A DNA stretch of 64,000 nt, from contig PAPM01000011.1 of assembly GCA_002708905.1 (NCBI GenBank), positions 62,001-126,000 on the forward strand, in the 5' to 3' direction. This DNA is from Pseudomonadales bacterium. Its GTDB lineage: Bacteria > Pseudomonadota > Gammaproteobacteria > Pseudomonadales > Ketobacteraceae. Every line of letters starts with the position of its first letter. The stretch's first letter is position 1. The notes beneath the pieces are model-generated. The model was not told the DNA's origin. It saw only the letters and a list, made by a program, of their open reading frames with translations, and searched no databases. Positions 1 to 64,000 of the stretch are shown one piece after another. Made by a program: the position numbers and the translations under genes.

Positions 1-171
1 GCCGGTAATGCATTGAAAGATAAAAGCGCTGCGGAGCTGGGGGAAAAAATCGGCTTGGAAGCTGAGGATCAGGCCGAGCTGAAAGATGAGGTAAAACAGA
101 AGCTGGAAGCAGAGGAAGACCGCGCCAAGAAAAAACTTCAGGAAAAACTGAATAAGTGGCTAAGCAAGTAA
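1..171 (+). CDS. C-terminal end of an unidentified protein (partial)
   Basis: An open frame runs from the first base of the window to a TAA at 169-171, giving 56 residues. The tail is very rich in Lys and Glu, ends in KLNKWLSK, and should form a charged amphipathic helix. It is followed directly by a good terminator, which supports it being the real end of a gene. Charged helical tails of this kind occur at the ends of AsmA-like and other envelope proteins, but nothing here identifies the family. Function is unknown because the gene body lies outside the window. Confidence 0.55.
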   Translation, partial: AGNALKDKSAAELGEKIGLEAEDQAELKDEVKQKLEAEEDRAKKKLQEKLNKWLSK

Positions 172-192
172 CCGGCTTGCACAGGCAATAAA

Positions 193-220
193 AAAGCCCG
201 CTTCTGCGGGCTTTCTTCTT
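193..220. terminator. Rho-independent terminator, probably bidirectional
   Basis: A perfect 7-bp stem AGCCCGC / GCGGGCT (195-201 and 206-212) closes a TTCT loop. It is followed by a T-rich tail on the + strand and preceded by a run of A. The A run would serve as a T tail on the - strand, so the hairpin can end both the upstream gene and the convergent oxidoreductase gene. Confidence 0.85.
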
Positions 221-238
221 AACACTCCACCGAATCCA

Positions 239-1813
239 TCAGCACAGACGCGGTATCAGGTTCGCCATGATTCGCTCTGCATTGGCCGCAATGGTCAGGG
301 ATGGATTGGATGCGGCGGTGGCACCCGGCATCAACGCGCCGTCCATCACGAACAGGTTTGGCTGGCCGAACACTTCACCGGTTTCAGTGTCCGTGGCTTC
401 ACCCATGGTAGCGCCACCCAGAGGGTGCCACATGGTTGGGCGTCCCATGGCGGTGTCGGGTAACGGCATACCACCACTGAAGGCGCTTAATTTCATCAGG
501 CTTTCCATATGCGCCTGGCGCGCAAAATTATTATCGTCCATCGGCCAATTGATAAAGGCTTTGTCGGTTTCCGGTACATAGCTGATGCTGCCGAATTGGT
601 CCGGTGCACACATGGCCATTTGCAACTGCGTCGGCGGCTGACCTGGCGCCGAGTTGGCGGGTGAGTGCATAAAGCCAACCGGTTTGATGGAGTTGTTGAA
701 ATCCCAGGCGGCAATACTCGGTGGTCCGCCCTGAACCGGGCCAAGGTCATCCTGCACACCAATACGCGCCATCAGTTCATCACCGTTGGCGGCCCAGTTC
801 TGACCGATCTGGTCATTAATACCTTTCAGATCACCCATTGCCTTGGCTTTCAACAGCAGTCGTGATGTGTTGATGGAGCCGGCCGCCATAAACAGATACT
901 CGCAGCCGATGATGTGATTCATCAGCACATTGCCCTCCGGGTCCAGAACTTCGCAATGAACGATGTAGGGGCCTTTACGACCGAATTGGGTAATGGATTT
1001 AACGTTATGCAGAGTGTGGACGGAAACGTTGCCGGTGGCTTCCGCATCGGCAATATAGTTTTTATCCAGGGTATTTTTGGCGCCGCTGTTACAGCTGAAG
1101 ACATATTCCCCGATTGAGGCGGCATAGGGGAGCTCACCGGTCAGCTCTTTGCGAATGATGTTCCAGTTAAAGCCAACGTCGCTTTTCTTCACCGTAAAGC
1201 CCGCGCTGGTCGCATTCTTGATGAACGCCTGCTTCGCCTTGTAGAACGGGGTTGCCAGAATATCATCGGGCACCGGTCCGCCGCTTACCTGGGCCAATAC
1301 TTTGGGATAGAACTCACTGGCCATCTCCCCATAATCAATGTAGGGGAACATGGGTGAGAATATTTCCTCTCTCGGTTGCAGCAGTACGCCGCCGTAGACC
1401 AACGAACCACCACCCAGACCGGCACCGACCACCGAATCCACTGTATCCCCTGCAATGCGCTCTAGCATGCCGGTGTAGCGGTTTACAGGAATCTGGCCGG
1501 AAGGCGCATCAAAGTCGCTCAGCCAGGTGGTCCGGCCGTCGCCCTGCACCATGGTTTGCAGGGTGGGGTAACTGTCAGGGCCGTTGTAGGACCAACGCAG
1601 TCCACGTTCGATGAGGGCGGTCGAGAAGCCGGCTTGTCCGAGTCTCAGGGCGGCTACGGAACCACCAAACCCGGAACCGATTACGGCGGCTTTCTTGGCA
1701 GAGCGTACTGTCGGGATGTCGCCACCGCAGCCTACTGTAGCGGTGATGCTGGTGGCAGCCGCAGCGTAAACACTGCTTTTAATAAATTTACGGCGAGAAA
1801 AGTTGTTCTTCAT
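239..1813 (-). CDS. Tat-exported GMC oxidoreductase, cholesterol-oxidase-like
   Basis: This 524-residue flavoprotein probably oxidises a sterol or other alcohol outside the cytoplasm. The N-terminus carries a twin-arginine signal (SRRKFIK, residues 6-12) and an Ala-rich hydrophobic stretch ending near a Cys at about 29. The FAD-binding motif GSGFGG lies at 46-51. The GAGLGGGSLVYGG segment and the C-terminal WHPLGG...DGALMPG...NPSLTIAANAER block match class I (non-covalent FAD) cholesterol oxidases. In that family the His of HPLGG and the Asn of NP are active-site residues, and both are present. The gene stands alone, with a terminator after it and about 500 non-coding bases before it. The substrate is inferred and could be another secondary alcohol. 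Confidence 0.82.
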   Translation of the reverse strand: MKNNFSRRKFIKSSVYAAAATSITATVGCGGDIPTVRSAKKAAVIGSGFGGSVAALRLGQAGFSTALIERGLRWSYNGPDSYPTLQTMVQGDGRTTWLSDFDAPSGQIPVNRYTGMLERIAGDTVDSVVGAGLGGGSLVYGGVLLQPREEIFSPMFPYIDYGEMASEFYPKVLAQVSGGPVPDDILATPFYKAKQAFIKNATSAGFTVKKSDVGFNWNIIRKELTGELPYAASIGEYVFSCNSGAKNTLDKNYIADAEATGNVSVHTLHNVKSITQFGRKGPYIVHCEVLDPEGNVLMNHIIGCEYLFMAAGSINTSRLLLKAKAMGDLKGINDQIGQNWAANGDELMARIGVQDDLGPVQGGPPSIAAWDFNNSIKPVGFMHSPANSAPGQPPTQLQMAMCAPDQFGSISYVPETDKAFINWPMDDNNFARQAHMESLMKLSAFSGGMPLPDTAMGRPTMWHPLGGATMGEATDTETGEVFGQPNLFVMDGALMPGATAASNPSLTIAANAERIMANLIPRLC

Positions 1814-2329
1814 TGGTCGGCCTCTTACTTCTTTGGAGTGTTCTTGTTTTCAATGCGCAATTTTCTTGTGCATGAATGGCGAGCGGGGGTGAATGGCCCG
1901 CCGGCTCAAAAATTCTTTTTGATCAAATTATGGTCAACGATACTGTTAGAAAGAGTGGTAGTGACAACGCATCCTGTCAAAGTTGATCGTCGTGACGAAA
2001 AGCAAAAATGTGAACCAGTTCAATGGGTGAAATTTGCAGAATGATTGCCTTGTTGGAGGTAATATCGTGTTTACTCAGGTGCGATCATTATTGCTTTCCA
2101 TCCCAATGCTCATCAATTCAGGAAGTTTTCCCTAGTTCGAAGAAATCACTGTAGCTGACGCATCAGTATTGGCGGTCAAGAGTAAAGTTTTGTAATGCTT
2201 TGTAATGTTGTGTGTCTTGCATGAGCGGACTGGCGGGGGCCCTCCGCCATGCTCGTGCTTCTCCAAATTTCTACCATACTTAAGGAAGTACTCATATTGA
2301 TCCCGGCGTCCCAGTAAGAGACCGAAGTC
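1814..2329. other. Non-coding region with paired TGTAATG repeats
   Basis: About 500 bases lie between divergent genes with no convincing gene. A 74-codon frame on the - strand (2132-2356) overlaps the next gene start and looks spurious. The stretch is AT-rich and includes the palindrome TTTGATCAAA near 1918. It also holds two copies of TGTAATG exactly 10 bp apart (2191-2207). No strong sigma-70 promoter was found by eye. Confidence 0.6.
2191..2207 (+). promoter_or_regulatory. Candidate activator site: TGTAATG direct repeat, 10-bp period
   Basis: TGTAATG occurs at 2191-2197 and 2201-2207, one helical turn apart and about 125 bases upstream of the GspE-type ATPase start. The same pair with the same spacing occurs at 57311-57327, upstream of the diguanylate cyclase genes. 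The regulator is unknown, and a site role is inferred from spacing and recurrence only. Confidence 0.4.
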
Positions 2330-4096
2330 ATGGCCAACCCACAGCACCTCAATCACGGCCCCCAGTGCCGCTGTACCGATCCCATCACCAATTCAGCAGA
2401 GTTGCGCAAGCATCAACAGGATTTCTATAAGTTCACGGCCAGTCCCCTGGGTGAGATTTTGTTGGAGTTGGGTCTGGTCAAGCCGGAGCAGATCAGTTCC
2501 GCCCTTGAGGAACAGAAGGTCAGTCACAAACGCCTGGGGGAGATTCTGATTGAACAGGGTGTGGTGAGCCGGGACGACGTGTTGCGCGGTCTGTGTCAAC
2601 GCTTCGGGGTGCCTTACGTCAACCTGCGTCAATTTGACGTGGACCCGAAGGCGGTGGCGCAGGTGCCCGGGCATTTCGCCCGCAAACACCTGGTGATGCC
2701 CCTGTTGCTGGATCAGGACCGGCTGCTGGTCGCGGTCACCGACCCTTCCGATTCTGAACTCATCAATATGCTGCGTTTTATGACCGGCAAGGTGTTGGAG
2801 TTTTGCATTGCACCTTCCGATGACATTGCCTATGCCATCAGCAGTTATTACGGTGGTCAGGAAATGCAATCAGCCCTGGATGATCTGGCGGTGTTTTCCT
2901 CCGATGAACCGTTCCATGTGGATGCCGACAGTGAGGAGGTTCTGGGTAACGAGCGTCCTGTGGTGCAGCTGGTGCAGAGCGTCATCTCGGATGCCATGGC
3001 CCGCCGCGCGTCGGATATTCACGTACGACCCAGGGAGTCGGTGGTGGAGCTGTACTTTCGGGTGGACGGTGTGATGCAGCATATCCGCTCCTTCAACAAG
3101 AAACTGCTGCCGGCGGTAGTGAGTCGTATCAAGATTGTGGGCAACATGGATATTTCAGAACACCGGTTGCCCCAGGATGGTCGCTCCCGCATTCACTACC
3201 TGGATAAAACCGTAGACCTGCGGATTTCCATTATTCCCACGGTCCATGGCGAGAGCGTGGTAATCCGCTTGCTGGACACCCAGTTTGCCCTGAAGGATCT
3301 GGAAGCGTTGGGTTTTGAAGGGCGGGATGCCGAGGAGCTACGGCATTTGCTGACCCGCAATAACGGGATCTTTCTGGTGACCGGCCCCACCGGGTCCGGT
3401 AAGTCCACCACCCTCTACACCGCTCTCGACCATATCCGCTCCAGCAACGTCAATATCATCACCGTGGAAGATCCGGTGGAATACCACGTGGACGGCATCA
3501 CCCAGATTCAGGTAAATCATGAGACGGGATACTCTTTTGCCCGGGCCTTGCGCCACATTCTGCGCCATGATCCCGATGTGATTATGGTGGGTGAAATCCG
3601 GGATGAGGAAACCGCCAAAATGGCAGTGGAGAGTGCGCTTACCGGCCATCTGGTGTTGAGTACGTTGCATACCAACGATGCCGCCACCACGGTGACCCGC
3701 TTGATTGAAATCGGTGTTGAACCCTACCTGGTGAACAGCTCACTGATCGGTGTGCTGGCCCAGCGACTGGTGCGCTGTAACTGCGTGCACTGTATGCAGG
3801 AGGAGAAGATCGAACTCTCGGTGCGAAAGGTGTTGGGGGTGTCTGAGGATGAGGTGTTTTACAAGGGCGTGGGTTGTGATCTGTGCCATAACACCGGGGT
3901 CAGTGGACGCATGGCGGTGTATGAATTGCTGGTGATGACGCCGGACCTGCGCAAATTGCTGGCGCAGCGGGTGCCGGCGGACGAGATTGGTGAGCAGGCC
4001 ATTCGGGATGGCATGACCCCGCTAACGGAAAGCGCCTTGAAGGTGGCCCGTTCCCGTAAAATTCCGCTTTCTGAAGTTTATCGAGTTCGTCTGTAG
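2330..4096 (+). CDS. GspE/PilB-type secretion or pilus ATPase with MshEN domain
   Basis: This 588-residue hexameric ATPase type powers type II secretion or type IV pilus assembly at the inner membrane. Residues 39-62 and 68-90 form two 24-residue motifs separated by five residues. That is the layout of the MshEN c-di-GMP-binding domain; the second starts RLGEIL, while the first has Pro in place of the Arg. The ATPase core follows, with Walker A GPTGSGKST near 351 and the DPDVIMVGEIRDEETA Walker B region. A CxxC...CxxC zinc site (CNCVHC near 482 and CDLC near 515) is typical of GspE/PilB. No other pilus or secretion gene is adjacent, so the partner machine is encoded elsewhere. Calling it specifically GspE, PilB or MshE is not justified. 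Confidence 0.88.
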   Translation: MANPQHLNHGPQCRCTDPITNSAELRKHQQDFYKFTASPLGEILLELGLVKPEQISSALEEQKVSHKRLGEILIEQGVVSRDDVLRGLCQRFGVPYVNLRQFDVDPKAVAQVPGHFARKHLVMPLLLDQDRLLVAVTDPSDSELINMLRFMTGKVLEFCIAPSDDIAYAISSYYGGQEMQSALDDLAVFSSDEPFHVDADSEEVLGNERPVVQLVQSVISDAMARRASDIHVRPRESVVELYFRVDGVMQHIRSFNKKLLPAVVSRIKIVGNMDISEHRLPQDGRSRIHYLDKTVDLRISIIPTVHGESVVIRLLDTQFALKDLEALGFEGRDAEELRHLLTRNNGIFLVTGPTGSGKSTTLYTALDHIRSSNVNIITVEDPVEYHVDGITQIQVNHETGYSFARALRHILRHDPDVIMVGEIRDEETAKMAVESALTGHLVLSTLHTNDAATTVTRLIEIGVEPYLVNSSLIGVLAQRLVRCNCVHCMQEEKIELSVRKVLGVSEDEVFYKGVGCDLCHNTGVSGRMAVYELLVMTPDLRKLLAQRVPADEIGEQAIRDGMTPLTESALKVARSRKIPLSEVYRVRL

Positions 4097-4118
4097 CGGC
4101 GGTGCTGATAACGGGGGG

Positions 4119-4952
4119 CTAGGCACGCAGGTGGTTACGCAATCGGCCGCGTTCGACCAGGGGCTCCTGGCCCAGTTCCTCGATTACCACCCCTTCATTG
4201 AACCGTCCCTGGAACAGATTGGTACTGATCACCGCCAGGGGGCGTTTGCCATCCAATCCCAGCTTGCGCATTGGGCGGGTGGTGGGATGATCCCCGGCAC
4301 CCAGCTTGAGGCGGAATGACAGCGGCAGATGGACGTCAAAGGGGCTGCTGGTTTCCAGAATTGACCGCATCATCTGGTTGTTGAGAATGGAAAACATGTT
4401 GAAGCCCAGGGGGCGCATTTTCCAGACCTTGGGCCCCCAGCCGGAGAACTCGAACAGGGGTTGCTGAGTCTCCATGCATTCCACTTTACAGAGCAGCCCG
4501 GACTTCTCCAGTTGCAGGTCAATGTGCGCTGGCGTTTTCGGGTGGCCCCACAGCTCTCTTCCCACATGCATCATACGCAGACTATCGGTTGGGCAATTCA
4601 CCAGATAGAACCCCATGTGACGCTGGTCGGGGCGGGAGAACAGCTCCCGCCACGGGGAAACCGGCTGGAATCCCTGGCAGCGGGAGACCGGAACGGCGAG
4701 CGCGGCAATGCTGTAGCCGCTCTCACTACAATGGGTAAACCGGGCCATCACCAGTGAGACGATGGCGTAGTCGCCAAATGTCATGGCCGGTCTCAGGCTG
4801 GTGTTGCGGAGTAACGCCTGGGCCCGGTGAAGGCGAGTGCAGAACAGTGCCACGCTGTAATCACCTTCTTTGTAAAGCACTGGTACTTCCACCGGTCCCG
4901 ATGAGGTTTCCATCGTGCGTTGGGGCACCTGGAAGAATGGATCAATCTGCAT
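4119..4952 (-). CDS. Acetoacetate decarboxylase-like superfamily protein
   Basis: This 277-residue protein has the acetoacetate decarboxylase (ADC) fold signature GRELWGHPKTPA at about 131-142. In true ADC the equivalent site is FPKK: the first Lys forms the Schiff base and the second lowers its pKa. Here the first Lys (139) is kept and the second is Thr (140), so decarboxylase activity is doubtful. Related ADC-fold proteins act as aldolases, dehydratases or have no known role. There is no signal peptide. The gene converges on the secretion ATPase with a 22-base gap and diverges from guaB, so neighbours do not suggest a pathway. Confidence 0.72.
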   Translation of the reverse strand: MQIDPFFQVPQRTMETSSGPVEVPVLYKEGDYSVALFCTRLHRAQALLRNTSLRPAMTFGDYAIVSLVMARFTHCSESGYSIAALAVPVSRCQGFQPVSPWRELFSRPDQRHMGFYLVNCPTDSLRMMHVGRELWGHPKTPAHIDLQLEKSGLLCKVECMETQQPLFEFSGWGPKVWKMRPLGFNMFSILNNQMMRSILETSSPFDVHLPLSFRLKLGAGDHPTTRPMRKLGLDGKRPLAVISTNLFQGRFNEGVVIEELGQEPLVERGRLRNHLRA

Positions 4953-5099
4953 TGCAACGCCTTGTTTATCTTATTGTTAGCCCTTTAGAGGATTATATGA
5001 ATTTCTGCCTATTCTATAAGCGGCATTTGGGGTCAAAATGACCAGGTCATTGGCCTGTTTGACTCGGTTTGTGACCAGTTAGTTTCCAAGGTTGCTGTA

Positions 5100-5128
5100 T
5101 TTCAACGGACATGGAGCTTTGCTATAAT
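5100..5128 (+). promoter_or_regulatory. Sigma-70 promoter of guaBA
   Basis: A consensus TATAAT at 5123-5128 is preceded by TG one base away (extended -10). A weak -35, TTTCAA at 5100-5105, lies 17 bases upstream. Transcription should begin near 5135, leaving a leader of about 35 bases before guaB. No clear PurR box was seen. Confidence 0.75.
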
Positions 5129-5169
5129 CGCGCGTTTAATTATTCCCCCCGCAACAAGGCTGACACTGC

Positions 5170-6636
5170 ATGTTACGTATTGCTCAGGAAGCTCTCACTT
5201 TTGATGATGTACTCCTACTGCCCGGCTACTCCGAGATCCTGCCCCGGGATGTGCAACTGAAAACCCGGCTTACCCGTGACATTACCCTGAATATTCCGCT
5301 GGTATCGGCGGCGATGGATACCGTAACCGAGTCCCGTTTGGCTATCAGCATGGCTCAGGAAGGTGGGATTGGCATCCTGCACAAGAACATGACCCCGGAA
5401 GAGCAGGCCCGCCAGGTGAAGGCGGTCAAGAAGTTCGAAAGCGGTGTGGTCCGCGACCCTATTACGGTGTCGCCTGAGACCACTGTGGGCAAACTGATTG
5501 AAATTACCCAGATCAACAATATCTCCGGGGTGCCGGTGGTGGACGGTGACCGGCTGGTGGGGATTGTCACCAGCCGGGATTTACGCTTTGAAGACCGTTT
5601 TGATCAACCGGTCTCGGCCATCATGACCCCGAAAGAAAAACTGGTCACGGCCAAAGAAGGAGCCAGCACCAAGGAAATCAAAGGTCTTTTGCATAAATTT
5701 CGTATAGAAAAGATCCTGTTGGTGGATGATGAATTCCGCCTCAAAGGTATGGTCACCAATACTGATATCCTGAAAGCCGAAGCCTATCCCCATTCCTGTA
5801 AGGACGACCAGGGCCGCCTGCGGGTGGGCGCTGCGGTGGGCACCGGTGACGGTACCGAAGAGCGGGTGGCGGCGCTGGTGGAAGCCGGTGTGGACGTGCT
5901 GGTGGTGGACACGGCTCACGGTCATTCCAAAGGCGTCATCGACCGGGTGCGCTGGGTAACCGAGAATTATCCCCAGGTTCAGGTCATCGGCGGCAACATC
6001 GCGACCCCCGAAGCCGCGCTGGCGTTGGCGGATGCCGGTGCCCATGGCGTTAAGGTAGGTATTGGTCCCGGCTCTATCTGCACAACACGCATTGTTGCCG
6101 GTATTGGTGTGCCGCAGATTACCGCAGTGGCCAACGTGGTGAACGCATTGAAAGATCGCAATGTACCGGTCATCGCCGATGGCGGCGTGCGCTTCTCCGG
6201 CGACATTGCCAAAGCGATTGCAGCGGGTGCCCATGCCATTATGGTGGGTGGTCTGCTGGCCGGTACCGAAGAGGCCCCCGGTGAGGTTGAGTTGTATCAG
6301 GGGCGCTATTACAAGGCTTATCGCGGCATGGGCTCTTTGGGGGCGATGGCGCAAAACCAGGGTTCCAGTGACCGTTACTTCCAGGATGCATCCCAGGGTG
6401 TGGAAAAGCTGGTGCCAGAGGGTATCGAAGGCCGCGTTCCTTACAAAGGGCCAATGTCCGCCATTGTCCTGCAGTTGATGGGTGGGGTACGTGCCAGCAT
6501 GGGTTATACCGGATGCTCCACCATCGAAGACATGCGCACCAAGCCCACCTTCGTGCGGGTGACCGGTGCCGGTATGAAGGAAAGTCATGTCCACGACGTT
6601 ACCATTACCAAAGAGGCGCCCAACTACCGTTCCTGA
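5170..6636 (+). CDS. guaB: IMP dehydrogenase
   Basis: GuaB oxidises IMP to XMP with NAD+, the committed step of guanine nucleotide synthesis. The 488 residues match the usual length. The TIM-barrel core is interrupted by a pair of CBS domains at roughly 95-205, which bind adenine nucleotides in this family. The catalytic loop GPGSICTTR places the active Cys at 304. The flap and C-terminus ([10 protein letters not shown], later [11 protein letters not shown]) are intact. AAGG sits about 10 bases before the ATG. It is followed after 89 bases by guaA, the next enzyme in the pathway, with a hairpin between them. Confidence 0.98.
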
Positions 6637-6664
6637 CCGGTACAGCGTCAACGACAGTTTCACG

Positions 6665-6707
6665 GCCAGCCGAACCCGCCAACGGGCGGCTGGCTTTTCA
6701 GTTTTTT
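6665..6707 (+). terminator. Intercistronic terminator-like hairpin between guaB and guaA
   Basis: GCCAGCCG (6665-6672) pairs with CGGCTGGC (6687-6694), and an inner CCCG/CGGG pairing extends the stem past an AA bulge. TTTT and then a 7-T run follow within 13 bases. This looks like an intrinsic terminator placed inside the guaBA unit, so it could reduce guaA expression relative to guaB, or guaA could have its own start downstream. Confidence 0.7.
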
Positions 6708-6725
6708 TAGGGAATCCCGACCATC

Positions 6726-8291
6726 ATGACTGACATCCACGCCCAGCGCATACTTATTCTGGACTTCGGTTCTCAATACACTCAATTGATTGCCCGCCGT
6801 GTGCGGGAGATTGGGGTTTACTGTGAGCTTTGGGCCTGTGACGCCTCTCCTGAGGACATTAAAGCCTTTGCACCCAATGGTGTGATCCTGTCTGGTGGCC
6901 CTGAATCCGTGATCGGTGAGGATACGCCACGGGCCCCGGATCTGGTGTTTGAAATGGGTATCCCGGTGTTGGGAATTTGCTATGGCATGCAAACCATGGC
7001 AGCGCAGTTTGGTGGCAAGGTGGCCAGTTCCGATCATCGCGAGTTTGGCTATGCGGAAGTGCGTTTGAAAGGCGGCAGCAAGCTGCTGGAGGGGCTGGAT
7101 GATCATGCCGGTCTGAAGAAGTTGGATGTGTGGATGAGCCACGGTGACAAAGTGGTTGAGCTGCCCCCCGGTTTCGAATGCATTGCGGAAACCGGAAGTG
7201 CACCGATCGCGGCCATGGCGAACGAACAGAAAGGTTACTACGGTGTGCAGTTTCACCCTGAAGTCACCCACACCAAACAGGGTGGCGAAATACTCAAGCG
7301 TTTTGTCCGTGAAATCTGTGGCTGTGATGCGCTCTGGACGCCCGGCAATATCATTGAGGATATGGTGGCCCGGGTGCGTGAGCAGGTGGGCGACGATGAA
7401 GTATTGTTAGGTCTGTCCGGTGGTGTGGACTCATCTGTAGTAGCAGCATTGTTGCACAAAGCCATCGGCGACAAGCTCACCTGTGTGTTCGTTGATAACG
7501 GATTGCTGCGCCTGAACGAAGGCGACCAGGTAATGGATATGTTCGCCCAGCACATGGGCATTCGGGTGATTCGGGTGGACGCGGAGGATTTGTTCCTGGG
7601 CAAGCTGGCCGGGAAAAAAGACCCGGAAGACAAGCGCAAGATCATCGGTAATACCTTCATTGAAGTGTTCGATGTGGAAAGCTCCAAACTGAATGAGATC
7701 AAGTGGCTGGCCCAGGGCACCATTTATCCTGACGTGATTGAATCCGCCGGGTCCAAAACCGGTAAAGCCCATGTCATCAAATCCCATCACAATGTCGGCG
7801 GTCTGCCGGAGCATATGAAAATGCAATTGGTGGAGCCGCTGCGTGAGCTGTTCAAGGATGAAGTGCGCAAGATCGGCCTGGAGCTGGGGCTGCCCTACGA
7901 CATGGTCTATCGTCACCCATTCCCCGGCCCTGGCCTGGGTGTGCGGATTTTGGGTGAAGTGAAAAAAGAATACGCCGACATCCTGCGGGAAGCGGATCAT
8001 ATTTTTATCGAAGAACTGCACCGGGCGGACTGGTATCACAAGGTCAGCCAGGCGTTTGCGGTATTTCTGCCGGTGAAGTCCGTGGGCGTCACCGGGGATG
8101 GTCGTCGTTACGAGTATGTGGTGGCCATTCGCGCGGTGGAAACCATCGATTTCATGACCGCCCGTTGGGCCCATTTACCCTATGATTTGTTGGAAAAAGT
8201 ATCCAGCCGGATCATTCAGGAGATTCCGGGTATTTCCCGGGTCACCTATGACATTTCTTCCAAGCCACCGGCTACCATTGAGTGGGAGTGA
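6726..8291 (+). CDS. guaA: GMP synthase (glutamine-hydrolysing)
   Basis: GuaA aminates XMP to GMP using glutamine and ATP. The 521 residues show the N-terminal class I amidotransferase with the triad Cys85 (GICYGM), His177 and Glu179 (FHPEVTH). The ATP pyrophosphatase P-loop SGGVDSS lies near 230. The C-terminal dimerisation domain ends in the conserved PPATIEWE. It converges on the SDR gene with a 34-base gap. Confidence 0.98.
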
Positions 8292-8325
8292 TTCGCCAAA
8301 ATCACCCCCAAAAGCGGGCATACCA

Positions 8326-9147
8326 TCAACGGGATTGAGTTGCGTTCTTGATCCGGTTTGAGGTGCGCTTGATCATGAATGACAGGAAACCATGAAATAA
8401 TTCTGGGATATAACGGGCCGCCCAGGCGGTCAGTTTGCCGCTGATGCTGGGGATAATCAGCCACTGTCGTTGGTCCAACCCATCCACAATTGCGTCACAG
8501 GCTTCTTCCACGTGCATGGTGCCCGCAATCTTTTTCAGCTCCATGGATACGGGATTGGCGTGTAGCCTTTCCGCTTCCACCAAAGGCGTGAACACTTCCG
8601 GTGGGCAAATACAGCTGATGTTAAAACCCTGCAATTCGTACTCGTAGCGCAGTGTGGTGGCCAAACCCAGCACACCGAATTTGGAGGAGCCGTAGGCGCT
8701 GTATCCATAGTTACTGGTGATCCCGGCCAGGGATGCCACCAAAGCCAGGTGACCGCCCTTTGCCAAATGGGGGATTACCGAGGCAGCATAGTTGTAGCTT
8801 CCGATCAGGTTTACCTGAATAACGCGGCTGAATTCTCCCGGTTGCATATCGGCAATGGTTTTGCACAGGGGGATTCCGGCCGAGTTGATAGCGAGACTCA
8901 CTTTACCAAAGTACTTTTGTGCAGCCTGTATGGCGTTAACCAAGGCCTGCTGGTCGGTAACATCCGCTTCATGGAATTCCCACTCGCTTGCTCCGACAGC
9001 GGCGGCGATCTCCAACTGCTTTCTGGCGACATCGCCTAAGCGTAAATCCAGCACGGTGACGCGGTCTCCCCGTTTGAGATAGCGAAGAACCATGCCCAAA
9101 CCCAAGCCACTGGCTCCACCTGAAATGACGACATGTCTGGTATTCAT
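8326..9147 (-). CDS. Short-chain dehydrogenase/reductase, last gene of cupin operon
   Basis: A classical NAD(P)-dependent SDR of about 273 residues. It shows the cofactor motif GGASGLGLG, the NSAG motif and the catalytic Ser...Tyr-x3-Lys (AYGSSKF). The C-terminal part, with a PPEVFTP motif after the core and a hydrophobic, basic tail, recalls 3-ketodihydrosphingosine-reductase-like SDRs, but this is only resemblance. Two starts are possible. ATG at 9168 overlaps the upstream stop as ATGA. ATG at 9147 has GGAG eight bases before it and is chosen here. It lies directly after the epimerase-like gene, so the two reductases are probably co-translated. The substrate is unknown. Confidence 0.88.
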   Translation of the reverse strand: MNTRHVVISGGASGLGLGMVLRYLKRGDRVTVLDLRLGDVARKQLEIAAAVGASEWEFHEADVTDQQALVNAIQAAQKYFGKVSLAINSAGIPLCKTIADMQPGEFSRVIQVNLIGSYNYAASVIPHLAKGGHLALVASLAGITSNYGYSAYGSSKFGVLGLATTLRYEYELQGFNISCICPPEVFTPLVEAERLHANPVSMELKKIAGTMHVEEACDAIVDGLDQRQWLIIPSISGKLTAWAARYIPELFHGFLSFMIKRTSNRIKNATQSR

Positions 9148-9164
9148 TGTTTTTGCTCCATCTT

Positions 9165-10184
9165 TCATTCAATTTCACCTATTTCGCGCAGCCAGCGTTC
9201 GGAAATCTGCATGCCTTCTTCCAGATTGACCTTGGGGCTGAAGCCAAGCATGGTTCTGGCCTTGTCCGAATTAAAGTGTCCTTTGCGCGAGAACATAAGC
9301 ATGGTGTCCGGTGTAGCTTCATTCGTGCGCTTGAGTAATTGATTCAGCAGCCACAGCGCCTTGGTGAGTCGCAGTGCAACAAACAGAGGGACGGTGGGCG
9401 GGTTGCCCTGGCGCTTAGCCCAGCGCCAGTGATAGCCGAAAAATCTTGAACAGGGCACAGACTGGTTACCCCAAAGAATAAAAATCTGGCCACGGCCTTC
9501 GGGTAGCCCTGCAGCCAGCATGACGCCGTCAAGAAGATCGTCGATATAGATGGGGGTAAAAATACCCTCACCCTTATCGGGCAATACCAGCTGACCGGCT
9601 TTGGCCATTTTGAGCGGTTCAATAAGCCAGGCGCGTGATCCCGGACCGTAGACATCACCCGGTCTTACAATGGTGCATTCCATTTCGCCTGCAGCGTGGG
9701 CAGCAAGCACCACATGCTCACTGGCGCCTTTAGCGACACCGTAGCGATAGTCCTCTCCGATCACGATGGGTGTTTTTTCGTTGGCGCCATTAGGGTAGTC
9801 GTAGCCGAGGGCGCAAATGGAGGAAAAGTGCAGAAAGCGTTTTGCTCCGGCGGCAATCGCCACGTCCAGTGCACAACGGGTGCCGAACACAGTGACATTG
9901 CGATATGGCTGCCAATCTGCCGCCAGCGATACGATGGCGGCAGTGTTGATAAACAACTCGCAGCCTTCTGCGTGTTTGGCCCAAGTATCGGGTCGGGTCA
10001 GGTCTCCTGCCATCACGTTGTGCCGGGTACTGGCTTCAATATCCATTCCCCGAACCTCGCAACCCAGAGCAGCATAGCGATCAGCCAATGCTCTCCCAAT
10101 AAAACCGTTAGCGCCGGTGATAAACACAGACTTGGGTACCGGCGGCTGCTGGCCGTCGGCACCTGTGGGCATATGGGAAGACAT
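9165..10184 (-). CDS. NAD-dependent epimerase/dehydratase family protein (3beta-HSD-like)
   Basis: A 339-residue extended SDR. The Rossmann motif GANGFIG lies near 24-30, a serine pair (HFSSICALG) lies mid-protein, and the catalytic Tyr-x3-Lys is YGVAK. The downstream IVRPGDVYGPGSRAW segment is typical of the family, which includes 3beta-hydroxysteroid dehydrogenase-like enzymes and nucleotide-sugar epimerases. Its start overlaps the stop of the cupin gene by one base (TAATG) and its stop overlaps the SDR start region, so the three genes form a tight operon. The product is probably an oxidoreductase acting on a small alcohol or ketone, inferred from context only. Confidence 0.85.
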   Translation of the reverse strand: MSSHMPTGADGQQPPVPKSVFITGANGFIGRALADRYAALGCEVRGMDIEASTRHNVMAGDLTRPDTWAKHAEGCELFINTAAIVSLAADWQPYRNVTVFGTRCALDVAIAAGAKRFLHFSSICALGYDYPNGANEKTPIVIGEDYRYGVAKGASEHVVLAAHAAGEMECTIVRPGDVYGPGSRAWLIEPLKMAKAGQLVLPDKGEGIFTPIYIDDLLDGVMLAAGLPEGRGQIFILWGNQSVPCSRFFGYHWRWAKRQGNPPTVPLFVALRLTKALWLLNQLLKRTNEATPDTMLMFSRKGHFNSDKARTMLGFSPKVNLEEGMQISERWLREIGEIE

Positions 10185-10696
10185 TATTTGGATCCGATTG
10201 AGTAATCTGGATAGCTGGCGCGGATATACTTGGCGGGCTCCAGGCCACGCTCCTCAATCAATTGCTCGATCAGCATGATGATGGAGTTAGCATCCATCGT
10301 GCTGTGGTAGTTGCCTTCTTCATCGAAATTCACATTGGCGCCGGATACGATCATCAGCGTCTCGGTTATTTCCGTATTCTCTTCAGGAACATAGAAAGTG
10401 TGGATGCTGCTGCCTGGTTCATACAGGTAACTGCCGGCAGTTTGCGGTTGATCAGGGTGTTCGACGTAGCACCACTTACCTGACAGAGTCCAGAGGTGAA
10501 CAGTGCCGGTGTGATAATGGGTAGGCAGCCTTACCCCGGGGTGAAACAGCACACGCAGGCACCAGGTGCCGTTGTTGGGATCCAGAAAAAGGGGCTGCAC
10601 ATCCACACCGGGCACCAGGGAATCATTGTAAATGGGCAGATCATTGGTGTTCACGGTAAGCAATTGGTCATGATTCTTGAGGGTTTCGGGTAACAT
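10184..10696 (-). CDS. Cupin-domain protein, 2,4'-dihydroxyacetophenone dioxygenase-like
   Basis: A cytoplasmic single-domain cupin of 170 residues. The metal-site motif is seen as LPTHYHTGTVHLWTLSG followed by YLYEPGSSIHTF, giving His ligands as in the cupin dioxygenases related to 2,4'-dihydroxyacetophenone and acetylacetone dioxygenases. The frame opens earlier, at 10807, but the ATG at 10696 has AGAGAGG about eight bases upstream and starts at the conserved region, so it is preferred. It is the first gene of the cupin-epimerase-SDR operon and is divergent from the AraC-type regulator. A C-C bond-cleaving or isomerising role is possible but unproven. Confidence 0.82.
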   Translation of the reverse strand: MLPETLKNHDQLLTVNTNDLPIYNDSLVPGVDVQPLFLDPNNGTWCLRVLFHPGVRLPTHYHTGTVHLWTLSGKWCYVEHPDQPQTAGSYLYEPGSSIHTFYVPEENTEITETLMIVSGANVNFDEEGNYHSTMDANSIIMLIEQLIEERGLEPAKYIRASYPDYSIGSK

Positions 10697-10784
10697 TTTT
10701 CGGCCTCTCTGGTCTCTGCTTTGGTGATGGGTTGAGGCAGTTGCTTGACTGCTTGATCCAGTGTGCGCTGGTTTTTCCGGCCCC

Positions 10785-10823
10785 ATTTGATAAAATGTGC
10801 CAATCATTTGATAAAGTGCGCCA
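10785..10823. promoter_or_regulatory. Direct-repeat operator between cupin operon and araC-type gene
   Basis: Two near-identical 18-base units, ATTTGATAAAATGTGCCA (10785-10802) and ATTTGATAAAGTGCGCCA (10806-10823), repeat with a 21-base period. Two helical turns between tandem half-sites is the arrangement used by AraC-family regulators. Both units are preserved with the same period in the decayed copy at about 14310-14345. Confidence 0.65.
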
Positions 10824-10869
10824 CTTTAAGCGCTGTGGTTTTGAGTGGCCAGGCAAGTAAGGCAGGTCA

Positions 10870-11868
10870 ATGCAGGACTTCACCCGGGCGTCCGCCCTGG
10901 CGGGATATGGCGAATTGGTTAGGCAGGAGGGGCTTGATCCACTGCCGTTATTGCGGGCAGCCCGCTTGCCGGAAAGTATTCTGCAGCAACCGGATGGCCT
11001 GATCCCATACAGCCGCTTTTTGCATTTGCTTGATCTCAGCGCGGTGAAGTCAGGCGACCGCTTTTTTGGTCTGCGGCTGGGTTTGTATCAGGGAATATCC
11101 GTCTTTGGGCCATTACTGTACCTGATACGAAACACCCCGACGGTGGGGGATGCTCTGCAGGAACTGCGTCAGTATTTCTATCTGCACATGGGTGCTGCCA
11201 GCGTGGAAATAGGTCGCTTTGGTGAGTTGATCCAGCTTTCCTACCATGTGTTCAACAGCGGCCAGCTGGGGTTGATCCAGGGCAGTGAGCTGGCGTTGGG
11301 GGTGGGTATGCAGCTGATGCGCATGTTGTGTGGTGATCAGTGGAAGTTGAACGCTGTGGTGTTCGAGCATAGTCCCCATAGTGCGGTACAAGAATATCAG
11401 CACTGGCTTGGCGTAACACCTCAATTCAATGGCAATGCCAATGCGCTGTTGTTTCACGCCAGCCTGCTGGAGCGGCCGCTCAGTGAAGCGGATCCGGCGT
11501 TGCATGGGTTGATCAGGGATCATCTCAACACCATGGACCAACTCACCAATCAGGAGCTGCCGGATTATGTGGCCGCGTTATTGCGTAATCTGCTTGATCA
11601 GGGGCGGGTGACCGTAGACGATGTGGCTGCGTATATGGCGATGAGTCGGCGCACCCTGCAGCGTCGCCTGGCGGCCTGTGAAACCAGCTTTCAGCAGGTG
11701 CTGGACCAGACCCGGCAGAACCTGGCGCAACGTTATTTAAGGGATTCCAACATGCAGATTACCCAGTTGTCAGATTTGTTGGGGTATAGCGATTTGAGTG
11801 CTTTCAGCAGGGCGTTCACCCGCTGGTTCGGTGTGCCCCCGACGCAATGGCGTAAGGATCGGCTGTGA
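10870..11868 (+). CDS. AraC-family transcriptional regulator
   Basis: A 332-residue regulator with an N-terminal ligand-sensing region of the type found in OruR/ArgR-like AraC proteins and a C-terminal double helix-turn-helix (about 235-332). The latter is seen as VTVDDVAAYMAMSRRTLQRRLA and LSDLLGYSDLSAFSRAFTRWFG. AAGGCAGG precedes the ATG. It is divergent from the cupin operon and shares with it a control region holding 21-base-period direct repeats, so it most likely controls that operon and itself. A broken second copy of this gene and its promoter lies at 14252-14523. Confidence 0.92.
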   Translation: MQDFTRASALAGYGELVRQEGLDPLPLLRAARLPESILQQPDGLIPYSRFLHLLDLSAVKSGDRFFGLRLGLYQGISVFGPLLYLIRNTPTVGDALQELRQYFYLHMGAASVEIGRFGELIQLSYHVFNSGQLGLIQGSELALGVGMQLMRMLCGDQWKLNAVVFEHSPHSAVQEYQHWLGVTPQFNGNANALLFHASLLERPLSEADPALHGLIRDHLNTMDQLTNQELPDYVAALLRNLLDQGRVTVDDVAAYMAMSRRTLQRRLAACETSFQQVLDQTRQNLAQRYLRDSNMQITQLSDLLGYSDLSAFSRAFTRWFGVPPTQWRKDRL

Positions 11869-11905
11869 TGGCTACCTTAAAATCCCATGGCATTCACATG
11901 GTGCT
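11869..11905 (+). pseudogene. Fragment of a DUF488 gene left behind the araC-type gene
   Basis: Just after the araC stop, the bases TTAAAATCCCATGGCATTC (about 11876-11894) match exactly an internal part of the intact DUF488 gene at about 14690-14708, with partial matches on both sides. No reading frame remains. It is the trace of a second DUF488 copy and the partner of the araC remnant at 14252-14523. Confidence 0.65.
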
Positions 11906-11975
11906 TGATTCCCACGAATGGGACATGTAAACCGTAATCCTGCCTCCAGACTTGTAAAAAGATATTCCGCCCCCA

Positions 11976-12017
11976 TATAGGTAGAGATCAGGCTATTTTG
12001 CCTGCTCCCTACCTATA
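11976..12017 (+). promoter_or_regulatory. Long hairpin in the hflK leader
   Basis: TATAGGTAG (11976-11984) pairs with CTACCTATA (12009-12017). CAGGC (11989-11993) pairs with GCCTG (12000-12004), with an AGAT/CTCC internal loop and a TATTTT apical loop. The stem ends ten bases before the hflK ATG and overlaps the only Shine-Dalgarno-like bases (AGG). It could affect translation or mark an insertion boundary. Confidence 0.5.
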
Positions 12018-12026
12018 GGCAATCTA

Positions 12027-13094
12027 ATGCCGTCACAAAATGAAGACCCATGGGGGCGTAGACCCCAATCACCACCTGATATCGATCAGCTACTTGAAAA
12101 AACCATTAACCGATTAAACGGTTTATTCGGCGGCGGTGGTTCAGGACAAAACAACAACGGCAGTGTTGGTAAGTTACTGACTATTGGCCTTCTGTTACTT
12201 ATCGGCTTAAGCCTTTGGTCGGCTTATTACACCGTGCCCAGTGATTCGGTCGCTGTGGTTCAGCGGTTTGGTATGTATCTCAAAGAAGTGTCGCCAGGGC
12301 TGCATTTCAAGCTCCCTCTGGGTATTGATAAGACGACAATCGTGCCGGTAAAGCGACAATTGAAGCAGGAGTTTGGCTTTGTCACACCGGGAGCCAAAGA
12401 CCCTTATCAGGGAGAGCGGGATGGCCGTCGTGAAACGCAGATGGTTACCGGTGACCTGAATGCCGCGCTGGTGGAATGGGTTGTTCAGTACCGGATCTCT
12501 GATCCAGTCAAATATCTATTTGAAGTACGTGAACCCGCGGAAACCCTTCGTTATGTCTCGGAATCGGTTATGCGAGAGGTCGTGGGGGATCGCACTGTGG
12601 ACGAAGTGATTACCATTGGCCGGCAGGAGATTGAAGTTGAAGCGCTGGTAAAAATGCAGGAACTCTCCACCAAGTACGTGATGGGTATCAGCATTGACCA
12701 GGTTCAACTGAAAAACATTAATCCACCCAAGCCTGTGCAGGAATCGTTTAACGAAGTGAATCAGGCGCAACAGTCCAAAGAAAAACTCATTAATGAGGCA
12801 CGACGGGAATATAACAAAGTGATTCCGCTGGCGGAGGGTGAAAAGGATCAGCGTATCCGGGAAGCCGATGGCTATCGTCTTAAGCGTATCAACGAAGCCG
12901 AAGGTGATGCTTTGCGATTCAATGCATTGTTTGAGGAATATCAAAAAGCACCGGAAGTGACGCGTCGCCGAATTTATATTGAAACCATGCAGGCCGTCAT
13001 GCCGAACATTGAATCAAAGGTGCTGATGGATGACGACGGATCAGGTCTGTTGCCGTTGCTTAATCTCGATGGGCAAAAGGAGCGTCAGCTATGA
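12027..13094 (+). CDS. hflK: HflK-like SPFH/band-7 membrane protein
   Basis: A 355-residue SPFH protein of the HflK type, which with HflC forms a membrane cage around the FtsH protease. The N-terminus has DPWGRRPQSPPDIDQLL and a Gly-rich linker as in HflK. A single transmembrane helix follows at about 48-66, then the band-7 domain and a charged helical region, ending with YIETMQAVMPNI as in E. coli HflK. It is shorter than E. coli HflK (about 419). It overlaps hflC by four bases. The usual hfq-hflX-hflKC neighbourhood is absent, so this is probably an accessory second copy. Confidence 0.88.
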   Translation: MPSQNEDPWGRRPQSPPDIDQLLEKTINRLNGLFGGGGSGQNNNGSVGKLLTIGLLLLIGLSLWSAYYTVPSDSVAVVQRFGMYLKEVSPGLHFKLPLGIDKTTIVPVKRQLKQEFGFVTPGAKDPYQGERDGRRETQMVTGDLNAALVEWVVQYRISDPVKYLFEVREPAETLRYVSESVMREVVGDRTVDEVITIGRQEIEVEALVKMQELSTKYVMGISIDQVQLKNINPPKPVQESFNEVNQAQQSKEKLINEARREYNKVIPLAEGEKDQRIREADGYRLKRINEAEGDALRFNALFEEYQKAPEVTRRRIYIETMQAVMPNIESKVLMDDDGSGLLPLLNLDGQKERQL

Positions 13095-14080
13095 AGAATG
13101 TTCGATTTTTGCCGGTCCTTGTGGTTGTCATTGTCGGTGTGTTCGTCCTGGGAAGTGCGCTGTATACCGTTGATGAAGTTGAGCAGGTCATCATTACCCA
13201 GTTTGGCAAGCCCGTTGGCGAGCCGGTCACGACCGCCGGCCTCAAGTTCAAAATTCCTTTTGTGCAAGAGGTAAATCCCATTGATAAACGGGTGCTGGAA
13301 TGGGATGGCGCGCCTTCCGATATGCCCACTAAAGACAAACTGTATATTTCCGTAGACTTGTTTGCCCGCTGGCGGATTGTTGATCCACTACAATATTTCT
13401 TACGCTTGCGTGATGAGCGCAGTGCACAATCAAGGCTGGACGATATTCTGGGGAGTGAAACACGCAACGCGGTCGCCAAACACGAGTTAATTGAAATCAT
13501 TCGTACCACCAAAGATCGCGAGCCACTTAGAGATACCGCTGTCCTGGGTGATGCTGTGGTGTCTTCCACAGAACAAGGCTCCACAATGGGTGCATTGGTG
13601 CCGATTGAGAAAGGCCGCAAGTTAGTGGAACAGGAAATCTTCAAAGCGGCGGCGGAAAAAGTGGGTGTCTTCGGTATTGAGCTGTTGGATATCCGGTTCA
13701 AGCGAATTAACTATAACGAGAGTGTGCGGCCAAAGATATATGACCGGATGATCAGCGAGCGTCGGCAGATTGCCGAGCGATTTCTGTCAGAAGGTAATGG
13801 CGAAGCCGCCAGAATTCGAGGGAACAGGGTGCGTGACCTCAACAAAATTCAGTCTGAAGCCTATCGTCAGGTGGAGGAAATCCGTGGCTTGGCTGATGCC
13901 AAAGCCACTGAAATTTATGCCCGTGCCTACAATCAAAGCGCGCAATCCGCGGAGTTCTACGAGTTCACGCGAACGATGGCTTCGTATCCCGAAATGATTG
14001 GCAAAAACACTACGATCGTGCTGTCTACAGGCAGCGATCTTTTCAAATTCCTTAAAGGCATGCGTGTCACCAAGGAGTAG
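13091..14080 (+). CDS. hflC: HflC-like SPFH/band-7 membrane protein
   Basis: A 329-residue partner of the preceding HflK-like protein. An N-terminal signal-anchor helix (about 5-25) is followed by the band-7 domain (VDEVEQVIITQFGKPVG...FKIPFVQEV). The C-terminal coiled region ends at FKFLKGMRVTKE. The ATGA overlap with hflK indicates translational coupling. The pair would sit in the inner membrane with most of the chain in the periplasm and modulate FtsH or another membrane protease. The accessory location and the small basic gene that follows are unusual. Confidence 0.88.
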   Translation: MKNVRFLPVLVVVIVGVFVLGSALYTVDEVEQVIITQFGKPVGEPVTTAGLKFKIPFVQEVNPIDKRVLEWDGAPSDMPTKDKLYISVDLFARWRIVDPLQYFLRLRDERSAQSRLDDILGSETRNAVAKHELIEIIRTTKDREPLRDTAVLGDAVVSSTEQGSTMGALVPIEKGRKLVEQEIFKAAAEKVGVFGIELLDIRFKRINYNESVRPKIYDRMISERRQIAERFLSEGNGEAARIRGNRVRDLNKIQSEAYRQVEEIRGLADAKATEIYARAYNQSAQSAEFYEFTRTMASYPEMIGKNTTIVLSTGSDLFKFLKGMRVTKE

Positions 14081-14104
14081 CTCAACCCACAAGTGGAGTA
14101 ATGT

Positions 14105-14227
14105 ATGAGCAAGGAACGAAAAAGTAACAAGGAATCAAAAAAGCAGCCCGCAATGACTCAAAAAGAGAAAAAGGCGGCAAAAAAAGCCAAGAATAGCAAT
14201 CGGAAGAACGGCATGGGATCACTGTAA
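14105..14227 (+). CDS. 40-residue lysine-rich protein downstream of hflKC
   Basis: An ATG at 14105 with GGAG eight bases before it opens a 40-codon frame ending in TAA. The product begins MSKERKSNKESKK and is made mostly of Lys, Asn, Ala and Ser with a KEKKAAKKAK core, with no hydrophobic segment. It lies 24 bases after hflC in the same direction and is likely in the same transcript. Function is unknown; the composition suggests an unstructured, possibly nucleic-acid- or ribosome-binding peptide. Confidence 0.6.
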   Translation: MSKERKSNKESKKQPAMTQKEKKAAKKAKNSNRKNGMGSL

Positions 14228-14251
14228 AAACCGTTAACTGATTATTGTGTT

Positions 14252-14523
14252 AGGTTGAGGCCGTTGCTTGACTGCTTTATCCATTGTGCTCTGGTTTTTC
14301 AAAGCGCAATTGATAAAATGTGCCAATGATTTGATAAAGTGTGCATACGCTTTTGTGCTGGAGCGACGGCCCCGGCAGAATCTGGCACAACGTTATTCAA
14401 GGGATCCCAATATGCAGATTACGCGGCTCTCAGATTTGCTGGGCTATCGTGATTTGAGCGTCTTCAGTCGCGCATTTACCCAGCGGTTCGGTGTGCTGCC
14501 CCGGAATGGCGTGAGGATTAACC
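14252..14523 (+). pseudogene. Decayed copy of the araC-type gene and its promoter
   Basis: The first ~100 bases (14252-14350) closely match the region upstream of the intact araC gene (about 10729-10825), including both 21-base-period repeats. They then join directly to a copy of the gene's 3' end (14370-14520). The translated 3' end reads RQNLAQRYSRDPNMQITRLSDLLGYRDLS, nearly identical to the intact regulator. About 880 bases, covering the start codon and ligand domain, are missing. No functional regulator can be made. The DUF488 gene begins right at its end. Confidence 0.85.
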
Positions 14524-15117
14524 GTGCAGTCAGCAGGTAAACTCTACAGCATTGGATACGCCACCAAACCCATTGACGTGTTTGTGGCCCAGTTGAAACG
14601 CTATGAGATTACCGCAGTGGCGGACGTGCGTTCTGTGCCCTACAGCAAAGCCTTTCACGACTATCACCAGGAGGCGCTGGCGGCCACGTTAAAATCCCAT
14701 GGCATTCACTATGTGTATCTGGGTGCTGAACTGGGCCCCCGTTCCAAAGACGATGCCCACTACGATGAATGCGGTCAGGTTCAATTTCATCTTCTGGCGC
14801 AATCGCCACTGTACCTGCAGGGAGTGGAGCGTCTGCAAAGCGGGTTGCACAAAGGAATGAACATCGCGTTGCTGTGCGCCGAAAAAGATCCGGCGGACTG
14901 TCACCGCAGTCTGTTGATCGGCTTTGATTTAAAGCGTCGGCTGGGGCTGGAAACAACCCACATCACCCATGATGGCGCTATCGAGACCCAGCAGGAGATG
15001 GAGCAGCGGATGGCCCGCACCCATGGTGTGGCAGGGGATTTGTTTGCCACGGAAGCAGAGCAGGCCGCCCTGGGATGCCGAGCCCAGTCCAGATTAAAAG
15101 CGTATCGCAGAACCTAG
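14524..15117 (+). CDS. DUF488 family protein
   Basis: A 197-residue cytoplasmic protein of the DUF488 family. It shows the N-terminal YSIGYATKPIDVFV, the internal VADVRSVPYSK and the Cys motif LLCAEKDPADCHRSLL, which are the hallmarks of that family. The biochemical role is not established. The start is GTG at 14524 with GAGG eight bases upstream. It follows the araC remnant directly and its 3' end reaches to within 30 bases of the tadA start. Confidence 0.85.
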   Translation: MQSAGKLYSIGYATKPIDVFVAQLKRYEITAVADVRSVPYSKAFHDYHQEALAATLKSHGIHYVYLGAELGPRSKDDAHYDECGQVQFHLLAQSPLYLQGVERLQSGLHKGMNIALLCAEKDPADCHRSLLIGFDLKRRLGLETTHITHDGAIETQQEMEQRMARTHGVAGDLFATEAEQAALGCRAQSRLKAYRRT

Positions 15118-15146
15118 CATGCAGTATATACAGCGGGAGAATTCCA

Positions 15147-15650
15147 TTGACAGGCACTGATACTGAATTCAGTCAAAGCGATATGGAGTGGATGCAGCGA
15201 GCATTGGCTCTGGCCCGAAGGGCTGCCTCAGAGCAGGAAGTGCCTGTTGGCGCCGTGATAGTTCGGGACGGTGTGGTGTTGGGGGAAGGCTACAACCAAC
15301 CCATAGCCGCCTGTGATCCAACATCCCACGCGGAAATTGTTGCGCTGCGGCAAGCTTGTTCCAGGGAGCGCAACTACCGAATTCCCGGTGCAACCTTGTA
15401 CGTCACCGTAGAGCCCTGTTCCATGTGTGCTGGCGCCATCCTGCACGCGCGTATTGACCGCGTGGTGTTTGGCGCATTCGAGCCGAAAGCCGGGGCCGTT
15501 ATCAGCGCCCAGAGATTCTTCGACCAGCCCTTTGTAAACTATGCAGTGGCCTATGAGGGAGGCTGCCTGGAGCAGGAATGCAGTGAGTTGATAAGTGGTT
15601 TCTTTGAGATGCGTCGACGCCTGAAGCGCCAGCACAAGCAGAGACAATAA
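15147..15650 (+). CDS. tadA: tRNA-specific adenosine deaminase
   Basis: TadA converts A34 to inosine in tRNA-Arg(ACG), and is normally essential. The zinc-binding deaminase motifs SHAEI (His ligand and proton-shuttle Glu) and PCSMCAGA (two Cys ligands) are intact. The TTG at 15147 is chosen as start because GGGAGA lies six bases before it and the resulting 167 residues fit the family. An in-frame ATG at 15075 lies inside the DUF488 gene and has no comparable site; ATG at 15183 is a shorter alternative. It converges on mltF with a ten-base gap. Confidence 0.93.
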   Translation: MTGTDTEFSQSDMEWMQRALALARRAASEQEVPVGAVIVRDGVVLGEGYNQPIAACDPTSHAEIVALRQACSRERNYRIPGATLYVTVEPCSMCAGAILHARIDRVVFGAFEPKAGAVISAQRFFDQPFVNYAVAYEGGCLEQECSELISGFFEMRRRLKRQHKQRQ

Positions 15651-15660
15651 CGCGGGCTGC

Positions 15661-17091
15661 TTAGTGAACCAACGAGTCGCGCATGGCCACAACGCTTTGC
15701 GGGGTTGGGGTGTAGCGGTGGTAATCCCGTTCAGTGGCCCATACCAGTGCCTCATAATAGCGGCGGATATTGCGCACATACACCACGGACTGGGCACCGG
15801 AGCGTGCCCGACCGTGACGGGTCTGGGAATACACTTCCCGCTTCAGCAATAACGGCAACTTCTCCCGCACATCAAACCAGTTGTTGGGATCCAGGCCGTC
15901 TTTTTTGGCCAGCCGGCGGGCATCCATCAGGTGACCATATCCTACATTGTAGGCGGCCAGTGCAAACCAGGTCCGATTGGGCTCCGCTATGGCGTCGGGC
16001 AGGCGCTTATACAGCTTGCTGAAGTAATTGGCCCCACCCACGATACTTTGCTCCGCATCCCGGCGATTGGTAACGCCCATTTCCTTGGCGGTACGCAAGG
16101 TCAACATCATCAGGCCGCGCACGCCGGTGGGGGAGATGGCATTGGGATTCCACAGGGACTCCTGATAGCCGATTGCGGCCAGCAGGCGCCAGTCTATATT
16201 CAGTTCCTTGGCGACGTTCTTGAACGACTCTTCGTACTTCACCAGGCGGGAATCCAGATGGGCCAGAAAGGTACGGGCACCCACATAGTCGAACTCACGG
16301 TGACCAAAGAAGCGGATACGCAGTTCTTCCAGAGCGCCACTTTCATTGGCTTCGTTGAAAAACAGCTCGGCCGAGGTGAACAGGGATGCGTCCGTATTGC
16401 TGGAGAAGGCCCAGGCCAGTGGTTCGGGATCTTTCAGCTCAAATGAATTACGTAACTCAGGGAAGACCGATCGATAGGTATTGAACACATTGGAATCCAC
16501 CACGGCAAAATCCGCCTGGCCGTCATTGACCATATTCAGTAACGCCAGGGCCGAGCTGTTGTGTTTTTCCTCCCAGATCAATTCCGGATGCTGCTGTTGC
16601 AACCGGGACAGGTTCTCGGAGTGGCTGCTGTTGGCGATGACCACCAGCTTCTTGCCGGTCAGATCGTCCACGGTTTTCGGTGCAGATTGGTTGGATCGAT
16701 AGATCAGCTGCTGGGTAATTTGCTGATAAGGAGAGGAAAATCGGAATTCCCGACTGCGCTGGGGGGTGACGGTCAGGCCGGCCGCCGCCATGTGGACTTC
16801 GCCGCGGCGCACCGCACTCAACAGGTCGCCCAGATCCGAGTAGGTGCGGATCTTCAGTTTTACACCGAGGAAGTCGGCATAGGCTTGGGCCAGTTCAAAC
16901 TCGAACCCGGTTTCCCGGTCCATCTCCTGATAATAGGTGGTGGGGCCTTCCTGGGTGGCCACAATCAGCTCCCCCGCCTGCTGGACCTGCTCCAGCAAGG
17001 GAAGATTGGGTTGGCACGCCGGGACCAGCAGGAAACCTGCGGCCAATGCGGCACCCATGATTGTTCTGATCAGCCATGTAATCGAGTTCAT
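15661..17091 (-). CDS. mltF: Membrane-bound lytic murein transglycosylase F
   Basis: MltF cleaves the glycan strands of peptidoglycan. The 476 residues combine a family 3 solute-binding-like regulatory module (about 35-265) with a C-terminal SLT lytic transglycosylase domain (about 290-430). The catalytic Glu lies in AAIGYQESLWNP near 311, and GVRGLMML and AAYNVGYGH are also present. The N-terminus is a signal peptide ending in a possible lipobox (LVPAC, Cys 26; Pro at -2 is unusual). Closeness to purL and tadA is the usual gammaproteobacterial arrangement. Confidence 0.95.
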   Translation of the reverse strand: MNSITWLIRTIMGAALAAGFLLVPACQPNLPLLEQVQQAGELIVATQEGPTTYYQEMDRETGFEFELAQAYADFLGVKLKIRTYSDLGDLLSAVRRGEVHMAAAGLTVTPQRSREFRFSSPYQQITQQLIYRSNQSAPKTVDDLTGKKLVVIANSSHSENLSRLQQQHPELIWEEKHNSSALALLNMVNDGQADFAVVDSNVFNTYRSVFPELRNSFELKDPEPLAWAFSSNTDASLFTSAELFFNEANESGALEELRIRFFGHREFDYVGARTFLAHLDSRLVKYEESFKNVAKELNIDWRLLAAIGYQESLWNPNAISPTGVRGLMMLTLRTAKEMGVTNRRDAEQSIVGGANYFSKLYKRLPDAIAEPNRTWFALAAYNVGYGHLMDARRLAKKDGLDPNNWFDVREKLPLLLKREVYSQTRHGRARSGAQSVVYVRNIRRYYEALVWATERDYHRYTPTPQSVVAMRDSLVH

Positions 17092-17417
17092 AATCCAGTG
17101 TCGTTACTACAGAATCCCTGTTGAGCCCCGGAGGTCGCTTCCCTGTCCAGAGGGGGAGCAGAATGTCAGTACACAAGGATATGGTTCACACTTGTGCTGA
17201 TTTTTTGCTCACATTTTGTATAAAAAGTGAACGAATTATATCTGCATCAGCGGGGGAAGTCGATTTCATTGTGTAACAGATCGCATAAAGAGCCTGTTTT
17301 ATATACAAATTATGAATTTAAATGTGACCTATTTTACAGTTGCGGGGTTTTGCAGCCTGCTCCGACCTTGCCTACGCTTAACAGGTTGGAAGAACTAATC
17401 GCGAGAGGCGTGGATAA
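17092..17417. other. Intergenic region between mltF and the chemotaxis transducer
   Basis: About 325 AT-rich bases between divergent genes. A TATAAA at 17219-17224 could be a -10 but lacks a good -35 at 16-18 bases. No small gene, repeat or terminator was supported. Confidence 0.5.
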
Positions 17418-18554
17418 ATGGCTGTCAGTGGAAAGGTTGTGGGTGCTTTGTCCGGTTTTGGCGTGGTGCAGGTGGGCTATCTGGCATGGGCGATATCAGG
17501 CTCAGACAGCATGATGGCAACCCTGGGTGGCGGCGTTGTCGTGGCTCTGGTGATGGGTGGGATTGCAGTGGCATTGATGAATCAGGACTCCAAGGGAGAG
17601 GATATCATCAGTGGCTTTCTGCAGGATGTGGTATCCGGCCGTAAGCGTTTGGAGCACCGGCTGGAAGAGCAAGGCCCGACGGCGACAGCGGTTAACGACA
17701 TCATGGCTCACTTTCAGGAAGTGTTTGAGCGGGTGTCCGGTAACCTGGATCGGATCAAAGTCATGAGTCGTGAGCTGAGCAAATTGTCCGGTACCGGTGG
17801 CAGCAATATTGATCGTGAAATCCAGGAAGTGCTGGAGGTTACCTCAACCATGGGCGCTGCGGTGCATGACGCTTCCCAGAACGCTGCCACCGCCGCCCAG
17901 GCGGCCCGGGATGCCAGCGCGGAAGCAGATAGCGGACAACAGGTGGTGAATAATGTCACCAAAACCATTCATTCCCTGGCAGATGAAGTGGAGCGGGCTG
18001 CCAAAGCGATCCAGAAGCTGGAAGCGGACACCGAATCCATTGGCGCGATTCTGGAAGTGATCCGGGGAATTGCAGATCAAACCAACCTGCTGGCCTTGAA
18101 TGCGGCCATTGAAGCCGCCCGTGCCGGTGAACAGGGGCGCGGCTTCGCCGTGGTGGCGGACGAGGTGCGAACCCTGGCGCAACGCACCCAGGAGGCCACC
18201 CAGGAGATCAACGACATGATTGCCCGCCTGCAGGATGGCTCCAAAAATGCCGTGGGAGTGATGGCGGAAGGGCGCAAACAGGCGGAACGCAGTGTGGAGC
18301 AGGCGCTCAAGGCGGGCGAATCCCTGCAAGCCATCACCGGGGCCATTGCCTCCATCAGCTCCATGAATGAACAGATTGCCGCCGCAGTCGAGCAACAGAC
18401 GGCCGCTGCCGATGCGATCAGCCGTACCCTCCACGGTATGGGGGATGCTTCCTCCGGCAAAGCCAGCAGCGCCCAGGAATTGGGGCGCCTGAAGCAGGAA
18501 ATCGAGAGCACCGCCCGGGAGCTGGAGAACATCGTCAATCGCTACGTGGGTTAA
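17418..18554 (+). CDS. Methyl-accepting chemotaxis protein
   Basis: A 378-residue transducer. Two transmembrane helices (about 5-27 and 34-52) are joined by only a few residues, so there is no real periplasmic sensor domain and any input must be membrane or cytoplasmic. The cytoplasmic part carries the conserved signalling hairpin tip [21 protein letters not shown] and [15 protein letters not shown] (about 216-254). These contact CheA/CheW. No HAMP domain is obvious. The gene stands alone; the purL gene follows in the same direction after a hairpin. Its stimulus is unknown. Confidence 0.93.
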
Positions 18555-18564
18555 TGAGTATCAT

Positions 18565-18589
18565 CGAGGCGCCTGCCAAGGGTGCCTCG
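18565..18589 (+). terminator. Weak terminator-like hairpin after the chemotaxis gene
   Basis: CGAGGC (18565-18570) pairs with GCCTCG (18584-18589) with further pairing inside. No T run follows, so factor-independent termination is doubtful. Confidence 0.35.
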
Positions 18590-18625
18590 AATCCCTTGAA
18601 CCTTTCTCCACCCTGCCTCTTCCTT

Positions 18626-18631
18626 TATAAT
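18626..18631 (+). promoter_or_regulatory. Probable -10 element of purL
   Basis: A consensus TATAAT lies 44 bases before the purL ATG. The -35 region 17 bases upstream (TTTCTC) is weak. No PurR-type operator was recognised. Confidence 0.5.
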
Positions 18632-18674
18632 CCCGCCTTTCCGAATTCCACTCCAATGACCAGCCGAGACCCTG

Positions 18675-21600
18675 ATGTTACAACTTCGTGGTGCCCCCGC
18701 TTTATCGTCTTTTCGTCGTGACAAACTGCTAGCCGAATTGCAATCTCAAGTTCCTGAAATCCAAAGTGTTTACGCTGAGTTTATGCATTTTGCGGAAGTG
18801 TCAGAGCCCCTCTCAGCGGAGGAAAACCAGGTTTTGGCGACCATCCTGCAGTATGGCCCCACGGAAAGTGTGGAGCAGCCCTCCGGTCAGCTGGTATTGG
18901 TGGTGCCCCGGCCCGGAACCATTTCCCCCTGGTCGTCCAAGGCTACTGATATTGCTCACAACTGCGGTTTGGCCAAAGTGCAGCGCTTGGAACGTGGCAT
19001 TGCCTATTACCTAGCAGGGGCGGCGTTGGCTCAGGACGCTCTGCAGAGGGCTGCTTCGGTTCTGCATGATCGCATGGTGGAAGCGGTAATGTGGCGACTG
19101 GACCAGGCAGGAGGCCTGTTCCGTCACGATGAGCCGGCTCCCATGACCCAGGTGGACATTCTGGGGGGTGGCCGCGATGCGCTGGTGAAGGCCAACTCAG
19201 AGCTGGGCCTGGCACTGGCTGAAGATGAAATTGATTACCTGGTTGATAGCTTTAATGAGCTGCAGCGTAATCCTACCGATGTGGAATTGATGATGTTCGC
19301 CCAGGCCAATTCTGAGCATTGCCGTCACAAGATTTTCAACGCGGACTGGGTGGTGGATGGCGAAGCCCAATCCCATTCCCTGTTCAAAATGATCAAGAAT
19401 ACCTACCAATGCGGTGGTGAAGGTGTGCTGTCTGCCTATGCCGACAACGCTGCGGTGGTGGAAGGGTTTACAGCGGGGCGTTTTTACCCCAATCCCACCT
19501 CCAAAGAATACGAATTCAATCAGGAGCCGGTGCATATCCTGATGAAGGTGGAAACCCATAACCATCCCACGGCCATTGCGCCGTTCCCCGGTTCCTCCAC
19601 CGGTGCCGGTGGAGAGATTCGGGATGAGGGCGCCACCGGTCGCGGTTCCCGGCCCAAAGCAGGGTTGACCGGCTTTACTGTGTCCAACCTGAATATTCCC
19701 GGTTATGCCCAACCCTGGGAGAGTAACTACGGCAAACCCGCACGTATCGTGTCCGCCTTGGACATCATGATCGAAGGCCCCTTGGGCGGTGCCGGTTTCA
19801 ACAACGAATTCGGCCGACCCAATATCAACGGTTATTTCCGTACCTATGAACAGTTGGTGACAACGGTTAACGGTGAAGAGGTGCGTGGCTACCACAAGCC
19901 CATCATGATTGCCGGCGGTTACGGCAATATCAAAGCCGAACATGTGGAGAAGGGCGGTATCCCGGTGGGTGCCAAACTGATTGTATTGGGTGGCCCTGCC
20001 ATGTTGATCGGTTTGGGCGGTGGAGCCGCGTCTTCCATGGCCACCGGTGCCAGTGCCGAGGATCTGGATTTTGCCTCGGTGCAGCGGGATAACCCGGAGA
20101 TCGAGCGTCGCTGCCAGGAAGTCATCGACCAATGCTGGCAGCGGGGCGAAGCCAATCCCATTAGTTTCATTCACGACGTGGGTGCCGGTGGCTTGAGTAA
20201 CGCCATGCCGGAGCTGGTGAAAGACGGCGGTCGCGGCGGCAAGTTTGATTTGCGGGCTGTGCCCAACGACGAACCGGGTATGTCGCCTTTAGCGATCTGG
20301 TGTAACGAATCCCAGGAACGCTATGTGTTGGCGGTGGCGCCGGAAAACCTGGAAGAATTTGATGCCATCTGCAAACGTGAGCGCTGCCCCTATGCGGTGA
20401 TCGGTGAAGCCACCGAAGCCATGCATCTCTCTGTGCATGATGAGTACTTCCACAATGATCCGGTGGATCTGCCCATGCCAGTGCTGTTTGGCAAACCGCC
20501 GAAGATGCTGCGGGAATACCAGACGCAAAAAGCTGATTTACCTGCATTGGATCTGTCGGCTGTTGACGTGAAAGAAGCGGCCTATCGCGTGCTGCGTTTA
20601 CCGGCTGTGGCCAGCAAGAAATTTCTCATTACCATCGGCGACCGTACCGTAACCGGCCTGGTTACCCGGGATCAATTTGTCGGGCCCTGGCAAGTGCCCG
20701 TGTCCGATCTGGCGGTCACCACCACGACACTGGATACCTACACCGGCGAAGCCATGGCTATGGGGGAGCGTACCCCTGCCGCGTTGATCAATGCACCGGC
20801 TTCCGGCCGTATGGCGGTTGCAGAGTCGATCACCAATATTGCCTGTGCCCGTATCGGGAAGCTGTCCGATGTGCGTTTGTCCGCCAACTGGATGTGCGCC
20901 GCCGGCTATCCCGGTGAAGATCAGGCGCTGTTCGAAACGGTGAAAACCGTAGGCATGGAATTGTGTCCGCAATTGGGTATCACCATTCCCGTGGGTAAGG
21001 ATTCCATGTCCATGCGAACGGTTTGGGACGATGAGGGTGAAAAGAAAAGCGTTACCGCGCCATTGTCCCTGATCATCACGGCATTCTCTCCGGTACTGGA
21101 TGTGCGTAAAACCGTGACGCCGCAATTGCAGAAAGCTGTGGATAGTCGCTTGCTGCTGATCGACCTGGGTAACGGCAAGAATCGTTTGGGTGCCACTGCG
21201 CTGGCGCAGGTATATAACCAGTTAGGTGATGACTGTGCCGACGTGGAAAGTGCTGATCAGTTAAAGGCGTTCTTCGAACTGATCCAGTCCTTGTTGCAGG
21301 ATGACAAACTGCTGGCTTACCACGATCGTTCTGACGGCGGCTTGTTCGCCACCTTGAGTGAAATGGCTTTTGCCGGTCACTCCGGGTTGAGTGTTGATGT
21401 TGGCGCCCTGGGAGATATCATCCCGGCTTTGTTCAGCGAAGAGCTGGGTGCCGTGATTCAGGTGGCGGTTGCGGATGTGGCAGCGATCATGGGTCAGGCT
21501 CAAGCCGCAGGATTGTCGCTGTTTGACTTGGGTGCTCCCAACGACAGCCTGCAAGTGACTATCTCTCACAATGGGCGGACGGTGCTGGATGAATCCCGGA

Positions 21601-22553
21601 TCGCGTTGGAACAGGCTTGGGCGGAAACCAGTTTCCACATTCAATCCCTGCGGGATAATAGCGAATGTGCGCAACAGGAATTCGACCAGATCGCCCGGGC
21701 CGATGATCCCGGCTTTGCGCCCAGGTTGAGCTTTGATCCCCAGGACAATGTGGCGGCGCCAATGATCAATACCGGTGTTAAACCGAAAGTGTTGGTACTG
21801 CGGGAACAGGGCGTAAATGGCCATATTGAAATGGCCGGAGCATTCCATGCGGCTGGTTTCACTCCGGTGGATGTGCATATGAGTGATATTTTGTCCGGCC
21901 GGGTGACCCTGGAGGGTTTCCACGGCCTGGTGGCCTGTGGTGGTTTCTCCTATGGCGATGTACTGGGCGCCGGTGAGGGTTGGGCCAAGTCCATTCTGTT
22001 TAATGCTCAGGCCCGGGATCAGTTCCAGACCTTTTTCCAACGTGACGATGTTTTTGCCCTGGGGGTGTGTAACGGGTGCCAAATGATGAGTAACCTGCAT
22101 TCTTTGATCCCCGGTGCCGACTACTGGCCGCACTTTGTGCGTAACCAATCCGAGCGTTTCGAAGCCCGCGTCAGTATGGTGGAAGTGCAGCAGTCCAACT
22201 CCATTCTGCTGCAGGGTATGGAAGGTTCACAATTACCCATCGCGGTGGCCCATGGGGAAGGCCGTGCCGAGTTCAAGACCGCCGATCAAATCGACCAAGC
22301 GCAACAGGCTGGTGGTATCGCTCTGCGCTATGTGGACAACTGGGGTGAGGTAACGGAAACCTACCCGGCCAACCCCAATGGTTCGCCCCAGGGCATTACC
22401 GGCCTGACCAACAGTGACGGTCGCGTTACCATCATGATGCCGCATCCGGAACGTGTTTATCGTACGGTACAGAACTCCTGGTATCCAAAAGGATGGGGCG
22501 AAGACGGCGTCTGGCTGCGATTATTCCGTAACGGACGTAAGTGGTTAGGTTGA
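18675..22553 (+). CDS. purL: Phosphoribosylformylglycinamidine synthase
   Basis: PurL converts FGAR to FGAM with glutamine and ATP, the fourth step of purine synthesis. The 1292 residues match the large single-chain form of gammaproteobacteria. It has an N-terminal PurS-like domain, a linker, two AIRS-type ATP-binding halves (including [16 protein letters not shown] and later GKDSMSM), and a C-terminal class I amidotransferase. The amidotransferase has its catalytic Cys in GVCNGCQMM near 1132 and the closing PHPER. It probably has its own promoter. The small downstream genes are unrelated in function. Confidence 0.98.
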
Positions 22554-22633
22554 TGCGCATTTGAATGTGATGGCGGCTGCCAAACCCCTTTTGGAAACAG
22601 ATTCAAAACAAAAATTATAAAAAGGAGAACCGT

Positions 22634-22999
22634 ATGACGTTGAAGTCCTCCATCACTGTGGTTGCAGTGATTGCAGTTTCTGTTGTAACGGCCTGTAGTA
22701 ATGACGGTGCCAAAGTAGAGATGGCACGGGATCATGTGCGTAAGCTGAACAAGGCCGCTGATTTTTACTTTGTGGAAAAGAAAAAGTGTCCCGAAACGGC
22801 CAATGATCTGGCCAGCTTGTTCACTGGCAAGGATGACAACGACGTCGATTTTTCCAAAGACCCCTGGGGCAATGACTTTGTGATGTATCAGTCGGTTGAA
22901 GGTAAAGCTTGCCATTTCAAATCGCTGGGCGCTGATGGCAAGGAAGGTGGTACCGGAAATGCCGAAGATATTATCCATGATGGCCGGGCAGCGGGCTGA
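22634..22999 (+). CDS. Lipoprotein with GspG-like pseudopilin fold but no pilin leader
   Basis: A 121-residue protein with a lipoprotein signal (lipobox VTAC, Cys 21). The mature part reads like the globular domain of a type II secretion major pseudopilin. A helix (MARDHVRKLNKAADFYF) and CPETANDLASL come first, then KDPWGNDF (75-82) and SLGADGKEGGTGNAEDI (97-113). In GspG that last segment forms the calcium-binding loop. The prepilin cleavage site and hydrophobic stalk are replaced by a lipid anchor, so it cannot assemble as a normal pseudopilin. Cys 52 and 93 could form a disulfide. AAAGGAG precedes the ATG. Its stop overlaps the start of the next gene. Confidence 0.72.
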   Translation: MTLKSSITVVAVIAVSVVTACSNDGAKVEMARDHVRKLNKAADFYFVEKKKCPETANDLASLFTGKDDNDVDFSKDPWGNDFVMYQSVEGKACHFKSLGADGKEGGTGNAEDIIHDGRAAG

Positions 23000-23310
23000 T
23001 GTATAAGCTGGTTTTTTTCGTGCCGGAAGCACACAAGGAAGCCGTGAAACAGGCGGTGTTTGCCTCCGGTGCGGGTAAAATCGGGGACTATGATCAGTGC
23101 TGCTGGGAAATATTGGGACAAGGTCAGTTTCGTCCCCTGGCGGGCGCCAATCCTTTTATCGGTGTAACCGGCGAGTTGGAAACGGTGGCTGAGTACCGGG
23201 TGGAGCTGGTGTGTGATGATTCGCTGATTCAGGCAGCTGTCCAGGCCATGAAGTCTGCCCATCCCTATGAAGAACCTGCCTACGACGTGATTAAGCTGGA
23301 AGCAATTTAA
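22999..23310 (+). CDS. NIF3/YqfO-like small domain protein
   Basis: A 103-residue cytoplasmic protein resembling the CutA/PII-like inserted domain of NIF3/YqfO proteins. It has the N-terminal YKLVFFVPEAHKEAVKQAVFASGAGKIG, the central GQFRPLAGANPFIG and the C-terminal AHPYEEPAYDVIKLE, all characteristic. Stand-alone forms are common in proteobacteria and have no firm function. Its ATG overlaps the TGA of the pseudopilin-like lipoprotein gene (TGATG), so the two are translationally coupled. Confidence 0.85.
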   Translation: MYKLVFFVPEAHKEAVKQAVFASGAGKIGDYDQCCWEILGQGQFRPLAGANPFIGVTGELETVAEYRVELVCDDSLIQAAVQAMKSAHPYEEPAYDVIKLEAI

Positions 23311-23343
23311 CGGTGGGTCGGTTCCACTTACATTGCAACCCGT

Positions 23344-25776
23344 TTACATTGCAACCCGTGATTTGGCCGGGCGGTTGGCCCAGTAAATAACCTTACGATT
23401 CAGAACCTGGGCATCAATGGGCTTGCACAGATAGTCATTCATTCCCGCCTGGATGCACAGATGCCGATCCTCTGACATTGCATTGGCCGTTACGGCAATG
23501 ATGGGAATGTCACGATAGGAAAAGTCTGAATTACGAATGCGGCGGGTGGCTTCAAACCCGTCCATGATCGGCATCTGGCAGTCCATCAAAACCAGATTCA
23601 CTGAGACGTTCTCCAGCTTATCCAGTGCTTCCGCGCCATTGCTTGCACTCACCACATCATAACCGTGTTTTTTCAGCAGACCCTTTACTACCAGTTGGTT
23701 TACTGGGTTGTCTTCTACGACCAAAACGGTCAACGCCTTGATTTGAGGCACACGTGACTTGAATTGTTCATTGTAGCGCTCAGTCAACTCGTTGGTCTGA
23801 TAATGGCAGGGCAGGGAAATGGTGAAGGTGGTTCCGATACCGGGCTGGGAAACAAAACTGATTTGCCCGCCCATTTTGTCCAGCAGTGACTTCGCCACGG
23901 TCAGGCCGATTCCCAGACCACCATAGCCACGCTTAAGCGTACCTTCGCCACGGCGGAACGTTTCAAAGATCTTTTCCTGCTTGTCGGCATCGACACCGAT
24001 GCCGGTGTCGGTTACCCGGATCTCCAGCTGCAGCAGGCGGCTCTCCGGTTGAACGGAGCTGCTGCTGATCTGGACATCGATATGGCCTTCATGGGTGAAC
24101 TTGACGGCGTTGTCCAGCAGGTTGTTCAGCACTTGGCTCAACCGGGCTGGATCACCGAACAGTATCAAGGGAGTGTGTTCATCCATTTCCACCGTGAGTT
24201 GTATGCCTTTCTTATGGCAGTTATCGCTAAACAGCTTTATGGAACGTTCCACCAGCTCATGGATCTTCAGAGGCTCATTCTGGATGCTCAGTTTTCCCGA
24301 TTGCAGTTCGGTATAGGCCAGCAAGCTGTCCACCATCATCATCATCTGACGGGCGGAGCGGTCGGCGAAATTAAGATAGGGATTGTCGCCATCCCCGTGA
24401 CCTCCCTGTTGCAGATGCTGCAGGCAACCCAATACCCCGTTCATGGGTGTTCTCAGTTCATGGCTGATGGTCGCGAGGAATTCGTCTTTCAGGTGGTTGG
24501 TCTCACGCAGGTACTCGTTCATTTCTTCCAGGTACTGCTTGGCTTCCTTTTCGCTCTTGGCTTTTTCTTGGTTGATCTGATTCAGACGCTCGGCCAAGGC
24601 AAACGAAAGCACCACAATCTCCACGGTGGAGCCAATCATGAATGAGTTGGTGGTGAGGAAATTGGCCGGTAACCAACCCATGGAAGCAAATGCCAGGGCG
24701 ACGGCACCGCACAATAAAGTGGAGTAGGCCAGCAGGAACAGCTTGGCGGTGGAGTTGCCTTTCAGGCTTTCCTGCACGGCTGTCACCAGCATGACAGCAG
24801 ACACGAATAAAGCCAGGGCGATGACTGTTCTGATCACCACTTCGTAGGGCAGCACCAGGCAGACCATGGCGGCGGCGGCTTCCAGCACCAGTAGAATACA
24901 ACACATGTAGTACATCAGTTGAGAGTTGCGTTGCAGGTCCATTACCCGGATACCGAAGGCAACAATAAACAGCCCTACCGCGCTCACCGAGAACGGCAGC
25001 ATAAATTCATTGATGCCGGGTTGCTGCGGCCAGATGTACTCAAAACCATAGCCGGTCATGCACAGTTGGAAAGTGCCCAGGGAGAAGATGTAGGCGATGT
25101 AGTAAAAGTAGGAAATGTCCCTCACTGTGGCCAGCAGGCAAAAATTGTAGAAGAACATCAGGAACAGGATGCCGAAATAGATGCCTTCGGTCAGCAGGCG
25201 AGGGCGTTGCTGATCATAAAATGCGGAGGGTTCCCAGATGCGTATGGGCATGCGCAATGAACTTGTGCTTTCAATCCGAATGTAAATATCCAGCGTGGCA
25301 CCGGGTTGGAACTCCACCGGAAAGATAAACCAGGTGTGGTCCATGGGGCGCGTATCGAAGTTGCGGGTGTCGCCAGTTTCCCATTGCTTCAAGACTTCGC
25401 CGTTTTGCGTGACGTAAAACCCCACCTTGTCCAGCAGGGAATATTCCAGCGCAAAGAAACGGGTTGCCTGGGGTGCATCGGCATCTAATTTGAACTGACC
25501 ATGAAACCAGAATGCGGAGCTGGAATAGCCTTGATTGAGTGTTTCTTCACTACCGGGCGCAAACAGGTCTTCGTAGGTGTTTTCGAGCAGGCTTTCCACG
25601 GTAAGGGTGGAGGCGGAATCCTCTAAATGGGAGAAGTGTTGATTGGCATAACCATCCGGCGACAGGTCCGCTATATTGATGGACTGGACAGCATAGGCCG
25701 CTGAAACACTGAGTGTGGCCAGCCAAAAACTAAGTAATTTCAGAAAAAAACGTGCGCCCAATTCCCGCCCCGACAA
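23344..25776 (-). CDS. 7TMR-DISM hybrid sensor histidine kinase
   Basis: An 810-residue membrane receptor kinase. A signal peptide is followed by a 7TMR-DISM extracellular domain (about 40-190), seven transmembrane helices (about 195-405) and a coiled linker. HisKA follows with the phospho-acceptor His in ISHELRTPMNG near 438. Then come HATPase_c (NNLLDNAVKF, GYGGLGIGLTVAK) and a receiver with Asp in LMDCQMPIMDGFE near 731. It has no HPt domain, so a separate phosphotransfer protein is needed. The start appears to be TTG at 25776, since the first internal Met is far inside. The receptor half resembles those of the two diguanylate cyclases at 53409-57207. Confidence 0.93.
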   Translation of the reverse strand: MSGRELGARFFLKLLSFWLATLSVSAAYAVQSINIADLSPDGYANQHFSHLEDSASTLTVESLLENTYEDLFAPGSEETLNQGYSSSAFWFHGQFKLDADAPQATRFFALEYSLLDKVGFYVTQNGEVLKQWETGDTRNFDTRPMDHTWFIFPVEFQPGATLDIYIRIESTSSLRMPIRIWEPSAFYDQQRPRLLTEGIYFGILFLMFFYNFCLLATVRDISYFYYIAYIFSLGTFQLCMTGYGFEYIWPQQPGINEFMLPFSVSAVGLFIVAFGIRVMDLQRNSQLMYYMCCILLVLEAAAAMVCLVLPYEVVIRTVIALALFVSAVMLVTAVQESLKGNSTAKLFLLAYSTLLCGAVALAFASMGWLPANFLTTNSFMIGSTVEIVVLSFALAERLNQINQEKAKSEKEAKQYLEEMNEYLRETNHLKDEFLATISHELRTPMNGVLGCLQHLQQGGHGDGDNPYLNFADRSARQMMMMVDSLLAYTELQSGKLSIQNEPLKIHELVERSIKLFSDNCHKKGIQLTVEMDEHTPLILFGDPARLSQVLNNLLDNAVKFTHEGHIDVQISSSSVQPESRLLQLEIRVTDTGIGVDADKQEKIFETFRRGEGTLKRGYGGLGIGLTVAKSLLDKMGGQISFVSQPGIGTTFTISLPCHYQTNELTERYNEQFKSRVPQIKALTVLVVEDNPVNQLVVKGLLKKHGYDVVSASNGAEALDKLENVSVNLVLMDCQMPIMDGFEATRRIRNSDFSYRDIPIIAVTANAMSEDRHLCIQAGMNDYLCKPIDAQVLNRKVIYWANRPAKSRVAM

Positions 25777-25850
25777 CCCAGTACAGCACCTTTATTGAGT
25801 GTAGCAGTGGCTGGTGGTCGCGCTAGGGCCGGCTGTCTAGGGCTTGCGAT

Positions 25851-26396
25851 CTAGGGCTTGCGATAAGGGGGGCGAAGATCCTCTGTGCGAACCGGAAATT
25901 GGTCGGTTTTGCGATCCTCAAAATAGTGTTGCAGAGTGCGGTGAATCGTGGGAAAAGCCAGCTCGTTCCAGGGAATATCTTGTTCATCAAACAGTTGGGA
26001 TTCCAGGCTTTCAACGCCCACGCCATATTGCCCGTCAATGACATCCGCGCGATAGAACAGGTATACCTGACTGATGTGCGGCAAATTAAACACAGTATAC
26101 AGGCCATGTATGTTCACCCTGGCCTCCGCTTCTTCGATGGTCTCGCGGGCCGCCGCTTCCGCGCTGGTTTCGCCGTTTTCCATAAATCCGGCAGGCAGGG
26201 TCCAATAGCCTTTGCGCGGCTCAATGGCGCGCCGACAGAGCAACACTTTGCCTTCGTAGGTGGGCAGGGTGCCGGCTATGATGCGGGGGTTGATGTAGTG
26301 GATGACGCCACAGCCGTCGCAGACGTGGCGCTCCCGGTTATCACCTTCCGGGACTTTAAAGGACACTTCAGATCCGCATTCACTGCAATATTTCAT
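25851..26396 (-). CDS. Nudix hydrolase with N-terminal zinc ribbon
   Basis: A Nudix enzyme of 181 residues. The N-terminus holds a CxxC...CxxC zinc ribbon (CSECG and CDGCG) like that of NADH pyrophosphatases. The Nudix box GFMENGETSAEAAARETIEEAEA is complete. Similar short ADP-ribose or NADH pyrophosphatase-like proteins are common in this group; the true substrate is unknown. ATG at 26396 is chosen because it starts the ribbon. A TTG at 26414 would add six residues, and neither has a strong ribosome site. Confidence 0.87.
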   Translation of the reverse strand: MKYCSECGSEVSFKVPEGDNRERHVCDGCGVIHYINPRIIAGTLPTYEGKVLLCRRAIEPRKGYWTLPAGFMENGETSAEAAARETIEEAEARVNIHGLYTVFNLPHISQVYLFYRADVIDGQYGVGVESLESQLFDEQDIPWNELAFPTIHRTLQHYFEDRKTDQFPVRTEDLRPPYRKP

Positions 26397-26467
26397 CTGT
26401 ATACTGACCACCAATCAATTCGGAGGCTAGTATAAAGCTTCTGCTGTCAGAATCCCAATGGCGGCTA

Positions 26468-26812
26468 TCAGGCGCGGCGGAAAGGTAAGACTTTACCTTC
26501 TTCCACTTCCTGGGAAGGCGTATTCAGGTAACCGGGCGCAGTGTTGCCGGCGGCTTCGTTCAGGGTTTGGCGCAGACGATCAAAGGAATCATGCATCATG
26601 CCCGAAATTGCGATGCAGGCGGCCATCGGGCTTTTGGCCCGGCGGCGTTCCATATCGACACGGAACTGCAGGCCGCGCAACTTGCGGCGGTATTTTTCTG
26701 GTGCTTCCTGAATTAATCGGTCACACAGCTCAACACGTAGTCTTTCCAAAGCTTCTGGATCACGCTGTGCCATTTCCCTAAGCTTGTCGAACTCCGGTAA
26801 ATCGTAGCTCAT
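26468..26812 (-). CDS. DUF3135 domain-containing protein
   Basis: A 114-residue cytoplasmic protein beginning MSYDLPEFDKLREMAQRDPE, with an internal EAPEKYRRKLRGLQFRVDMERRRAKSPMAACIAIS. These features match the DUF3135 family of gammaproteobacteria, which has no known function. AGAGGT lies about eight bases before the ATG. It lies upstream of, and in the same direction as, the zinc-ribbon Nudix gene, with a 71-base gap. Confidence 0.8.
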   Translation of the reverse strand: MSYDLPEFDKLREMAQRDPEALERLRVELCDRLIQEAPEKYRRKLRGLQFRVDMERRRAKSPMAACIAISGMMHDSFDRLRQTLNEAAGNTAPGYLNTPSQEVEEGKVLPFRRA

Positions 26813-27282
26813 GGGTATTACCTCTTTCAGCTAACCAATCACGCCTGGGTGTATTGGCTTCCTGCCCCCAATGTGAAAATCTAATGTACGTCCGGGATGG
26901 CCAATAACTAATTAAGTTATAAAAATTTGCATTCCCTGAATCCTATACTACCCTTAACCGCCCGCTTGTATAGCCTTGACCTTTGGCTGTAAGTCTGTCC
27001 AATCCCCTGTTATTAACAGATTCTGTTTATAACCTTGGCGACTAAGGCTGAAAAAACAGCAGCTTAAACACAGGCTGGACGCTTTGTTTCAGTGCGTAGT
27101 GATTTTGTTTTTCTATAGATTGTTTCGTTCTCAAATGGGCAGGTTTGCCACTTGAAACCGATCACATTTCCCGGCATGTTGTTGTAATTGTTGATCAAAT
27201 TCAGATACCCGCGTCTTTCAGGCAGTCCACCGCTTCGGCAGTCAGGAGGCAGTCAGGAGTCAGTAGGGAAATAGGAGCCCAG
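26813..27282. other. Non-coding region before the CoA pyrophosphatase gene
   Basis: About 470 bases between divergent genes. An AT-rich patch lies at 26896-26930. The last 50 bases contain a tandem 11-base repeat (GGCAGTCAGGA twice, near 27236-27257) rich in Shine-Dalgarno-like sequence. The downstream frame stays open back to 27145 but lacks a ribosome site there. No other gene was supported. Confidence 0.5.
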
Positions 27283-27882
27283 ATGGACTGGTTGTCCCGG
27301 ATTCGTAGTCAGGCACCCCTGCATCACCCAGGGGAGAGCGTGTTGGCAGAGGCAGAAGCCGCGGTACTGATGGCTATCACGGATCACAAAGAACCCGATG
27401 TATTACTGACCCGCCGTGCTGATCATCTCAACAGTCACGCCGGTGAAGTGGCCTTTCCCGGTGGTAAATGTGATCCGGAGGACGACTCTGTGTTTGCCAC
27501 AGCCCTGCGCGAGAGCTTTGAGGAGGTCCAGTTGCCTCCCGAGCAGGTGGAACTGGTGAGCGCCATGCCGCCTTCGGTATCCAAAATGGGACTGAAAGTT
27601 ATTCCGGTAATCGGTATCATTCCCCACCAATTGGAGTTGGTGGCCAGTGAAGACGAAATTGACAGCATCTTTCGTGTGCCCCTGCGTTATTTCCTGGAAA
27701 CGCCGCCTCCGGATTTTACCGAGAAAGAATACCTGGGTGTCCGTTACCGCATACCCTGTTACAACTACGAAGGCTATGTAATCTGGGGGTTGACCGCTTA
27801 CTTCATCACGGATTGCTTCAATCGGATTTTTGATACCGGATTTGAGCTGGTCATGCCGGAAGTGCAGCACACTTCTAAATAG
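27283..27882 (+). CDS. CoA pyrophosphatase (Nudix family)
   Basis: A 199-residue Nudix enzyme of the NudL type, which splits coenzyme A into 3'-phospho-AMP and phosphopantetheine. The UPF0035 signature [21 protein letters not shown] leads into the Nudix box with [13 protein letters not shown]. The ATG at 27283 is chosen because AGGAG is five bases upstream and the family begins there; the frame is open earlier. The gamma carbonic anhydrase gene follows in the same direction after 28 bases. Confidence 0.9.
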
Positions 27883-27910
27883 AAGACAAAATAGAAGAAG
27901 AGAGGAATTC

Positions 27911-28447
27911 ATGATTTATCGTCTGGGTGACAAACAGGTGGAAATTCGCGGTGAAGACTACTTCGTCGCGCACAATGCCACCGTCATTGGCTCAGTGATT
28001 CTGGAGAACAATGCCAGTATCTGGTTCAACTGTGTGGTGCGGGGTGATAACGACCCCATCACCATTGGTGAAGGCACCAATATTCAGGACGGCTCTGTGT
28101 TGCATACGGACGCGGGTGTCCCTTTGACGATCGGCAAGGGCGTGACGGTGGGGCACAAAGTGATGCTGCATGGTTGCGAGATCGGTGATAACAGCTTGAT
28201 CGGCATTAACGCCGTGGTGCTGAACAATGCGAAAATCGGTAAGAACTGCATCATTGGCGCCAACGCACTGATCCCGGAAGGCAAGGTGATTCCGGATAAC
28301 AGCATGGTGCTGGGCTCACCCGGTAAAGTAGTGAAGGAGCTCACTGAGAAGCATGAGATGATTATCAGAATGAGCGCCCTGCATTACGTGGAAAATTTTA
28401 AACGTTACCAACGGGACTTTCAGATCGATGAGCGATTCCAGCAGTAA
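27911..28447 (+). CDS. Gamma carbonic anhydrase family protein (YrdA/PaaY-like)
   Basis: A 178-residue left-handed beta-helix protein built of hexapeptide repeats (for example [29 protein letters not shown]), with metal-site His in LHTD and in GHKVMLHGC. Members are carbonic-anhydrase-like or thioesterase-like, and most bacterial ones are not biochemically defined. The ATG at 27911 has GAGGAA four bases upstream; an upstream in-frame start overlaps the Nudix gene and is rejected. The DUF1289 gene follows. Confidence 0.92.
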
Positions 28448-28466
28448 GCCAAAACCGGAGATAGTC

Positions 28467-28628
28467 ATGTCCCCCTGCGTGGGAGTCTGTGCGTTGGACG
28501 ATGATGACGTCTGCATCGGTTGCCTGCGTTCCGGTCAGGAAATCACGCAGTGGGGCTACGTGGATAACGACGGCAAGCGGGCGATTTTGCGCAATGTCGA
28601 AGAGCGTTTGCGCCAAAGCAAATTCTAA
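28467..28628 (+). CDS. DUF1289 small cysteine-rich protein
   Basis: A 53-residue protein with the DUF1289 cysteine pattern SPCVGVCALDDDDVCIGCLR and the following EITQW. The four Cys suggest metal binding, and function is unknown. ATG at 28467 has GGAG seven bases upstream. An ATG at 28428 overlaps the carbonic anhydrase gene and would add 13 residues. It lies between the gamma carbonic anhydrase gene and purT in one direction. Confidence 0.85.
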   Translation: MSPCVGVCALDDDDVCIGCLRSGQEITQWGYVDNDGKRAILRNVEERLRQSKF

Positions 28629-28652
28629 TACCTCCCCTATAAAGGAAAGTCT

Positions 28653-29834
28653 ATGACGACCATTGGTACTCCTCTTTCGGACAGCGCTACCCGGGTGTTG
28701 ATGTGTGGGTGTGGTGAACTGGGTAAAGAAGTGGTGATCGAATTGCAACGCCTGGGTTGCGAAGTGATTGCAGTGGATCGCTATGAAAATGCTCCGGCGA
28801 TGCAGGTGGCTCACCGCAGCCATGTTATCTCCATGCTGGATGGCGCTGCATTGCGGGCTGTCATTGAGCTCGAGAAGCCTCATTACATCGTGCCGGAAAT
28901 CGAGGCCATCGCCACCGATACCCTGGTAGAGCTGGAGCAGGAAGGATTTACCGTGGTACCCACCGCCAGAGCAGCCCGGCTCACCATGAACCGGGAAGGC
29001 ATTCGCCGCCTGGCGGCCGAAGAGCTGGGCCTTAAAACCTCCCCCTATCGTTTCGCTGCCACCAAGGAAGAATACCTGGATGCCATAGCTGAGATTGGTT
29101 TGCCTTGTGTGGTGAAGCCCATCATGAGTTCCTCCGGTAAAGGTCAGAGCACATTAAAGACTGAGGCTGACGTGGAAGCCGCTTGGGATTATGCCCAGGA
29201 GGGCGGTCGTGCCGGTGCTGGCAAAGTAATCGTTGAAGGGTTCGTTGATTTTGATTTTGAAATCACGTTATTAACCGTGCGTCATGAAGGCGGCACCACG
29301 TTTTGTGATCCCATCGGTCACCGTCAGGAGGACGGGGATTACCGTGAGTCCTGGCAGCCACAACCCATGAGCGAAGCCGCGTTGCAAAAAGCCCGGCAAG
29401 TGGGTGCTGCCATCACGGAAGCACTGGGTGGAAGAGGCTTGTTTGGAGTAGAGCTGTTTATTAAGGGTGATGACGTGATCTTCAGTGAAGTTTCGCCTCG
29501 TCCCCATGATACGGGCATGGTGACACTGATTTCCCAGGACCTGTCTGAATTTGCCCTGCATGCGCGGGCTATTCTGGGGTTGCCGATTCCGGTGATACGT
29601 CAGTTTGGTCCGGCCGCTTCTGCAGTGATTCTGGTAACAGGGACATCCACCATCATGCGTTACGGTAATCTGACGGAAGCATTACGGGAACCCGATACCC
29701 AGCTGCGCCTGTTCGGCAAGCCGGAAATCAACGGCAGTCGTCGCCTGGGGGTGGCGCTGGCTTTATCCGAAGACGTCGAATCCGCTGTTGCCAAAGCCTG
29801 CCGGGTTGCAGGCAAGGTTGAGGTGAGTTTTTAA
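28653..29834 (+). CDS. purT: Formate-dependent phosphoribosylglycinamide formyltransferase
   Basis: PurT makes FGAR from GAR, formate and ATP, the folate-independent version of purine step three. That step feeds PurL, encoded in the same window. The 393-residue ATP-grasp protein starts with [19 protein letters not shown] and has the [11 protein letters not shown] segment. The ATP-grasp core contains [11 protein letters not shown] and [21 protein letters not shown] lies seven bases before the ATG. It follows the DUF1289 gene with a 24-base gap. Confidence 0.97.
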
Positions 29835-29841
29835 GGCGGGC

Positions 29842-30879
29842 GTGGTTATGGTTCGCTCGTATTTTCTGCTGGGGATAGCGCTGCTATTGCTCGCGAGCTG
29901 TGGCAGCGACGAGCCGATTCCTGCGCGTATTCAGTCGCTCGCATCCGCAAGCGATGTGCCAACAGCGCCAACCGCCTCAGAGCTGGAGCTGATCTTCCTC
30001 GGCACCGGTGGCATTTACCTGCAAAGTGGTGATCAGGCCCTGCTGGCTGATCCGTTTTATTCCAACCCTCCCATCCTGGATTGGGTGCTGATGCGTGAAA
30101 CCCCGGTGCGTACTGATGTTATCGATCGGTATCTCCCGCCGTTGGAGCCGGTCAAGGCGATCCTGGTGGCCCACGCCCACCACGACCACGCCATGGATGT
30201 TCCCTATATCGCCGGCAAAACAGACCCGCAGGTGCCTGTGTTGGGCAGCACGACCCTGCGCAATACCTTGTTCACCGCAATTGAACCAGAACGACTGATA
30301 GCGCTGAATGCAAAAGCGGCTGGACCTGACAACGCGGGGGAGTGGGTGCCAGTGAATGAGTATATTCGTATTCTGCCGATCCTGTCCGGCCATGCCCCCC
30401 ATCTATTCGGTAAAGTGTTTAACAGTGATGTGGTGGAACAACCTTTGTCTTCCATGCCCAAAACCGTGATTGGCTGGGAGTCCGGGCAAGCGCTTAGTTA
30501 CGTCATCGATTTCCTGCAGGATGGTCAACCGCGTTTTCGGGTGTACTACCAAAGTTCGGCTGCCGATGCAGCGGATGGGTTGCCGCCATCCTGGTTGTTG
30601 CAGGACGGCAAGAAAGTGGATCTGGCTCTGTTGGGGGTAGCTAATCACCGCCGCCTGCAGCAATACCCCAGCGTATTGCTGCAGCACTTGCAACCAAGGC
30701 AGGTTGTGTTGTTGCATTGGGATGTGTTTTGGGATGAATATTCCCAGCAGCTGACCCGGCCGTTACCTGGGCTTGACCTTCCCGGTCTGGTGCAGAAAAT
30801 TGAGCAGGCGTTGCCACCCGGGGTGCCGGTCTACCTGCCTGGTCGTGGTGCCCGTTTACGACTTCAGGAGTCTCTATGA
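29842..30879 (+). CDS. Metallo-beta-lactamase-fold hydrolase, lipoprotein
   Basis: A 345-residue protein with a lipoprotein signal (LLASC, Cys about 19) and a metallo-beta-lactamase core. The metal motif HAHHDH is present, with further His residues downstream (SGHAPH and the late LLHWD). It is probably anchored in the periplasm and hydrolyses an ester or phosphodiester, substrate unknown. The start is GTG at 29842 with AAGG five bases before it; ATG at 29848 is the alternative. It overlaps the patatin-like gene by four bases (ATGA), so the two may act together on a lipid. Confidence 0.85.
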   Translation: MVMVRSYFLLGIALLLLASCGSDEPIPARIQSLASASDVPTAPTASELELIFLGTGGIYLQSGDQALLADPFYSNPPILDWVLMRETPVRTDVIDRYLPPLEPVKAILVAHAHHDHAMDVPYIAGKTDPQVPVLGSTTLRNTLFTAIEPERLIALNAKAAGPDNAGEWVPVNEYIRILPILSGHAPHLFGKVFNSDVVEQPLSSMPKTVIGWESGQALSYVIDFLQDGQPRFRVYYQSSAADAADGLPPSWLLQDGKKVDLALLGVANHRRLQQYPSVLLQHLQPRQVVLLHWDVFWDEYSQQLTRPLPGLDLPGLVQKIEQALPPGVPVYLPGRGARLRLQESL

Positions 30880-31859
30880 TTTCTCGCAATCCTCCCATGA
30901 AAATCGGTGTGGCGTTGGGTAGTGGCTCGGCACGGGGATGGGCCCATATCGGCGTACTTAAGCAGCTGCAGGCTATGGGCATTGAGCCCCATGTGGTGGT
31001 GGGCACCAGTATTGGTGCCTTGGTGGGTGGCTGTTATGCTGCGGGCAAACTGCAACAACTGGAAGACTGGGTGGTGGGCCTGGGTTGGCGCGATGTGGTG
31101 AGCTTGCTGGACGTGAAGTTCAGCGGTGGACTGATCGAGGGCCGCAAGGTGTTCCAGTTTTTTGATGAGCATATGCCCGATTTGACCTTTGAGCAGTTGC
31201 AGAAAACCTTTGCCGCGGTGGCAACGGATCTGGAGTCCGGGCGCGAAATCTGGTTGCAGCATGGCCACCTGGCAGAAGCCATTCGTTCCTCAATCTCCCT
31301 TCCGGGACTGTTTACACCCTACAAGACCCAGAATGGCCGCTTTCTGGTGGACGGTGGTTTGGTTAACCCGGTGCCGGTATCCCTGTGTCGTGCAATGGGG
31401 GCGGATCTGGTGATTGCCGTAAACCTGAACGCTGAAATCGTGGGTAAACACCTGCGTAATTCCCGCCGTCTCAGCGAGGAATTCCTCGAACAGGGGGAGC
31501 AGGAGCCAGTGGAGGAAACGCAAGATCACAAGGAGATTCGCAAAGCGGAATCGGATTTCTTCCAGAAGGTCTCTCAGTTGTTCAGCGATGGGCAAAGGGA
31601 TACCTCGGCGGCGTCGGACAGTTCGCCCGGTATGATGGAAGTGGTGGCCACCTCGCTGAACATCATGCAGGATCGCATTACCCGGAGCCGGATGGCGGGG
31701 GACCCTGCTGATTTAGTGATCACCCCACGTCTGGCCCACATCGGCCTGATGGAATTTTATCGCGCTGATGAGGCCATTGCCGAAGGTGAGAAGACCGTTC
31801 GCCTGGCGGAAAGGCAGTTGCAGAGCCTGTTGGGCGAAGATGTCAGGGTTTCCCAGTGA
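30876..31859 (+). CDS. Patatin-like phospholipase family protein (RssA-like)
   Basis: A 327-residue serine hydrolase of the patatin/NTE type. The oxyanion segment GSGSARGWAHIGVL, the nucleophile motif GTSIG and the catalytic Asp in VDGGLVNPVP form the Ser-Asp dyad. AGGAG lies five bases before the ATG at 30876, which overlaps the previous stop. No signal peptide is seen, so it acts in the cytoplasm, likely on lysophospholipids or acyl esters. A charged, Glu-rich insert lies around 205-225. Confidence 0.92.
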   Translation: MISRNPPMKIGVALGSGSARGWAHIGVLKQLQAMGIEPHVVVGTSIGALVGGCYAAGKLQQLEDWVVGLGWRDVVSLLDVKFSGGLIEGRKVFQFFDEHMPDLTFEQLQKTFAAVATDLESGREIWLQHGHLAEAIRSSISLPGLFTPYKTQNGRFLVDGGLVNPVPVSLCRAMGADLVIAVNLNAEIVGKHLRNSRRLSEEFLEQGEQEPVEETQDHKEIRKAESDFFQKVSQLFSDGQRDTSAASDSSPGMMEVVATSLNIMQDRITRSRMAGDPADLVITPRLAHIGLMEFYRADEAIAEGEKTVRLAERQLQSLLGEDVRVSQ

Positions 31860-31944
31860 GACTTGCTTCCCTTTTTTTCTGCAAATTTTTCTGCAAATTT
31901 CCCCAAAGGTTCAGGGTTTCAAAAAGACCGGGAGCTGAATGGGC

Positions 31945-31972
31945 TTTGCAATCCATGCAGTCGATCTATACT
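31945..31972 (+). promoter_or_regulatory. Candidate promoter of the FHA protein gene
   Basis: TTTGCA (31945-31950) and TATACT (31967-31972) are separated by 16 bases, about 64 bases before the FHA gene ATG. Just upstream is a small T-rich tandem repeat, TTTTTCTGCAAA twice near 31868-31900. Confidence 0.4.
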
Positions 31973-32035
31973 GTTGTTATTATTCATGGAGTTACTCACT
32001 TATAGCCAGCCCGTAGCAGGGGAGCCGCACAGGTT

Positions 32036-32887
32036 ATGTTAAAGCTGCAATTCAAGGATCAGCGTCAACCACCCATCTGGTTGGTGGAATCAGTGACCAC
32101 CATTGGCTCAGACCCGAAGAATCATATCGTCATTAAAGAGGATGGCGTGGAAGCTCAGCATGCAGAGATTCGAAAAGAGGGTGACGCGCTGTACTTGTCC
32201 GATCTGGGCAGTTATCAAGGCACAACAGTGAACGGCAGTAAGATCAAAGCCAATTTCCAGTTACGTTCCGGCGATGCCATCAAGCTGGCCGGCGTGGAGC
32301 TGTTGATTGTGGATCCTCAGCCCGGTGCCGAGAAAAAAGAACCTGTGGCGGCGCGTTCCGACTGGAGCATCATGGCGTTATCGGGTCCGCTTAAAGGTAA
32401 AAGCATTCCCATCCATGGTTCCATGGTCTTCGGCCGATCCAATACTTGCGATATCCAGATTAACGACGCTCACATGTCCCGTCGCCATGCCGAAATCAAT
32501 TTAAAGGGCGGCGTATTGCGGCTGGTGGATTTGCAGTCCTCCAACGGCACCTGCGTCAACGGCAAAACCATCGGTGAGCAGGTGTTGAAGCCGGGGGATA
32601 AAATCAGTTTTGATCACCTCACTTTCCTGGTGGCAGGTCCCTTGGGTGCGGGCGCCGCAGTGGAAGAAGAGGAAGAAGATGATGAAGCGACCGTGTTTCG
32701 GGCTGCGCCCATTCCGCGGGCGCCGACACCGCCTAAGCCCAGCTCACCTTCCATTCCCAAAACCACGCCTAACGTGGAGAGCTCGGTGTCCGCACCGCCT
32801 GCGAAAAGCAACACCACCATGATCATCGGCGGTGTCGTGCTGGTGATGGCGATTGCAGCCGGCGCTGTGCTTATGATGCTGCAGTGA
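32036..32887 (+). CDS. Membrane protein with two FHA domains
   Basis: A 283-residue protein with two forkhead-associated domains, at about 1-95 and 112-205. The second shows the full GRS...MSRRHAEI...SSNGTCVNG signature; the first has the weaker GSDPKNHIV and AQHAEI. FHA domains bind phosphothreonine. After an acidic run (EEEEEDDEATVF) and a Pro-rich linker comes a single C-terminal transmembrane helix (about 262-282), so the FHA part is cytosolic and tail-anchored. The acidic DEATVF run with its Thr could be a phospho-target, which is speculation. No Ser/Thr kinase is nearby. Its end overlaps the convergent transporter gene by 17 bases. Confidence 0.9.
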   Translation: MLKLQFKDQRQPPIWLVESVTTIGSDPKNHIVIKEDGVEAQHAEIRKEGDALYLSDLGSYQGTTVNGSKIKANFQLRSGDAIKLAGVELLIVDPQPGAEKKEPVAARSDWSIMALSGPLKGKSIPIHGSMVFGRSNTCDIQINDAHMSRRHAEINLKGGVLRLVDLQSSNGTCVNGKTIGEQVLKPGDKISFDHLTFLVAGPLGAGAAVEEEEEDDEATVFRAAPIPRAPTPPKPSSPSIPKTTPNVESSVSAPPAKSNTTMIIGGVVLVMAIAAGAVLMMLQ

Positions 32888-34160
32888 TGACTTTCTTCTT
32901 CGCGGGTTTCAGGTTGGTGACCCGCGCCGTTTTCACCAGGTTGTCTTTGATTTGAATGGTTTCAAACCGATAGTTCCCGATTGTGAAACACAGGTTGTGC
33001 TCTGGGATGGTTTCCAGGTGTTCCGTAATGAGCCCGTTGAGGGTCTTGGGACCCTTGGTGGGCAAATGCCATTTTAAGGCTTTGTTGATGTCGCGTATGG
33101 TGGCCAGCCCATCAATGATGAAGGAGCCGTCCTCCTGCGGATGGATATCCTGGCTGCTGGCGGCGTAATCGGTGGTGAACTCACCGACAATTTCTTCCAG
33201 AATGTCTTCCAGGGTGACAATACCCAGCACATCACCGTATTCATCCACCACAAACCCCATGCGGCGCTTCACTTTCTGGAAATTTACCAGTTGGACATGG
33301 AGTGGTGTGCCTTCAGGAACAAAATAGGGCTCCACGGCTTGCTGCATGATTTTGGCTTTGTTCAGGTCGTCGTCCATCAACAGGCGACTGATTTTGCGCA
33401 GGTGGAGCATACCCACAGGGGAATTCAGATCGGTTTTGTATACCGGCAGGCGAGTGTGCTGGGTGGACTGCAGGGCCTTTATGATGTCATCTGTCTCTTC
33501 ATCCAGGTCGATGCCCACCACTTCGTGTTTGGGAATCATGATGTCGTCAACTGTCACTTCTTCCAGGTCCAGAATGCTCAGCAGCATGCCTTTATGGCGG
33601 GTCGGCAGGATGGCGCCGGATTCGGTTACCACCGTGCGCAGTTCCTCTCGACTCAGGTGGTCGGAGCCGATCTCTTCCGCGCGGACACCCACCATGCGCA
33701 GGAGACCGTTGCTGATGGCGTTCACCAGCCAGACGAAGGGATAGAGGATCACCAGCAGTGGCCGAAGAATCAGGCTGGCAGGGAAAGCAATGGCTTCGGG
33801 CTTCAATGCTGCCAGTGTTTTCGGAGTGACCTCTGCAAAGACCAGAATCACCAGGGTGAGCACACCGGTGGCGATGGCAATGCCGCTGTCACCCCACAGA
33901 CGCATGGCAATGATGGTGGCGATAGAGGAGGCCAGGATATTAACGAAGTTGTTGCCGATCAGGATGACTCCGATCAGGCGGTCCGGTCGGCCCAGCAGGT
34001 TCTCCACGCGCATGGCCGCACGGTTCTTGCTTTTCACCATATGCCGCAGGCGGTAGCGGTTGAGGGACATCATCCCGGTTTCAGAGCTGGAGAAGAAAGC
34101 AGACATCATTATCAGGATGCCCAGAATGCCGAACAAGATGGATATGGGAATATCGTTCAA
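32871..34160 (-). CDS. HlyC/CorC family (CNNM) transporter
   Basis: A 429-residue protein with an N-terminal DUF21/CNNM membrane domain of three to four helices (about 5-190) and a CBS pair (about 205-330). A C-terminal CorC_HlyC domain follows. The first helix carries SAFFSSSETGMMSLNRYRLRH, the CNNM signature. This family takes part in Mg2+/Co2+ resistance or Mg2+ transport. The start appears to be TTG at 34160. It lies 12 bases after the CcsA-like gene in the same direction, so they may be co-transcribed. Confidence 0.92.
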   Translation of the reverse strand: MNDIPISILFGILGILIMMSAFFSSSETGMMSLNRYRLRHMVKSKNRAAMRVENLLGRPDRLIGVILIGNNFVNILASSIATIIAMRLWGDSGIAIATGVLTLVILVFAEVTPKTLAALKPEAIAFPASLILRPLLVILYPFVWLVNAISNGLLRMVGVRAEEIGSDHLSREELRTVVTESGAILPTRHKGMLLSILDLEEVTVDDIMIPKHEVVGIDLDEETDDIIKALQSTQHTRLPVYKTDLNSPVGMLHLRKISRLLMDDDLNKAKIMQQAVEPYFVPEGTPLHVQLVNFQKVKRRMGFVVDEYGDVLGIVTLEDILEEIVGEFTTDYAASSQDIHPQEDGSFIIDGLATIRDINKALKWHLPTKGPKTLNGLITEHLETIPEHNLCFTIGNYRFETIQIKDNLVKTARVTNLKPAKKKVITAAS

Positions 34161-34172
34161 GAGGGTTGCCTG

Positions 34173-34979
34173 TTACACGCGATCCAAAATGACTTCCAAT
34201 ACCACCTTGGAGCCGAAATAGCCCAGGGTCAGTAGCACGAAGCCGGTCATGGTCCATTTGACTGCCACCATGCCACGCCAACCCCACAGGTTGCGGCCAA
34301 ACAGCAATAGCCAAAGTACAGCCCATGCGCCTAATGCAAACACGGTTTTGTGCAGCAGGTGCTGGGCGAAGAAGTCACTCACAAAAATAAAGCCCGTGCC
34401 GATGGCCAGGGTCAGCAACACCATGCAGATAGAAATCAAATCAAACAGGGTGCTCTCCATGGTCTGGATCGGGGGGAGTAAAGTGAGGAGATCGTGCAGG
34501 TGTCGATGCTTTAATTGATAATTCTGTATCCACAGTAATATGGACTGCGACAGCGCCAGGGCCAGCACGCAATAGGCTGAGATGGACAGCAGGATGTGGG
34601 CGATGACACCGCTGTTCAGATGTGGGTTGGGCAATGCGTTATCGGTAAACAGCAGTGCTATGCAGAGCCCCACAATGGCCACCGGGTAGGCCGGCGCCAG
34701 CAGCGATTCGATATGGCGATAGTACGCCACGATGGTACCGGTCGCCGCCAGTACCAGGGAGAACAGAGCCGCCATGGTGGTTACACCCAGTTGTACACCG
34801 TCATCCTGGAACAACGCGTCATACAGGAACAAAAGGTGCAGTAAACCACCGGCCGTTGCCATACCCAGCAGCAGGGCACGGTTCACCTGAACATCGGTTT
34901 TGAGGCTTCTTATAATTAGTACGGTGGATATGCCGTAGCACAGACAAGCCATAATGCCTGCAATGATCGCCAAATTCAC
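34173..34979 (-). CDS. CcsA-like (YpjD) inner membrane protein
   Basis: A 268-residue protein with about eight transmembrane helices, belonging to the cytochrome c assembly (CcsA/CcmC-like) superfamily. In this family it sits near ffh, as here, as the YpjD-type protein. Heme handling is the family theme, but this subgroup has no firm role. The start is GTG at 34979 with AAGGAG in the leader. It diverges from ffh by about 120 bases. Confidence 0.88.
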   Translation of the reverse strand: MNLAIIAGIMACLCYGISTVLIIRSLKTDVQVNRALLLGMATAGGLLHLLFLYDALFQDDGVQLGVTTMAALFSLVLAATGTIVAYYRHIESLLAPAYPVAIVGLCIALLFTDNALPNPHLNSGVIAHILLSISAYCVLALALSQSILLWIQNYQLKHRHLHDLLTLLPPIQTMESTLFDLISICMVLLTLAIGTGFIFVSDFFAQHLLHKTVFALGAWAVLWLLLFGRNLWGWRGMVAVKWTMTGFVLLTLGYFGSKVVLEVILDRV

Positions 34980-35033
34980 GGCGTGCTGTAGCTCCTTACC
35001 CGTTTCGTTTAGGGGCTAAGTTTCTCACAAGGC

Positions 35034-35063
35034 TGTCAATAATGAAACTGGCTGCGTTATACT
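35034..35063 (+). promoter_or_regulatory. Candidate ffh promoter
   Basis: TGTCAA (35034-35039) and TATACT (35058-35063) with an 18-base spacer lie about 40 bases before the ffh ATG. Confidence 0.45.
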
Positions 35064-35101
35064 TGCCAGTTCAAGTTTTTAGCACGCGATGAAGACACAT
35101 T

Positions 35102-36490
35102 ATGTTTGATAACCTGACCGAACGACTCAGCAACAGCCTGCGCAGCGTCACCGGCAAAGCCCGGCTCACTGAGGACAATATAAAAGAAACCCTGCGCGAA
35201 GTCAGAATGGCCCTGCTGGAGGCGGATGTGGCGCTGCCGGTGGTCAAGGAATTCATCGACAAGGTTAAAGAGCGGGCCGTGGGGCAGGAGGTGATGAAAA
35301 GCCTGAGTCCTGGGCAGGTCTTCATCAAAATCGTGAATCAGGAGCTGGTGCACATGATGGGGGACGCCAATGACGCCCTCAAACTGAATGTGCAACCACC
35401 GGCCGTGGTACTGATGGCGGGTCTGCAGGGGGCAGGTAAAACCACCACCGTGGGCAAGCTGGCCAAATACCTGAAGGAACGGGAGAAAAAGAAGGTGCTG
35501 GTGACCAGTGCCGACGTCTATCGTCCTGCGGCGATCAAGCAGCTGGAAACCCTGTCCGGTGAGGTTGGGGCTTTGTTTGTTCCGTCCAGCACAGAAGAAA
35601 AGCCGGTGGACATCGCCAATCGTGCCATTGCCGAAGCCCGCAAACTGCATGCGGATGTGGTCATCATCGATACCGCCGGCCGTCTCGCCATCGACGAAGA
35701 CATGATGAACGAGATCAAGGCGCTGCATGCCGCCATCAGTCCGGTGGAAACCCTGTTTGTGGTGGATTCCATGACCGGTCAGGATGCCGCCAACACTGCC
35801 AAGGCCTTCAATGATGCGCTGCCGCTGACCGGTGTCGTGTTGACCAAGGCCGATGGTGACGCCCGCGGTGGTGCGGCGCTGTCGGTGCGTCATATCACCG
35901 GCAAACCCATCAAGTTTATTGGTGTCGGCGAGAAAACCGATGCCTTGGAGCCGTTCCATCCGGATCGTATTGCGTCCCGAATCCTGGGTATGGGTGACGT
36001 GCTCAGCCTGGTGGAAGAGGCTGAGCGCAAGCTGGACAAGGATAAGGCCGACAAGCTGGCCAAGAAGCTCAAGAAAGGTAAGGGCTTCGACCTGGAAGAT
36101 CTGCTGGAGCAGTTCCAGCAAATGAAAAAGCTGGGTGGCATGGCCGGTATGCTGGACAAGCTGCCGGGTATGGGCGGTATGGCACAGATGGCCCAGCAGG
36201 GTGGCGTGGCGGACAAAGAGCTGAAGAAGATGGAAGCCATCATCTATTCTATGACGCCCCATGAGCGTCGTTTCCCGGATGTGATCAACGGTTCCCGCAA
36301 GAAGCGTATCGCTGCCGGTTCCGGCACCCAGATCCCGGATATCAACCGGGTGCTGAAGCAGCATAAGCAGATGCAGAAAATGATGAAGAAACTGACCGGC
36401 AAGGGTGCCAAAAACATGATGCGGGGCATGAAAGGCATGATGGGCGGCGGTGGCTTCCCAGGCGGTGGCATGCCTCCGTTCAAAATGTAG
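35102..36490 (+). CDS. ffh: Signal recognition particle protein Ffh
   Basis: Ffh binds 4.5S RNA and signal sequences of nascent membrane proteins and docks with FtsY. The 462 residues contain the N domain and the G domain with GLQGAGKTTT (P-loop), DTAGRL and TKADGDARGG. A Met-rich M domain closes the protein, with the 4.5S RNA-binding segment SGTQIPDINRVLKQHKQM, followed by a Met- and Gly-rich tail. The ribosomal rpsP operon follows after 300 bases with its own promoter. Confidence 0.98.
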   Translation: MFDNLTERLSNSLRSVTGKARLTEDNIKETLREVRMALLEADVALPVVKEFIDKVKERAVGQEVMKSLSPGQVFIKIVNQELVHMMGDANDALKLNVQPPAVVLMAGLQGAGKTTTVGKLAKYLKEREKKKVLVTSADVYRPAAIKQLETLSGEVGALFVPSSTEEKPVDIANRAIAEARKLHADVVIIDTAGRLAIDEDMMNEIKALHAAISPVETLFVVDSMTGQDAANTAKAFNDALPLTGVVLTKADGDARGGAALSVRHITGKPIKFIGVGEKTDALEPFHPDRIASRILGMGDVLSLVEEAERKLDKDKADKLAKKLKKGKGFDLEDLLEQFQQMKKLGGMAGMLDKLPGMGGMAQMAQQGGVADKELKKMEAIIYSMTPHERRFPDVINGSRKKRIAAGSGTQIPDINRVLKQHKQMQKMMKKLTGKGAKNMMRGMKGMMGGGGFPGGGMPPFKM

Positions 36491-36790
36491 CAATAGCCTT
36501 GCAAATGGGCATTTGGAAGGGCCTTCAGCGGGGCTCTTCCGGCAGCCCTCAATGGCGACTGTAAAACCCTTTCAATTCCCGGAAAATTCCCGTAAAATCA
36601 CGCGCCTCCCATGTCCTGCTCACCCTCCTATTCCGGCAGTGGCATGGGCGAGAGTCGGTGGATTTAGCCCCTCCGGTCTCGAAAAGACGAAAGAATTCAG
36701 TAGGTTACTGGGCGCCAGAAGGCGGATTCAGCGGCCTGCTTTTACGTTATAAAACGCTGAACAGATTGATTGTAAGAAGGAAAACGATAC
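36491..36790. other. Intergenic region between ffh and rpsP
   Basis: Three hundred bases. An imperfect hairpin (GGAAGGGCC pairing with GGCTCTTCC, about 36511-36541) follows ffh without a T run. The rpsP promoter is at 36570-36598, leaving a leader of about 185 bases before rpsP. No gene is seen in it. Confidence 0.5.
36570..36598 (+). promoter_or_regulatory. Promoter of the rpsP-rimM-trmD-rplS operon
   Basis: TTTCAA (36570-36575) and TAAAAT (36593-36598) with a 17-base spacer. The same -35 hexamer and spacing occur at the guaB promoter. Confidence 0.55.
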
Positions 36791-37048
36791 ATGGTAACCA
36801 TTCGATTGACCCGTGGCGGCTCCAAAAAGCGTCCTTTCTACCACTTGGTTGTAACCGATAGCCGTAATGCCCGTGATGGCCGTTACATTGAGCGTGTAGG
36901 TTTCTTCAACCCTCTGGCTAAAGGTCAGGAAGAGCGCGTACGTCTGGATCTGGCCCGCATCGAACATTGGGTAGGTCTGGGCGCCCAGACTTCCGATCGC
37001 GTAGCCAAACTGGTTAAAGAAGCCAAGAAAGAAGCAGCTGCCGCGTAA
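36791..37048 (+). CDS. rpsP: 30S ribosomal protein S16
   Basis: S16 is an early-assembling protein of the small ribosomal subunit. The 85 residues begin [41 protein letters not shown], the family signature, and end in a Lys/Ala tail. AAGGA precedes the ATG. It is the first gene of the classical rpsP-rimM-trmD-rplS operon. Confidence 0.98.
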
Positions 37049-37060
37049 GCAGTGGTTGTG

Positions 37061-37579
37061 ATGTCCGATTGGGTGGTAGTGGGGAAGCTGCTTGGGCCTT
37101 ATGGCATCAAGGGCTGGATGAAACTCTACTCCCACACCGAGCCCATGGACAATATAAGTGAGTACAACCCTCTCTGGGTCCATCGGGAGGGTAACTGGCA
37201 GCCCATCAACGTTGAGCGTGTTCAGCGGCATGGAAAGGGGCTGGTGGCCAAGATCGAAGGTTGTGACAACCGCGAGCAGGTGCCGGCTTTCACTGGGTGT
37301 GAATTAGCAATCAGGCGTGAGCAGCTGCCAGATCTCCAGGATGACGACTATTACTGGTCTGACCTGGAGGGGTTAACGGTAAAAACTCTGGACGGTGACT
37401 GTCTTGGTAAAGTCAGTCACCTGTTCGAGACCGGCTCCAATGACGTGATGGTGGTCAAAGGAGACGTCGACAGTGTGGACCGCCAGGAGCGACTGATTCC
37501 CTATTTGTGGGAGGATGTGGTGCAAAAGGTGGATCTCACTCTGGGTGAAATCACGGTCGATTGGGACAAGGATTTCTAG
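37061..37579 (+). CDS. rimM: Ribosome maturation factor RimM
   Basis: RimM binds S19 and helps mature the 30S head. The protein of about 172 residues has the N-terminal [22 protein letters not shown] signature and a C-terminal PRC-barrel ([11 protein letters not shown]...[15 protein letters not shown]). The ATG at 37061 is used. GTG codons at 37052 and 37058 are in frame and cannot be excluded, because no strong ribosome site decides the start. It ends overlapping trmD (TAGTG). Confidence 0.95.
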
Positions 37580-38346
37580 TGCCCTGCCTGGCGCGGTATG
37601 AAATCGTTACCCTGTTCCCGGAGATGTTTAACGCCATCACCGACTATGGGGTTACTGGTCGAGCGGTAAAAAACGGGTTGATTGAGTTGGGCTATACCAA
37701 CCCCAGGGACTATACCCAGGACGTGCATCGTACTGTGGATGACCGGCCCTACGGCGGTGGTCCGGGCATGCTGATGTTGGTAGAGCCGTTGTTGGCCGCC
37801 ATTGCCAGCGCCAAATCCTGCCTCGAGGCGAAAGGTGTCGGTCAGCCCAAAGTGGTTTATGTATCGCCCCAGGGCAGGCCTTTCAATCAGGAGGCGGCCA
37901 GGGAGTTCAGCGAGCGACAGGGAATGGTGTTTCTGTGCGGTCGCTATGAAGGAATTGATGAGCGCGTAATCGATATGGTGGTGGACGAAGAGTGGTCCAT
38001 CGGTGATTACGTTCTTAGTGGTGGTGAGCTGCCGGTAATGTCGATGATCGATGCCACTGTGCGATTGTTGCCTGGTGTGCTTGGACATAAAGATTCGGCA
38101 GCGGAGGATTCATTCTTCCAGGGGCTGTTGGATTGCCCTCACTACACACGGCCGGAAATTTACGATGAGCGCGAAGTGCCGAAGGTGCTGTTGAGCGGCC
38201 ATCATGGTGAAATCAAGCGCTGGCGGTTAAAGCAATCTCTGGGGCGGACGTGGCAACGACGTCCGGATCTGTTGGAAGGTAGAGCGCTTTCCAAAGACGA
38301 GCAAACCCTGTTGCAGGAATATCTGGACGAGCACGGCTTGTCCTGA
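37579..38346 (+). CDS. trmD: tRNA (guanine-N1)-methyltransferase
   Basis: TrmD makes m1G37 in tRNA using S-adenosylmethionine, preventing +1 frameshifts. The 255 residues include [23 protein letters not shown] and the trefoil-knot cofactor segments [12 protein letters not shown] and [12 protein letters not shown]. The start is GTG at 37579, overlapping the rimM TAG by one base, with AAGGA about seven bases upstream. A TTG at 37561 lies inside rimM and is not preferred. Confidence 0.97.
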
Positions 38347-38431
38347 ACGGTTTTATTAACGACGTGAATGTAGCATCGTCCGGATTTCGTCTTGGTGATC
38401 CTACCTCTGGCGCGAAACTGAGGAAACTCTC

Positions 38432-38788
38432 ATGAGTGGAAAAAACAAAATCATCCAGGCTCTGGAAAATGAGCAGATGAAGCAGGATCTGCCCAAGTTC
38501 AGCGTTGGTGACACTGTTGTTGTCAGCGTAAAGGTAACTGAGGGTGATCGTACTCGTCTGCAGGCATATGAAGGTGTGGTAATCGGTAAGCGTAACCGTG
38601 GCCTGAACTCTGCTTTCACTGTCCGTAAAATCTCCAACGGTGTTGGTGTGGAGCGTACTTTCCAGACTCACAGCCCTCTGGTGGACAGCATCACTGTGAA
38701 GCGTCGTGGTGCGGTACGTCGAGCCAAGCTGTACTTCCTGCGTGAGCGTACTGGTAAGTCTGCCCGTATTCGCGAAAAGCTCAATTAA
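38432..38788 (+). CDS. rplS: 50S ribosomal protein L19
   Basis: L19 sits at the interface of the two ribosomal subunits. The 118 residues include [35 protein letters not shown] and [29 protein letters not shown] precedes the ATG by about six bases. It is the last gene of the operon, followed by a strong terminator. Confidence 0.98.
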
Positions 38789-38811
38789 ATCGAGCCGTTC
38801 GCATTTAAAAG

Positions 38812-38837
38812 AGCGCCCTTCGGGGCGCTTTTTTTTT
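38812..38837 (+). terminator. Rho-independent terminator of the rplS operon
   Basis: A 7-bp GC stem AGCGCCC/GGGCGCT closes a TTCG tetraloop (38812-38829) and is followed by nine T. An A run upstream may let it also serve the convergent binding-protein gene. Confidence 0.93.
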
Positions 38838-38845
38838 GCTCACTT

Positions 38846-39310
38846 TTATTGTGGGGGCGTGCTCTGCCGGTAGACCACTTTCACTTTGCTCAGGAGTTCT
38901 TTGTCCGGTTGAACCAGATAGCCAATGGCGAAGGTTGAGCGCTGAATGGAGTCAACAACTGCTTGCTGGGAGTCTGCCATATAGGGAACCTTGCCTTTTC
39001 CGCTGAAAAGGTAATACGCACGGTAGCGCTTCAGTTTTGGCAGTGAAATGCCGATGACCACGTCATAGAATTCGCGATAGGCATCGCTTCCCTGGGGCTG
39101 GTCAATGGCAAGGGGTTCGTGCTCTGTGCCGGGGTACAGGTGCAGCCTTCCCAGGAAAACCTTGCGTACCTCTTTGGTGCTGAGGCTGGCCACCGGATTT
39201 TCCAGATTGGTCACCACTACGATATCGGCGCTCGTCCAAGCCGGCAGCCACCAGAGTAACGCAAGCAGCAGGAGGTGTTTGGTGAGGGCGGGGATGATCA
39301 GATTCCTCAT
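38846..39310 (-). CDS. Small periplasmic phosphate-binding-like (PBP) protein
   Basis: A 154-residue exported protein with a signal peptide ending near WTSADIVVV. The sequence VVVTNLENPVASLSTKEVRKVFLGRL followed by YREFYDVVIG and GKGKVP...AIGYL resembles the PstS-like domain of phosphate-binding proteins. It has only about half the usual length. Its ATG overlaps the stop of the upstream porin-like gene, and a divergent hybrid kinase lies beyond that. Such small binding-like proteins next to porins and sensors may be ligand-sensing subunits, which is inference. Confidence 0.75.
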   Translation of the reverse strand: MRNLIIPALTKHLLLLALLWWLPAWTSADIVVVTNLENPVASLSTKEVRKVFLGRLHLYPGTEHEPLAIDQPQGSDAYREFYDVVIGISLPKLKRYRAYYLFSGKGKVPYMADSQQAVVDSIQRSTFAIGYLVQPDKELLSKVKVVYRQSTPPQ

Positions 39311-40526
39311 CAGAACACCACATCCATCACAACAGTCGTCAAGATGGCGTTATCAGGGGGCTCGGCGTTGTTGAGGGGGAAGCCCTGGCCGGTGGAGCCT
39401 GCCAGAAAATTGAAGTACTGCATCTCGAATTTTACACAGGTATTGCGCATGAAATCATAGCGAATCCCCAGTGTGATGCTGCGCTCCTTGGCTTTGAAGC
39501 TTTGCAAGCCTGTTTTGGTCTGTTCCAGCAAGGAGGCTGCGAATGGGTATGAGGCCGTGGCTGCATCAATCAAGGGTAAGGTGTCTTTGTTCAAGGTGTT
39601 GTCGTAGGCGCTGACGACGGTGTATGGGGTGAATTCGTTCAGGTGATAGAACAGGGAGATGTACCAGCCGTCGGAATCGTTGGCAAAGCCCGAATCCGGA
39701 GCCAATACCCAGTACTTCTCGGCGATGATTCCCCAGTTTTCAATATCCCATTGACCGCCGATGGCGTGGTACTGGTAGTTGGTGCCCTCGGCGTACAGGG
39801 AGCTGCCGATTTCGTTAAAAATGGGGTCACCGGTAAGCTGGGCCAGATCATCATAGGCGCTGATGGCGGCTTGAAGTCCCGTCGACTGAATGTCGGTGTG
39901 CTCAATATGGAAGGCGTAGCGCACCAGCCAGTCCAGGGATCTGAGCGGGTAGTGCCGTAGGTGGGGTGTGAGTCTACCGTGACGTCGCGAATCTCGCCTT
40001 CCACGTAGCCGGCAAACAAGAGCAGGTCCAGCTCCAGGTCGCCACCGACGTCCAGGGTGTATTGCATGTCGGCGCCGTCAATGTTGACCAGGGGTTGCAG
40101 TAAGTAGGTGTAGACGTCGATGGGGGGCCTGGCCCAGGGGTAAGAGTAACCTACATCCCGGGTGCTGGAGAAAATGTAGTGGGAAGAGCGCAGGCGTCCC
40201 AGGCGCATCTGCAGGTTTGGGGCGGCCTGGTAGCTGAGAAACAGCCACTGAAGCTTGGGGTCGTAGGATTCATCGCCTCCCAGCGCCAGGCCGGAACTGG
40301 ACACCTGGGTCGTGAAGGAGAGTTGCTCGGTGATGTTCCCCTGCAGCTGGATGCCCAGACGGGTGTCGTTATCAAAGTCCCAGTTCTTATCGGCTTCGCC
40401 AAACTGGAAGTCATCCCGGTTAACTTTACCCACCCCGATAGAGCCAAAGCCGGAAAATTGCCAGTTTTGCTCACCAAAACTGGAACAGGTGCACATGGTG
40501 AGGAGGGTGGCCAGCAGAATCCGCAC
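39310..40526 (-). pseudogene. Outer-membrane porin-like gene with a frameshift
   Basis: The first part (40526 to about 39950) encodes a signal peptide and beta-rich sequence with alternating aromatics (LQWLFLSYQAAPNLQMRLGRLRSSHY). The second part (about 39950 to 39310), in another frame, continues as barrel strands and ends in the Phe-terminal DVVF typical of outer-membrane proteins. The frames join near 39935-39962 at RSLDWLVRYAFHIEH. One missing base there restores a single protein of about 405 residues. The start is GTG with AAGGA upstream. It may be a true mutation or a sequencing error. It is translationally coupled to the small binding-like gene. Confidence 0.75.
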
Positions 40527-40679
40527 AGAAGGTCCTTGTTGTGTTTGGTTGTTCTAATAAGCATAGCCAAATACTGATATGGCGCAGCTAATCTGGCCCC
40601 TGGAGTCGGCATAAAGAACAACCGACTGCTAAACTGGAAGTATTAACAGGCGGCGGGCCTGGGTTTCGTGGTGTGCGTA

Positions 40680-42404
40680 ATGAAATTCAATCAAAACGCA
40701 AAAATTCGCCTTCATATTCTGTCCATTGCCTTGATCGGCGGGGTCGGGTTCCTGTGCTACCTGCTGGCCAACGTCTTCATGGCCAAGCAAAACGAGCGCC
40801 GCCTGGACGAGCTGCTGAACCGGCAACACCCCATTATTGAGCAGGTGCGGGCGCTGAAGCGTGACATCCAGGTGATCCGTGAGACCATGACGTCGGCTGT
40901 GGCGCTGGAGGATCCGTTCCTGGTGGAGGATTCGGAAGAGCTTTCCCTGCAGGTGGAGGACAGGCTGCAGGCCCTACCCCGACTGGACCCCACACTGCAG
41001 GTGCTGGCCAGCAACCTGAGCGGTGTTTACCAGAATTATTACGATATTTCCCGTCAGCTGGCGGAAGATCTTATTGAGCATCCTGCCGAGCTGCACCGGT
41101 TCCAGTTGAGGATTGATCGTTCCCATCAGATCTACGATGGCTTGATGGAGGTGCTGGACCGTACCCTGGAAGAGCGCCAAAGTAACTTTGCCCTGTTGCT
41201 GCGCCAAACCGATGCGGCGGTGAAAGAGGCCAATTTATTTGGCGCGCTGTTGGGTGGGTTTGTTATTGCGGCGCTGCTGATCCTGGCGTGGGTGATCTCC
41301 GTGCGGGTGCTGCGGGAAATTGAGCGCACCAACCGGCTCAAAGACGAATTTCTGGGCACCATCAGCCATGAGATGAGAACCCCCATGAACGGCATTATCG
41401 GCTCGCTGAACCTGCTCTCCAAAGTAGAGCTGACGCCGGATCAGCGGGTTTGGCTTGAGGCCGCTTCGCGCTCTGCGGATTCCATGATGCTGTCCATTGA
41501 TGACATCCTGGAATTGAGTGAGGTGATGTCCGGGCGTGAGCAGGTGGACCTGGCCAGCAAGGGGCTACAGGTGGAGTGTCGCTTCGAGGACGTGGCGGAC
41601 CAGCTGCTGTCCAGCGATGAGAAGAAAGTCTTTCATGTGGTTCGACACCTGCTGAGCAATGCCATCAAGTTCTCACCCGCTGGGGAAATCACCATTTCCA
41701 TTTCCAGGGTGCCGGTTTACCACGGGGCTCCAGAGCGGGTGAGCATTGTTATTCAGGATTCCGGGCCCGGGATTGAGCCTCATCAGATCAAGGAGCTATT
41801 CAAGCCGTTCCAGCAGGCGGACGGTTCGTTTCGGCGTCAATACCAGGGCATGGGCATCGGTTTGTCAATCTGCAAAGCCATCGCGAAATTGTTGGGAGGC
41901 TCTATCTACCTGGAAAACCGGGCAGGTGGCGGCCTGTCAGTGGAGTTTTGTTTCCCGGTGTTTGACGTGAAGGAGGGCGACTTCGCTGAAGCTGAGTCAC
42001 AGGGACGGGTTTCGGTGCTGGATCATCAACAGCCCCTGGTTTTGGTGGTGGAGGATAATCCTGTTAATCAGATGGTGATTAAGGGGTACCTGAAGCGCCT
42101 GGGGTGTGAGGTGATCACTGCCAACAACGGCAAAGAGGCGCTTGATCTGGTGGGGCAGAGAGCGGTGGATCTGGTGTTTATGGATTGTCAGATGCCGGTG
42201 ATGGACGGCTTTGAGGCCACCCGCAAGATGCGGGAGATGGATGAGCCTGTTTGCAATCTGCCGATCATTGCGGTTACCGCCAATGCCATGGATGCCGATC
42301 GCCGCATGTGTCTGCAGTCCGGTATGGATGGCTATCTCAAAAAGCCTGTGGCCCTGGTGGATATTGAGTCCGAGTTGAAAGCGCACGTTTCCCATGCCGC
42401 CTGA
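40680..42404 (+). CDS. Hybrid sensor histidine kinase/response regulator
   Basis: A 574-residue inner-membrane kinase. One helix near the N-terminus (about 10-30) and one at about 190-210 enclose a helical periplasmic sensor of some 155 residues. HisKA follows with phospho-acceptor His about 230 ([11 protein letters not shown]), then HATPase_c ([20 protein letters not shown]) and a receiver with Asp about 501 ([13 protein letters not shown]). No HPt is present. The ATG at 40680 is taken; a GTG at 40668 is possible. It diverges from the porin-like/binding-like pair, suggesting a sensor for what that pair handles. Confidence 0.9.
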
Positions 42405-42409
42405 ACGAC

Positions 42410-43840
42410 TCAGGATTCAAAGCGGTAAGGCAAAAATTCCCGTTCATTCTCGTCAATGTGAATCCTTTTACCTATGGGAGGAAATGCCCGTTGTGGGCAA
42501 TCCGTGCGTTCGCACACCCGGCAGCTGACACCGATGGGAACCGCTGCTTCCTTGTCGTTTAAATCAATTCCGGCGGAATAAATCAGTTGCGGAGCGTGGG
42601 CGATTTCGCAGCCCAGGCCCACTGCAAAGTTCTTCTGCGGCATCAGGAAGCCGCCCTCGGTTCGACTCACTGTGCGGGCGATACAGAAATAGGTTTTGCC
42701 GTCGGGCATTTGGGCCACCTGGCGCAGGATTTTTCCGGGCTGGGCAAAGGCTTCATGCACATTCCACAGGGGGCAGGCGCCACCCACGCGGGCAAAGTGG
42801 AAGCTGCTGGCGCTCTGCCGCTTGGAAATGTTTCCGGCGGCGTCCACACGCAAAAAGTAAAAGGGAATGCCTTTGGCGGTGGGGCGCTGCAGGGTGCTCA
42901 GGCGATGGCACACCTGTTCAAAACTCACATTGAACAGAATCTGCAGGCGCTCGATATCGTAACGCTCTTGTTGTGCCTTCTGCAGGAAATCCCCATAGGG
43001 CATGAGCAGGGCGCCGGCGTAATAGTTGGCCAGCCCGACCCGGCACACGGCATTGGATTCGGGGTTAGTGAAACGGGCTTTGGCTATGATTGCGTCCAGC
43101 AGAGGCCCCTGTTCCAGCAAGCAGATCTGATGGGCCAGGTGGAAGATGCGCTGGCGCAGAGAGAGCAGTTTGGACAGGGTGAGGCGGCGGTTGCGGGTGT
43201 CGAACTGGCGTAGTCGGTCGCTGTCGGCGTCGGCGATGACCTGGATTCCGTGGGCACGCTTCAGATAGTCGATAAACTGCCTCTCACCTCCTCCCAGGCT
43301 CATGCTTTCCCGCCGGAAGAGTTCCTCTGCGGCTTTGTCCAGGCCATCGAAATAATTGTTTTGGTAATAGAAAAAATCCCGCGTTTCCTCATAGGGAAAC
43401 TGGGGGCCTTCGATGGAGCGGACGGCCTCGTCACCGGTCACATCTTCTGCCAGGCCGACGTAGTTCTGCTTGGTCTGATGATAGGACTGATACAGGCTGA
43501 GAAAATGCCGGGCGAAGGCAGGTGAGCGGGTGACGATTTCCTTCAGTTCCGGGAGCGGGACTTTCTCATTCTCGAACAGGGGATCTTCCAGGCAGTCCTT
43601 GATCTCGCCCACCAGGCGGTCATCTTCCTCCTCCGAGAAGTGGGTGAGGTCCACATCGAACACAGTTCCCAGTTTCAACAGTACCTGGACGGTAAGGGGG
43701 CGTTGGTCGTTCTCAATCTGGTTCAGGTAGCTGGGGGAGAGCGCCAGCCTGGAGGCCAGCTCCGCCTGGCTTAGGCCATATTGCTCCCGTAGCCGTCGAA
43801 TCTTGCTGCCCAGGAACAGTTTGCGTTTCCGCTGGCTCAT
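42410..43840 (-). CDS. ScfR/RamB-type transcriptional regulator (XRE family)
   Basis: A 476-residue regulator with an N-terminal XRE helix-turn-helix (about 10-65, LREQYGLSQAELASRLALSPSYLNQIENDQRPL). A central DUF955-like region follows in which the peptidase HExxH is degenerate (HLAHQ). The C-terminal domain, with CRVCERTDCPQRAFPP, is typical of short-chain fatty acyl regulators. Relatives include RamB and PrpR, which control acetate, propionate or glyoxylate genes. ATG at 43840 has AGGTGAGAG upstream; a longer frame to 43921 is not preferred. It diverges from an acyl-CoA dehydrogenase, its likely target. Confidence 0.88.
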   Translation of the reverse strand: MSQRKRKLFLGSKIRRLREQYGLSQAELASRLALSPSYLNQIENDQRPLTVQVLLKLGTVFDVDLTHFSEEEDDRLVGEIKDCLEDPLFENEKVPLPELKEIVTRSPAFARHFLSLYQSYHQTKQNYVGLAEDVTGDEAVRSIEGPQFPYEETRDFFYYQNNYFDGLDKAAEELFRRESMSLGGGERQFIDYLKRAHGIQVIADADSDRLRQFDTRNRRLTLSKLLSLRQRIFHLAHQICLLEQGPLLDAIIAKARFTNPESNAVCRVGLANYYAGALLMPYGDFLQKAQQERYDIERLQILFNVSFEQVCHRLSTLQRPTAKGIPFYFLRVDAAGNISKRQSASSFHFARVGGACPLWNVHEAFAQPGKILRQVAQMPDGKTYFCIARTVSRTEGGFLMPQKNFAVGLGCEIAHAPQLIYSAGIDLNDKEAAVPIGVSCRVCERTDCPQRAFPPIGKRIHIDENEREFLPYRFES

Positions 43841-43864
43841 GTCTCTCACCTGCCTATTTGCGTA

Positions 43865-44008
43865 TTTTGCGAATTCACAATATTCGCAAAAATATGAAGG
43901 CATTTGCAAAGGTATTTGCATATGGGCACGTTTTTTGTGCTTTTTCTTTGCCTAAAGGGCCGCTGGTTCTAATAATTTGCGGCAATAGATATTTGCAATG
44001 TTCACAAA
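43865..44008. promoter_or_regulatory. Operator region with TTTGC palindromes
   Basis: TTTTGCGAAT (43865-43874) and ATTCGCAAAA (43882-43891) form a perfect inverted repeat with a 7-base spacer. Further TTTGCAAA (43903-43910), TTTGCA (43915-43920), ATTTGC (43975-43980) and ATTTGCAATGTTCACAAA (43991-44008) follow. RamB is known to bind a motif containing TTTGCAAA, so these are probable sites for the adjacent regulator, acting on both divergent genes. Confidence 0.62.
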
Positions 44009-44029
44009 GTTGTAGCGAAGAGGTCGGTT

Positions 44030-45784
44030 ATGCCCAGTTATCAAGCTCCCCTGCAGGATATGGAATTTCTACTGTTTGATGTGTTTGAGGCGCAGCAGCA
44101 TTGGGGGTGCTGGCCACAGGTGAGCGGGCTGTTGGACGAGGACACAGCCCGGGCGATGCTGGCTGAAGCCGGTAAGCTGGCGGTAGCCACCATCGCCCCT
44201 TTGAACCGCTCCGGAGATGAAGAGGGTGCGCAATGGGACGCGGGCAGGGTAACCACGCCCAAAGGGTTCGCCGAGGCCTATCGGGCGTTTTGTGAAGCCG
44301 GTTTTGCTGCGTTGACCGGGAATCCGGCCTACGGCGGGCTGGGCATGCCGAAATCCCTGTCGGTGCTGGTGGATGAAATGATGTATGCCGCCAACAGTGC
44401 CTTTAATCTCTACCCCGCACTATCGGCCGGTGCCTGTCTGGCCCTTGATGCCCATGGCTCAGGGCAATTGAAGCAACGCTTTCTGCCGAATCTCTACAGC
44501 GGCAAATGGAGTGGCACCATGTGTTTGACGGAGCCCCATGCCGGCAGCGACCTGGGCCTGATCCGTACCAAGGCCGAACCATTGGGCGACGGAAGCTACG
44601 CTGTGACCGGTACCAAGATTTTCATTACTGGTGGTGATCATGATATGGCGGAAAACATTGTGCATCTGGTGCTGGCCAAGTTACCGGACGCGCCCGGCGG
44701 GTCCCGCGGCATATCGCTGTTTCTGGTGCCGAAATATGAGGTGCTGGAGGATGGTAGCTCAGGCTCTGCCAATGGGGTTTCCTGTGGTTCGCTGGAACAC
44801 AAAATGGGAATTAAAGGTTCGGCCACCTGTGTGATGAACTTTGACCGGGCCCGTGGTTTTCTGGTGGGAGAGATCAATCGTGGATTGCAGTGCATGTTTA
44901 CCATGATGAATTGCGAGCGTCTATCTATTGGTATTCAGGGGTTGGGCTGTGGTGATGCCTCCTACCAGAATGCCCGTGATTATGCACGGGAGCGCTTGCA
45001 GGGGCGTGATGCCCAGGCTGCTTCCAGTGCGGTGGCTGATCCGATTATTGTGCATCCGGATGTGCGGCGGATGCTGCTGAACATGAAAGCCCTGACAGAA
45101 GCGGGGCGGGCCTTTGCGGTGTACCTGGGCTTGCAACTGGATCAATCCAAATTCGGCCAAACGGATGCCGAGAAAGCAGTGGCGGATGCCCGTGTCGCGT
45201 TGTTAACGCCGGTGGCAAAGGCCTTTTTCACGGATATGGGGCTGGACTGTACTGTGCTGGGTCAGCAGGTGTTTGGCGGTCACGGTTATATTCGGGAGTG
45301 GGGCCAGGAACAGTTGGTACGCGACGTGCGCATTGCCCAGATCTATGAGGGTACCAACGGCATCCAGGCCATGGATCTGGTGCAGCGTAAAGTGTTTGCC
45401 AATGGCGGTGAATGGATGGAAGCCTATCTGGAGGAGATCCGTCACTGTGCGTTGTCAGCGCAGGGTGGTGAGTTGGAGGATCTGGGGCGGGCACTGGCAA
45501 CGCGGGTTGAACAGCTGCAGCAGCTCACCCGCACTCTGATTCAGAGTGGTGAGCAGTCAGCGTTGGAGCTGGGCGCTGCGGCTTGCGACTATCTGCATGT
45601 GGTGGGCTATGTTTCCTACGGGTACATGTGGCTCAGAATGCTGGGCCGGGCTGATATGGGGAGCGCAAAATACAAAACCGGAGTCTATTTTTTCAATCGT
45701 ATTTTGCCCCGTGTTGACAGTTTGATCGCCGCTATTGAAAGTGGCTCCGATGACCTCATGTCGATACCGGCGGAAGCGTTTTAG
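44030..45784 (+). CDS. Acyl-CoA dehydrogenase (DmdC/FadE-type, long form)
   Basis: A 584-residue FAD enzyme that introduces the alpha-beta double bond in an acyl-CoA. The flavin and substrate segments MCLTEPHAGSDLGLIRTKA, KIFITGGDHD and HKMGIKGSATC are present. The catalytic Glu lies in AQIYEGTNGIQAMDL. The extra C-terminal domain of about 120 residues is typical of the long class that includes methylthiopropionyl-CoA dehydrogenase DmdC. AGAGGTC precedes the ATG. Divergence from an ScfR-type regulator suggests induction by a short- or medium-chain acyl intermediate. The exact substrate cannot be told. Confidence 0.94.
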   Translation: MPSYQAPLQDMEFLLFDVFEAQQHWGCWPQVSGLLDEDTARAMLAEAGKLAVATIAPLNRSGDEEGAQWDAGRVTTPKGFAEAYRAFCEAGFAALTGNPAYGGLGMPKSLSVLVDEMMYAANSAFNLYPALSAGACLALDAHGSGQLKQRFLPNLYSGKWSGTMCLTEPHAGSDLGLIRTKAEPLGDGSYAVTGTKIFITGGDHDMAENIVHLVLAKLPDAPGGSRGISLFLVPKYEVLEDGSSGSANGVSCGSLEHKMGIKGSATCVMNFDRARGFLVGEINRGLQCMFTMMNCERLSIGIQGLGCGDASYQNARDYARERLQGRDAQAASSAVADPIIVHPDVRRMLLNMKALTEAGRAFAVYLGLQLDQSKFGQTDAEKAVADARVALLTPVAKAFFTDMGLDCTVLGQQVFGGHGYIREWGQEQLVRDVRIAQIYEGTNGIQAMDLVQRKVFANGGEWMEAYLEEIRHCALSAQGGELEDLGRALATRVEQLQQLTRTLIQSGEQSALELGAAACDYLHVVGYVSYGYMWLRMLGRADMGSAKYKTGVYFFNRILPRVDSLIAAIESGSDDLMSIPAEAF

Positions 45785-45792
45785 GGTCTGTA

Positions 45793-47553
45793 TTACAGGC
45801 CTTTCAACAACACGCTGCCGAGGGGTTGGCGATCCCGGCTCAAGGCCAGGCTTTTGATTTCCCCTTCGGATATCCGAATTTCAAGTGGATCAAAATTCGG
45901 AATCAGCAGGTAGCCGACGGCTGCTTCATTCGGGTTGTCCAGCTCGAACGTGACGGAGTCTGAACCAAAGTCAAACATGATGAGCTGGTGTTGGCTGGAC
46001 TCAATGTTGGCGATATAGCTCGGGACAACGTCGCCGCGATCGCTGCGCAGTTGTACCAGCGTATTGCTGGGCCAGGTTACCTTGGCGGTTCGGGTTTGTC
46101 TCGATTGCACCCGGGCCAGATTTTCAGAAAAATCCATCAAATCGTTGATCGCGGATATACGGTGGGTGGCAAAATCCTTACTCTTGATACGGAAGGTATC
46201 GCCGTTGCCGACGAAATACACCGGATGGTCAAAGCCCGAGGAATCAATAACGACTTCCAGGTTGTCGTCAGGCTTGGAGCCATCCACCATATACGCCACG
46301 ATAAATTCCGGAGTGGTGTCCAGCATGCGTATGCTGCCGCTGATTTTTTTAGGCGGAACGCCGCCAGTCTGTTTTATATTGGATTGCTGAGCCGTGTTGG
46401 CCGCCATGGGCTTTAGGGGTAAGGCGGCAAATAACGTACTCACATGGCTGCGTGCGCTTTCAAGGCAGGTGTTCAGTTTGCCCAGCTTGCTATCTATGCT
46501 GCGGGCTTTTTGCGAGCGCTTTTGATTCTGGTAGTAGGTGCTGTTCGATAACGCGGTACGCACGGTGTTGCGGCTCTCTAACGCGGATTCATACTGTGCG
46601 CGGGCGTTGGCGTAACTTTCCTGGGATATATCGGCGGCGGTTTGCTGCTTCACGGACTCACATTGAGCGATTCCTTTTTTCAGCGCATTATCGTATTCAT
46701 TCAGTTCTTGTTGCGCCTGCTCCAGGCTGGCTTCACTGGCATCAATCCGTTGTTTCAGACTGGCCATGCAACGGTCACCTGCAGCGAGTTGCTTGTCTGT
46801 GCTGATTTTTTCCGGGCGGTCAGGTGTCTTTGCCAGTTCCGCCAGCGCCAGGGTTTCGGTCATGACGGCACGGTGATGCTGCCTCGCCGTTATCAAAGCC
46901 TTGTTGGCCTCATCCAGGGCTCGCTTGTCTTCCGGGGTGGCGTTTAAACCTTGCAAAGCATTTTGACAAACGCTGTTGTAGGATTCGCTCTCTTCCACCA
47001 CGGTATCAATGGACAGGGATAACGCCTCCTGCTTCTGGCTGAAGCCGATAATTTTCTTCTCCAGGCGTTCGCAGCGGCTGATCTGGTTGCGGGTGCTGAA
47101 CAGGTCAGTGAGTCTGGGCGCGGTGCTCAGTGCTTCCTCCTTGAGAGATACAAACTGATCATAACTGGCTTTGGCGAGTTCCGGCTGCTTGGCTTTCAGT
47201 TGCTCCCGGGCCTGGTCGCAGGCACTGATCGCTTTGTTCAGAATGGGGGTGCCGATTTCGATCTCGATATCTTTTGCGACCCGCTCACAAAATTTCAGAT
47301 TGCTGTCCATGCCCCGCTTATTGGTGGAGAGAATGGTGTTGTTAAGGCCTACCGCTTCCGCCTTGATGGCGTCATATTGCTTCAAAGCGCGGTTGGCACC
47401 ATTCAGGTCGCCGGAAGTGAGGGCATCCTTTGCCTCCGTGCAATGATCAAATCCCTTTAGATAAACTGCGACAGCATCGTCAAAGGTGTCGGCCAAGGTG
47501 GTGCTGGCCAGGGCGAAACCCAAAACGAGGAGAATGATCTTCTGTTTTAGCAT
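45793..47553 (-). CDS. Periplasmic helical-repeat protein with eight cysteines, unknown
   Basis: Not recognised. The 586 residues start with a signal peptide cleaved near LA-DTF (21/22). Residues 30-375 are helical and fall into four diverged repeats. Each opens with Cys in a C..A...L context and closes with a second Cys: 38/89, 112/161, 196/262 and 298/363. This suggests one disulfide per repeat. After a linker (about 380-402), the C-terminal 185 residues are beta-rich (SGFDHPVYFVGNGDTFRIKS...), perhaps cupredoxin-like without clear copper ligands. It converges on the acyl-CoA dehydrogenase gene. A scaffold or ligand-binding role in the periplasm is possible. Confidence 0.8.
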   Translation of the reverse strand: MLKQKIILLVLGFALASTTLADTFDDAVAVYLKGFDHCTEAKDALTSGDLNGANRALKQYDAIKAEAVGLNNTILSTNKRGMDSNLKFCERVAKDIEIEIGTPILNKAISACDQAREQLKAKQPELAKASYDQFVSLKEEALSTAPRLTDLFSTRNQISRCERLEKKIIGFSQKQEALSLSIDTVVEESESYNSVCQNALQGLNATPEDKRALDEANKALITARQHHRAVMTETLALAELAKTPDRPEKISTDKQLAAGDRCMASLKQRIDASEASLEQAQQELNEYDNALKKGIAQCESVKQQTAADISQESYANARAQYESALESRNTVRTALSNSTYYQNQKRSQKARSIDSKLGKLNTCLESARSHVSTLFAALPLKPMAANTAQQSNIKQTGGVPPKKISGSIRMLDTTPEFIVAYMVDGSKPDDNLEVVIDSSGFDHPVYFVGNGDTFRIKSKDFATHRISAINDLMDFSENLARVQSRQTRTAKVTWPSNTLVQLRSDRGDVVPSYIANIESSQHQLIMFDFGSDSVTFELDNPNEAAVGYLLIPNFDPLEIRISEGEIKSLALSRDRQPLGSVLLKGL

Positions 47554-47606
47554 TCTACTGATTTACCTAATCCGGTTTAAAAGGCTGTGGTGAACATATA
47601 TCAAGA

Positions 47607-49043
47607 TTAGACCAGAATGAGCGTGGCTAAGCCCAGGAACAGGAAAAAGCCCATACTGTCGGTGGCAAACGTCAGCACAACGGAAGAGCCCATGGCGGGG
47701 TCTTTGTGCAACTTATCCAGCAAAATCGGCACGCTGATGCCGATCAGGGCAGCCAACAGCAGGTTTAATGTAACCGCCGCCATCATCACCATCCCTAACA
47801 GCATACTGTTGTAGAGCAGCCAGGCAGCCAACCCCAGCAGGGTGCCCCACAGGATGCCGTTGACCAGGCTGATGGTCAGCTCCTTGCGATAGATGTACCC
47901 CAGGTTGCCGGTCTGAATTTGCTCCATTGCCAGACCCCGGATCACCAGGGCGGCGGTCTGGTTGCCGGTGTTGCCTCCCACACTGGCGACGATGGGCATC
48001 AGGGTGGCAAGGGCCACCAGTTGCTGGATGGTTCCCTCAAACACGCTGATAAAGCGGGTTGCCAGAAATGCCGTAAACAGGTTGATCACCAGCCAGGGCC
48101 AACGTTCCCGGGCGCCTTCCAATATGGGGCCGAACAGATCCGTATCGGCTTTCAGGCCCTCTTTGGCCAGGGCCTGGTTTTCGGCCACTTCGCGCAGGTA
48201 GTCCATAATGGTTTCCACCCGTAGCCGCCCCACCAGGCGCCGGTGCTCATCCACTACCGGCGCGGAAATCAGATCGTAGCGCTCAAATGCCTGTCCGGCA
48301 TCTTCTGCGTCATCGTCGGGGGAGAAACTCACCACATCTTTATCCATACAGTCTCGAATCAAGGTGTGATCAGGGTGGCGCATCAAGTCAATCAGCGGGA
48401 CGATCCCAACCAGTTGGTGGTGCCTGTTGGTGACAAACAGTTTGTCGGTTTGTGGTGGAAGTTCCGGCGCTGAGCGTACCCGTTCGATGGCCTCATGGAT
48501 GGAACAGCCTTCGTCTACTGTGAGGCTGTCCCGGCTCATATTGTCGCCGACGGTACCTTCGGGGTAAGCAATCGTTTGGGTGACCCAATGTCGCTCGTTG
48601 GCTTCCAGGGCGTTGATGGCCTGGCGCAATACGTGATTGGGAATGAGGTCGTCGATTTCGGTGAGTTCGTCGCTGTCCAGTGATTCCAGGATGGCAAGCA
48701 GTCGGGTCTCATCGGTCAGTTCAATCAGGTCTTCGGCAACGGAATCGTTTAGTTCCAGTAATACGCCAGCGGCAACCGGGTTTGGGAGTTCTTGCCACAC
48801 TGTATGCCGTTTGTCGGCCGGCAGCATATTCAGCAGGTGGCCGATATCGGCTTTGTTCAGTTTGTTCAGCTCGCGTACCAGGGCAGCGCTTTGCTGACGA
48901 TGAACCAGGTTTTCAATCAGGTCGGATCGGTTTTGCTGTTGGCGATGGGTAACCGTCTCAACCACAGACTGTCGTTGCAGTTGAGCAAGGACCGGCGCCA
49001 GGCGCTCGGCCAGCTTTTTCGGGCGTTCATCCGGTTGGGTCAT
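47607..49043 (-). CDS. mgtE: Magnesium transporter MgtE
   Basis: MgtE is a Mg2+-gated Mg2+ channel of the inner membrane. The 478 residues contain an N-terminal helical domain (MLPADKRHTVWQEL), paired CBS domains (about 160-290) that sense Mg2+, and five C-terminal transmembrane helices. The pore signature VASVGGNTGNQTAALVIRGLA lies between helices. It lies 53 bases before the repeat-protein gene in the same direction. Confidence 0.96.
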   Translation of the reverse strand: MTQPDERPKKLAERLAPVLAQLQRQSVVETVTHRQQQNRSDLIENLVHRQQSAALVRELNKLNKADIGHLLNMLPADKRHTVWQELPNPVAAGVLLELNDSVAEDLIELTDETRLLAILESLDSDELTEIDDLIPNHVLRQAINALEANERHWVTQTIAYPEGTVGDNMSRDSLTVDEGCSIHEAIERVRSAPELPPQTDKLFVTNRHHQLVGIVPLIDLMRHPDHTLIRDCMDKDVVSFSPDDDAEDAGQAFERYDLISAPVVDEHRRLVGRLRVETIMDYLREVAENQALAKEGLKADTDLFGPILEGARERWPWLVINLFTAFLATRFISVFEGTIQQLVALATLMPIVASVGGNTGNQTAALVIRGLAMEQIQTGNLGYIYRKELTISLVNGILWGTLLGLAAWLLYNSMLLGMVMMAAVTLNLLLAALIGISVPILLDKLHKDPAMGSSVVLTFATDSMGFFLFLGLATLILV

Positions 49044-49115
49044 GCTGCGTACCGGCGGTGGTTTCGGGTGGGCTGATTGTACATCAGCTCATTTGACAGC
49101 GTAGTGGATGGATAC

Positions 49116-49142
49116 AAAAAAGGCCGCGAGTCGCGGCCTTTT
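49116..49142 (-). terminator. Rho-independent terminator of the small beta-barrel gene
   Basis: GGCCGCG and CGCGGCC pair (49122-49128 with 49132-49138) around a 3-base loop. The A run at 49116-49121 gives a T tail when read on the - strand, just after the gene ending at 49157. Confidence 0.88.
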
Positions 49143-49156
49143 CTAATCGCTCGAAC

Positions 49157-49669
49157 TTAGAAACGCCATTTGCCGTTAAAGCTGAGGCCTTCCAGTTCGT
49201 AATCGGTTTTGTCCTGCAGCATCATCCACTCCAGGCCCACGCTGAAGTTACCCAACTCGACGTCGGCACCCACACCGTAGGAAAGATCGGATTCGGTGTA
49301 GTCGAGGGGTTCCCCCCAAAATTCCAGGTCAACTTTGGTGTAGCCCAGAATTACATAGGGGAACACCATGTCGGCGAAGGTCATGCCGCCTTTAACGTAG
49401 AAACCGACCAATTCGTCAACCTTCAGCGCGGCACCTTGAACATTGTCATCGCTCAGGCTGCGCCCAAAACGACCTTCCACCTGAAAGTTTTCATTCAGAT
49501 TGCCACCGATGACAAAGGCCAGACCATCAGGCTCCAGGTCATCCAGGTCGGATGTGCTGAATGTGTAGAGGTTATACTGCGCACCCAGATACAAGTCATC
49601 AGCCAGAGCTTGCTGGGATCCACATACCAGTCCCGTGGCCATTGCTGCGGCGATCAGTGTTTTTTTCAT
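49157..49669 (-). CDS. Small outer-membrane beta-barrel protein
   Basis: A 170-residue exported protein: signal peptide to about residue 23 (QQALA-DDL), then alternating hydrophobic/polar strands with many Gly and aromatics. It ends in the C-terminal Phe motif (NGKWRF) recognised by the BAM complex. The pattern fits an eight-stranded barrel of the OmpW/OmpA type, but no exact family is claimed. AGGA lies near the ATG. It has its own terminator, so it is a single-gene unit. Confidence 0.88.
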   Translation of the reverse strand: MKKTLIAAAMATGLVCGSQQALADDLYLGAQYNLYTFSTSDLDDLEPDGLAFVIGGNLNENFQVEGRFGRSLSDDNVQGAALKVDELVGFYVKGGMTFADMVFPYVILGYTKVDLEFWGEPLDYTESDLSYGVGADVELGNFSVGLEWMMLQDKTDYELEGLSFNGKWRF

Positions 49670-49887
49670 GGAGAAGGTCCTCGCTTACCTTTTGCTTTAA
49701 GTGCTTTATTGTTCTGTTGTGCGCGCCCGTTGTTGTTGGCTTTTGAGAATGTACTCGCGCGTTATGAGGAATATAGTGGACTTATTGCGATAGAGCAAAA
49801 GGTTATTGGCTGTTATAAGGACAAAAAGGTGTGATAAAACGCCGCGTTAACCGGGTATGGCAAGTCAGCGCGGCTTTAATTGGGTAT

Positions 49888-50205
49888 TCAGGAGTGTTTG
49901 TTTCTCTCGTTATCATCCATGACATTGGATATATGTTGGCCATCTTCCAGTGTCTCAAACATATCTGAGGCCAGTTCACCCACTTTCTGGTTTATTTCAC
50001 GAATTTTTTCATACACCATGCCGATGGTTTGCTGGTTCTTGTCCCGGAGCTTTTGGCTTTCTTCATCCAGCAGCCCGGAGCGTTCCAGGGCTTCGAAGGG
50101 CATATCGGCGATGGATTTGTGAACATCCTCCACCGTGCGGGCGCCATTGTCGATGGCGGTCTGAATCATATCTTTTAACAGTTCTACTTTGTTCAAGAGT
50201 CCCAT
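49888..50205 (-). CDS. Small helical protein of unknown function
   Basis: Not recognised. A 105-residue cytoplasmic protein, almost entirely helical and charged (MGLLNKVELLKDMIQTAIDNGARTVEDVHKSIADMPFEALERSG...). It has no Cys, signal or membrane segment. AGGAACAC lies before the ATG. The gap to the downstream barrel gene is about 220 bases. The amphipathic helices recall small phasin-like or lipid-associated proteins, but this is not established. Confidence 0.72.
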   Translation of the reverse strand: MGLLNKVELLKDMIQTAIDNGARTVEDVHKSIADMPFEALERSGLLDEESQKLRDKNQQTIGMVYEKIREINQKVGELASDMFETLEDGQHISNVMDDNERNKHS

Positions 50206-50284
50206 GCTGTGTTCCTGTTTTCCGGTTGTCTACCTTAATATGCAATTTAAGGATATAGCATTAAAGGCAGACAACCGGAAGCGA

Positions 50285-51412
50285 TCATTTGGCCGCAGTG
50301 GGGAATGAGTATTTCCAAACCCGCTGCAGAACCGTTCCATATTGCTTCCAGAACGGCCCGGTGTTGTAGGGCAGACCGTATTTCTCACAGATCTCCTGGA
50401 CCCGCGGTCCCATTTCCTCGTAACGGTTGGCGGGAATATCCGGGAACAGGTGGTGCTCGATCTGGTAACTGAGGTGGCCGCTCATGATGTGCAGCAACTT
50501 GCCACCCTCCAGATTGCTGGAACCCAGCAATTGACGGTAATACCACTCGCCTTTGGTTTCGTTTTCACATTCTTCCTCGGTGAACGCCTGTGCCTGCTCC
50601 GTGAAGTGTCCACAGAAGATAATGGCGGAGGCCCACAGATTACGGCCCAAGTTGGCCAGGGCGTTGCCCAGCATGACCTTCCAGAAGAAAGGACCGGCCA
50701 GGGCAGGGAAGAAGATGTAATCCTTGAACACCTGCTTGGCACCTTTACGGAACAGGCCTTTCAGGTAGGGCTTTTTCTCTTCCAGGTCGAAGGTGCCATC
50801 GCGCAAGCGTTCACTTTCCAGCTCATGCAGGGCAACACCCCACTGGAAGAAAATACTCAGCAAAGCAAAGTACACAGTTTGAATGCTGCGCATCGGATGC
50901 CAGGGGGTGTCGTCGGACAGTCTCAGCACAGCATAACCATAGTCACGGTCCTTGCCGATAATGTTGGTGAACGTGTGATGTTCATAGTTATGGGTGCGTT
51001 TCCAGGAACCGGCGTCACAGGCCGTATCCCACTCGAAGTTTTTGGAGTGCATTTTGGGATCATTGGTCCAGTCGAACTGGCCGTGCATGATGTTGTGTCC
51101 CACTTCCATGTTGTCCATGATTTTGGAAACGGACAGTGCCGCGACACCCAGCATAAAAGGTACCGGGGTGAAGCTGAAATGAATCAGGGTGCGTCCGGCA
51201 ATTTCCAGGTAACGTTGCACGCGGATGATGTTCTTCATGTAGTCCACGTCGGATTGCCCAAGGTCGGCAACGATTTCAGCGCGCAGGTCATCAAAGTCTT
51301 TTTGCAGACTGTCGAACTGCTCTTTGGTGAGACGACGGTTGCCTTGGGCGCCGTTGAATTTGACTTCTTCCGGGCGTAACTGTTCTACATTCGGTTGAGT
51401 TGCAGTAGTCAT
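50285..51412 (-). CDS. desB: Membrane fatty-acyl desaturase (DesB-like)
   Basis: A 375-residue di-iron desaturase likely acting on acyl-CoA at Delta-9. The three histidine clusters are GHNIMHG, HNYEHH and QIEHH, and membrane helices lie between them. The gene follows a ferredoxin-reductase gene by 16 bases, and a divergent TetR regulator lies beyond. This is the arrangement of desB, desC and desT in Pseudomonas aeruginosa, where exogenous saturated acyl-CoAs are desaturated. GAGGTAAC precedes the ATG. The symbol rests on this synteny. Confidence 0.9.
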   Translation of the reverse strand: MTTATQPNVEQLRPEEVKFNGAQGNRRLTKEQFDSLQKDFDDLRAEIVADLGQSDVDYMKNIIRVQRYLEIAGRTLIHFSFTPVPFMLGVAALSVSKIMDNMEVGHNIMHGQFDWTNDPKMHSKNFEWDTACDAGSWKRTHNYEHHTFTNIIGKDRDYGYAVLRLSDDTPWHPMRSIQTVYFALLSIFFQWGVALHELESERLRDGTFDLEEKKPYLKGLFRKGAKQVFKDYIFFPALAGPFFWKVMLGNALANLGRNLWASAIIFCGHFTEQAQAFTEEECENETKGEWYYRQLLGSSNLEGGKLLHIMSGHLSYQIEHHLFPDIPANRYEEMGPRVQEICEKYGLPYNTGPFWKQYGTVLQRVWKYSFPTAAK

Positions 51413-51428
51413 GTTGGTTACCTCGTCC

Positions 51429-52556
51429 TTAAATTTCTATGTCAACATTGCTGACCGGGGCAGAAACGCAAATGCGGATTTCTTCTTCATCGTTGCCGGA
51501 GAGTTCTCCGGTAACGACGTTGCGTACCTGTCCTGACTTCTTGGTGCACTTGCAGGTGTAGCAGATGCCCATGCGGCAGCCCGATGTGGGCTTCAGTCCT
51601 GCTTCTTCTGCCATATCCAGCAAGGTGCCGGGCTGATCGGTTGTGGTTTCGGTGGCGCTGTCGGTGAAGCGCACGGTGACCGGAGCACCGGCTTCCACTT
51701 TAACGGGGGGAAGGCCGAAGGCTTCTTCCCGCACGCACTTCAGGTCGAAACCGGCATCCTGCAGCAGGGACTTGGCGATTTCCCGAAAGGGATGCGGGCC
51801 GCACAGATAAATGATTTCCGGTTTGTTCTTCAGCAGTGCTGCGATGTGCTCAGCGCAAATGGGAGATTGCGGCAGTTTGTGCTTGCTGTCGCTTTCGTCG
51901 TAACTGGCAATCAGATGGCTGTCCAAGCGTCGGTTGGACTGGGTGATGGCGCGGATTTCGCTGCCAAAAATGAAGTCCTGGCTGGTATTGGCGAAGTACA
52001 GCACGGTAGCCGGCACCGGCATGTTGTGGGCGCTCAGCCAGCGTAACTGGGACATGATAGGGGTGATGCCGGAACCTGCAGCGATATAGCCAACGGCGGA
52101 ATCCACACCCTTATCCAAAGTGAAATCCCCGGCGGCCTGGCTGATGCCGATCACTGCGTTGGTGCGCAGGTTGTCGTGCATCCAGCCGGTGACTTTGCCG
52201 TTGGGGACTTTTTTCACTGTGATCGTGATGGTGCCGTCGTTCTTCCACTGATAGGGAGAGGAGGAGATGGTGAACGTGCGGGTGCTCATCACCCCGTTCA
52301 CGCTCAAAGTAATGTGGATATGCTGGCCGGCGGTAAAGCCTTTCCACTCGGCATTGGGTTGCAATACCCAGGTTTTGGTGTCGGCGGTCTCCTGTTTGAC
52401 CTCCAGGACTCTTGCCTTGCACTCCAGGGCGGACCACATAGGGTCAACGCCTTCCAGCAAATACTCAAAATATTCCCCAGCCCGATTGGTATTGAACAGG
52501 CTGCTGTTAATCCAGGTTTGGGCCTTCTTCAGAAATTTTGTGCGGGTTGAGTGCAT
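51429..52556 (-). CDS. desC: Ferredoxin reductase, electron donor to desaturase (DesC-like)
   Basis: A 375-residue oxidoreductase with an FAD/NAD(P)-binding half (RTFTISSSPYQ for flavin; IAAGSGITPIMSQLRW for NADPH). A C-terminal 2Fe-2S ferredoxin domain has the cluster cysteines in SGCRMGICYTCKC. It should pass electrons from NADPH to the desaturase encoded 16 bases downstream. GGAGGC lies before the ATG. A palindromic sequence related to one further upstream overlaps its start codon, suggesting repression by the neighbouring TetR protein. Confidence 0.92.
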   Translation of the reverse strand: MHSTRTKFLKKAQTWINSSLFNTNRAGEYFEYLLEGVDPMWSALECKARVLEVKQETADTKTWVLQPNAEWKGFTAGQHIHITLSVNGVMSTRTFTISSSPYQWKNDGTITITVKKVPNGKVTGWMHDNLRTNAVIGISQAAGDFTLDKGVDSAVGYIAAGSGITPIMSQLRWLSAHNMPVPATVLYFANTSQDFIFGSEIRAITQSNRRLDSHLIASYDESDSKHKLPQSPICAEHIAALLKNKPEIIYLCGPHPFREIAKSLLQDAGFDLKCVREEAFGLPPVKVEAGAPVTVRFTDSATETTTDQPGTLLDMAEEAGLKPTSGCRMGICYTCKCTKKSGQVRNVVTGELSGNDEEEIRICVSAPVSNVDIEI

Positions 52557-52596
52557 ACTTGTGCCTCCGTCTCTTTGTCTGTGTACAAGTGTGCAC
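52551..52596. promoter_or_regulatory. Paired palindromic operator upstream of desC
   Basis: GTGTACAAGTGTGCAC (52581-52596) is a near-perfect palindrome. GTGCATACTTGTGC (52551-52564), across the desC start, matches its reverse complement at 12 of 14 positions. Both lie between desC and the TetR gene and are probable DesT-type binding sites. Confidence 0.55.
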
Positions 52597-52794
52597 TATG
52601 TGAAAAACGAGTGTCAACAGTATTTCCGGAATAATTCTTTGTGTTGAGAATTTATCTATATAAAACAATGATATGAAAAATATTGGATTGTGTTCGAGTG
52701 TAAACTAAAGGGGTGTTTGGGTGCTGTTTTTCAGTTGTAGGGCGACAGGGCCAGCGACTGATTTCTGGCCATGGGTGTTTAGTTCGGCTTACAA

Positions 52795-52808
52795 TTGCAC
52801 ACTGACAC
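52795..52808. promoter_or_regulatory. Half-site of the DesT-type operator near the TetR start
   Basis: TTGCACACTGACAC shares the GTGTGCA half with the operator at 52581-52596 and lies 18 bases before the TetR ATG, so it may mediate autoregulation. Confidence 0.35.
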
Positions 52809-52825
52809 AAGGTGGGCTTATAAGA

Positions 52826-53458
52826 ATGAATAACCGTCAGGAACGGAAATTACAGACGCGGCAGTCCCTTATGAATGCGGCGCTGCAGTGGGTAGAAGAA
52901 GGGCAGCATTTCTCCAGTTTGAGTATCCGTGAGGTGGCCAAAAGGGCAGGGGTGGTCCCCACGGCGTTCTATCGGCATTTCAAAGACCTGGATGATCTGG
53001 CGCTTAATCTGGTCGATGAACTGAGTCTGGTGTTACGGCAGCTGATGCGGGAGGTGAGGCAGAATCGGGTCAATCCCCAGCATATTATTCGGGACTCAGT
53101 GCAGCAGTACTGCCAGTATGTGGTGACGCAGCGGGTTTTCTTTATGTTTATGTCCCAGTCCATGACGGGGGGATCGGCTGTTATCCGGCAGGCCGTACGC
53201 AGCGAGCTACAGTACTTTGCCAAAGAGCTGGTGGCCGACCTGCAACGCTTTAATCTTTTGCCCCACCTTGATGCCAATATGATGGATGTGCTGGCGGAAC
53301 TCACTATCTCGGTAATGGCGTTTGCGACAGTACAGTTGCTTGATCTTGCCGATGGCAGCAGCCAGGCACGTCAGGACTTTGAAAACAAACTGGCCCGGCA
53401 ATTACAGCTCATTTATGTGGGGGCTGAGAGCTGGAAGCGGGAACAGGAGCCGCGCTGA
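52826..53458 (+). CDS. desT: TetR-family regulator of desaturase genes (DesT/FabR-like)
   Basis: A 210-residue regulator with an N-terminal TetR helix-turn-helix (SSLSIREVAKRAGVVPTAFYRHFKDLDDLALNLVDEL) and a C-terminal acyl-CoA-sensing type domain. P. aeruginosa DesT responds to the saturated/unsaturated acyl-CoA ratio and controls desCB, and its position here is the same. The ATG at 52826 starts the conserved region and has AAGGTGG upstream; the frame is open further back. Its 3' end overlaps the convergent diguanylate cyclase gene by 50 bases. Confidence 0.9.
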   Translation: MNNRQERKLQTRQSLMNAALQWVEEGQHFSSLSIREVAKRAGVVPTAFYRHFKDLDDLALNLVDELSLVLRQLMREVRQNRVNPQHIIRDSVQQYCQYVVTQRVFFMFMSQSMTGGSAVIRQAVRSELQYFAKELVADLQRFNLLPHLDANMMDVLAELTISVMAFATVQLLDLADGSSQARQDFENKLARQLQLIYVGAESWKREQEPR

Positions 53459-55322
53459 GTTTGTCGCTGTCAACGCAGTACAGTGTTACCCGGTTGCGGC
53501 CATTGGCCTTGGATTGGTAGAGGGCCTCGTCCGCTTTTGCAAGCATGTCAGCGCAATCGTTATCGGTTGTGGGAACCGTTACCATCAGGCCAATACTCAC
53601 GGTTACCGGTACGGACTGGTTTTTTACCTTGAATTCCATGGACGCCACACATTCCCGAATTCTTTCCGCCACGGTGAGGGCGCCTTCTACCGCCGTTTCC
53701 GGCAGTAGTACACAAAACTCCTCTCCACCGTATCGGGTAGGACGGTCACTGGGCCAGCGCAGCCCTTTCCTGATGGCCTGGGCGACTTCCCGCAGGCATT
53801 CATCCCCGATCAGATGGCCATAGGTGTCGTTGAAGTGTTTGAAGTGATCGATATCCATTAACAGTAGTGCCATGGAGTGTTGGTAGCGGCTGCAGCGAGC
53901 GTATTCTTCCTCCAGTACCCGATCCAGAAAACGACGGTTTTTCAGGCCTGTGAGTTGATCCGTGTCACTCAGCTCCTCCAGTTTCTTATTCAACTGTTCT
54001 AATTCTATGGTCCTTTCCTGGACCCGGTGTTCCAGGGACTCTGTGGCCTGTTTCTGAATTTCGAGGGCCTGTTCTCGGGCGTGACGCAGTTCCCGTTCAG
54101 TGTTGAGGGCATCCTGCTGGGCTTCAAAACGCATGCGTCGTTCCTGATTGATGCGTTCGGCTAGAGCGAAGGAAAGCAGGGTGACCTCCAGTGCAGAGCC
54201 AATTTGGGTGGCATAGTCGGTAAACAGGTTCTTGGGCAGCAGATTGTATTTGCTGAAGGCGAGGATGATGCCGCCGCCGAGTAATGAGCTCCAGGCAATG
54301 GTGTAGTATTTGGCAGACAGGCCACCGCTGTACCAGCGGAAAACTCCGCTGGAGAAACCGTAGCAGCAGACCACCCCGGCGAACGGGATCAGGGTTCGAA
54401 TGACGATGTTATAGGGTAAGAGCAGGGCCATGATCATGATGATGCCGGCACCGCCGGCACAGACAAACCCGGCATAACGAATAGGACTCTTTAGTTCATA
54501 CAGGCGCAGGAAATTGTGTGTAAACAAGGAACCGAATGCCACAGCGGCGGAGAGTGTCACAAGAATCGCCTGGTCATTCCAGCGGGTGGCGTCAGGCCAC
54601 AGATACTGGAAAGCGAAGCCGCTCAGGCTGGCCAGAAACAAGGGCATACTGCAGACAAACAGCACATAGTACAGGTAGTTGCGCTCACCCACCGCCAGAT
54701 AAACGAACAGGTTATACACCACCATCACAAACATAATACCGTAGTACACCCCATGAATGAGGGTTTGCGTGCGGTCGTGGTTAAAGAAGGACTGCTCTTC
54801 CCACAGTGTTATCGGTACCTGAATAGAGCTGGAGCTGCGCACGCTTAAGTAGACCGTGAGCGTTTCATTGGGCTCCCATTGCAAAGGCATAACAAAGTTA
54901 CGGTGATTGATGGGTCGTTGATCGAAAGGGAGCTTGTCGCCCAGGTGCAGGGTTTGCTGCTGGTTGTTGCCCAGTATGTAAACGGAGAGATAGTCCAGAA
55001 CCGGATAGCTGATCTCCAGCAAGCGATCTAGTTTCCAGGCTTCCTGATTGGAAATACTGATGCGCAACCACCAGGTGGCATCGTTGTAACCATGGTTGAA
55101 CGCCTGGCGGTTGTTATGCTGCCAGGCGTTTTCGGGCAGGTTTTTGATATCGGCAATGTTCAGCAGGTTCTCGGAGTCCTGGTAGTAGTACAGGTAACTC
55201 GCCAATGGCTGCTGTTGCACTGATGTGTGAAGCTCGAAAGTTTCCGCCCATGATCTGGTGCACAGCAAAAGCAGTAGTAATACCCCATTTCTCATCAGTG
55301 TGATCTGCCATGATCTGTTCAT
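53409..55322 (-). CDS. 7TMR-DISM diguanylate cyclase (downstream paralogue)
   Basis: A 637-residue membrane receptor that makes c-di-GMP. It has a signal peptide, a 7TMR-DISM extracellular domain, seven transmembrane helices (about 195-390) and a coiled linker. A GGDEF domain follows, with the active-site RYGGEEF near 529. The product-inhibition I-site Arg is Trp here (WPSD), so feedback control is probably lost. ATG at 55322, with AAGGAT just upstream, follows directly on the upstream gene's stop, so it is chosen over an earlier in-frame start. It is a tandem duplicate of the next gene. Confidence 0.92.
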   Translation of the reverse strand: MNRSWQITLMRNGVLLLLLLCTRSWAETFELHTSVQQQPLASYLYYYQDSENLLNIADIKNLPENAWQHNNRQAFNHGYNDATWWLRISISNQEAWKLDRLLEISYPVLDYLSVYILGNNQQQTLHLGDKLPFDQRPINHRNFVMPLQWEPNETLTVYLSVRSSSSIQVPITLWEEQSFFNHDRTQTLIHGVYYGIMFVMVVYNLFVYLAVGERNYLYYVLFVCSMPLFLASLSGFAFQYLWPDATRWNDQAILVTLSAAVAFGSLFTHNFLRLYELKSPIRYAGFVCAGGAGIIMIMALLLPYNIVIRTLIPFAGVVCCYGFSSGVFRWYSGGLSAKYYTIAWSSLLGGGIILAFSKYNLLPKNLFTDYATQIGSALEVTLLSFALAERINQERRMRFEAQQDALNTERELRHAREQALEIQKQATESLEHRVQERTIELEQLNKKLEELSDTDQLTGLKNRRFLDRVLEEEYARCSRYQHSMALLLMDIDHFKHFNDTYGHLIGDECLREVAQAIRKGLRWPSDRPTRYGGEEFCVLLPETAVEGALTVAERIRECVASMEFKVKNQSVPVTVSIGLMVTVPTTDNDCADMLAKADEALYQSKANGRNRVTLYCVDSDKLSAAPVPASSSQPPHK

Positions 55323-55326
55323 ATCC

Positions 55327-57207
55327 TTATCCCAGCCTCCTGTCGGATTTTGGTGGCGCTGTTGACACTTGGTCAGGGACGTCTTTGCCCGCCACAACCG
55401 TTCTGTTACGACCGGCCTGTTTGGCTTTATACAGTGCCTGATCCGCCCTTTTTATGAGATGTTCCGGTGTGACATGCCGGTTTGAGCAAAGTGAGGCAAC
55501 CCCGAGGCTGATGGATACATTGGCGGGCTCATTCTTTACACTAAATTTCATGTTGTTGACGGAACTGCGCAAGCGCTCAGCCATTTTTTCTGCGTATTCC
55601 ATCGAGGTTTCAGGCATCAGAACACAGAACTCCTCACCACCATAACGGGCGATGCAGTCAGTGCCTTCGCTGATGGTTTGCGCCAGCACATCCGCTACCG
55701 CTCGCAGGCACTCATCTCCCACCAAATGACCATAGCGGTCATTGAACTGTTTGAAGTGGTCTATATCCAGCAGAATGATAGACAGGTCGTGGTGGTAGCG
55801 CTGGCAGCGGGCCAGTTCTTCCTGCAGCACCCGATCCAGATAACGCCGGTTTTTTAGTCGCGTGAGTTGGTCGGTGTCGCTGAGATCCGACAGTTGACGG
55901 TTAAGTGACTCCAGCTCAGCAGTGCGCTGTTCCACTTTTCGTTCCAGTTCTGCCGCAGCCTGTTGTTGGAACTGAAGCGCCTGCTCACGGGCAAGTCGGG
56001 TTTCCCGTTCCGCCTCCAGGGCTTTGCTTTGCGCTGCAGAGCGAACCCGGCGATCTTCGTTGATGCTGGCCGCCAGCGCAAAGGACAGCAAAATAACTTC
56101 GATACCGGAGCCTACCTGTAAGGTGTTTTCTGTGAACGCATTGCTTGGTGTGAGTCCCAGTTTGTTGAGGCCCATAATCAAGCCACCAATCAGGAATGCG
56201 GACCAGCCCAGGGTGTAGTAGCGGGCGGAAAGGCCGCTGCGATTCCACATTAAAATACCGAACATTAACCCCAGGCAGCAGGAAGCGACGGCAGCCGGGA
56301 TCAGTATGCTGATTATGAAGCGGTAGCTGAGGAAGAAAGACATTAGAAAGAGCAGGAGGATGACGTTCTCCTGAATTCGGAAAACGACGGGGGCCCACCT
56401 GCCGAGTTTTTTTACCTTTAGAAAATTCTCAGTGAACAGTGCCCCGAATACCAAGGCCAGACATAGGGGGATTATGATGGCATGGTCATTGAGTTGAGGA
56501 TGATTGGGCCAGATATATTCAAAGCTGAACCCCTTCAGGCCTGCAATGAACAGCGGAAGCGTGGAGGCAAAGCAGACATAGAGAATAAAGTTGCGTTGCC
56601 TTACAGCAAGGAAAACAAACAGGTTGTACAGGATCATTACCATCATGATGCCGAAGTAGAATCCCTGTAGCAGGTTTTCGATTCGGTTCCAGTCGAAGTA
56701 GTCCTGTTTCTTCCACAGTGTGAGTGGTACCTGAACGGAGCTGTGGGTACGAACGCGGAGGTAGAGTTCTACTTCACTGTTGGGTTGGAAGTAAACCGGT
56801 ACCACATAGTCAGTGGATTGAATGGGGCGTTGGTGGAACGGAAGTCTATCGCCAAGATAGAACGCCGAGTGCTGCTTACCTTCCACAATATGAACCTGAA
56901 CATCATCCAGGTTTGGATACGCTATTTCCAGATAGCGGGTGATCGCTGCGGATGAACTGTTGCTCAAGTGAATCTTCAACCACCAGGCGGAGCGACTGTA
57001 GCCCTTCGAAAACACCTGGCCGGAATTGTGTTTCCAGTCGTTGGGTTGAATGGTAAGGACATCCTCAAAAGTGAATTGATTGCGCGAGTCTTCAACGTAG
57101 CGGATGGAGCTTGCCAACGATATATACGTAAATGAATCCCCGCCGACATCCAGGCTTGCCAGCGCGGGGGTGGACAGGACTATCAGCAGTACAGCTAGAA
57201 CCGGCAT
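55327..57207 (-). CDS. 7TMR-DISM diguanylate cyclase (upstream paralogue)
   Basis: A 626-residue receptor with the same plan as its neighbour: signal peptide, 7TMR-DISM extracellular domain (HNSGQVFSKGYSRSAWWLKI), seven helices and coiled linker. The GGDEF domain has IARYGGEEF near 521. The I-site position reads EGTD instead of RxxD, so inhibition by c-di-GMP is probably absent. Its stop lies four bases before the start of the second cyclase gene. The two proteins are alike along their whole length, indicating a local duplication. The promoter must lie in the 57208-57394 region. Confidence 0.93.
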   Translation of the reverse strand: MPVLAVLLIVLSTPALASLDVGGDSFTYISLASSIRYVEDSRNQFTFEDVLTIQPNDWKHNSGQVFSKGYSRSAWWLKIHLSNSSSAAITRYLEIAYPNLDDVQVHIVEGKQHSAFYLGDRLPFHQRPIQSTDYVVPVYFQPNSEVELYLRVRTHSSVQVPLTLWKKQDYFDWNRIENLLQGFYFGIMMVMILYNLFVFLAVRQRNFILYVCFASTLPLFIAGLKGFSFEYIWPNHPQLNDHAIIIPLCLALVFGALFTENFLKVKKLGRWAPVVFRIQENVILLLFLMSFFLSYRFIISILIPAAVASCCLGLMFGILMWNRSGLSARYYTLGWSAFLIGGLIMGLNKLGLTPSNAFTENTLQVGSGIEVILLSFALAASINEDRRVRSAAQSKALEAERETRLAREQALQFQQQAAAELERKVEQRTAELESLNRQLSDLSDTDQLTRLKNRRYLDRVLQEELARCQRYHHDLSIILLDIDHFKQFNDRYGHLVGDECLRAVADVLAQTISEGTDCIARYGGEEFCVLMPETSMEYAEKMAERLRSSVNNMKFSVKNEPANVSISLGVASLCSNRHVTPEHLIKRADQALYKAKQAGRNRTVVAGKDVPDQVSTAPPKSDRRLG

Positions 57208-57394
57208 CGTTACTTGTTTTTATCCCTCTGAATCCTCATCTAAAAGTGTAGTTCAGTAGGCGGAAATGTAACTTGATTCTGTGAAATGTTGCCCGAGTGT
57301 TAGGTTGCGCTGTAATGCTGTGTAATGCCATTGTGGTTATATCAATCAGCGGTATTATGAATTCACAACAATAAGAAAAGCAGTGGTGGTTCAA
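57208..57394. promoter_or_regulatory. Divergent control region of cyclase genes and a small gene, with TGTAATG pair
   Basis: This AT-rich region holds TGTAATG at 57311-57317 and 57321-57327, the same 10-base-period pair as at 2191-2207. A promoter for the small gene follows at 57331-57358. The cyclase promoter on the other strand was not resolved by eye. Confidence 0.45.
57331..57358 (+). promoter_or_regulatory. Promoter of the 37-residue membrane peptide gene
   Basis: TTGTGG (57331-57336) and TATTAT (57353-57358) are separated by 16 bases. Transcription would begin about 30 bases before the small gene's ATG. Confidence 0.55.
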
Positions 57395-57508
57395 ATGAAA
57401 GCAGTTACTCTCGTTCTCCTGGTTTCCGCTCTGGTCGTTATTCTTGTTCGTGGCGCATTCAATCTTCTGATATCTCCTTTCGTATCCGCGGTTTGCGAGG
57501 CGGATTAG
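57395..57508 (+). CDS. 37-residue single-helix membrane peptide
   Basis: An ATG at 57395 opens 37 codons ending in TAG. The product, MKAVTLVLLVSALVVILVRG followed by a short tail with one Cys, is a single hydrophobic helix, either a small membrane protein or a short secreted peptide. It has its own promoter upstream and a strong terminator seven bases after the stop, so the transcript is about 180 bases. It could instead be a small RNA. Function is unknown. Confidence 0.55.
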   Translation: MKAVTLVLLVSALVVILVRGAFNLLISPFVSAVCEAD

Positions 57509-57514
57509 CCCTGT

Positions 57515-57543
57515 GGGTCCAGCTCTTGGACCCCATTTTTTTT
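57515..57543 (+). terminator. Rho-independent terminator of the small gene
   Basis: GGGTCCA (57515-57521) and TGGACCC (57527-57533) pair around GCTCT, followed by CA and eight T. Confidence 0.9.
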
Positions 57544-57600
57544 AATGCCCTGTTTTTGATATGCTTTTCCTCAACTTCCCTGTATTTGTTGACGTGAAGC

Positions 57601-58503
57601 ATGACATTAGCCGAATCCACCAGCGTGGTGAATCAGTACCTGGATGCCTGCTGGCTGGAGAGGGGGCTGAGTGATAATACGCTGAATTCCTACCGCCGGG
57701 ATTTGGTTGCTTATGCCAAGTGGTTGGCGGATGCTCATCGTCCCAGCCTGCAACGGGCGACCGATGGGGATCTGAACCAATACCTGTCTCATCGCTTTCA
57801 GTGCCGGTTTAATGCCCGCTCCACCGCCCGCTTCCTGTCCGCGATTCGTGGCTTCTACCAATATTGTGTGCGGGAATCCCTGGTGGCAGTGGACCCCACC
57901 GTGCGTATAGAAATGCCCAAACTGGGCAAGCCCCTGCCCAAAACTCTGAGTGAATCCGACGTGGAGGCGCTGCTGGCGGCCCCTGAATGTGAGGAGCCCA
58001 TTGGTTTGAGGGACAAGGCCATGCTGGAACTATTGTATGCCTGCGGTCTGAGGGTAAGCGAGCTGGTCTCGTTAACCACCTACGATATCAATCTTCGCCA
58101 GGGGGTGATTCGCCTGATGGGCAAAGGCAGTAAGGAACGTCTGGTGCCGATGGGAGAGGAAGCCATCCGTTGGCTGATCACGTATCTCAAAGAGGCCCGG
58201 TCACTGCTGCTGCGCAACCCGGAGAGCGACGTACTGTTTCCCAGTTCTCGTGGCGATCAAATGACCCGACAGACCTTTTGGCATCGGATCAAGCATTATG
58301 TCACCATTGCCGGAATTCAGGCCTCGGTGTCACCCCATACCCTGCGTCATGCGTTTGCCACCCATTTGCTGAATCATGGTGCGGACCTGAGGGTGGTACA
58401 GTTGTTGCTGGGGCACAGCGACCTGTCCACCACCCAGATCTATACTCACGTGGCCAAGCATCGCTTACAGGAATTACATCGAGTGCATCATCCCAGGGGG
58501 TGA
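57601..58503 (+). CDS. xerD: Site-specific tyrosine recombinase XerD
   Basis: XerD with XerC resolves chromosome dimers at dif. The 300 residues contain the N-terminal SAM-like core-binding domain (ERGLSDNTLNSYRRDLVAYAKWL) and the catalytic domain. That domain has Arg near 151 (ACGLRVSEL), HTLRHAFATH and LGHSDLSTTQIYTHV with the nucleophilic Tyr. The neighbouring dsbC-hom-thrC-recJ order is the usual one in Pseudomonas-like genomes, which argues for XerD rather than XerC or a mobile-element integrase. Confidence 0.95.
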   Translation: MTLAESTSVVNQYLDACWLERGLSDNTLNSYRRDLVAYAKWLADAHRPSLQRATDGDLNQYLSHRFQCRFNARSTARFLSAIRGFYQYCVRESLVAVDPTVRIEMPKLGKPLPKTLSESDVEALLAAPECEEPIGLRDKAMLELLYACGLRVSELVSLTTYDINLRQGVIRLMGKGSKERLVPMGEEAIRWLITYLKEARSLLLRNPESDVLFPSSRGDQMTRQTFWHRIKHYVTIAGIQASVSPHTLRHAFATHLLNHGADLRVVQLLLGHSDLSTTQIYTHVAKHRLQELHRVHHPRG

Positions 58504-58607
58504 ACCAGCACTCAGCCGGGGGATTTGTATCTCACCCAACTGGAACTTGTGGTCTATCTTGGGTCTAATGAAATTGAGCGTAAGCAATCCAATACAGAGA
58601 GAGATAA

Positions 58608-59342
58608 ATGTTTAGAGTAATCATGATGGTTGTCGCAGTAGTTTTGACGCTTCCAACCATGGCGATAGCGGCGACTGATCAGGAAGTAATCAAGGGCACT
58701 TTTTCTATCCGTTTTCCCCAGGTAAAGATCACCAATATTGAGAAGACAGGTGTGAGTGGCATATACCAGGTGGAGACTACCAGTGGTGAGTTGCTCTATG
58801 TCTCTTCCGACGCCAAGTTTATTTTTACCGGCGACCTGCTCAATATTGCGGGCGATGCCACGGTCAATGTCAGTGAAAATTACCGCAGTGACAAACGGGT
58901 TGATGCGCTCAAGGCTCTGAAAGATGAAGATCTTGTGGTTTACCCAGCCAAGGAAGAGAAGGGTGAGGTGCTGGTATTCACAGATACCAGTTGTGGTTAT
59001 TGTCGTAAGTTTCACACCGAGATTTCGCAAATGAACGAGTTGGGCATCACGGTGAAGTACGTGGCCTGGCCTCGATATGGGTTGCAGTCACCTGCCGGGC
59101 AAACCATGGTCAATGTTTGGTGTTCCAATGATCGCGAAGCGGCCATGAGCAAGGCCAAATCCAACGAGCCGGTTTCAGCCCCTGCAGGCAAGGTGTGCGA
59201 ACAGAACACGATTCAGGATCAGATCAATCTGGGCCACCAGATTGGGGTACGGGGTACGCCTGCGGTTTTTGCCCTGGATGGTCGCCAATTAGGTGGCTAC
59301 ATGAAAGCCGGTCAACTGGCGCAACAGTTGGGTATTGAATAA
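58608..59342 (+). CDS. dsbC: Periplasmic thiol:disulfide isomerase DsbC
   Basis: DsbC reshuffles wrong disulfides in exported proteins and is kept reduced by DsbD. The 244 residues have a signal peptide ending near AIAATD, an N-terminal dimerisation domain and a thioredoxin-fold domain. The active site is CGYC (129-132) and the cis-Pro loop is GVRGTPAVF. A second Cys pair (about 168 and 198) matches the structural disulfide of DsbC. The position after xerD is conserved in this group. Confidence 0.96.
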   Translation: MFRVIMMVVAVVLTLPTMAIAATDQEVIKGTFSIRFPQVKITNIEKTGVSGIYQVETTSGELLYVSSDAKFIFTGDLLNIAGDATVNVSENYRSDKRVDALKALKDEDLVVYPAKEEKGEVLVFTDTSCGYCRKFHTEISQMNELGITVKYVAWPRYGLQSPAGQTMVNVWCSNDREAAMSKAKSNEPVSAPAGKVCEQNTIQDQINLGHQIGVRGTPAVFALDGRQLGGYMKAGQLAQQLGIE

Positions 59343-59499
59343 CGAACGATCCGGTTATCAACTCAGGGGTGGTGCGCGCTGTGGCCACCCAAATCTCCTC
59401 CCGCCTCCATTGACGATTACCCGTCACATCAGTATTGTTCACACTCTTTGCTTTCCGGCCTTAAGTTAGTAACCATTTACACTCCATCGAAGGTGTTTT

Positions 59500-60675
59500 G
59501 TGTCCGAATTTTCCCGAATCAAGCGGCTGCCTCCCTATGTTTTCAATATCGTTGGTGAGTTGAAAAAGCAGGCCCGAGCCCGTGGGGAAGACATCATCGA
59601 TTTCGGTATGGGTAATCCGGACCAGCCTACGCCCCAGCACATCGTCAATAAGTTGGTGGAAACCGTGCAGCGGGGGGATACCCATCGCTATTCCCAGTCC
59701 AAGGGGATACCCCGATTGCGCAAGGCCATCTGTGACTGGTACCAGCGGCGTTACGATGTGGAGCTGGACCCGGTTGACGAGGCGATCGTTACCATCGGCT
59801 CCAAGGAAGGCCTGGCGCACCTGGCCCTGGCTACCATGAGTACTGGGGATACTGTGCTGGTGCCCAATCCGTCCTATCCCATTCATCCTTATGGCTTTGT
59901 GATTGCCGGCGCCGATATACGTCATGTATCCATGCGGCCGGAAGTGGACTTCTTTGAGGAACTGGAAAAAGCCATTCGTGAGAGCTGGCCCAAGCCAAAA
60001 ATGTTAGTGATGAATTTTCCGGGGAATCCAACAGCCCAGTGTGTGGAACTGCCCTTCTTTGAGCGGGTGGTGGCGATCTGTAAGGAGCACCAGATTTGGC
60101 TGGTCCACGACCTCGCTTACGCCGATATCGTCTTCGACGGCTATCAGGCGCCCTCGGTCATGCAGGTACCCGGTGCCAAAGACATCGCCGTTGAGTTTTT
60201 TAGTTTGTCGAAAAGTTATAATATGCCCGGCTGGCGTGTTGGCTTTTGTGTGGGCAATCCCACCCTGATAGGAGCCTTGGCCCGCATCAAATCCTATATG
60301 GATTACGGCACCTTTACCCCTATTCAAGTGGCCGCCATTGCTGCGCTGGAAGGTGACCAGCAGTGTGTGGCGGATATCCGGGATATGTACCAGCGCCGTC
60401 GGGATGTGCTTTGTGAAGGCCTAAACTCCATAGGCTGGCCGGTGGAACTTCCCAAAGCCACCATGTTTGTCTGGGCGCAGATTCCAGAAAAATTCCGGGC
60501 CATGGGGTCCCTGGAGTTCAGCAAGTTGCTGTTACAGGAAGCCAAGGTGGCTGTTTCGCCCGGTTTGGGCTTCGGTGAATATGGGGACGATCATGTGCGC
60601 TTTGCACTGATTGAGAATGAGCAACGTATCCGGCAGGCAATGCGTGGTATCAAGCGCCTGATGCAGTCGGCATAA
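59500..60675 (+). CDS. alaC: Alanine transaminase-type aminotransferase
   Basis: A 391-residue fold-type I PLP aminotransferase of the AlaC type, which makes alanine from pyruvate and glutamate. The opening [40 protein letters not shown] is typical. PLP Lys 238 lies in [12 protein letters not shown]. The start is GTG at 59500 with GAAGG upstream. It is 24 bases before hom, so alanine- and threonine-related genes are co-transcribed here. In other lineages a near relative acts as a valine-pyruvate or glutamate-pyruvate enzyme. Confidence 0.9.
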
Positions 60676-60699
60676 CTTATAAATAAAGAGGTAAGTCAG

Positions 60700-62007
60700 T
60701 TGAAACCGGTTAACGTGGGTATCGTCGGTCTGGGCACCGTAGGAAGTGGAACCTTCAACGTGCTGTATCGCAATGCGGAAGATATTGCCCGCCGGGCAGG
60801 GCGCGAAATTGTGGTGACCCATGTGGGTGCCCGGCGCGATAATCCCAATGCGGACACCTCCGGTGTAACGGTATCCCGGGACATCTTTGCCGTGGTGAAT
60901 GATCCCAACGTGGACATTCTGGTGGAACTGATTGGCGGCACCACGGTGGCATACGAAGTGGTAATGAAAGCCATTGAAAACGGTAAGCATATTGTTACCG
61001 CCAACAAGGCACTGATTGCTGAACACGGTAATGAAATCTTTGCGGCGGCACAGGTAAAGGGCGTCAATGTCGCCTTCGAAGCGGCGGTAGCCGGTGGTAT
61101 TCCTATCATCAAGGCCATTCGCGAAGGCCTCTCTGCCAACCGTATCGATTGGGTGGCAGGTATCATTAATGGAACGGGTAACTTTATTCTCACCGAAATG
61201 GCAGAAAAGGGCCGTGGTTTTGATGACGTGCTGAAAGAAGCCCAGGAACTGGGTTATGCCGAAGCGGATCCAACTTTCGATGTGGAAGGTATCGATGCGG
61301 CCCACAAGTTGACCATCCTCGCCTCCATTGCCTTTGGTATTCCCCTGCAGTTCCCCAAAATCTACACCGAGGGTATTACCAGAATCACCCGTGAGGATGT
61401 GTCCTATGCGGAAGAGCTGGGTTACCGCATCAAGCACCTCGGTGTCACGCGGCAGACCGAAAATGGCGTTGAACTGCGGGTGCATCCGACTCTGATTCCG
61501 GAAGGCCGACTGATCGCCAACGTAAATGGCGTGATGAACGCGGTGATGGTGCAGAGCGATGCGGTAGGGCCTACCCTGTATTACGGCCCTGGTGCCGGTT
61601 CTGAACCAACCGCTTCTGCGGTGGTGGCAGACGTGGTGGATGTGGCCCGAGCCTTGACCACAGACCCCAACAATCGGGTGCCGCACCTGGCGTTCCAGGC
61701 GGATAAACTGAGTGACACCCCGATCCTGCCTATTGAAGAGGTGGTGACCGGATTCTACCTGCGTATGCACGTCAAGGATCAACCCGGTGTGCTGGCCAAG
61801 ATTGCCTCTGCCCTGAGTGAGTCGGACATCAATATCGAAGCAATCATCCAGAAGGATCAGGCGGATGAGAGCAGCCCGGTGCCATTGATCATGATCGTGC
61901 GCCAGGTGGTAGAGAGCAAGATGAATGGAGCTCTCGATAAGATCCGGGCCCTGGATGTGCTGGCGGATGACGTGGTGCGTATTCGCCTGGAAACACTGGA
62001 TTGCTAA
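60700..62007 (+). CDS. hom: Homoserine dehydrogenase
   Basis: Hom reduces aspartate semialdehyde to homoserine with NAD(P)H, at the branch to threonine and methionine. The 435 residues have the Rossmann motif GIVGLGTVGSGT and the catalytic core (EAAVAGGIPIIKAIREGLSANRI...GIINGTGNFIL). A C-terminal ACT domain (LRMHVKDQPGVLAKIASALSESDINIEAI) allows feedback by threonine. The start is an unusual TTG at 60700 with AAGAGGT about seven bases upstream. thrC follows 48 bases later. Confidence 0.97.
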   Translation: MKPVNVGIVGLGTVGSGTFNVLYRNAEDIARRAGREIVVTHVGARRDNPNADTSGVTVSRDIFAVVNDPNVDILVELIGGTTVAYEVVMKAIENGKHIVTANKALIAEHGNEIFAAAQVKGVNVAFEAAVAGGIPIIKAIREGLSANRIDWVAGIINGTGNFILTEMAEKGRGFDDVLKEAQELGYAEADPTFDVEGIDAAHKLTILASIAFGIPLQFPKIYTEGITRITREDVSYAEELGYRIKHLGVTRQTENGVELRVHPTLIPEGRLIANVNGVMNAVMVQSDAVGPTLYYGPGAGSEPTASAVVADVVDVARALTTDPNNRVPHLAFQADKLSDTPILPIEEVVTGFYLRMHVKDQPGVLAKIASALSESDINIEAIIQKDQADESSPVPLIMIVRQVVESKMNGALDKIRALDVLADDVVRIRLETLDC

Positions 62008-62055
62008 GCTGCTATTACTGAATTCGAATTTTATTTTTTTGCTGGAAACTGAATC

Positions 62056-63132
62056 ATGAGTAAACGCTACACCGGACTGATTGAGAACTATCGTGACTAT
62101 CTGCCTGTTCATGACGACACCCGTCTGATCAGTCTGGGTGAGGGTAAGACCCCTCTGATCCGCTTGAACAACGTCCCACGCCTGATTGGCAAGGACGTGG
62201 ACATCTACGTCAAATACGAAGGCCTGAACCCCACCGGTTCCTTCAAGGACCGCGGCATGACCATGGCGGTCACCAAAGCGGTGGAAGAAGGCAGCAAAGC
62301 CATCATCTGTGCCTCCACCGGGAACACCTCCGCCGCCGCTGCTGCTTATGCTGCACGGGCCGGGATAACTGCCTTCGTGCTGATTCCCGAAGGCAAGATC
62401 GCCATGGGTAAACTGGCCCAGGCCATGATGTACGGTGCCATTACTCTGCAGATTCGCGGTAACTTCGATGAAGGCATGCAGTTGGTAAAAGAAGTGGCAG
62501 AAGAGGCGCCGGTCACCATCGTCAACTCCATTAACCCGTTCCGTCTGCAGGGTCAGAAAACAGCAGCGTTTGAAATCGTGGAAGAACTGGGTGCCGCCCC
62601 TGACTACCACTGCCTGCCGGTGGGTAATGCGGGCAACATCACCGCGCACTGGATGGGCTACACCGAATTCCAGAAGGCCGGTATTTCCAACAGCTCGCCC
62701 AAAATGGTGGGATACCAGGCAGCCGGTGCGGCACCCTTTATGCGTGGCGCCATGGTGGATAACCCTGAAACGGTGGCTACCGCTATTCGTATCGGTCATC
62801 CCCAGAGCTGGGATAAAGCCTGGAATGTACAGAAAGAATCCGGTGGCTGGTTCGATGAGCTGACCGATGCTGAAATCCTGCAGACCCAGCGTATGCTGGC
62901 GCAAACTGAAGGTGTGTTCTGTGAACCGGCCTCTGCCGCTTCCCTGGGTGGCGCCATTCGGGATGTGAAGAACGGTAAAATCCCGGAAGGCAGCAAGATC
63001 GTGTGTACCCTGACCGGGAATGGTCTGAAGGACCCTGACACCGCCATCTCCCAATGTCAGAACGCGGTCATGGAAACCATTGATGCCAAGCTGGCTTCCG
63101 TTAAGGAAAGCATTCTGCGTAATATGCAGTAA
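62056..63132 (+). CDS. thrC: Threonine synthase
   Basis: ThrC converts O-phosphohomoserine to threonine with PLP. The 358-residue protein is the short, Bacillus-like form. It has the PLP Lys at 64 in TGSFKDRGM, the phosphate-binding CASTGNTSAAAAAYAARAG and GNAGNITAHWMGY, and the closing VCTLTGNGLKD. Enteric and yeast enzymes are longer, of a different class. It follows hom and precedes recJ in the order usual for this lineage. Confidence 0.96.
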   Translation: MSKRYTGLIENYRDYLPVHDDTRLISLGEGKTPLIRLNNVPRLIGKDVDIYVKYEGLNPTGSFKDRGMTMAVTKAVEEGSKAIICASTGNTSAAAAAYAARAGITAFVLIPEGKIAMGKLAQAMMYGAITLQIRGNFDEGMQLVKEVAEEAPVTIVNSINPFRLQGQKTAAFEIVEELGAAPDYHCLPVGNAGNITAHWMGYTEFQKAGISNSSPKMVGYQAAGAAPFMRGAMVDNPETVATAIRIGHPQSWDKAWNVQKESGGWFDELTDAEILQTQRMLAQTEGVFCEPASAASLGGAIRDVKNGKIPEGSKIVCTLTGNGLKDPDTAISQCQNAVMETIDAKLASVKESILRNMQ

Positions 63133-63158
63133 CGCAAATTGCAGTAACATCAATTAAA

Positions 63159-63178
63159 GGGGGGATGCAACGCCCCCC
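63159..63178 (+). other. G6/C6 hairpin before recJ
   Basis: GGGGGG (63159-63164) and CCCCCC (63173-63178) can pair around an 8-base loop. No T run follows, and the stem ends 12 bases before the recJ start, so it may weaken termination of thrC or affect recJ translation. Confidence 0.4.
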
Positions 63179-63190
63179 GGTTCTGCTTTC

Positions 63191-64000
63191 ATGATGAAAC
63201 GAATTACCCGCCGCACAACGAACGAGACCACTCACTTTTCCCCTGAAGTCCCATTACTCCTGCAACGCATTTACGCCCATCGCGGCTTGCTTGGTGATAC
63301 AGATGTGGACCTGGCACTGAAAAACCTGCTGCCTGCCGATCTATTGAAAGGGCTTGATGAGGCTCTGGATCTGTTGGTGCAGGCATTGGAGCAACGCCAC
63401 AAGATACTGATTATTGGGGATTTTGATGCGGATGGGGCCACCAGCAGTGCGTTGAGCGTGTTGGCCTTGCGTCGCCTTGGAGCGGCCTCGGTGAATTATC
63501 TTGTGCCCAACCGTTTTGAGTACGGATATGGACTCACCCCCGAGATCGTGGCGGTGGCCGAACAGCAGAGTCCAGATCTGATCATGACCGTGGACAACGG
63601 TATCTCCAGCATTGATGGCGTGCGGGCGGCCAAAGACGCCGGCATCAAAGTGCTGGTGACCGACCATCACCTGCCGGCGCAGCAGTTGCCGGGTGCCGAC
63701 GCCATTGTGAACCCCAACCAGCCCGGCTGTGCCTTTCCCAGTAAAAACCTGGCGGGTGTGGGAGTGGCCTTCTACCTGATGACGGCACTTCGTACCCGGT
63801 TAAAGCAGTTGGGATGGTTCCAGCGCCAGGGTATCAGTGAGCCCAACATGGCCGATTACCTGGATATTGTTGCCCTGGGCACGGTAGCGGATGTGGTGCC
63901 CCTGGATCGCAACAACCGGATTCTGGTGCACCATGGTTTGGCACGGATGCGGGCCGGACGTTGCCGTCCCGGCATCAAGGCGCTGGTGGAAGTGGCCAAG
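63191..64000 (+). CDS. recJ: Single-stranded-DNA-specific exonuclease RecJ (partial)
   Basis: RecJ degrades single-stranded DNA 5' to 3' in recombination and mismatch repair. The first 270 codons are present and the frame is open to the window end. The DHH-family motifs DFDADGATS, TVDNG and TDHH are seen, followed by LDIVALGTVADVVPL. Two adjacent ATGs (63191, 63194) could start it. The C-terminal half lies outside the window. Confidence 0.95.
   Translation, partial: MMKRITRRTTNETTHFSPEVPLLLQRIYAHRGLLGDTDVDLALKNLLPADLLKGLDEALDLLVQALEQRHKILIIGDFDADGATSSALSVLALRRLGAASVNYLVPNRFEYGYGLTPEIVAVAEQQSPDLIMTVDNGISSIDGVRAAKDAGIKVLVTDHHLPAQQLPGADAIVNPNQPGCAFPSKNLAGVGVAFYLMTALRTRLKQLGWFQRQGISEPNMADYLDIVALGTVADVVPLDRNNRILVHHGLARMRAGRCRPGIKALVEVAK

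Follow-up and report, generated by a model that had tools for sequence, protein, structure and literature searches.

A candidate disulfide-stapled helical scaffold protein with a copper-dead cupredoxin-like head in a relative of Ketobacter

A gene on the minus strand (45793-47553) of a 64,000-nucleotide stretch of bacterial DNA, here called the window, encodes a protein of 586 residues in which a helical array is followed by a cupredoxin-like domain that is, by its alignment, copper-dead. The bacterium is related to Ketobacter, an oil-degrader. With a probability of about 0.5, we read the protein as an exported, non-enzymatic, disulfide-stapled scaffold with a copper-less docking head, i.e., as a rigid periplasmic spacer or adaptor. 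After secretion, its four helical segments would form a rod of spectrin-like bundles having long helices in common, and each bundle would be locked by one disulfide reaching from the first to the third helix (C38-C89, C112-C161, C196-C262, C298-C363). The C-terminal cupredoxin-like head, unable to hold copper, would then act as a docking or ligand-binding module without electron transfer, and the whole would most likely be a stiff periplasmic spacer or adaptor that works alongside envelope transport proteins, either MgtE or, near a paralog, a porin and PBP-like proteins. Within this reading, export, the disulfides and their pairing, the docking role of the head and the link to MgtE or porin are the parts that we infer.

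The reading frame was taken from the ORF list with its translation, and it is a real gene, as shown by relatives at 74, 62 and 59% identity and by a dN that is low compared with dS (about 0.19 and about 2.2 against the nearest relative, dS being near saturation). Rod and beta part have similar dN/dS ratios, so that the constraint on the latter equals that on the former. The N-terminus (MLKQKIILLVLGFALASTTLA followed by DT) resembles a type I signal peptide when judged by eye; the signal-peptide-like segment spans residues 1-21 (47491-47553, minus strand), with cleavage guessed after A21, and in the alignment the motif A-D-[ST]-F-D-D-A around the guessed site is common to the relatives. On sequence grounds, export of the protein is plausible.

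Cysteines occur only at residues 38, 89, 112, 161, 196, 262, 298 and 363, that is exactly at the pairs 38/89, 112/161, 196/262 and 298/363 which a preliminary description of this DNA had pointed out, and at no other position. For the comparison 45 helical relatives were retrieved (41 complete, four fragments), a set that leaves out eight further weak matches and from which one doubtful row (L109) was dropped. The first six cysteines (C1-C6) are present in 41/41 complete relatives and C7/C8 in 29 of them, which thereby have all eight; the remaining 12 possess C1-C6 and lack both C7 and C8, and the loss of only one member of a pair was found in 0/41. C7 and C8 always go missing together with the entire fourth repeat (R4), and their joint loss is the weaker as covariation because R4 disappears whole. 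The spacing of the cysteines is nearly constant, down to paralogs of about 25% identity, and the residues conserved most in the helical alignment are the cysteines together with core alanines and glycines; in this alignment, cysteine conservation is far above chance expectation. Around the cysteines, hydrophobic residues stand at -10, -7, -3, +3 and +7, separated by polar positions, and the score of this hydrophobic stripe was reached in 108 of 20,000 random draws of helix positions, in a test whose six offsets were fixed in advance and in which -11, -4 and +10 proved not hydrophobic.

The cysteine columns, the structural model and profile comparison divide the array into four repeats, all encoded on the minus strand: R1 (residues 22-97 with C38 and C89; 47263-47490), R2 (residues 98-178 with C112 and C161; 47020-47262), R3 (residues 179-273 with C196 and C262; 46735-47019) and R4 (residues 274-378 with C298 and C363, absent in six-Cys members; 46420-46734), the last two delimited by structure matches as well. 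R2 is homologous to R1 (98.7%, E 3.7e-16 in the profile comparison, both cysteines aligned) and R4 to R3 (96.6%, E 5.4e-10), while R1/R2 and R3/R4 reach only 18-42% against each other, with their first cysteines still aligned. Since the similarity across the halves is weak, the array is better described as two diverged repeat pairs than as four equal repeats. In this form the four two-cysteine helical repeats of the preliminary description are borne out by cysteine columns, profiles and predicted helices. Its statement that the repeat belongs to no nameable family also holds: the profile search that it had proposed was run and found no Pfam or NCBIfam family above cut-off, only coiled-coil-type matches below it, and no model in either library covers the helical array. 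The weak matches to GrpE, SMC, HPPK and others, all below cut-off, were set aside as helix or coiled-coil noise. In Pfam no spectrin model matched up to E 10, and no Sel1 or TPR model matched up to E 10 or, in a second scan, up to E 1; viral contigs scanned with the family alignment gave 19 pattern matches and no relative. In the open-licence PMC literature nothing was found on the window protein or on a combination of cupredoxin and spectrin repeats, nor on bacterial copper-less cupredoxins or spectrin-like disulfide-bonded periplasmic proteins. The repeat family looks new, i.e., undescribed within the libraries and literature searched.

The structure prediction proposed at the same time was also run, and residues 22-377 came out helical, as a spectrin-like array modelled by AlphaFold mostly at pLDDT 80-94, from an input of two sequences and with a pTM of 0.41. 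The predicted helices, some with short breaks, cover residues 16-46, 50-74, 79-120, 124-150, 152-205, 210-242, 247-303, 311-343 and 348-377, and three continuous ones (79-120, 152-205, 247-303) cross the borders of repeats. The structural comparison was topped by spectrin/plakin arrays, namely 3edv (Z 10.9, rmsd 9.5 over 276 residues) and 2odu (Z 10.6, rmsd 4.4 over 197), where, according to the guide of the tool, a helical-bundle Z below about 13 may reflect merely a common arrangement. Parts of R2 (about residues 100-176) fit TPR chains (4apo, rmsd 2.8 over 72; 2nc9, rmsd 1.7 over 56), and Foldseek with the array model returned no match at E <= 0.001.

From the sequences and the model, one disulfide per repeat is plausible. 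The paired cysteines differ by about 3-18 A in height along the bundle, depending on the end of helix B, a figure estimated from predicted helix ends and not from coordinates, which permits disulfides and is no proof of them. In favour of disulfides speak DsbB, which is encoded in the same genome (match above the family cut-off), the position of the cysteines on the hydrophobic side and the joint presence or absence of C7/C8. An alternative pairing was considered (C89-C112, C161-C196, C262-C298), in which a single long model helix would carry both partners of each pair, separated by 23-36 residues, and C1 and C6 would be stranded in six-Cys members; we consider it less likely, with the reservation that a kink at the conserved P103 is conceivable in the first of those helices.

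A linker (residues 379-401; 46351-46419, minus strand), variable in length among relatives and with pLDDT below 50, connects the array to the beta part, which consists of the cupredoxin-like domain (residues 402-520; 45994-46350, minus strand) and a C-terminal beta segment (residues 521-586; 45796-45993, minus strand) common to stand-alone cupredoxin-like proteins. The domain was assigned from a stand-alone profile, a ligand alignment and a PDB profile search. The entire beta region is covered by the alignment to four stand-alone proteins of about 210 residues, and the profile of these four, from which the window protein was left out, matches the window gene in its own genome at E 1.8e-11, detects all 16 fusion proteins (those joining array and beta part) and has matches in 41/274 genomes of the class, own genome counted. 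When 19 sequences of the lineage were used as a profile against PDB, nitrite reductase (E 2.2e-10) and amicyanin (E 9.7e-8) were matched, as were plastocyanin and pseudoazurin. The PF00127 (Copper-bind) cut-off was passed by 3/7 scanned relatives, the window protein itself has no match to this model, and its cupredoxin homology was established stepwise via the stand-alone relatives. Two plasmid relatives carry the annotation 'methylamine utilization protein'; a plasmid search with the window protein as query gave no match. Five matches of the fusion profile to PDB sequences (E 0.13-0.99) were discarded, and AlphaFold on residues 390-586, again with two sequences as input, reached a pLDDT of 35.

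In the stand-alone proteins one reads DHN(I)...GCKIHPKMK(S)YI, a motif that we take to mark the copper site of cupredoxins. Among 56 aligned sequences (16 fusion proteins and 40 stand-alone or MauL-type rows), all four ligands, His, Cys, His and Met, are present in 40/40 of the latter, a count that holds partly by construction, as 30 MauL-type rows were fetched via a motif-containing profile. The fusion proteins keep the first His in 14/16 and have neither the Cys (0/16; Ser in 15, Ala in one), nor the second His (0/16), nor the Met (0/16); the corresponding residues of the window protein are H464 (kept), S504 (for Cys), G507 (for the second His) and V510 (for Met). With three of four ligands absent, the protein does not belong to the blue copper proteins. 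To judge from profiles and ligand columns, the beta part is a diverged cupredoxin descendant that has lost its copper site, and purifying selection acts on this copper-dead domain. The preliminary description had left the beta-rich domain unassigned; its beta-rich character agrees with the homology to cupredoxins, and it proved recognisable after all, as such a diverged descendant.

The rod also occurs on its own. Helical-only paralogs of 467-522 residues have no cupredoxin head, and three-repeat paralogs exist as well; since the rod can be joined to a dead cupredoxin or to a charged coiled-coil tail, or can stand almost alone, it appears to be a reusable module. The charged tail of the helical-only paralogs (L028:4131-5558, L014, L015, L024-L034) bears W-[TVSL]-[DEK]-[LIV]-[VAIS] at or near the C-terminus, a conserved motif that is possibly a recognition tag. 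With the own genome counted throughout, matches were found in 18/57 near relatives (window protein as query), 23/293 genomes of the order and 2/369 of the class (fusion profile), and 2/398 of the phylum (helical profile). This narrowness in order, class and phylum suggests a lineage-specific invention, and such a family is tractable within one genus.

The window gene lies 53 nt downstream of an mgtE-type Mg2+ transporter gene on the same strand (47607-49043, minus) and converges with an acyl-CoA dehydrogenase gene (44030-45784, plus). The stop codons of the convergent pair are 8 nt apart (45784-45793), which leaves scarcely any space for terminators, and none was listed by the site scan. In 7/16 fusion loci, the window counted, the fusion gene follows mgtE on the same strand at 38-117 nt and stands tail to tail with the dehydrogenase gene (gaps of -4 to 96 nt); the other nine are without this arrangement, two of them having the dehydrogenase about 3.1 kb upstream. 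Both these nine loci away from mgtE and the nature of the other steady neighbour, a cytoplasmic dehydrogenase, count against the scaffold reading. The helical-only paralog, too, faces an acyl-CoA dehydrogenase gene in 11/13 loci (in one of the remaining two it is 2.6 kb off, and a contig end is near the other), and these dehydrogenases are about 45-49% identical to that of the window, which fits an ancient duplication of a two-gene unit. A second fusion paralog is placed in a tandem run of porin-like, PBP-like, fusion and PBP-like proteins in two genomes (L086 in the window's own genome and L022 in G002), where the PBP-like proteins are small; the PBP-like matches stay under the Pfam cut-off, and 2/4 porin-type proteins exceed it.

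Several other genes deserve mention in their own right. The porin-like gene of the window (39310-40526, minus strand) is seemingly split into two overlapping frames (ORFs of 295 and 204 aa); its counterparts in four syntenic loci have 409-505 aa, and the window copy would contain a frameshift or an assembly error. Two consecutive 7TMR-DISM/GGDEF genes with slightly overlapping ORFs occupy 53409-57207 (minus strand), and a 105-residue ORF flanked by desaturase and OMP genes (49888-50205, minus strand), without a family above cut-off, is retained in four loci with the window. The stand-alone cupredoxin is flanked by the same two gene families in 8/9 loci, of which L112 is the sole annotated one; the loci like it are seven (L092-L097 and L099). 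There (L112:7093-11813), a MauG-type di-haem peroxidase, the stand-alone cupredoxin and a P460-type cytochrome are followed by a HAMP/chemoreceptor gene, a run suggestive of a small cassette for redox and sensing functions in the periplasm.

What, then, does the protein do? The head points to binding or docking, because its framework is under purifying selection and the ligands were replaced mostly by small residues, and gene position makes MgtE, the porin and the PBP-like proteins candidate partners. A metal or redox protein, whose cysteine pairs would bind Cu(I)/Zn or relay thiols in periplasmic copper handling, agrees with the cupredoxin homology of the beta part, with the di-haem peroxidase and P460-type cytochrome flanking the stand-alone relatives and with the almost absolute conservation of the cysteines. 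We nevertheless consider it unlikely: three of four copper ligands are gone in 16/16 fusion proteins, each bundle holds a single isolated cysteine pair, and the annotated surroundings of the fusion genes comprise mgtE along with porin-like and PBP-like genes, and no copper genes.

The bundles might instead bind a small molecule as the sensing domains of chemoreceptors do, in a ligand-sensing or substrate-capturing periplasmic protein. To this would fit the top Foldseek match, the sensing domain of McpZ (probability 0.96, but E 5.3e-3 and rmsd 49), the paralog in the porin/PBP-like run and a histidine kinase gene at 40668-42404; yet Pfam and NCBIfam detect no signalling domain in the window protein, and conservation peaks at the cysteines and at alanines and glycines of the core instead of outlining a polar pocket, so that we consider this explanation just as unlikely. 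Less likely still is a cell-surface or S-layer-like structural protein, suggested by a match of the S-layer protein SbsC to residues 24-168 (Z 8.8, rmsd 6.7 over 144), as this is one middling match amid many helical proteins and the Pfam and NCBIfam matches of the family include no surface-anchor model. The scaffold with a docking head remains our preferred reading. A bolder and rather improbable version of it is a new family of envelope struts, each a modular, disulfide-stapled, spectrin-like mast that would connect the Mg2+ channel of the inner membrane or a porin of the outer one with a partner across the periplasm and whose heads could be swapped, being a copper-dead cupredoxin, a charged coiled coil with a conserved Trp-bearing end, or none.

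According to the preliminary description, an exported helical array with a disulfide in every repeat would be an unusual scaffold; this is not supported, since the Helicobacter cysteine-rich (Hcp) Sel1-like repeat proteins offer a precedent, in which disulfides along the array stabilise exported helical scaffolds (PMC3851747). Hcp repeats are alpha/alpha hairpins of 36-38 residues with disulfides linking neighbouring repeats, whereas the window protein has no Sel1 match. With spectrin/plakin arrays, its top structural matches, the predicted rod would share three-helix bundles with continuous helices; it differs in the size of its repeats (about 75-105 residues) and in their single cysteine pair, in being bacterial and apparently exported, and in having no sequence match to them. 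If true, this would give bacteria an exported equivalent of spectrin-like arrays, with every bundle locked by one disulfide. With the MauL-type/amicyanin-like cupredoxins (PF00127 lineage) it has the sequence lineage and the C-terminal beta segment in common, and the first His is mostly kept; unlike them, the fusion proteins lost Cys, second His and Met (16/16) and gained a fused helical array. Copper-less cupredoxins that retain the fold for binding or structure are represented by ephrins and by quinol oxidase subunit II, which bear no relation to the window protein by the tests made here. Should the present reading be true, it would provide a clear bacterial example of a cupredoxin retained by selection after copper loss. 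The component parts of the protein are of known kinds, and it is their combination that looks new.
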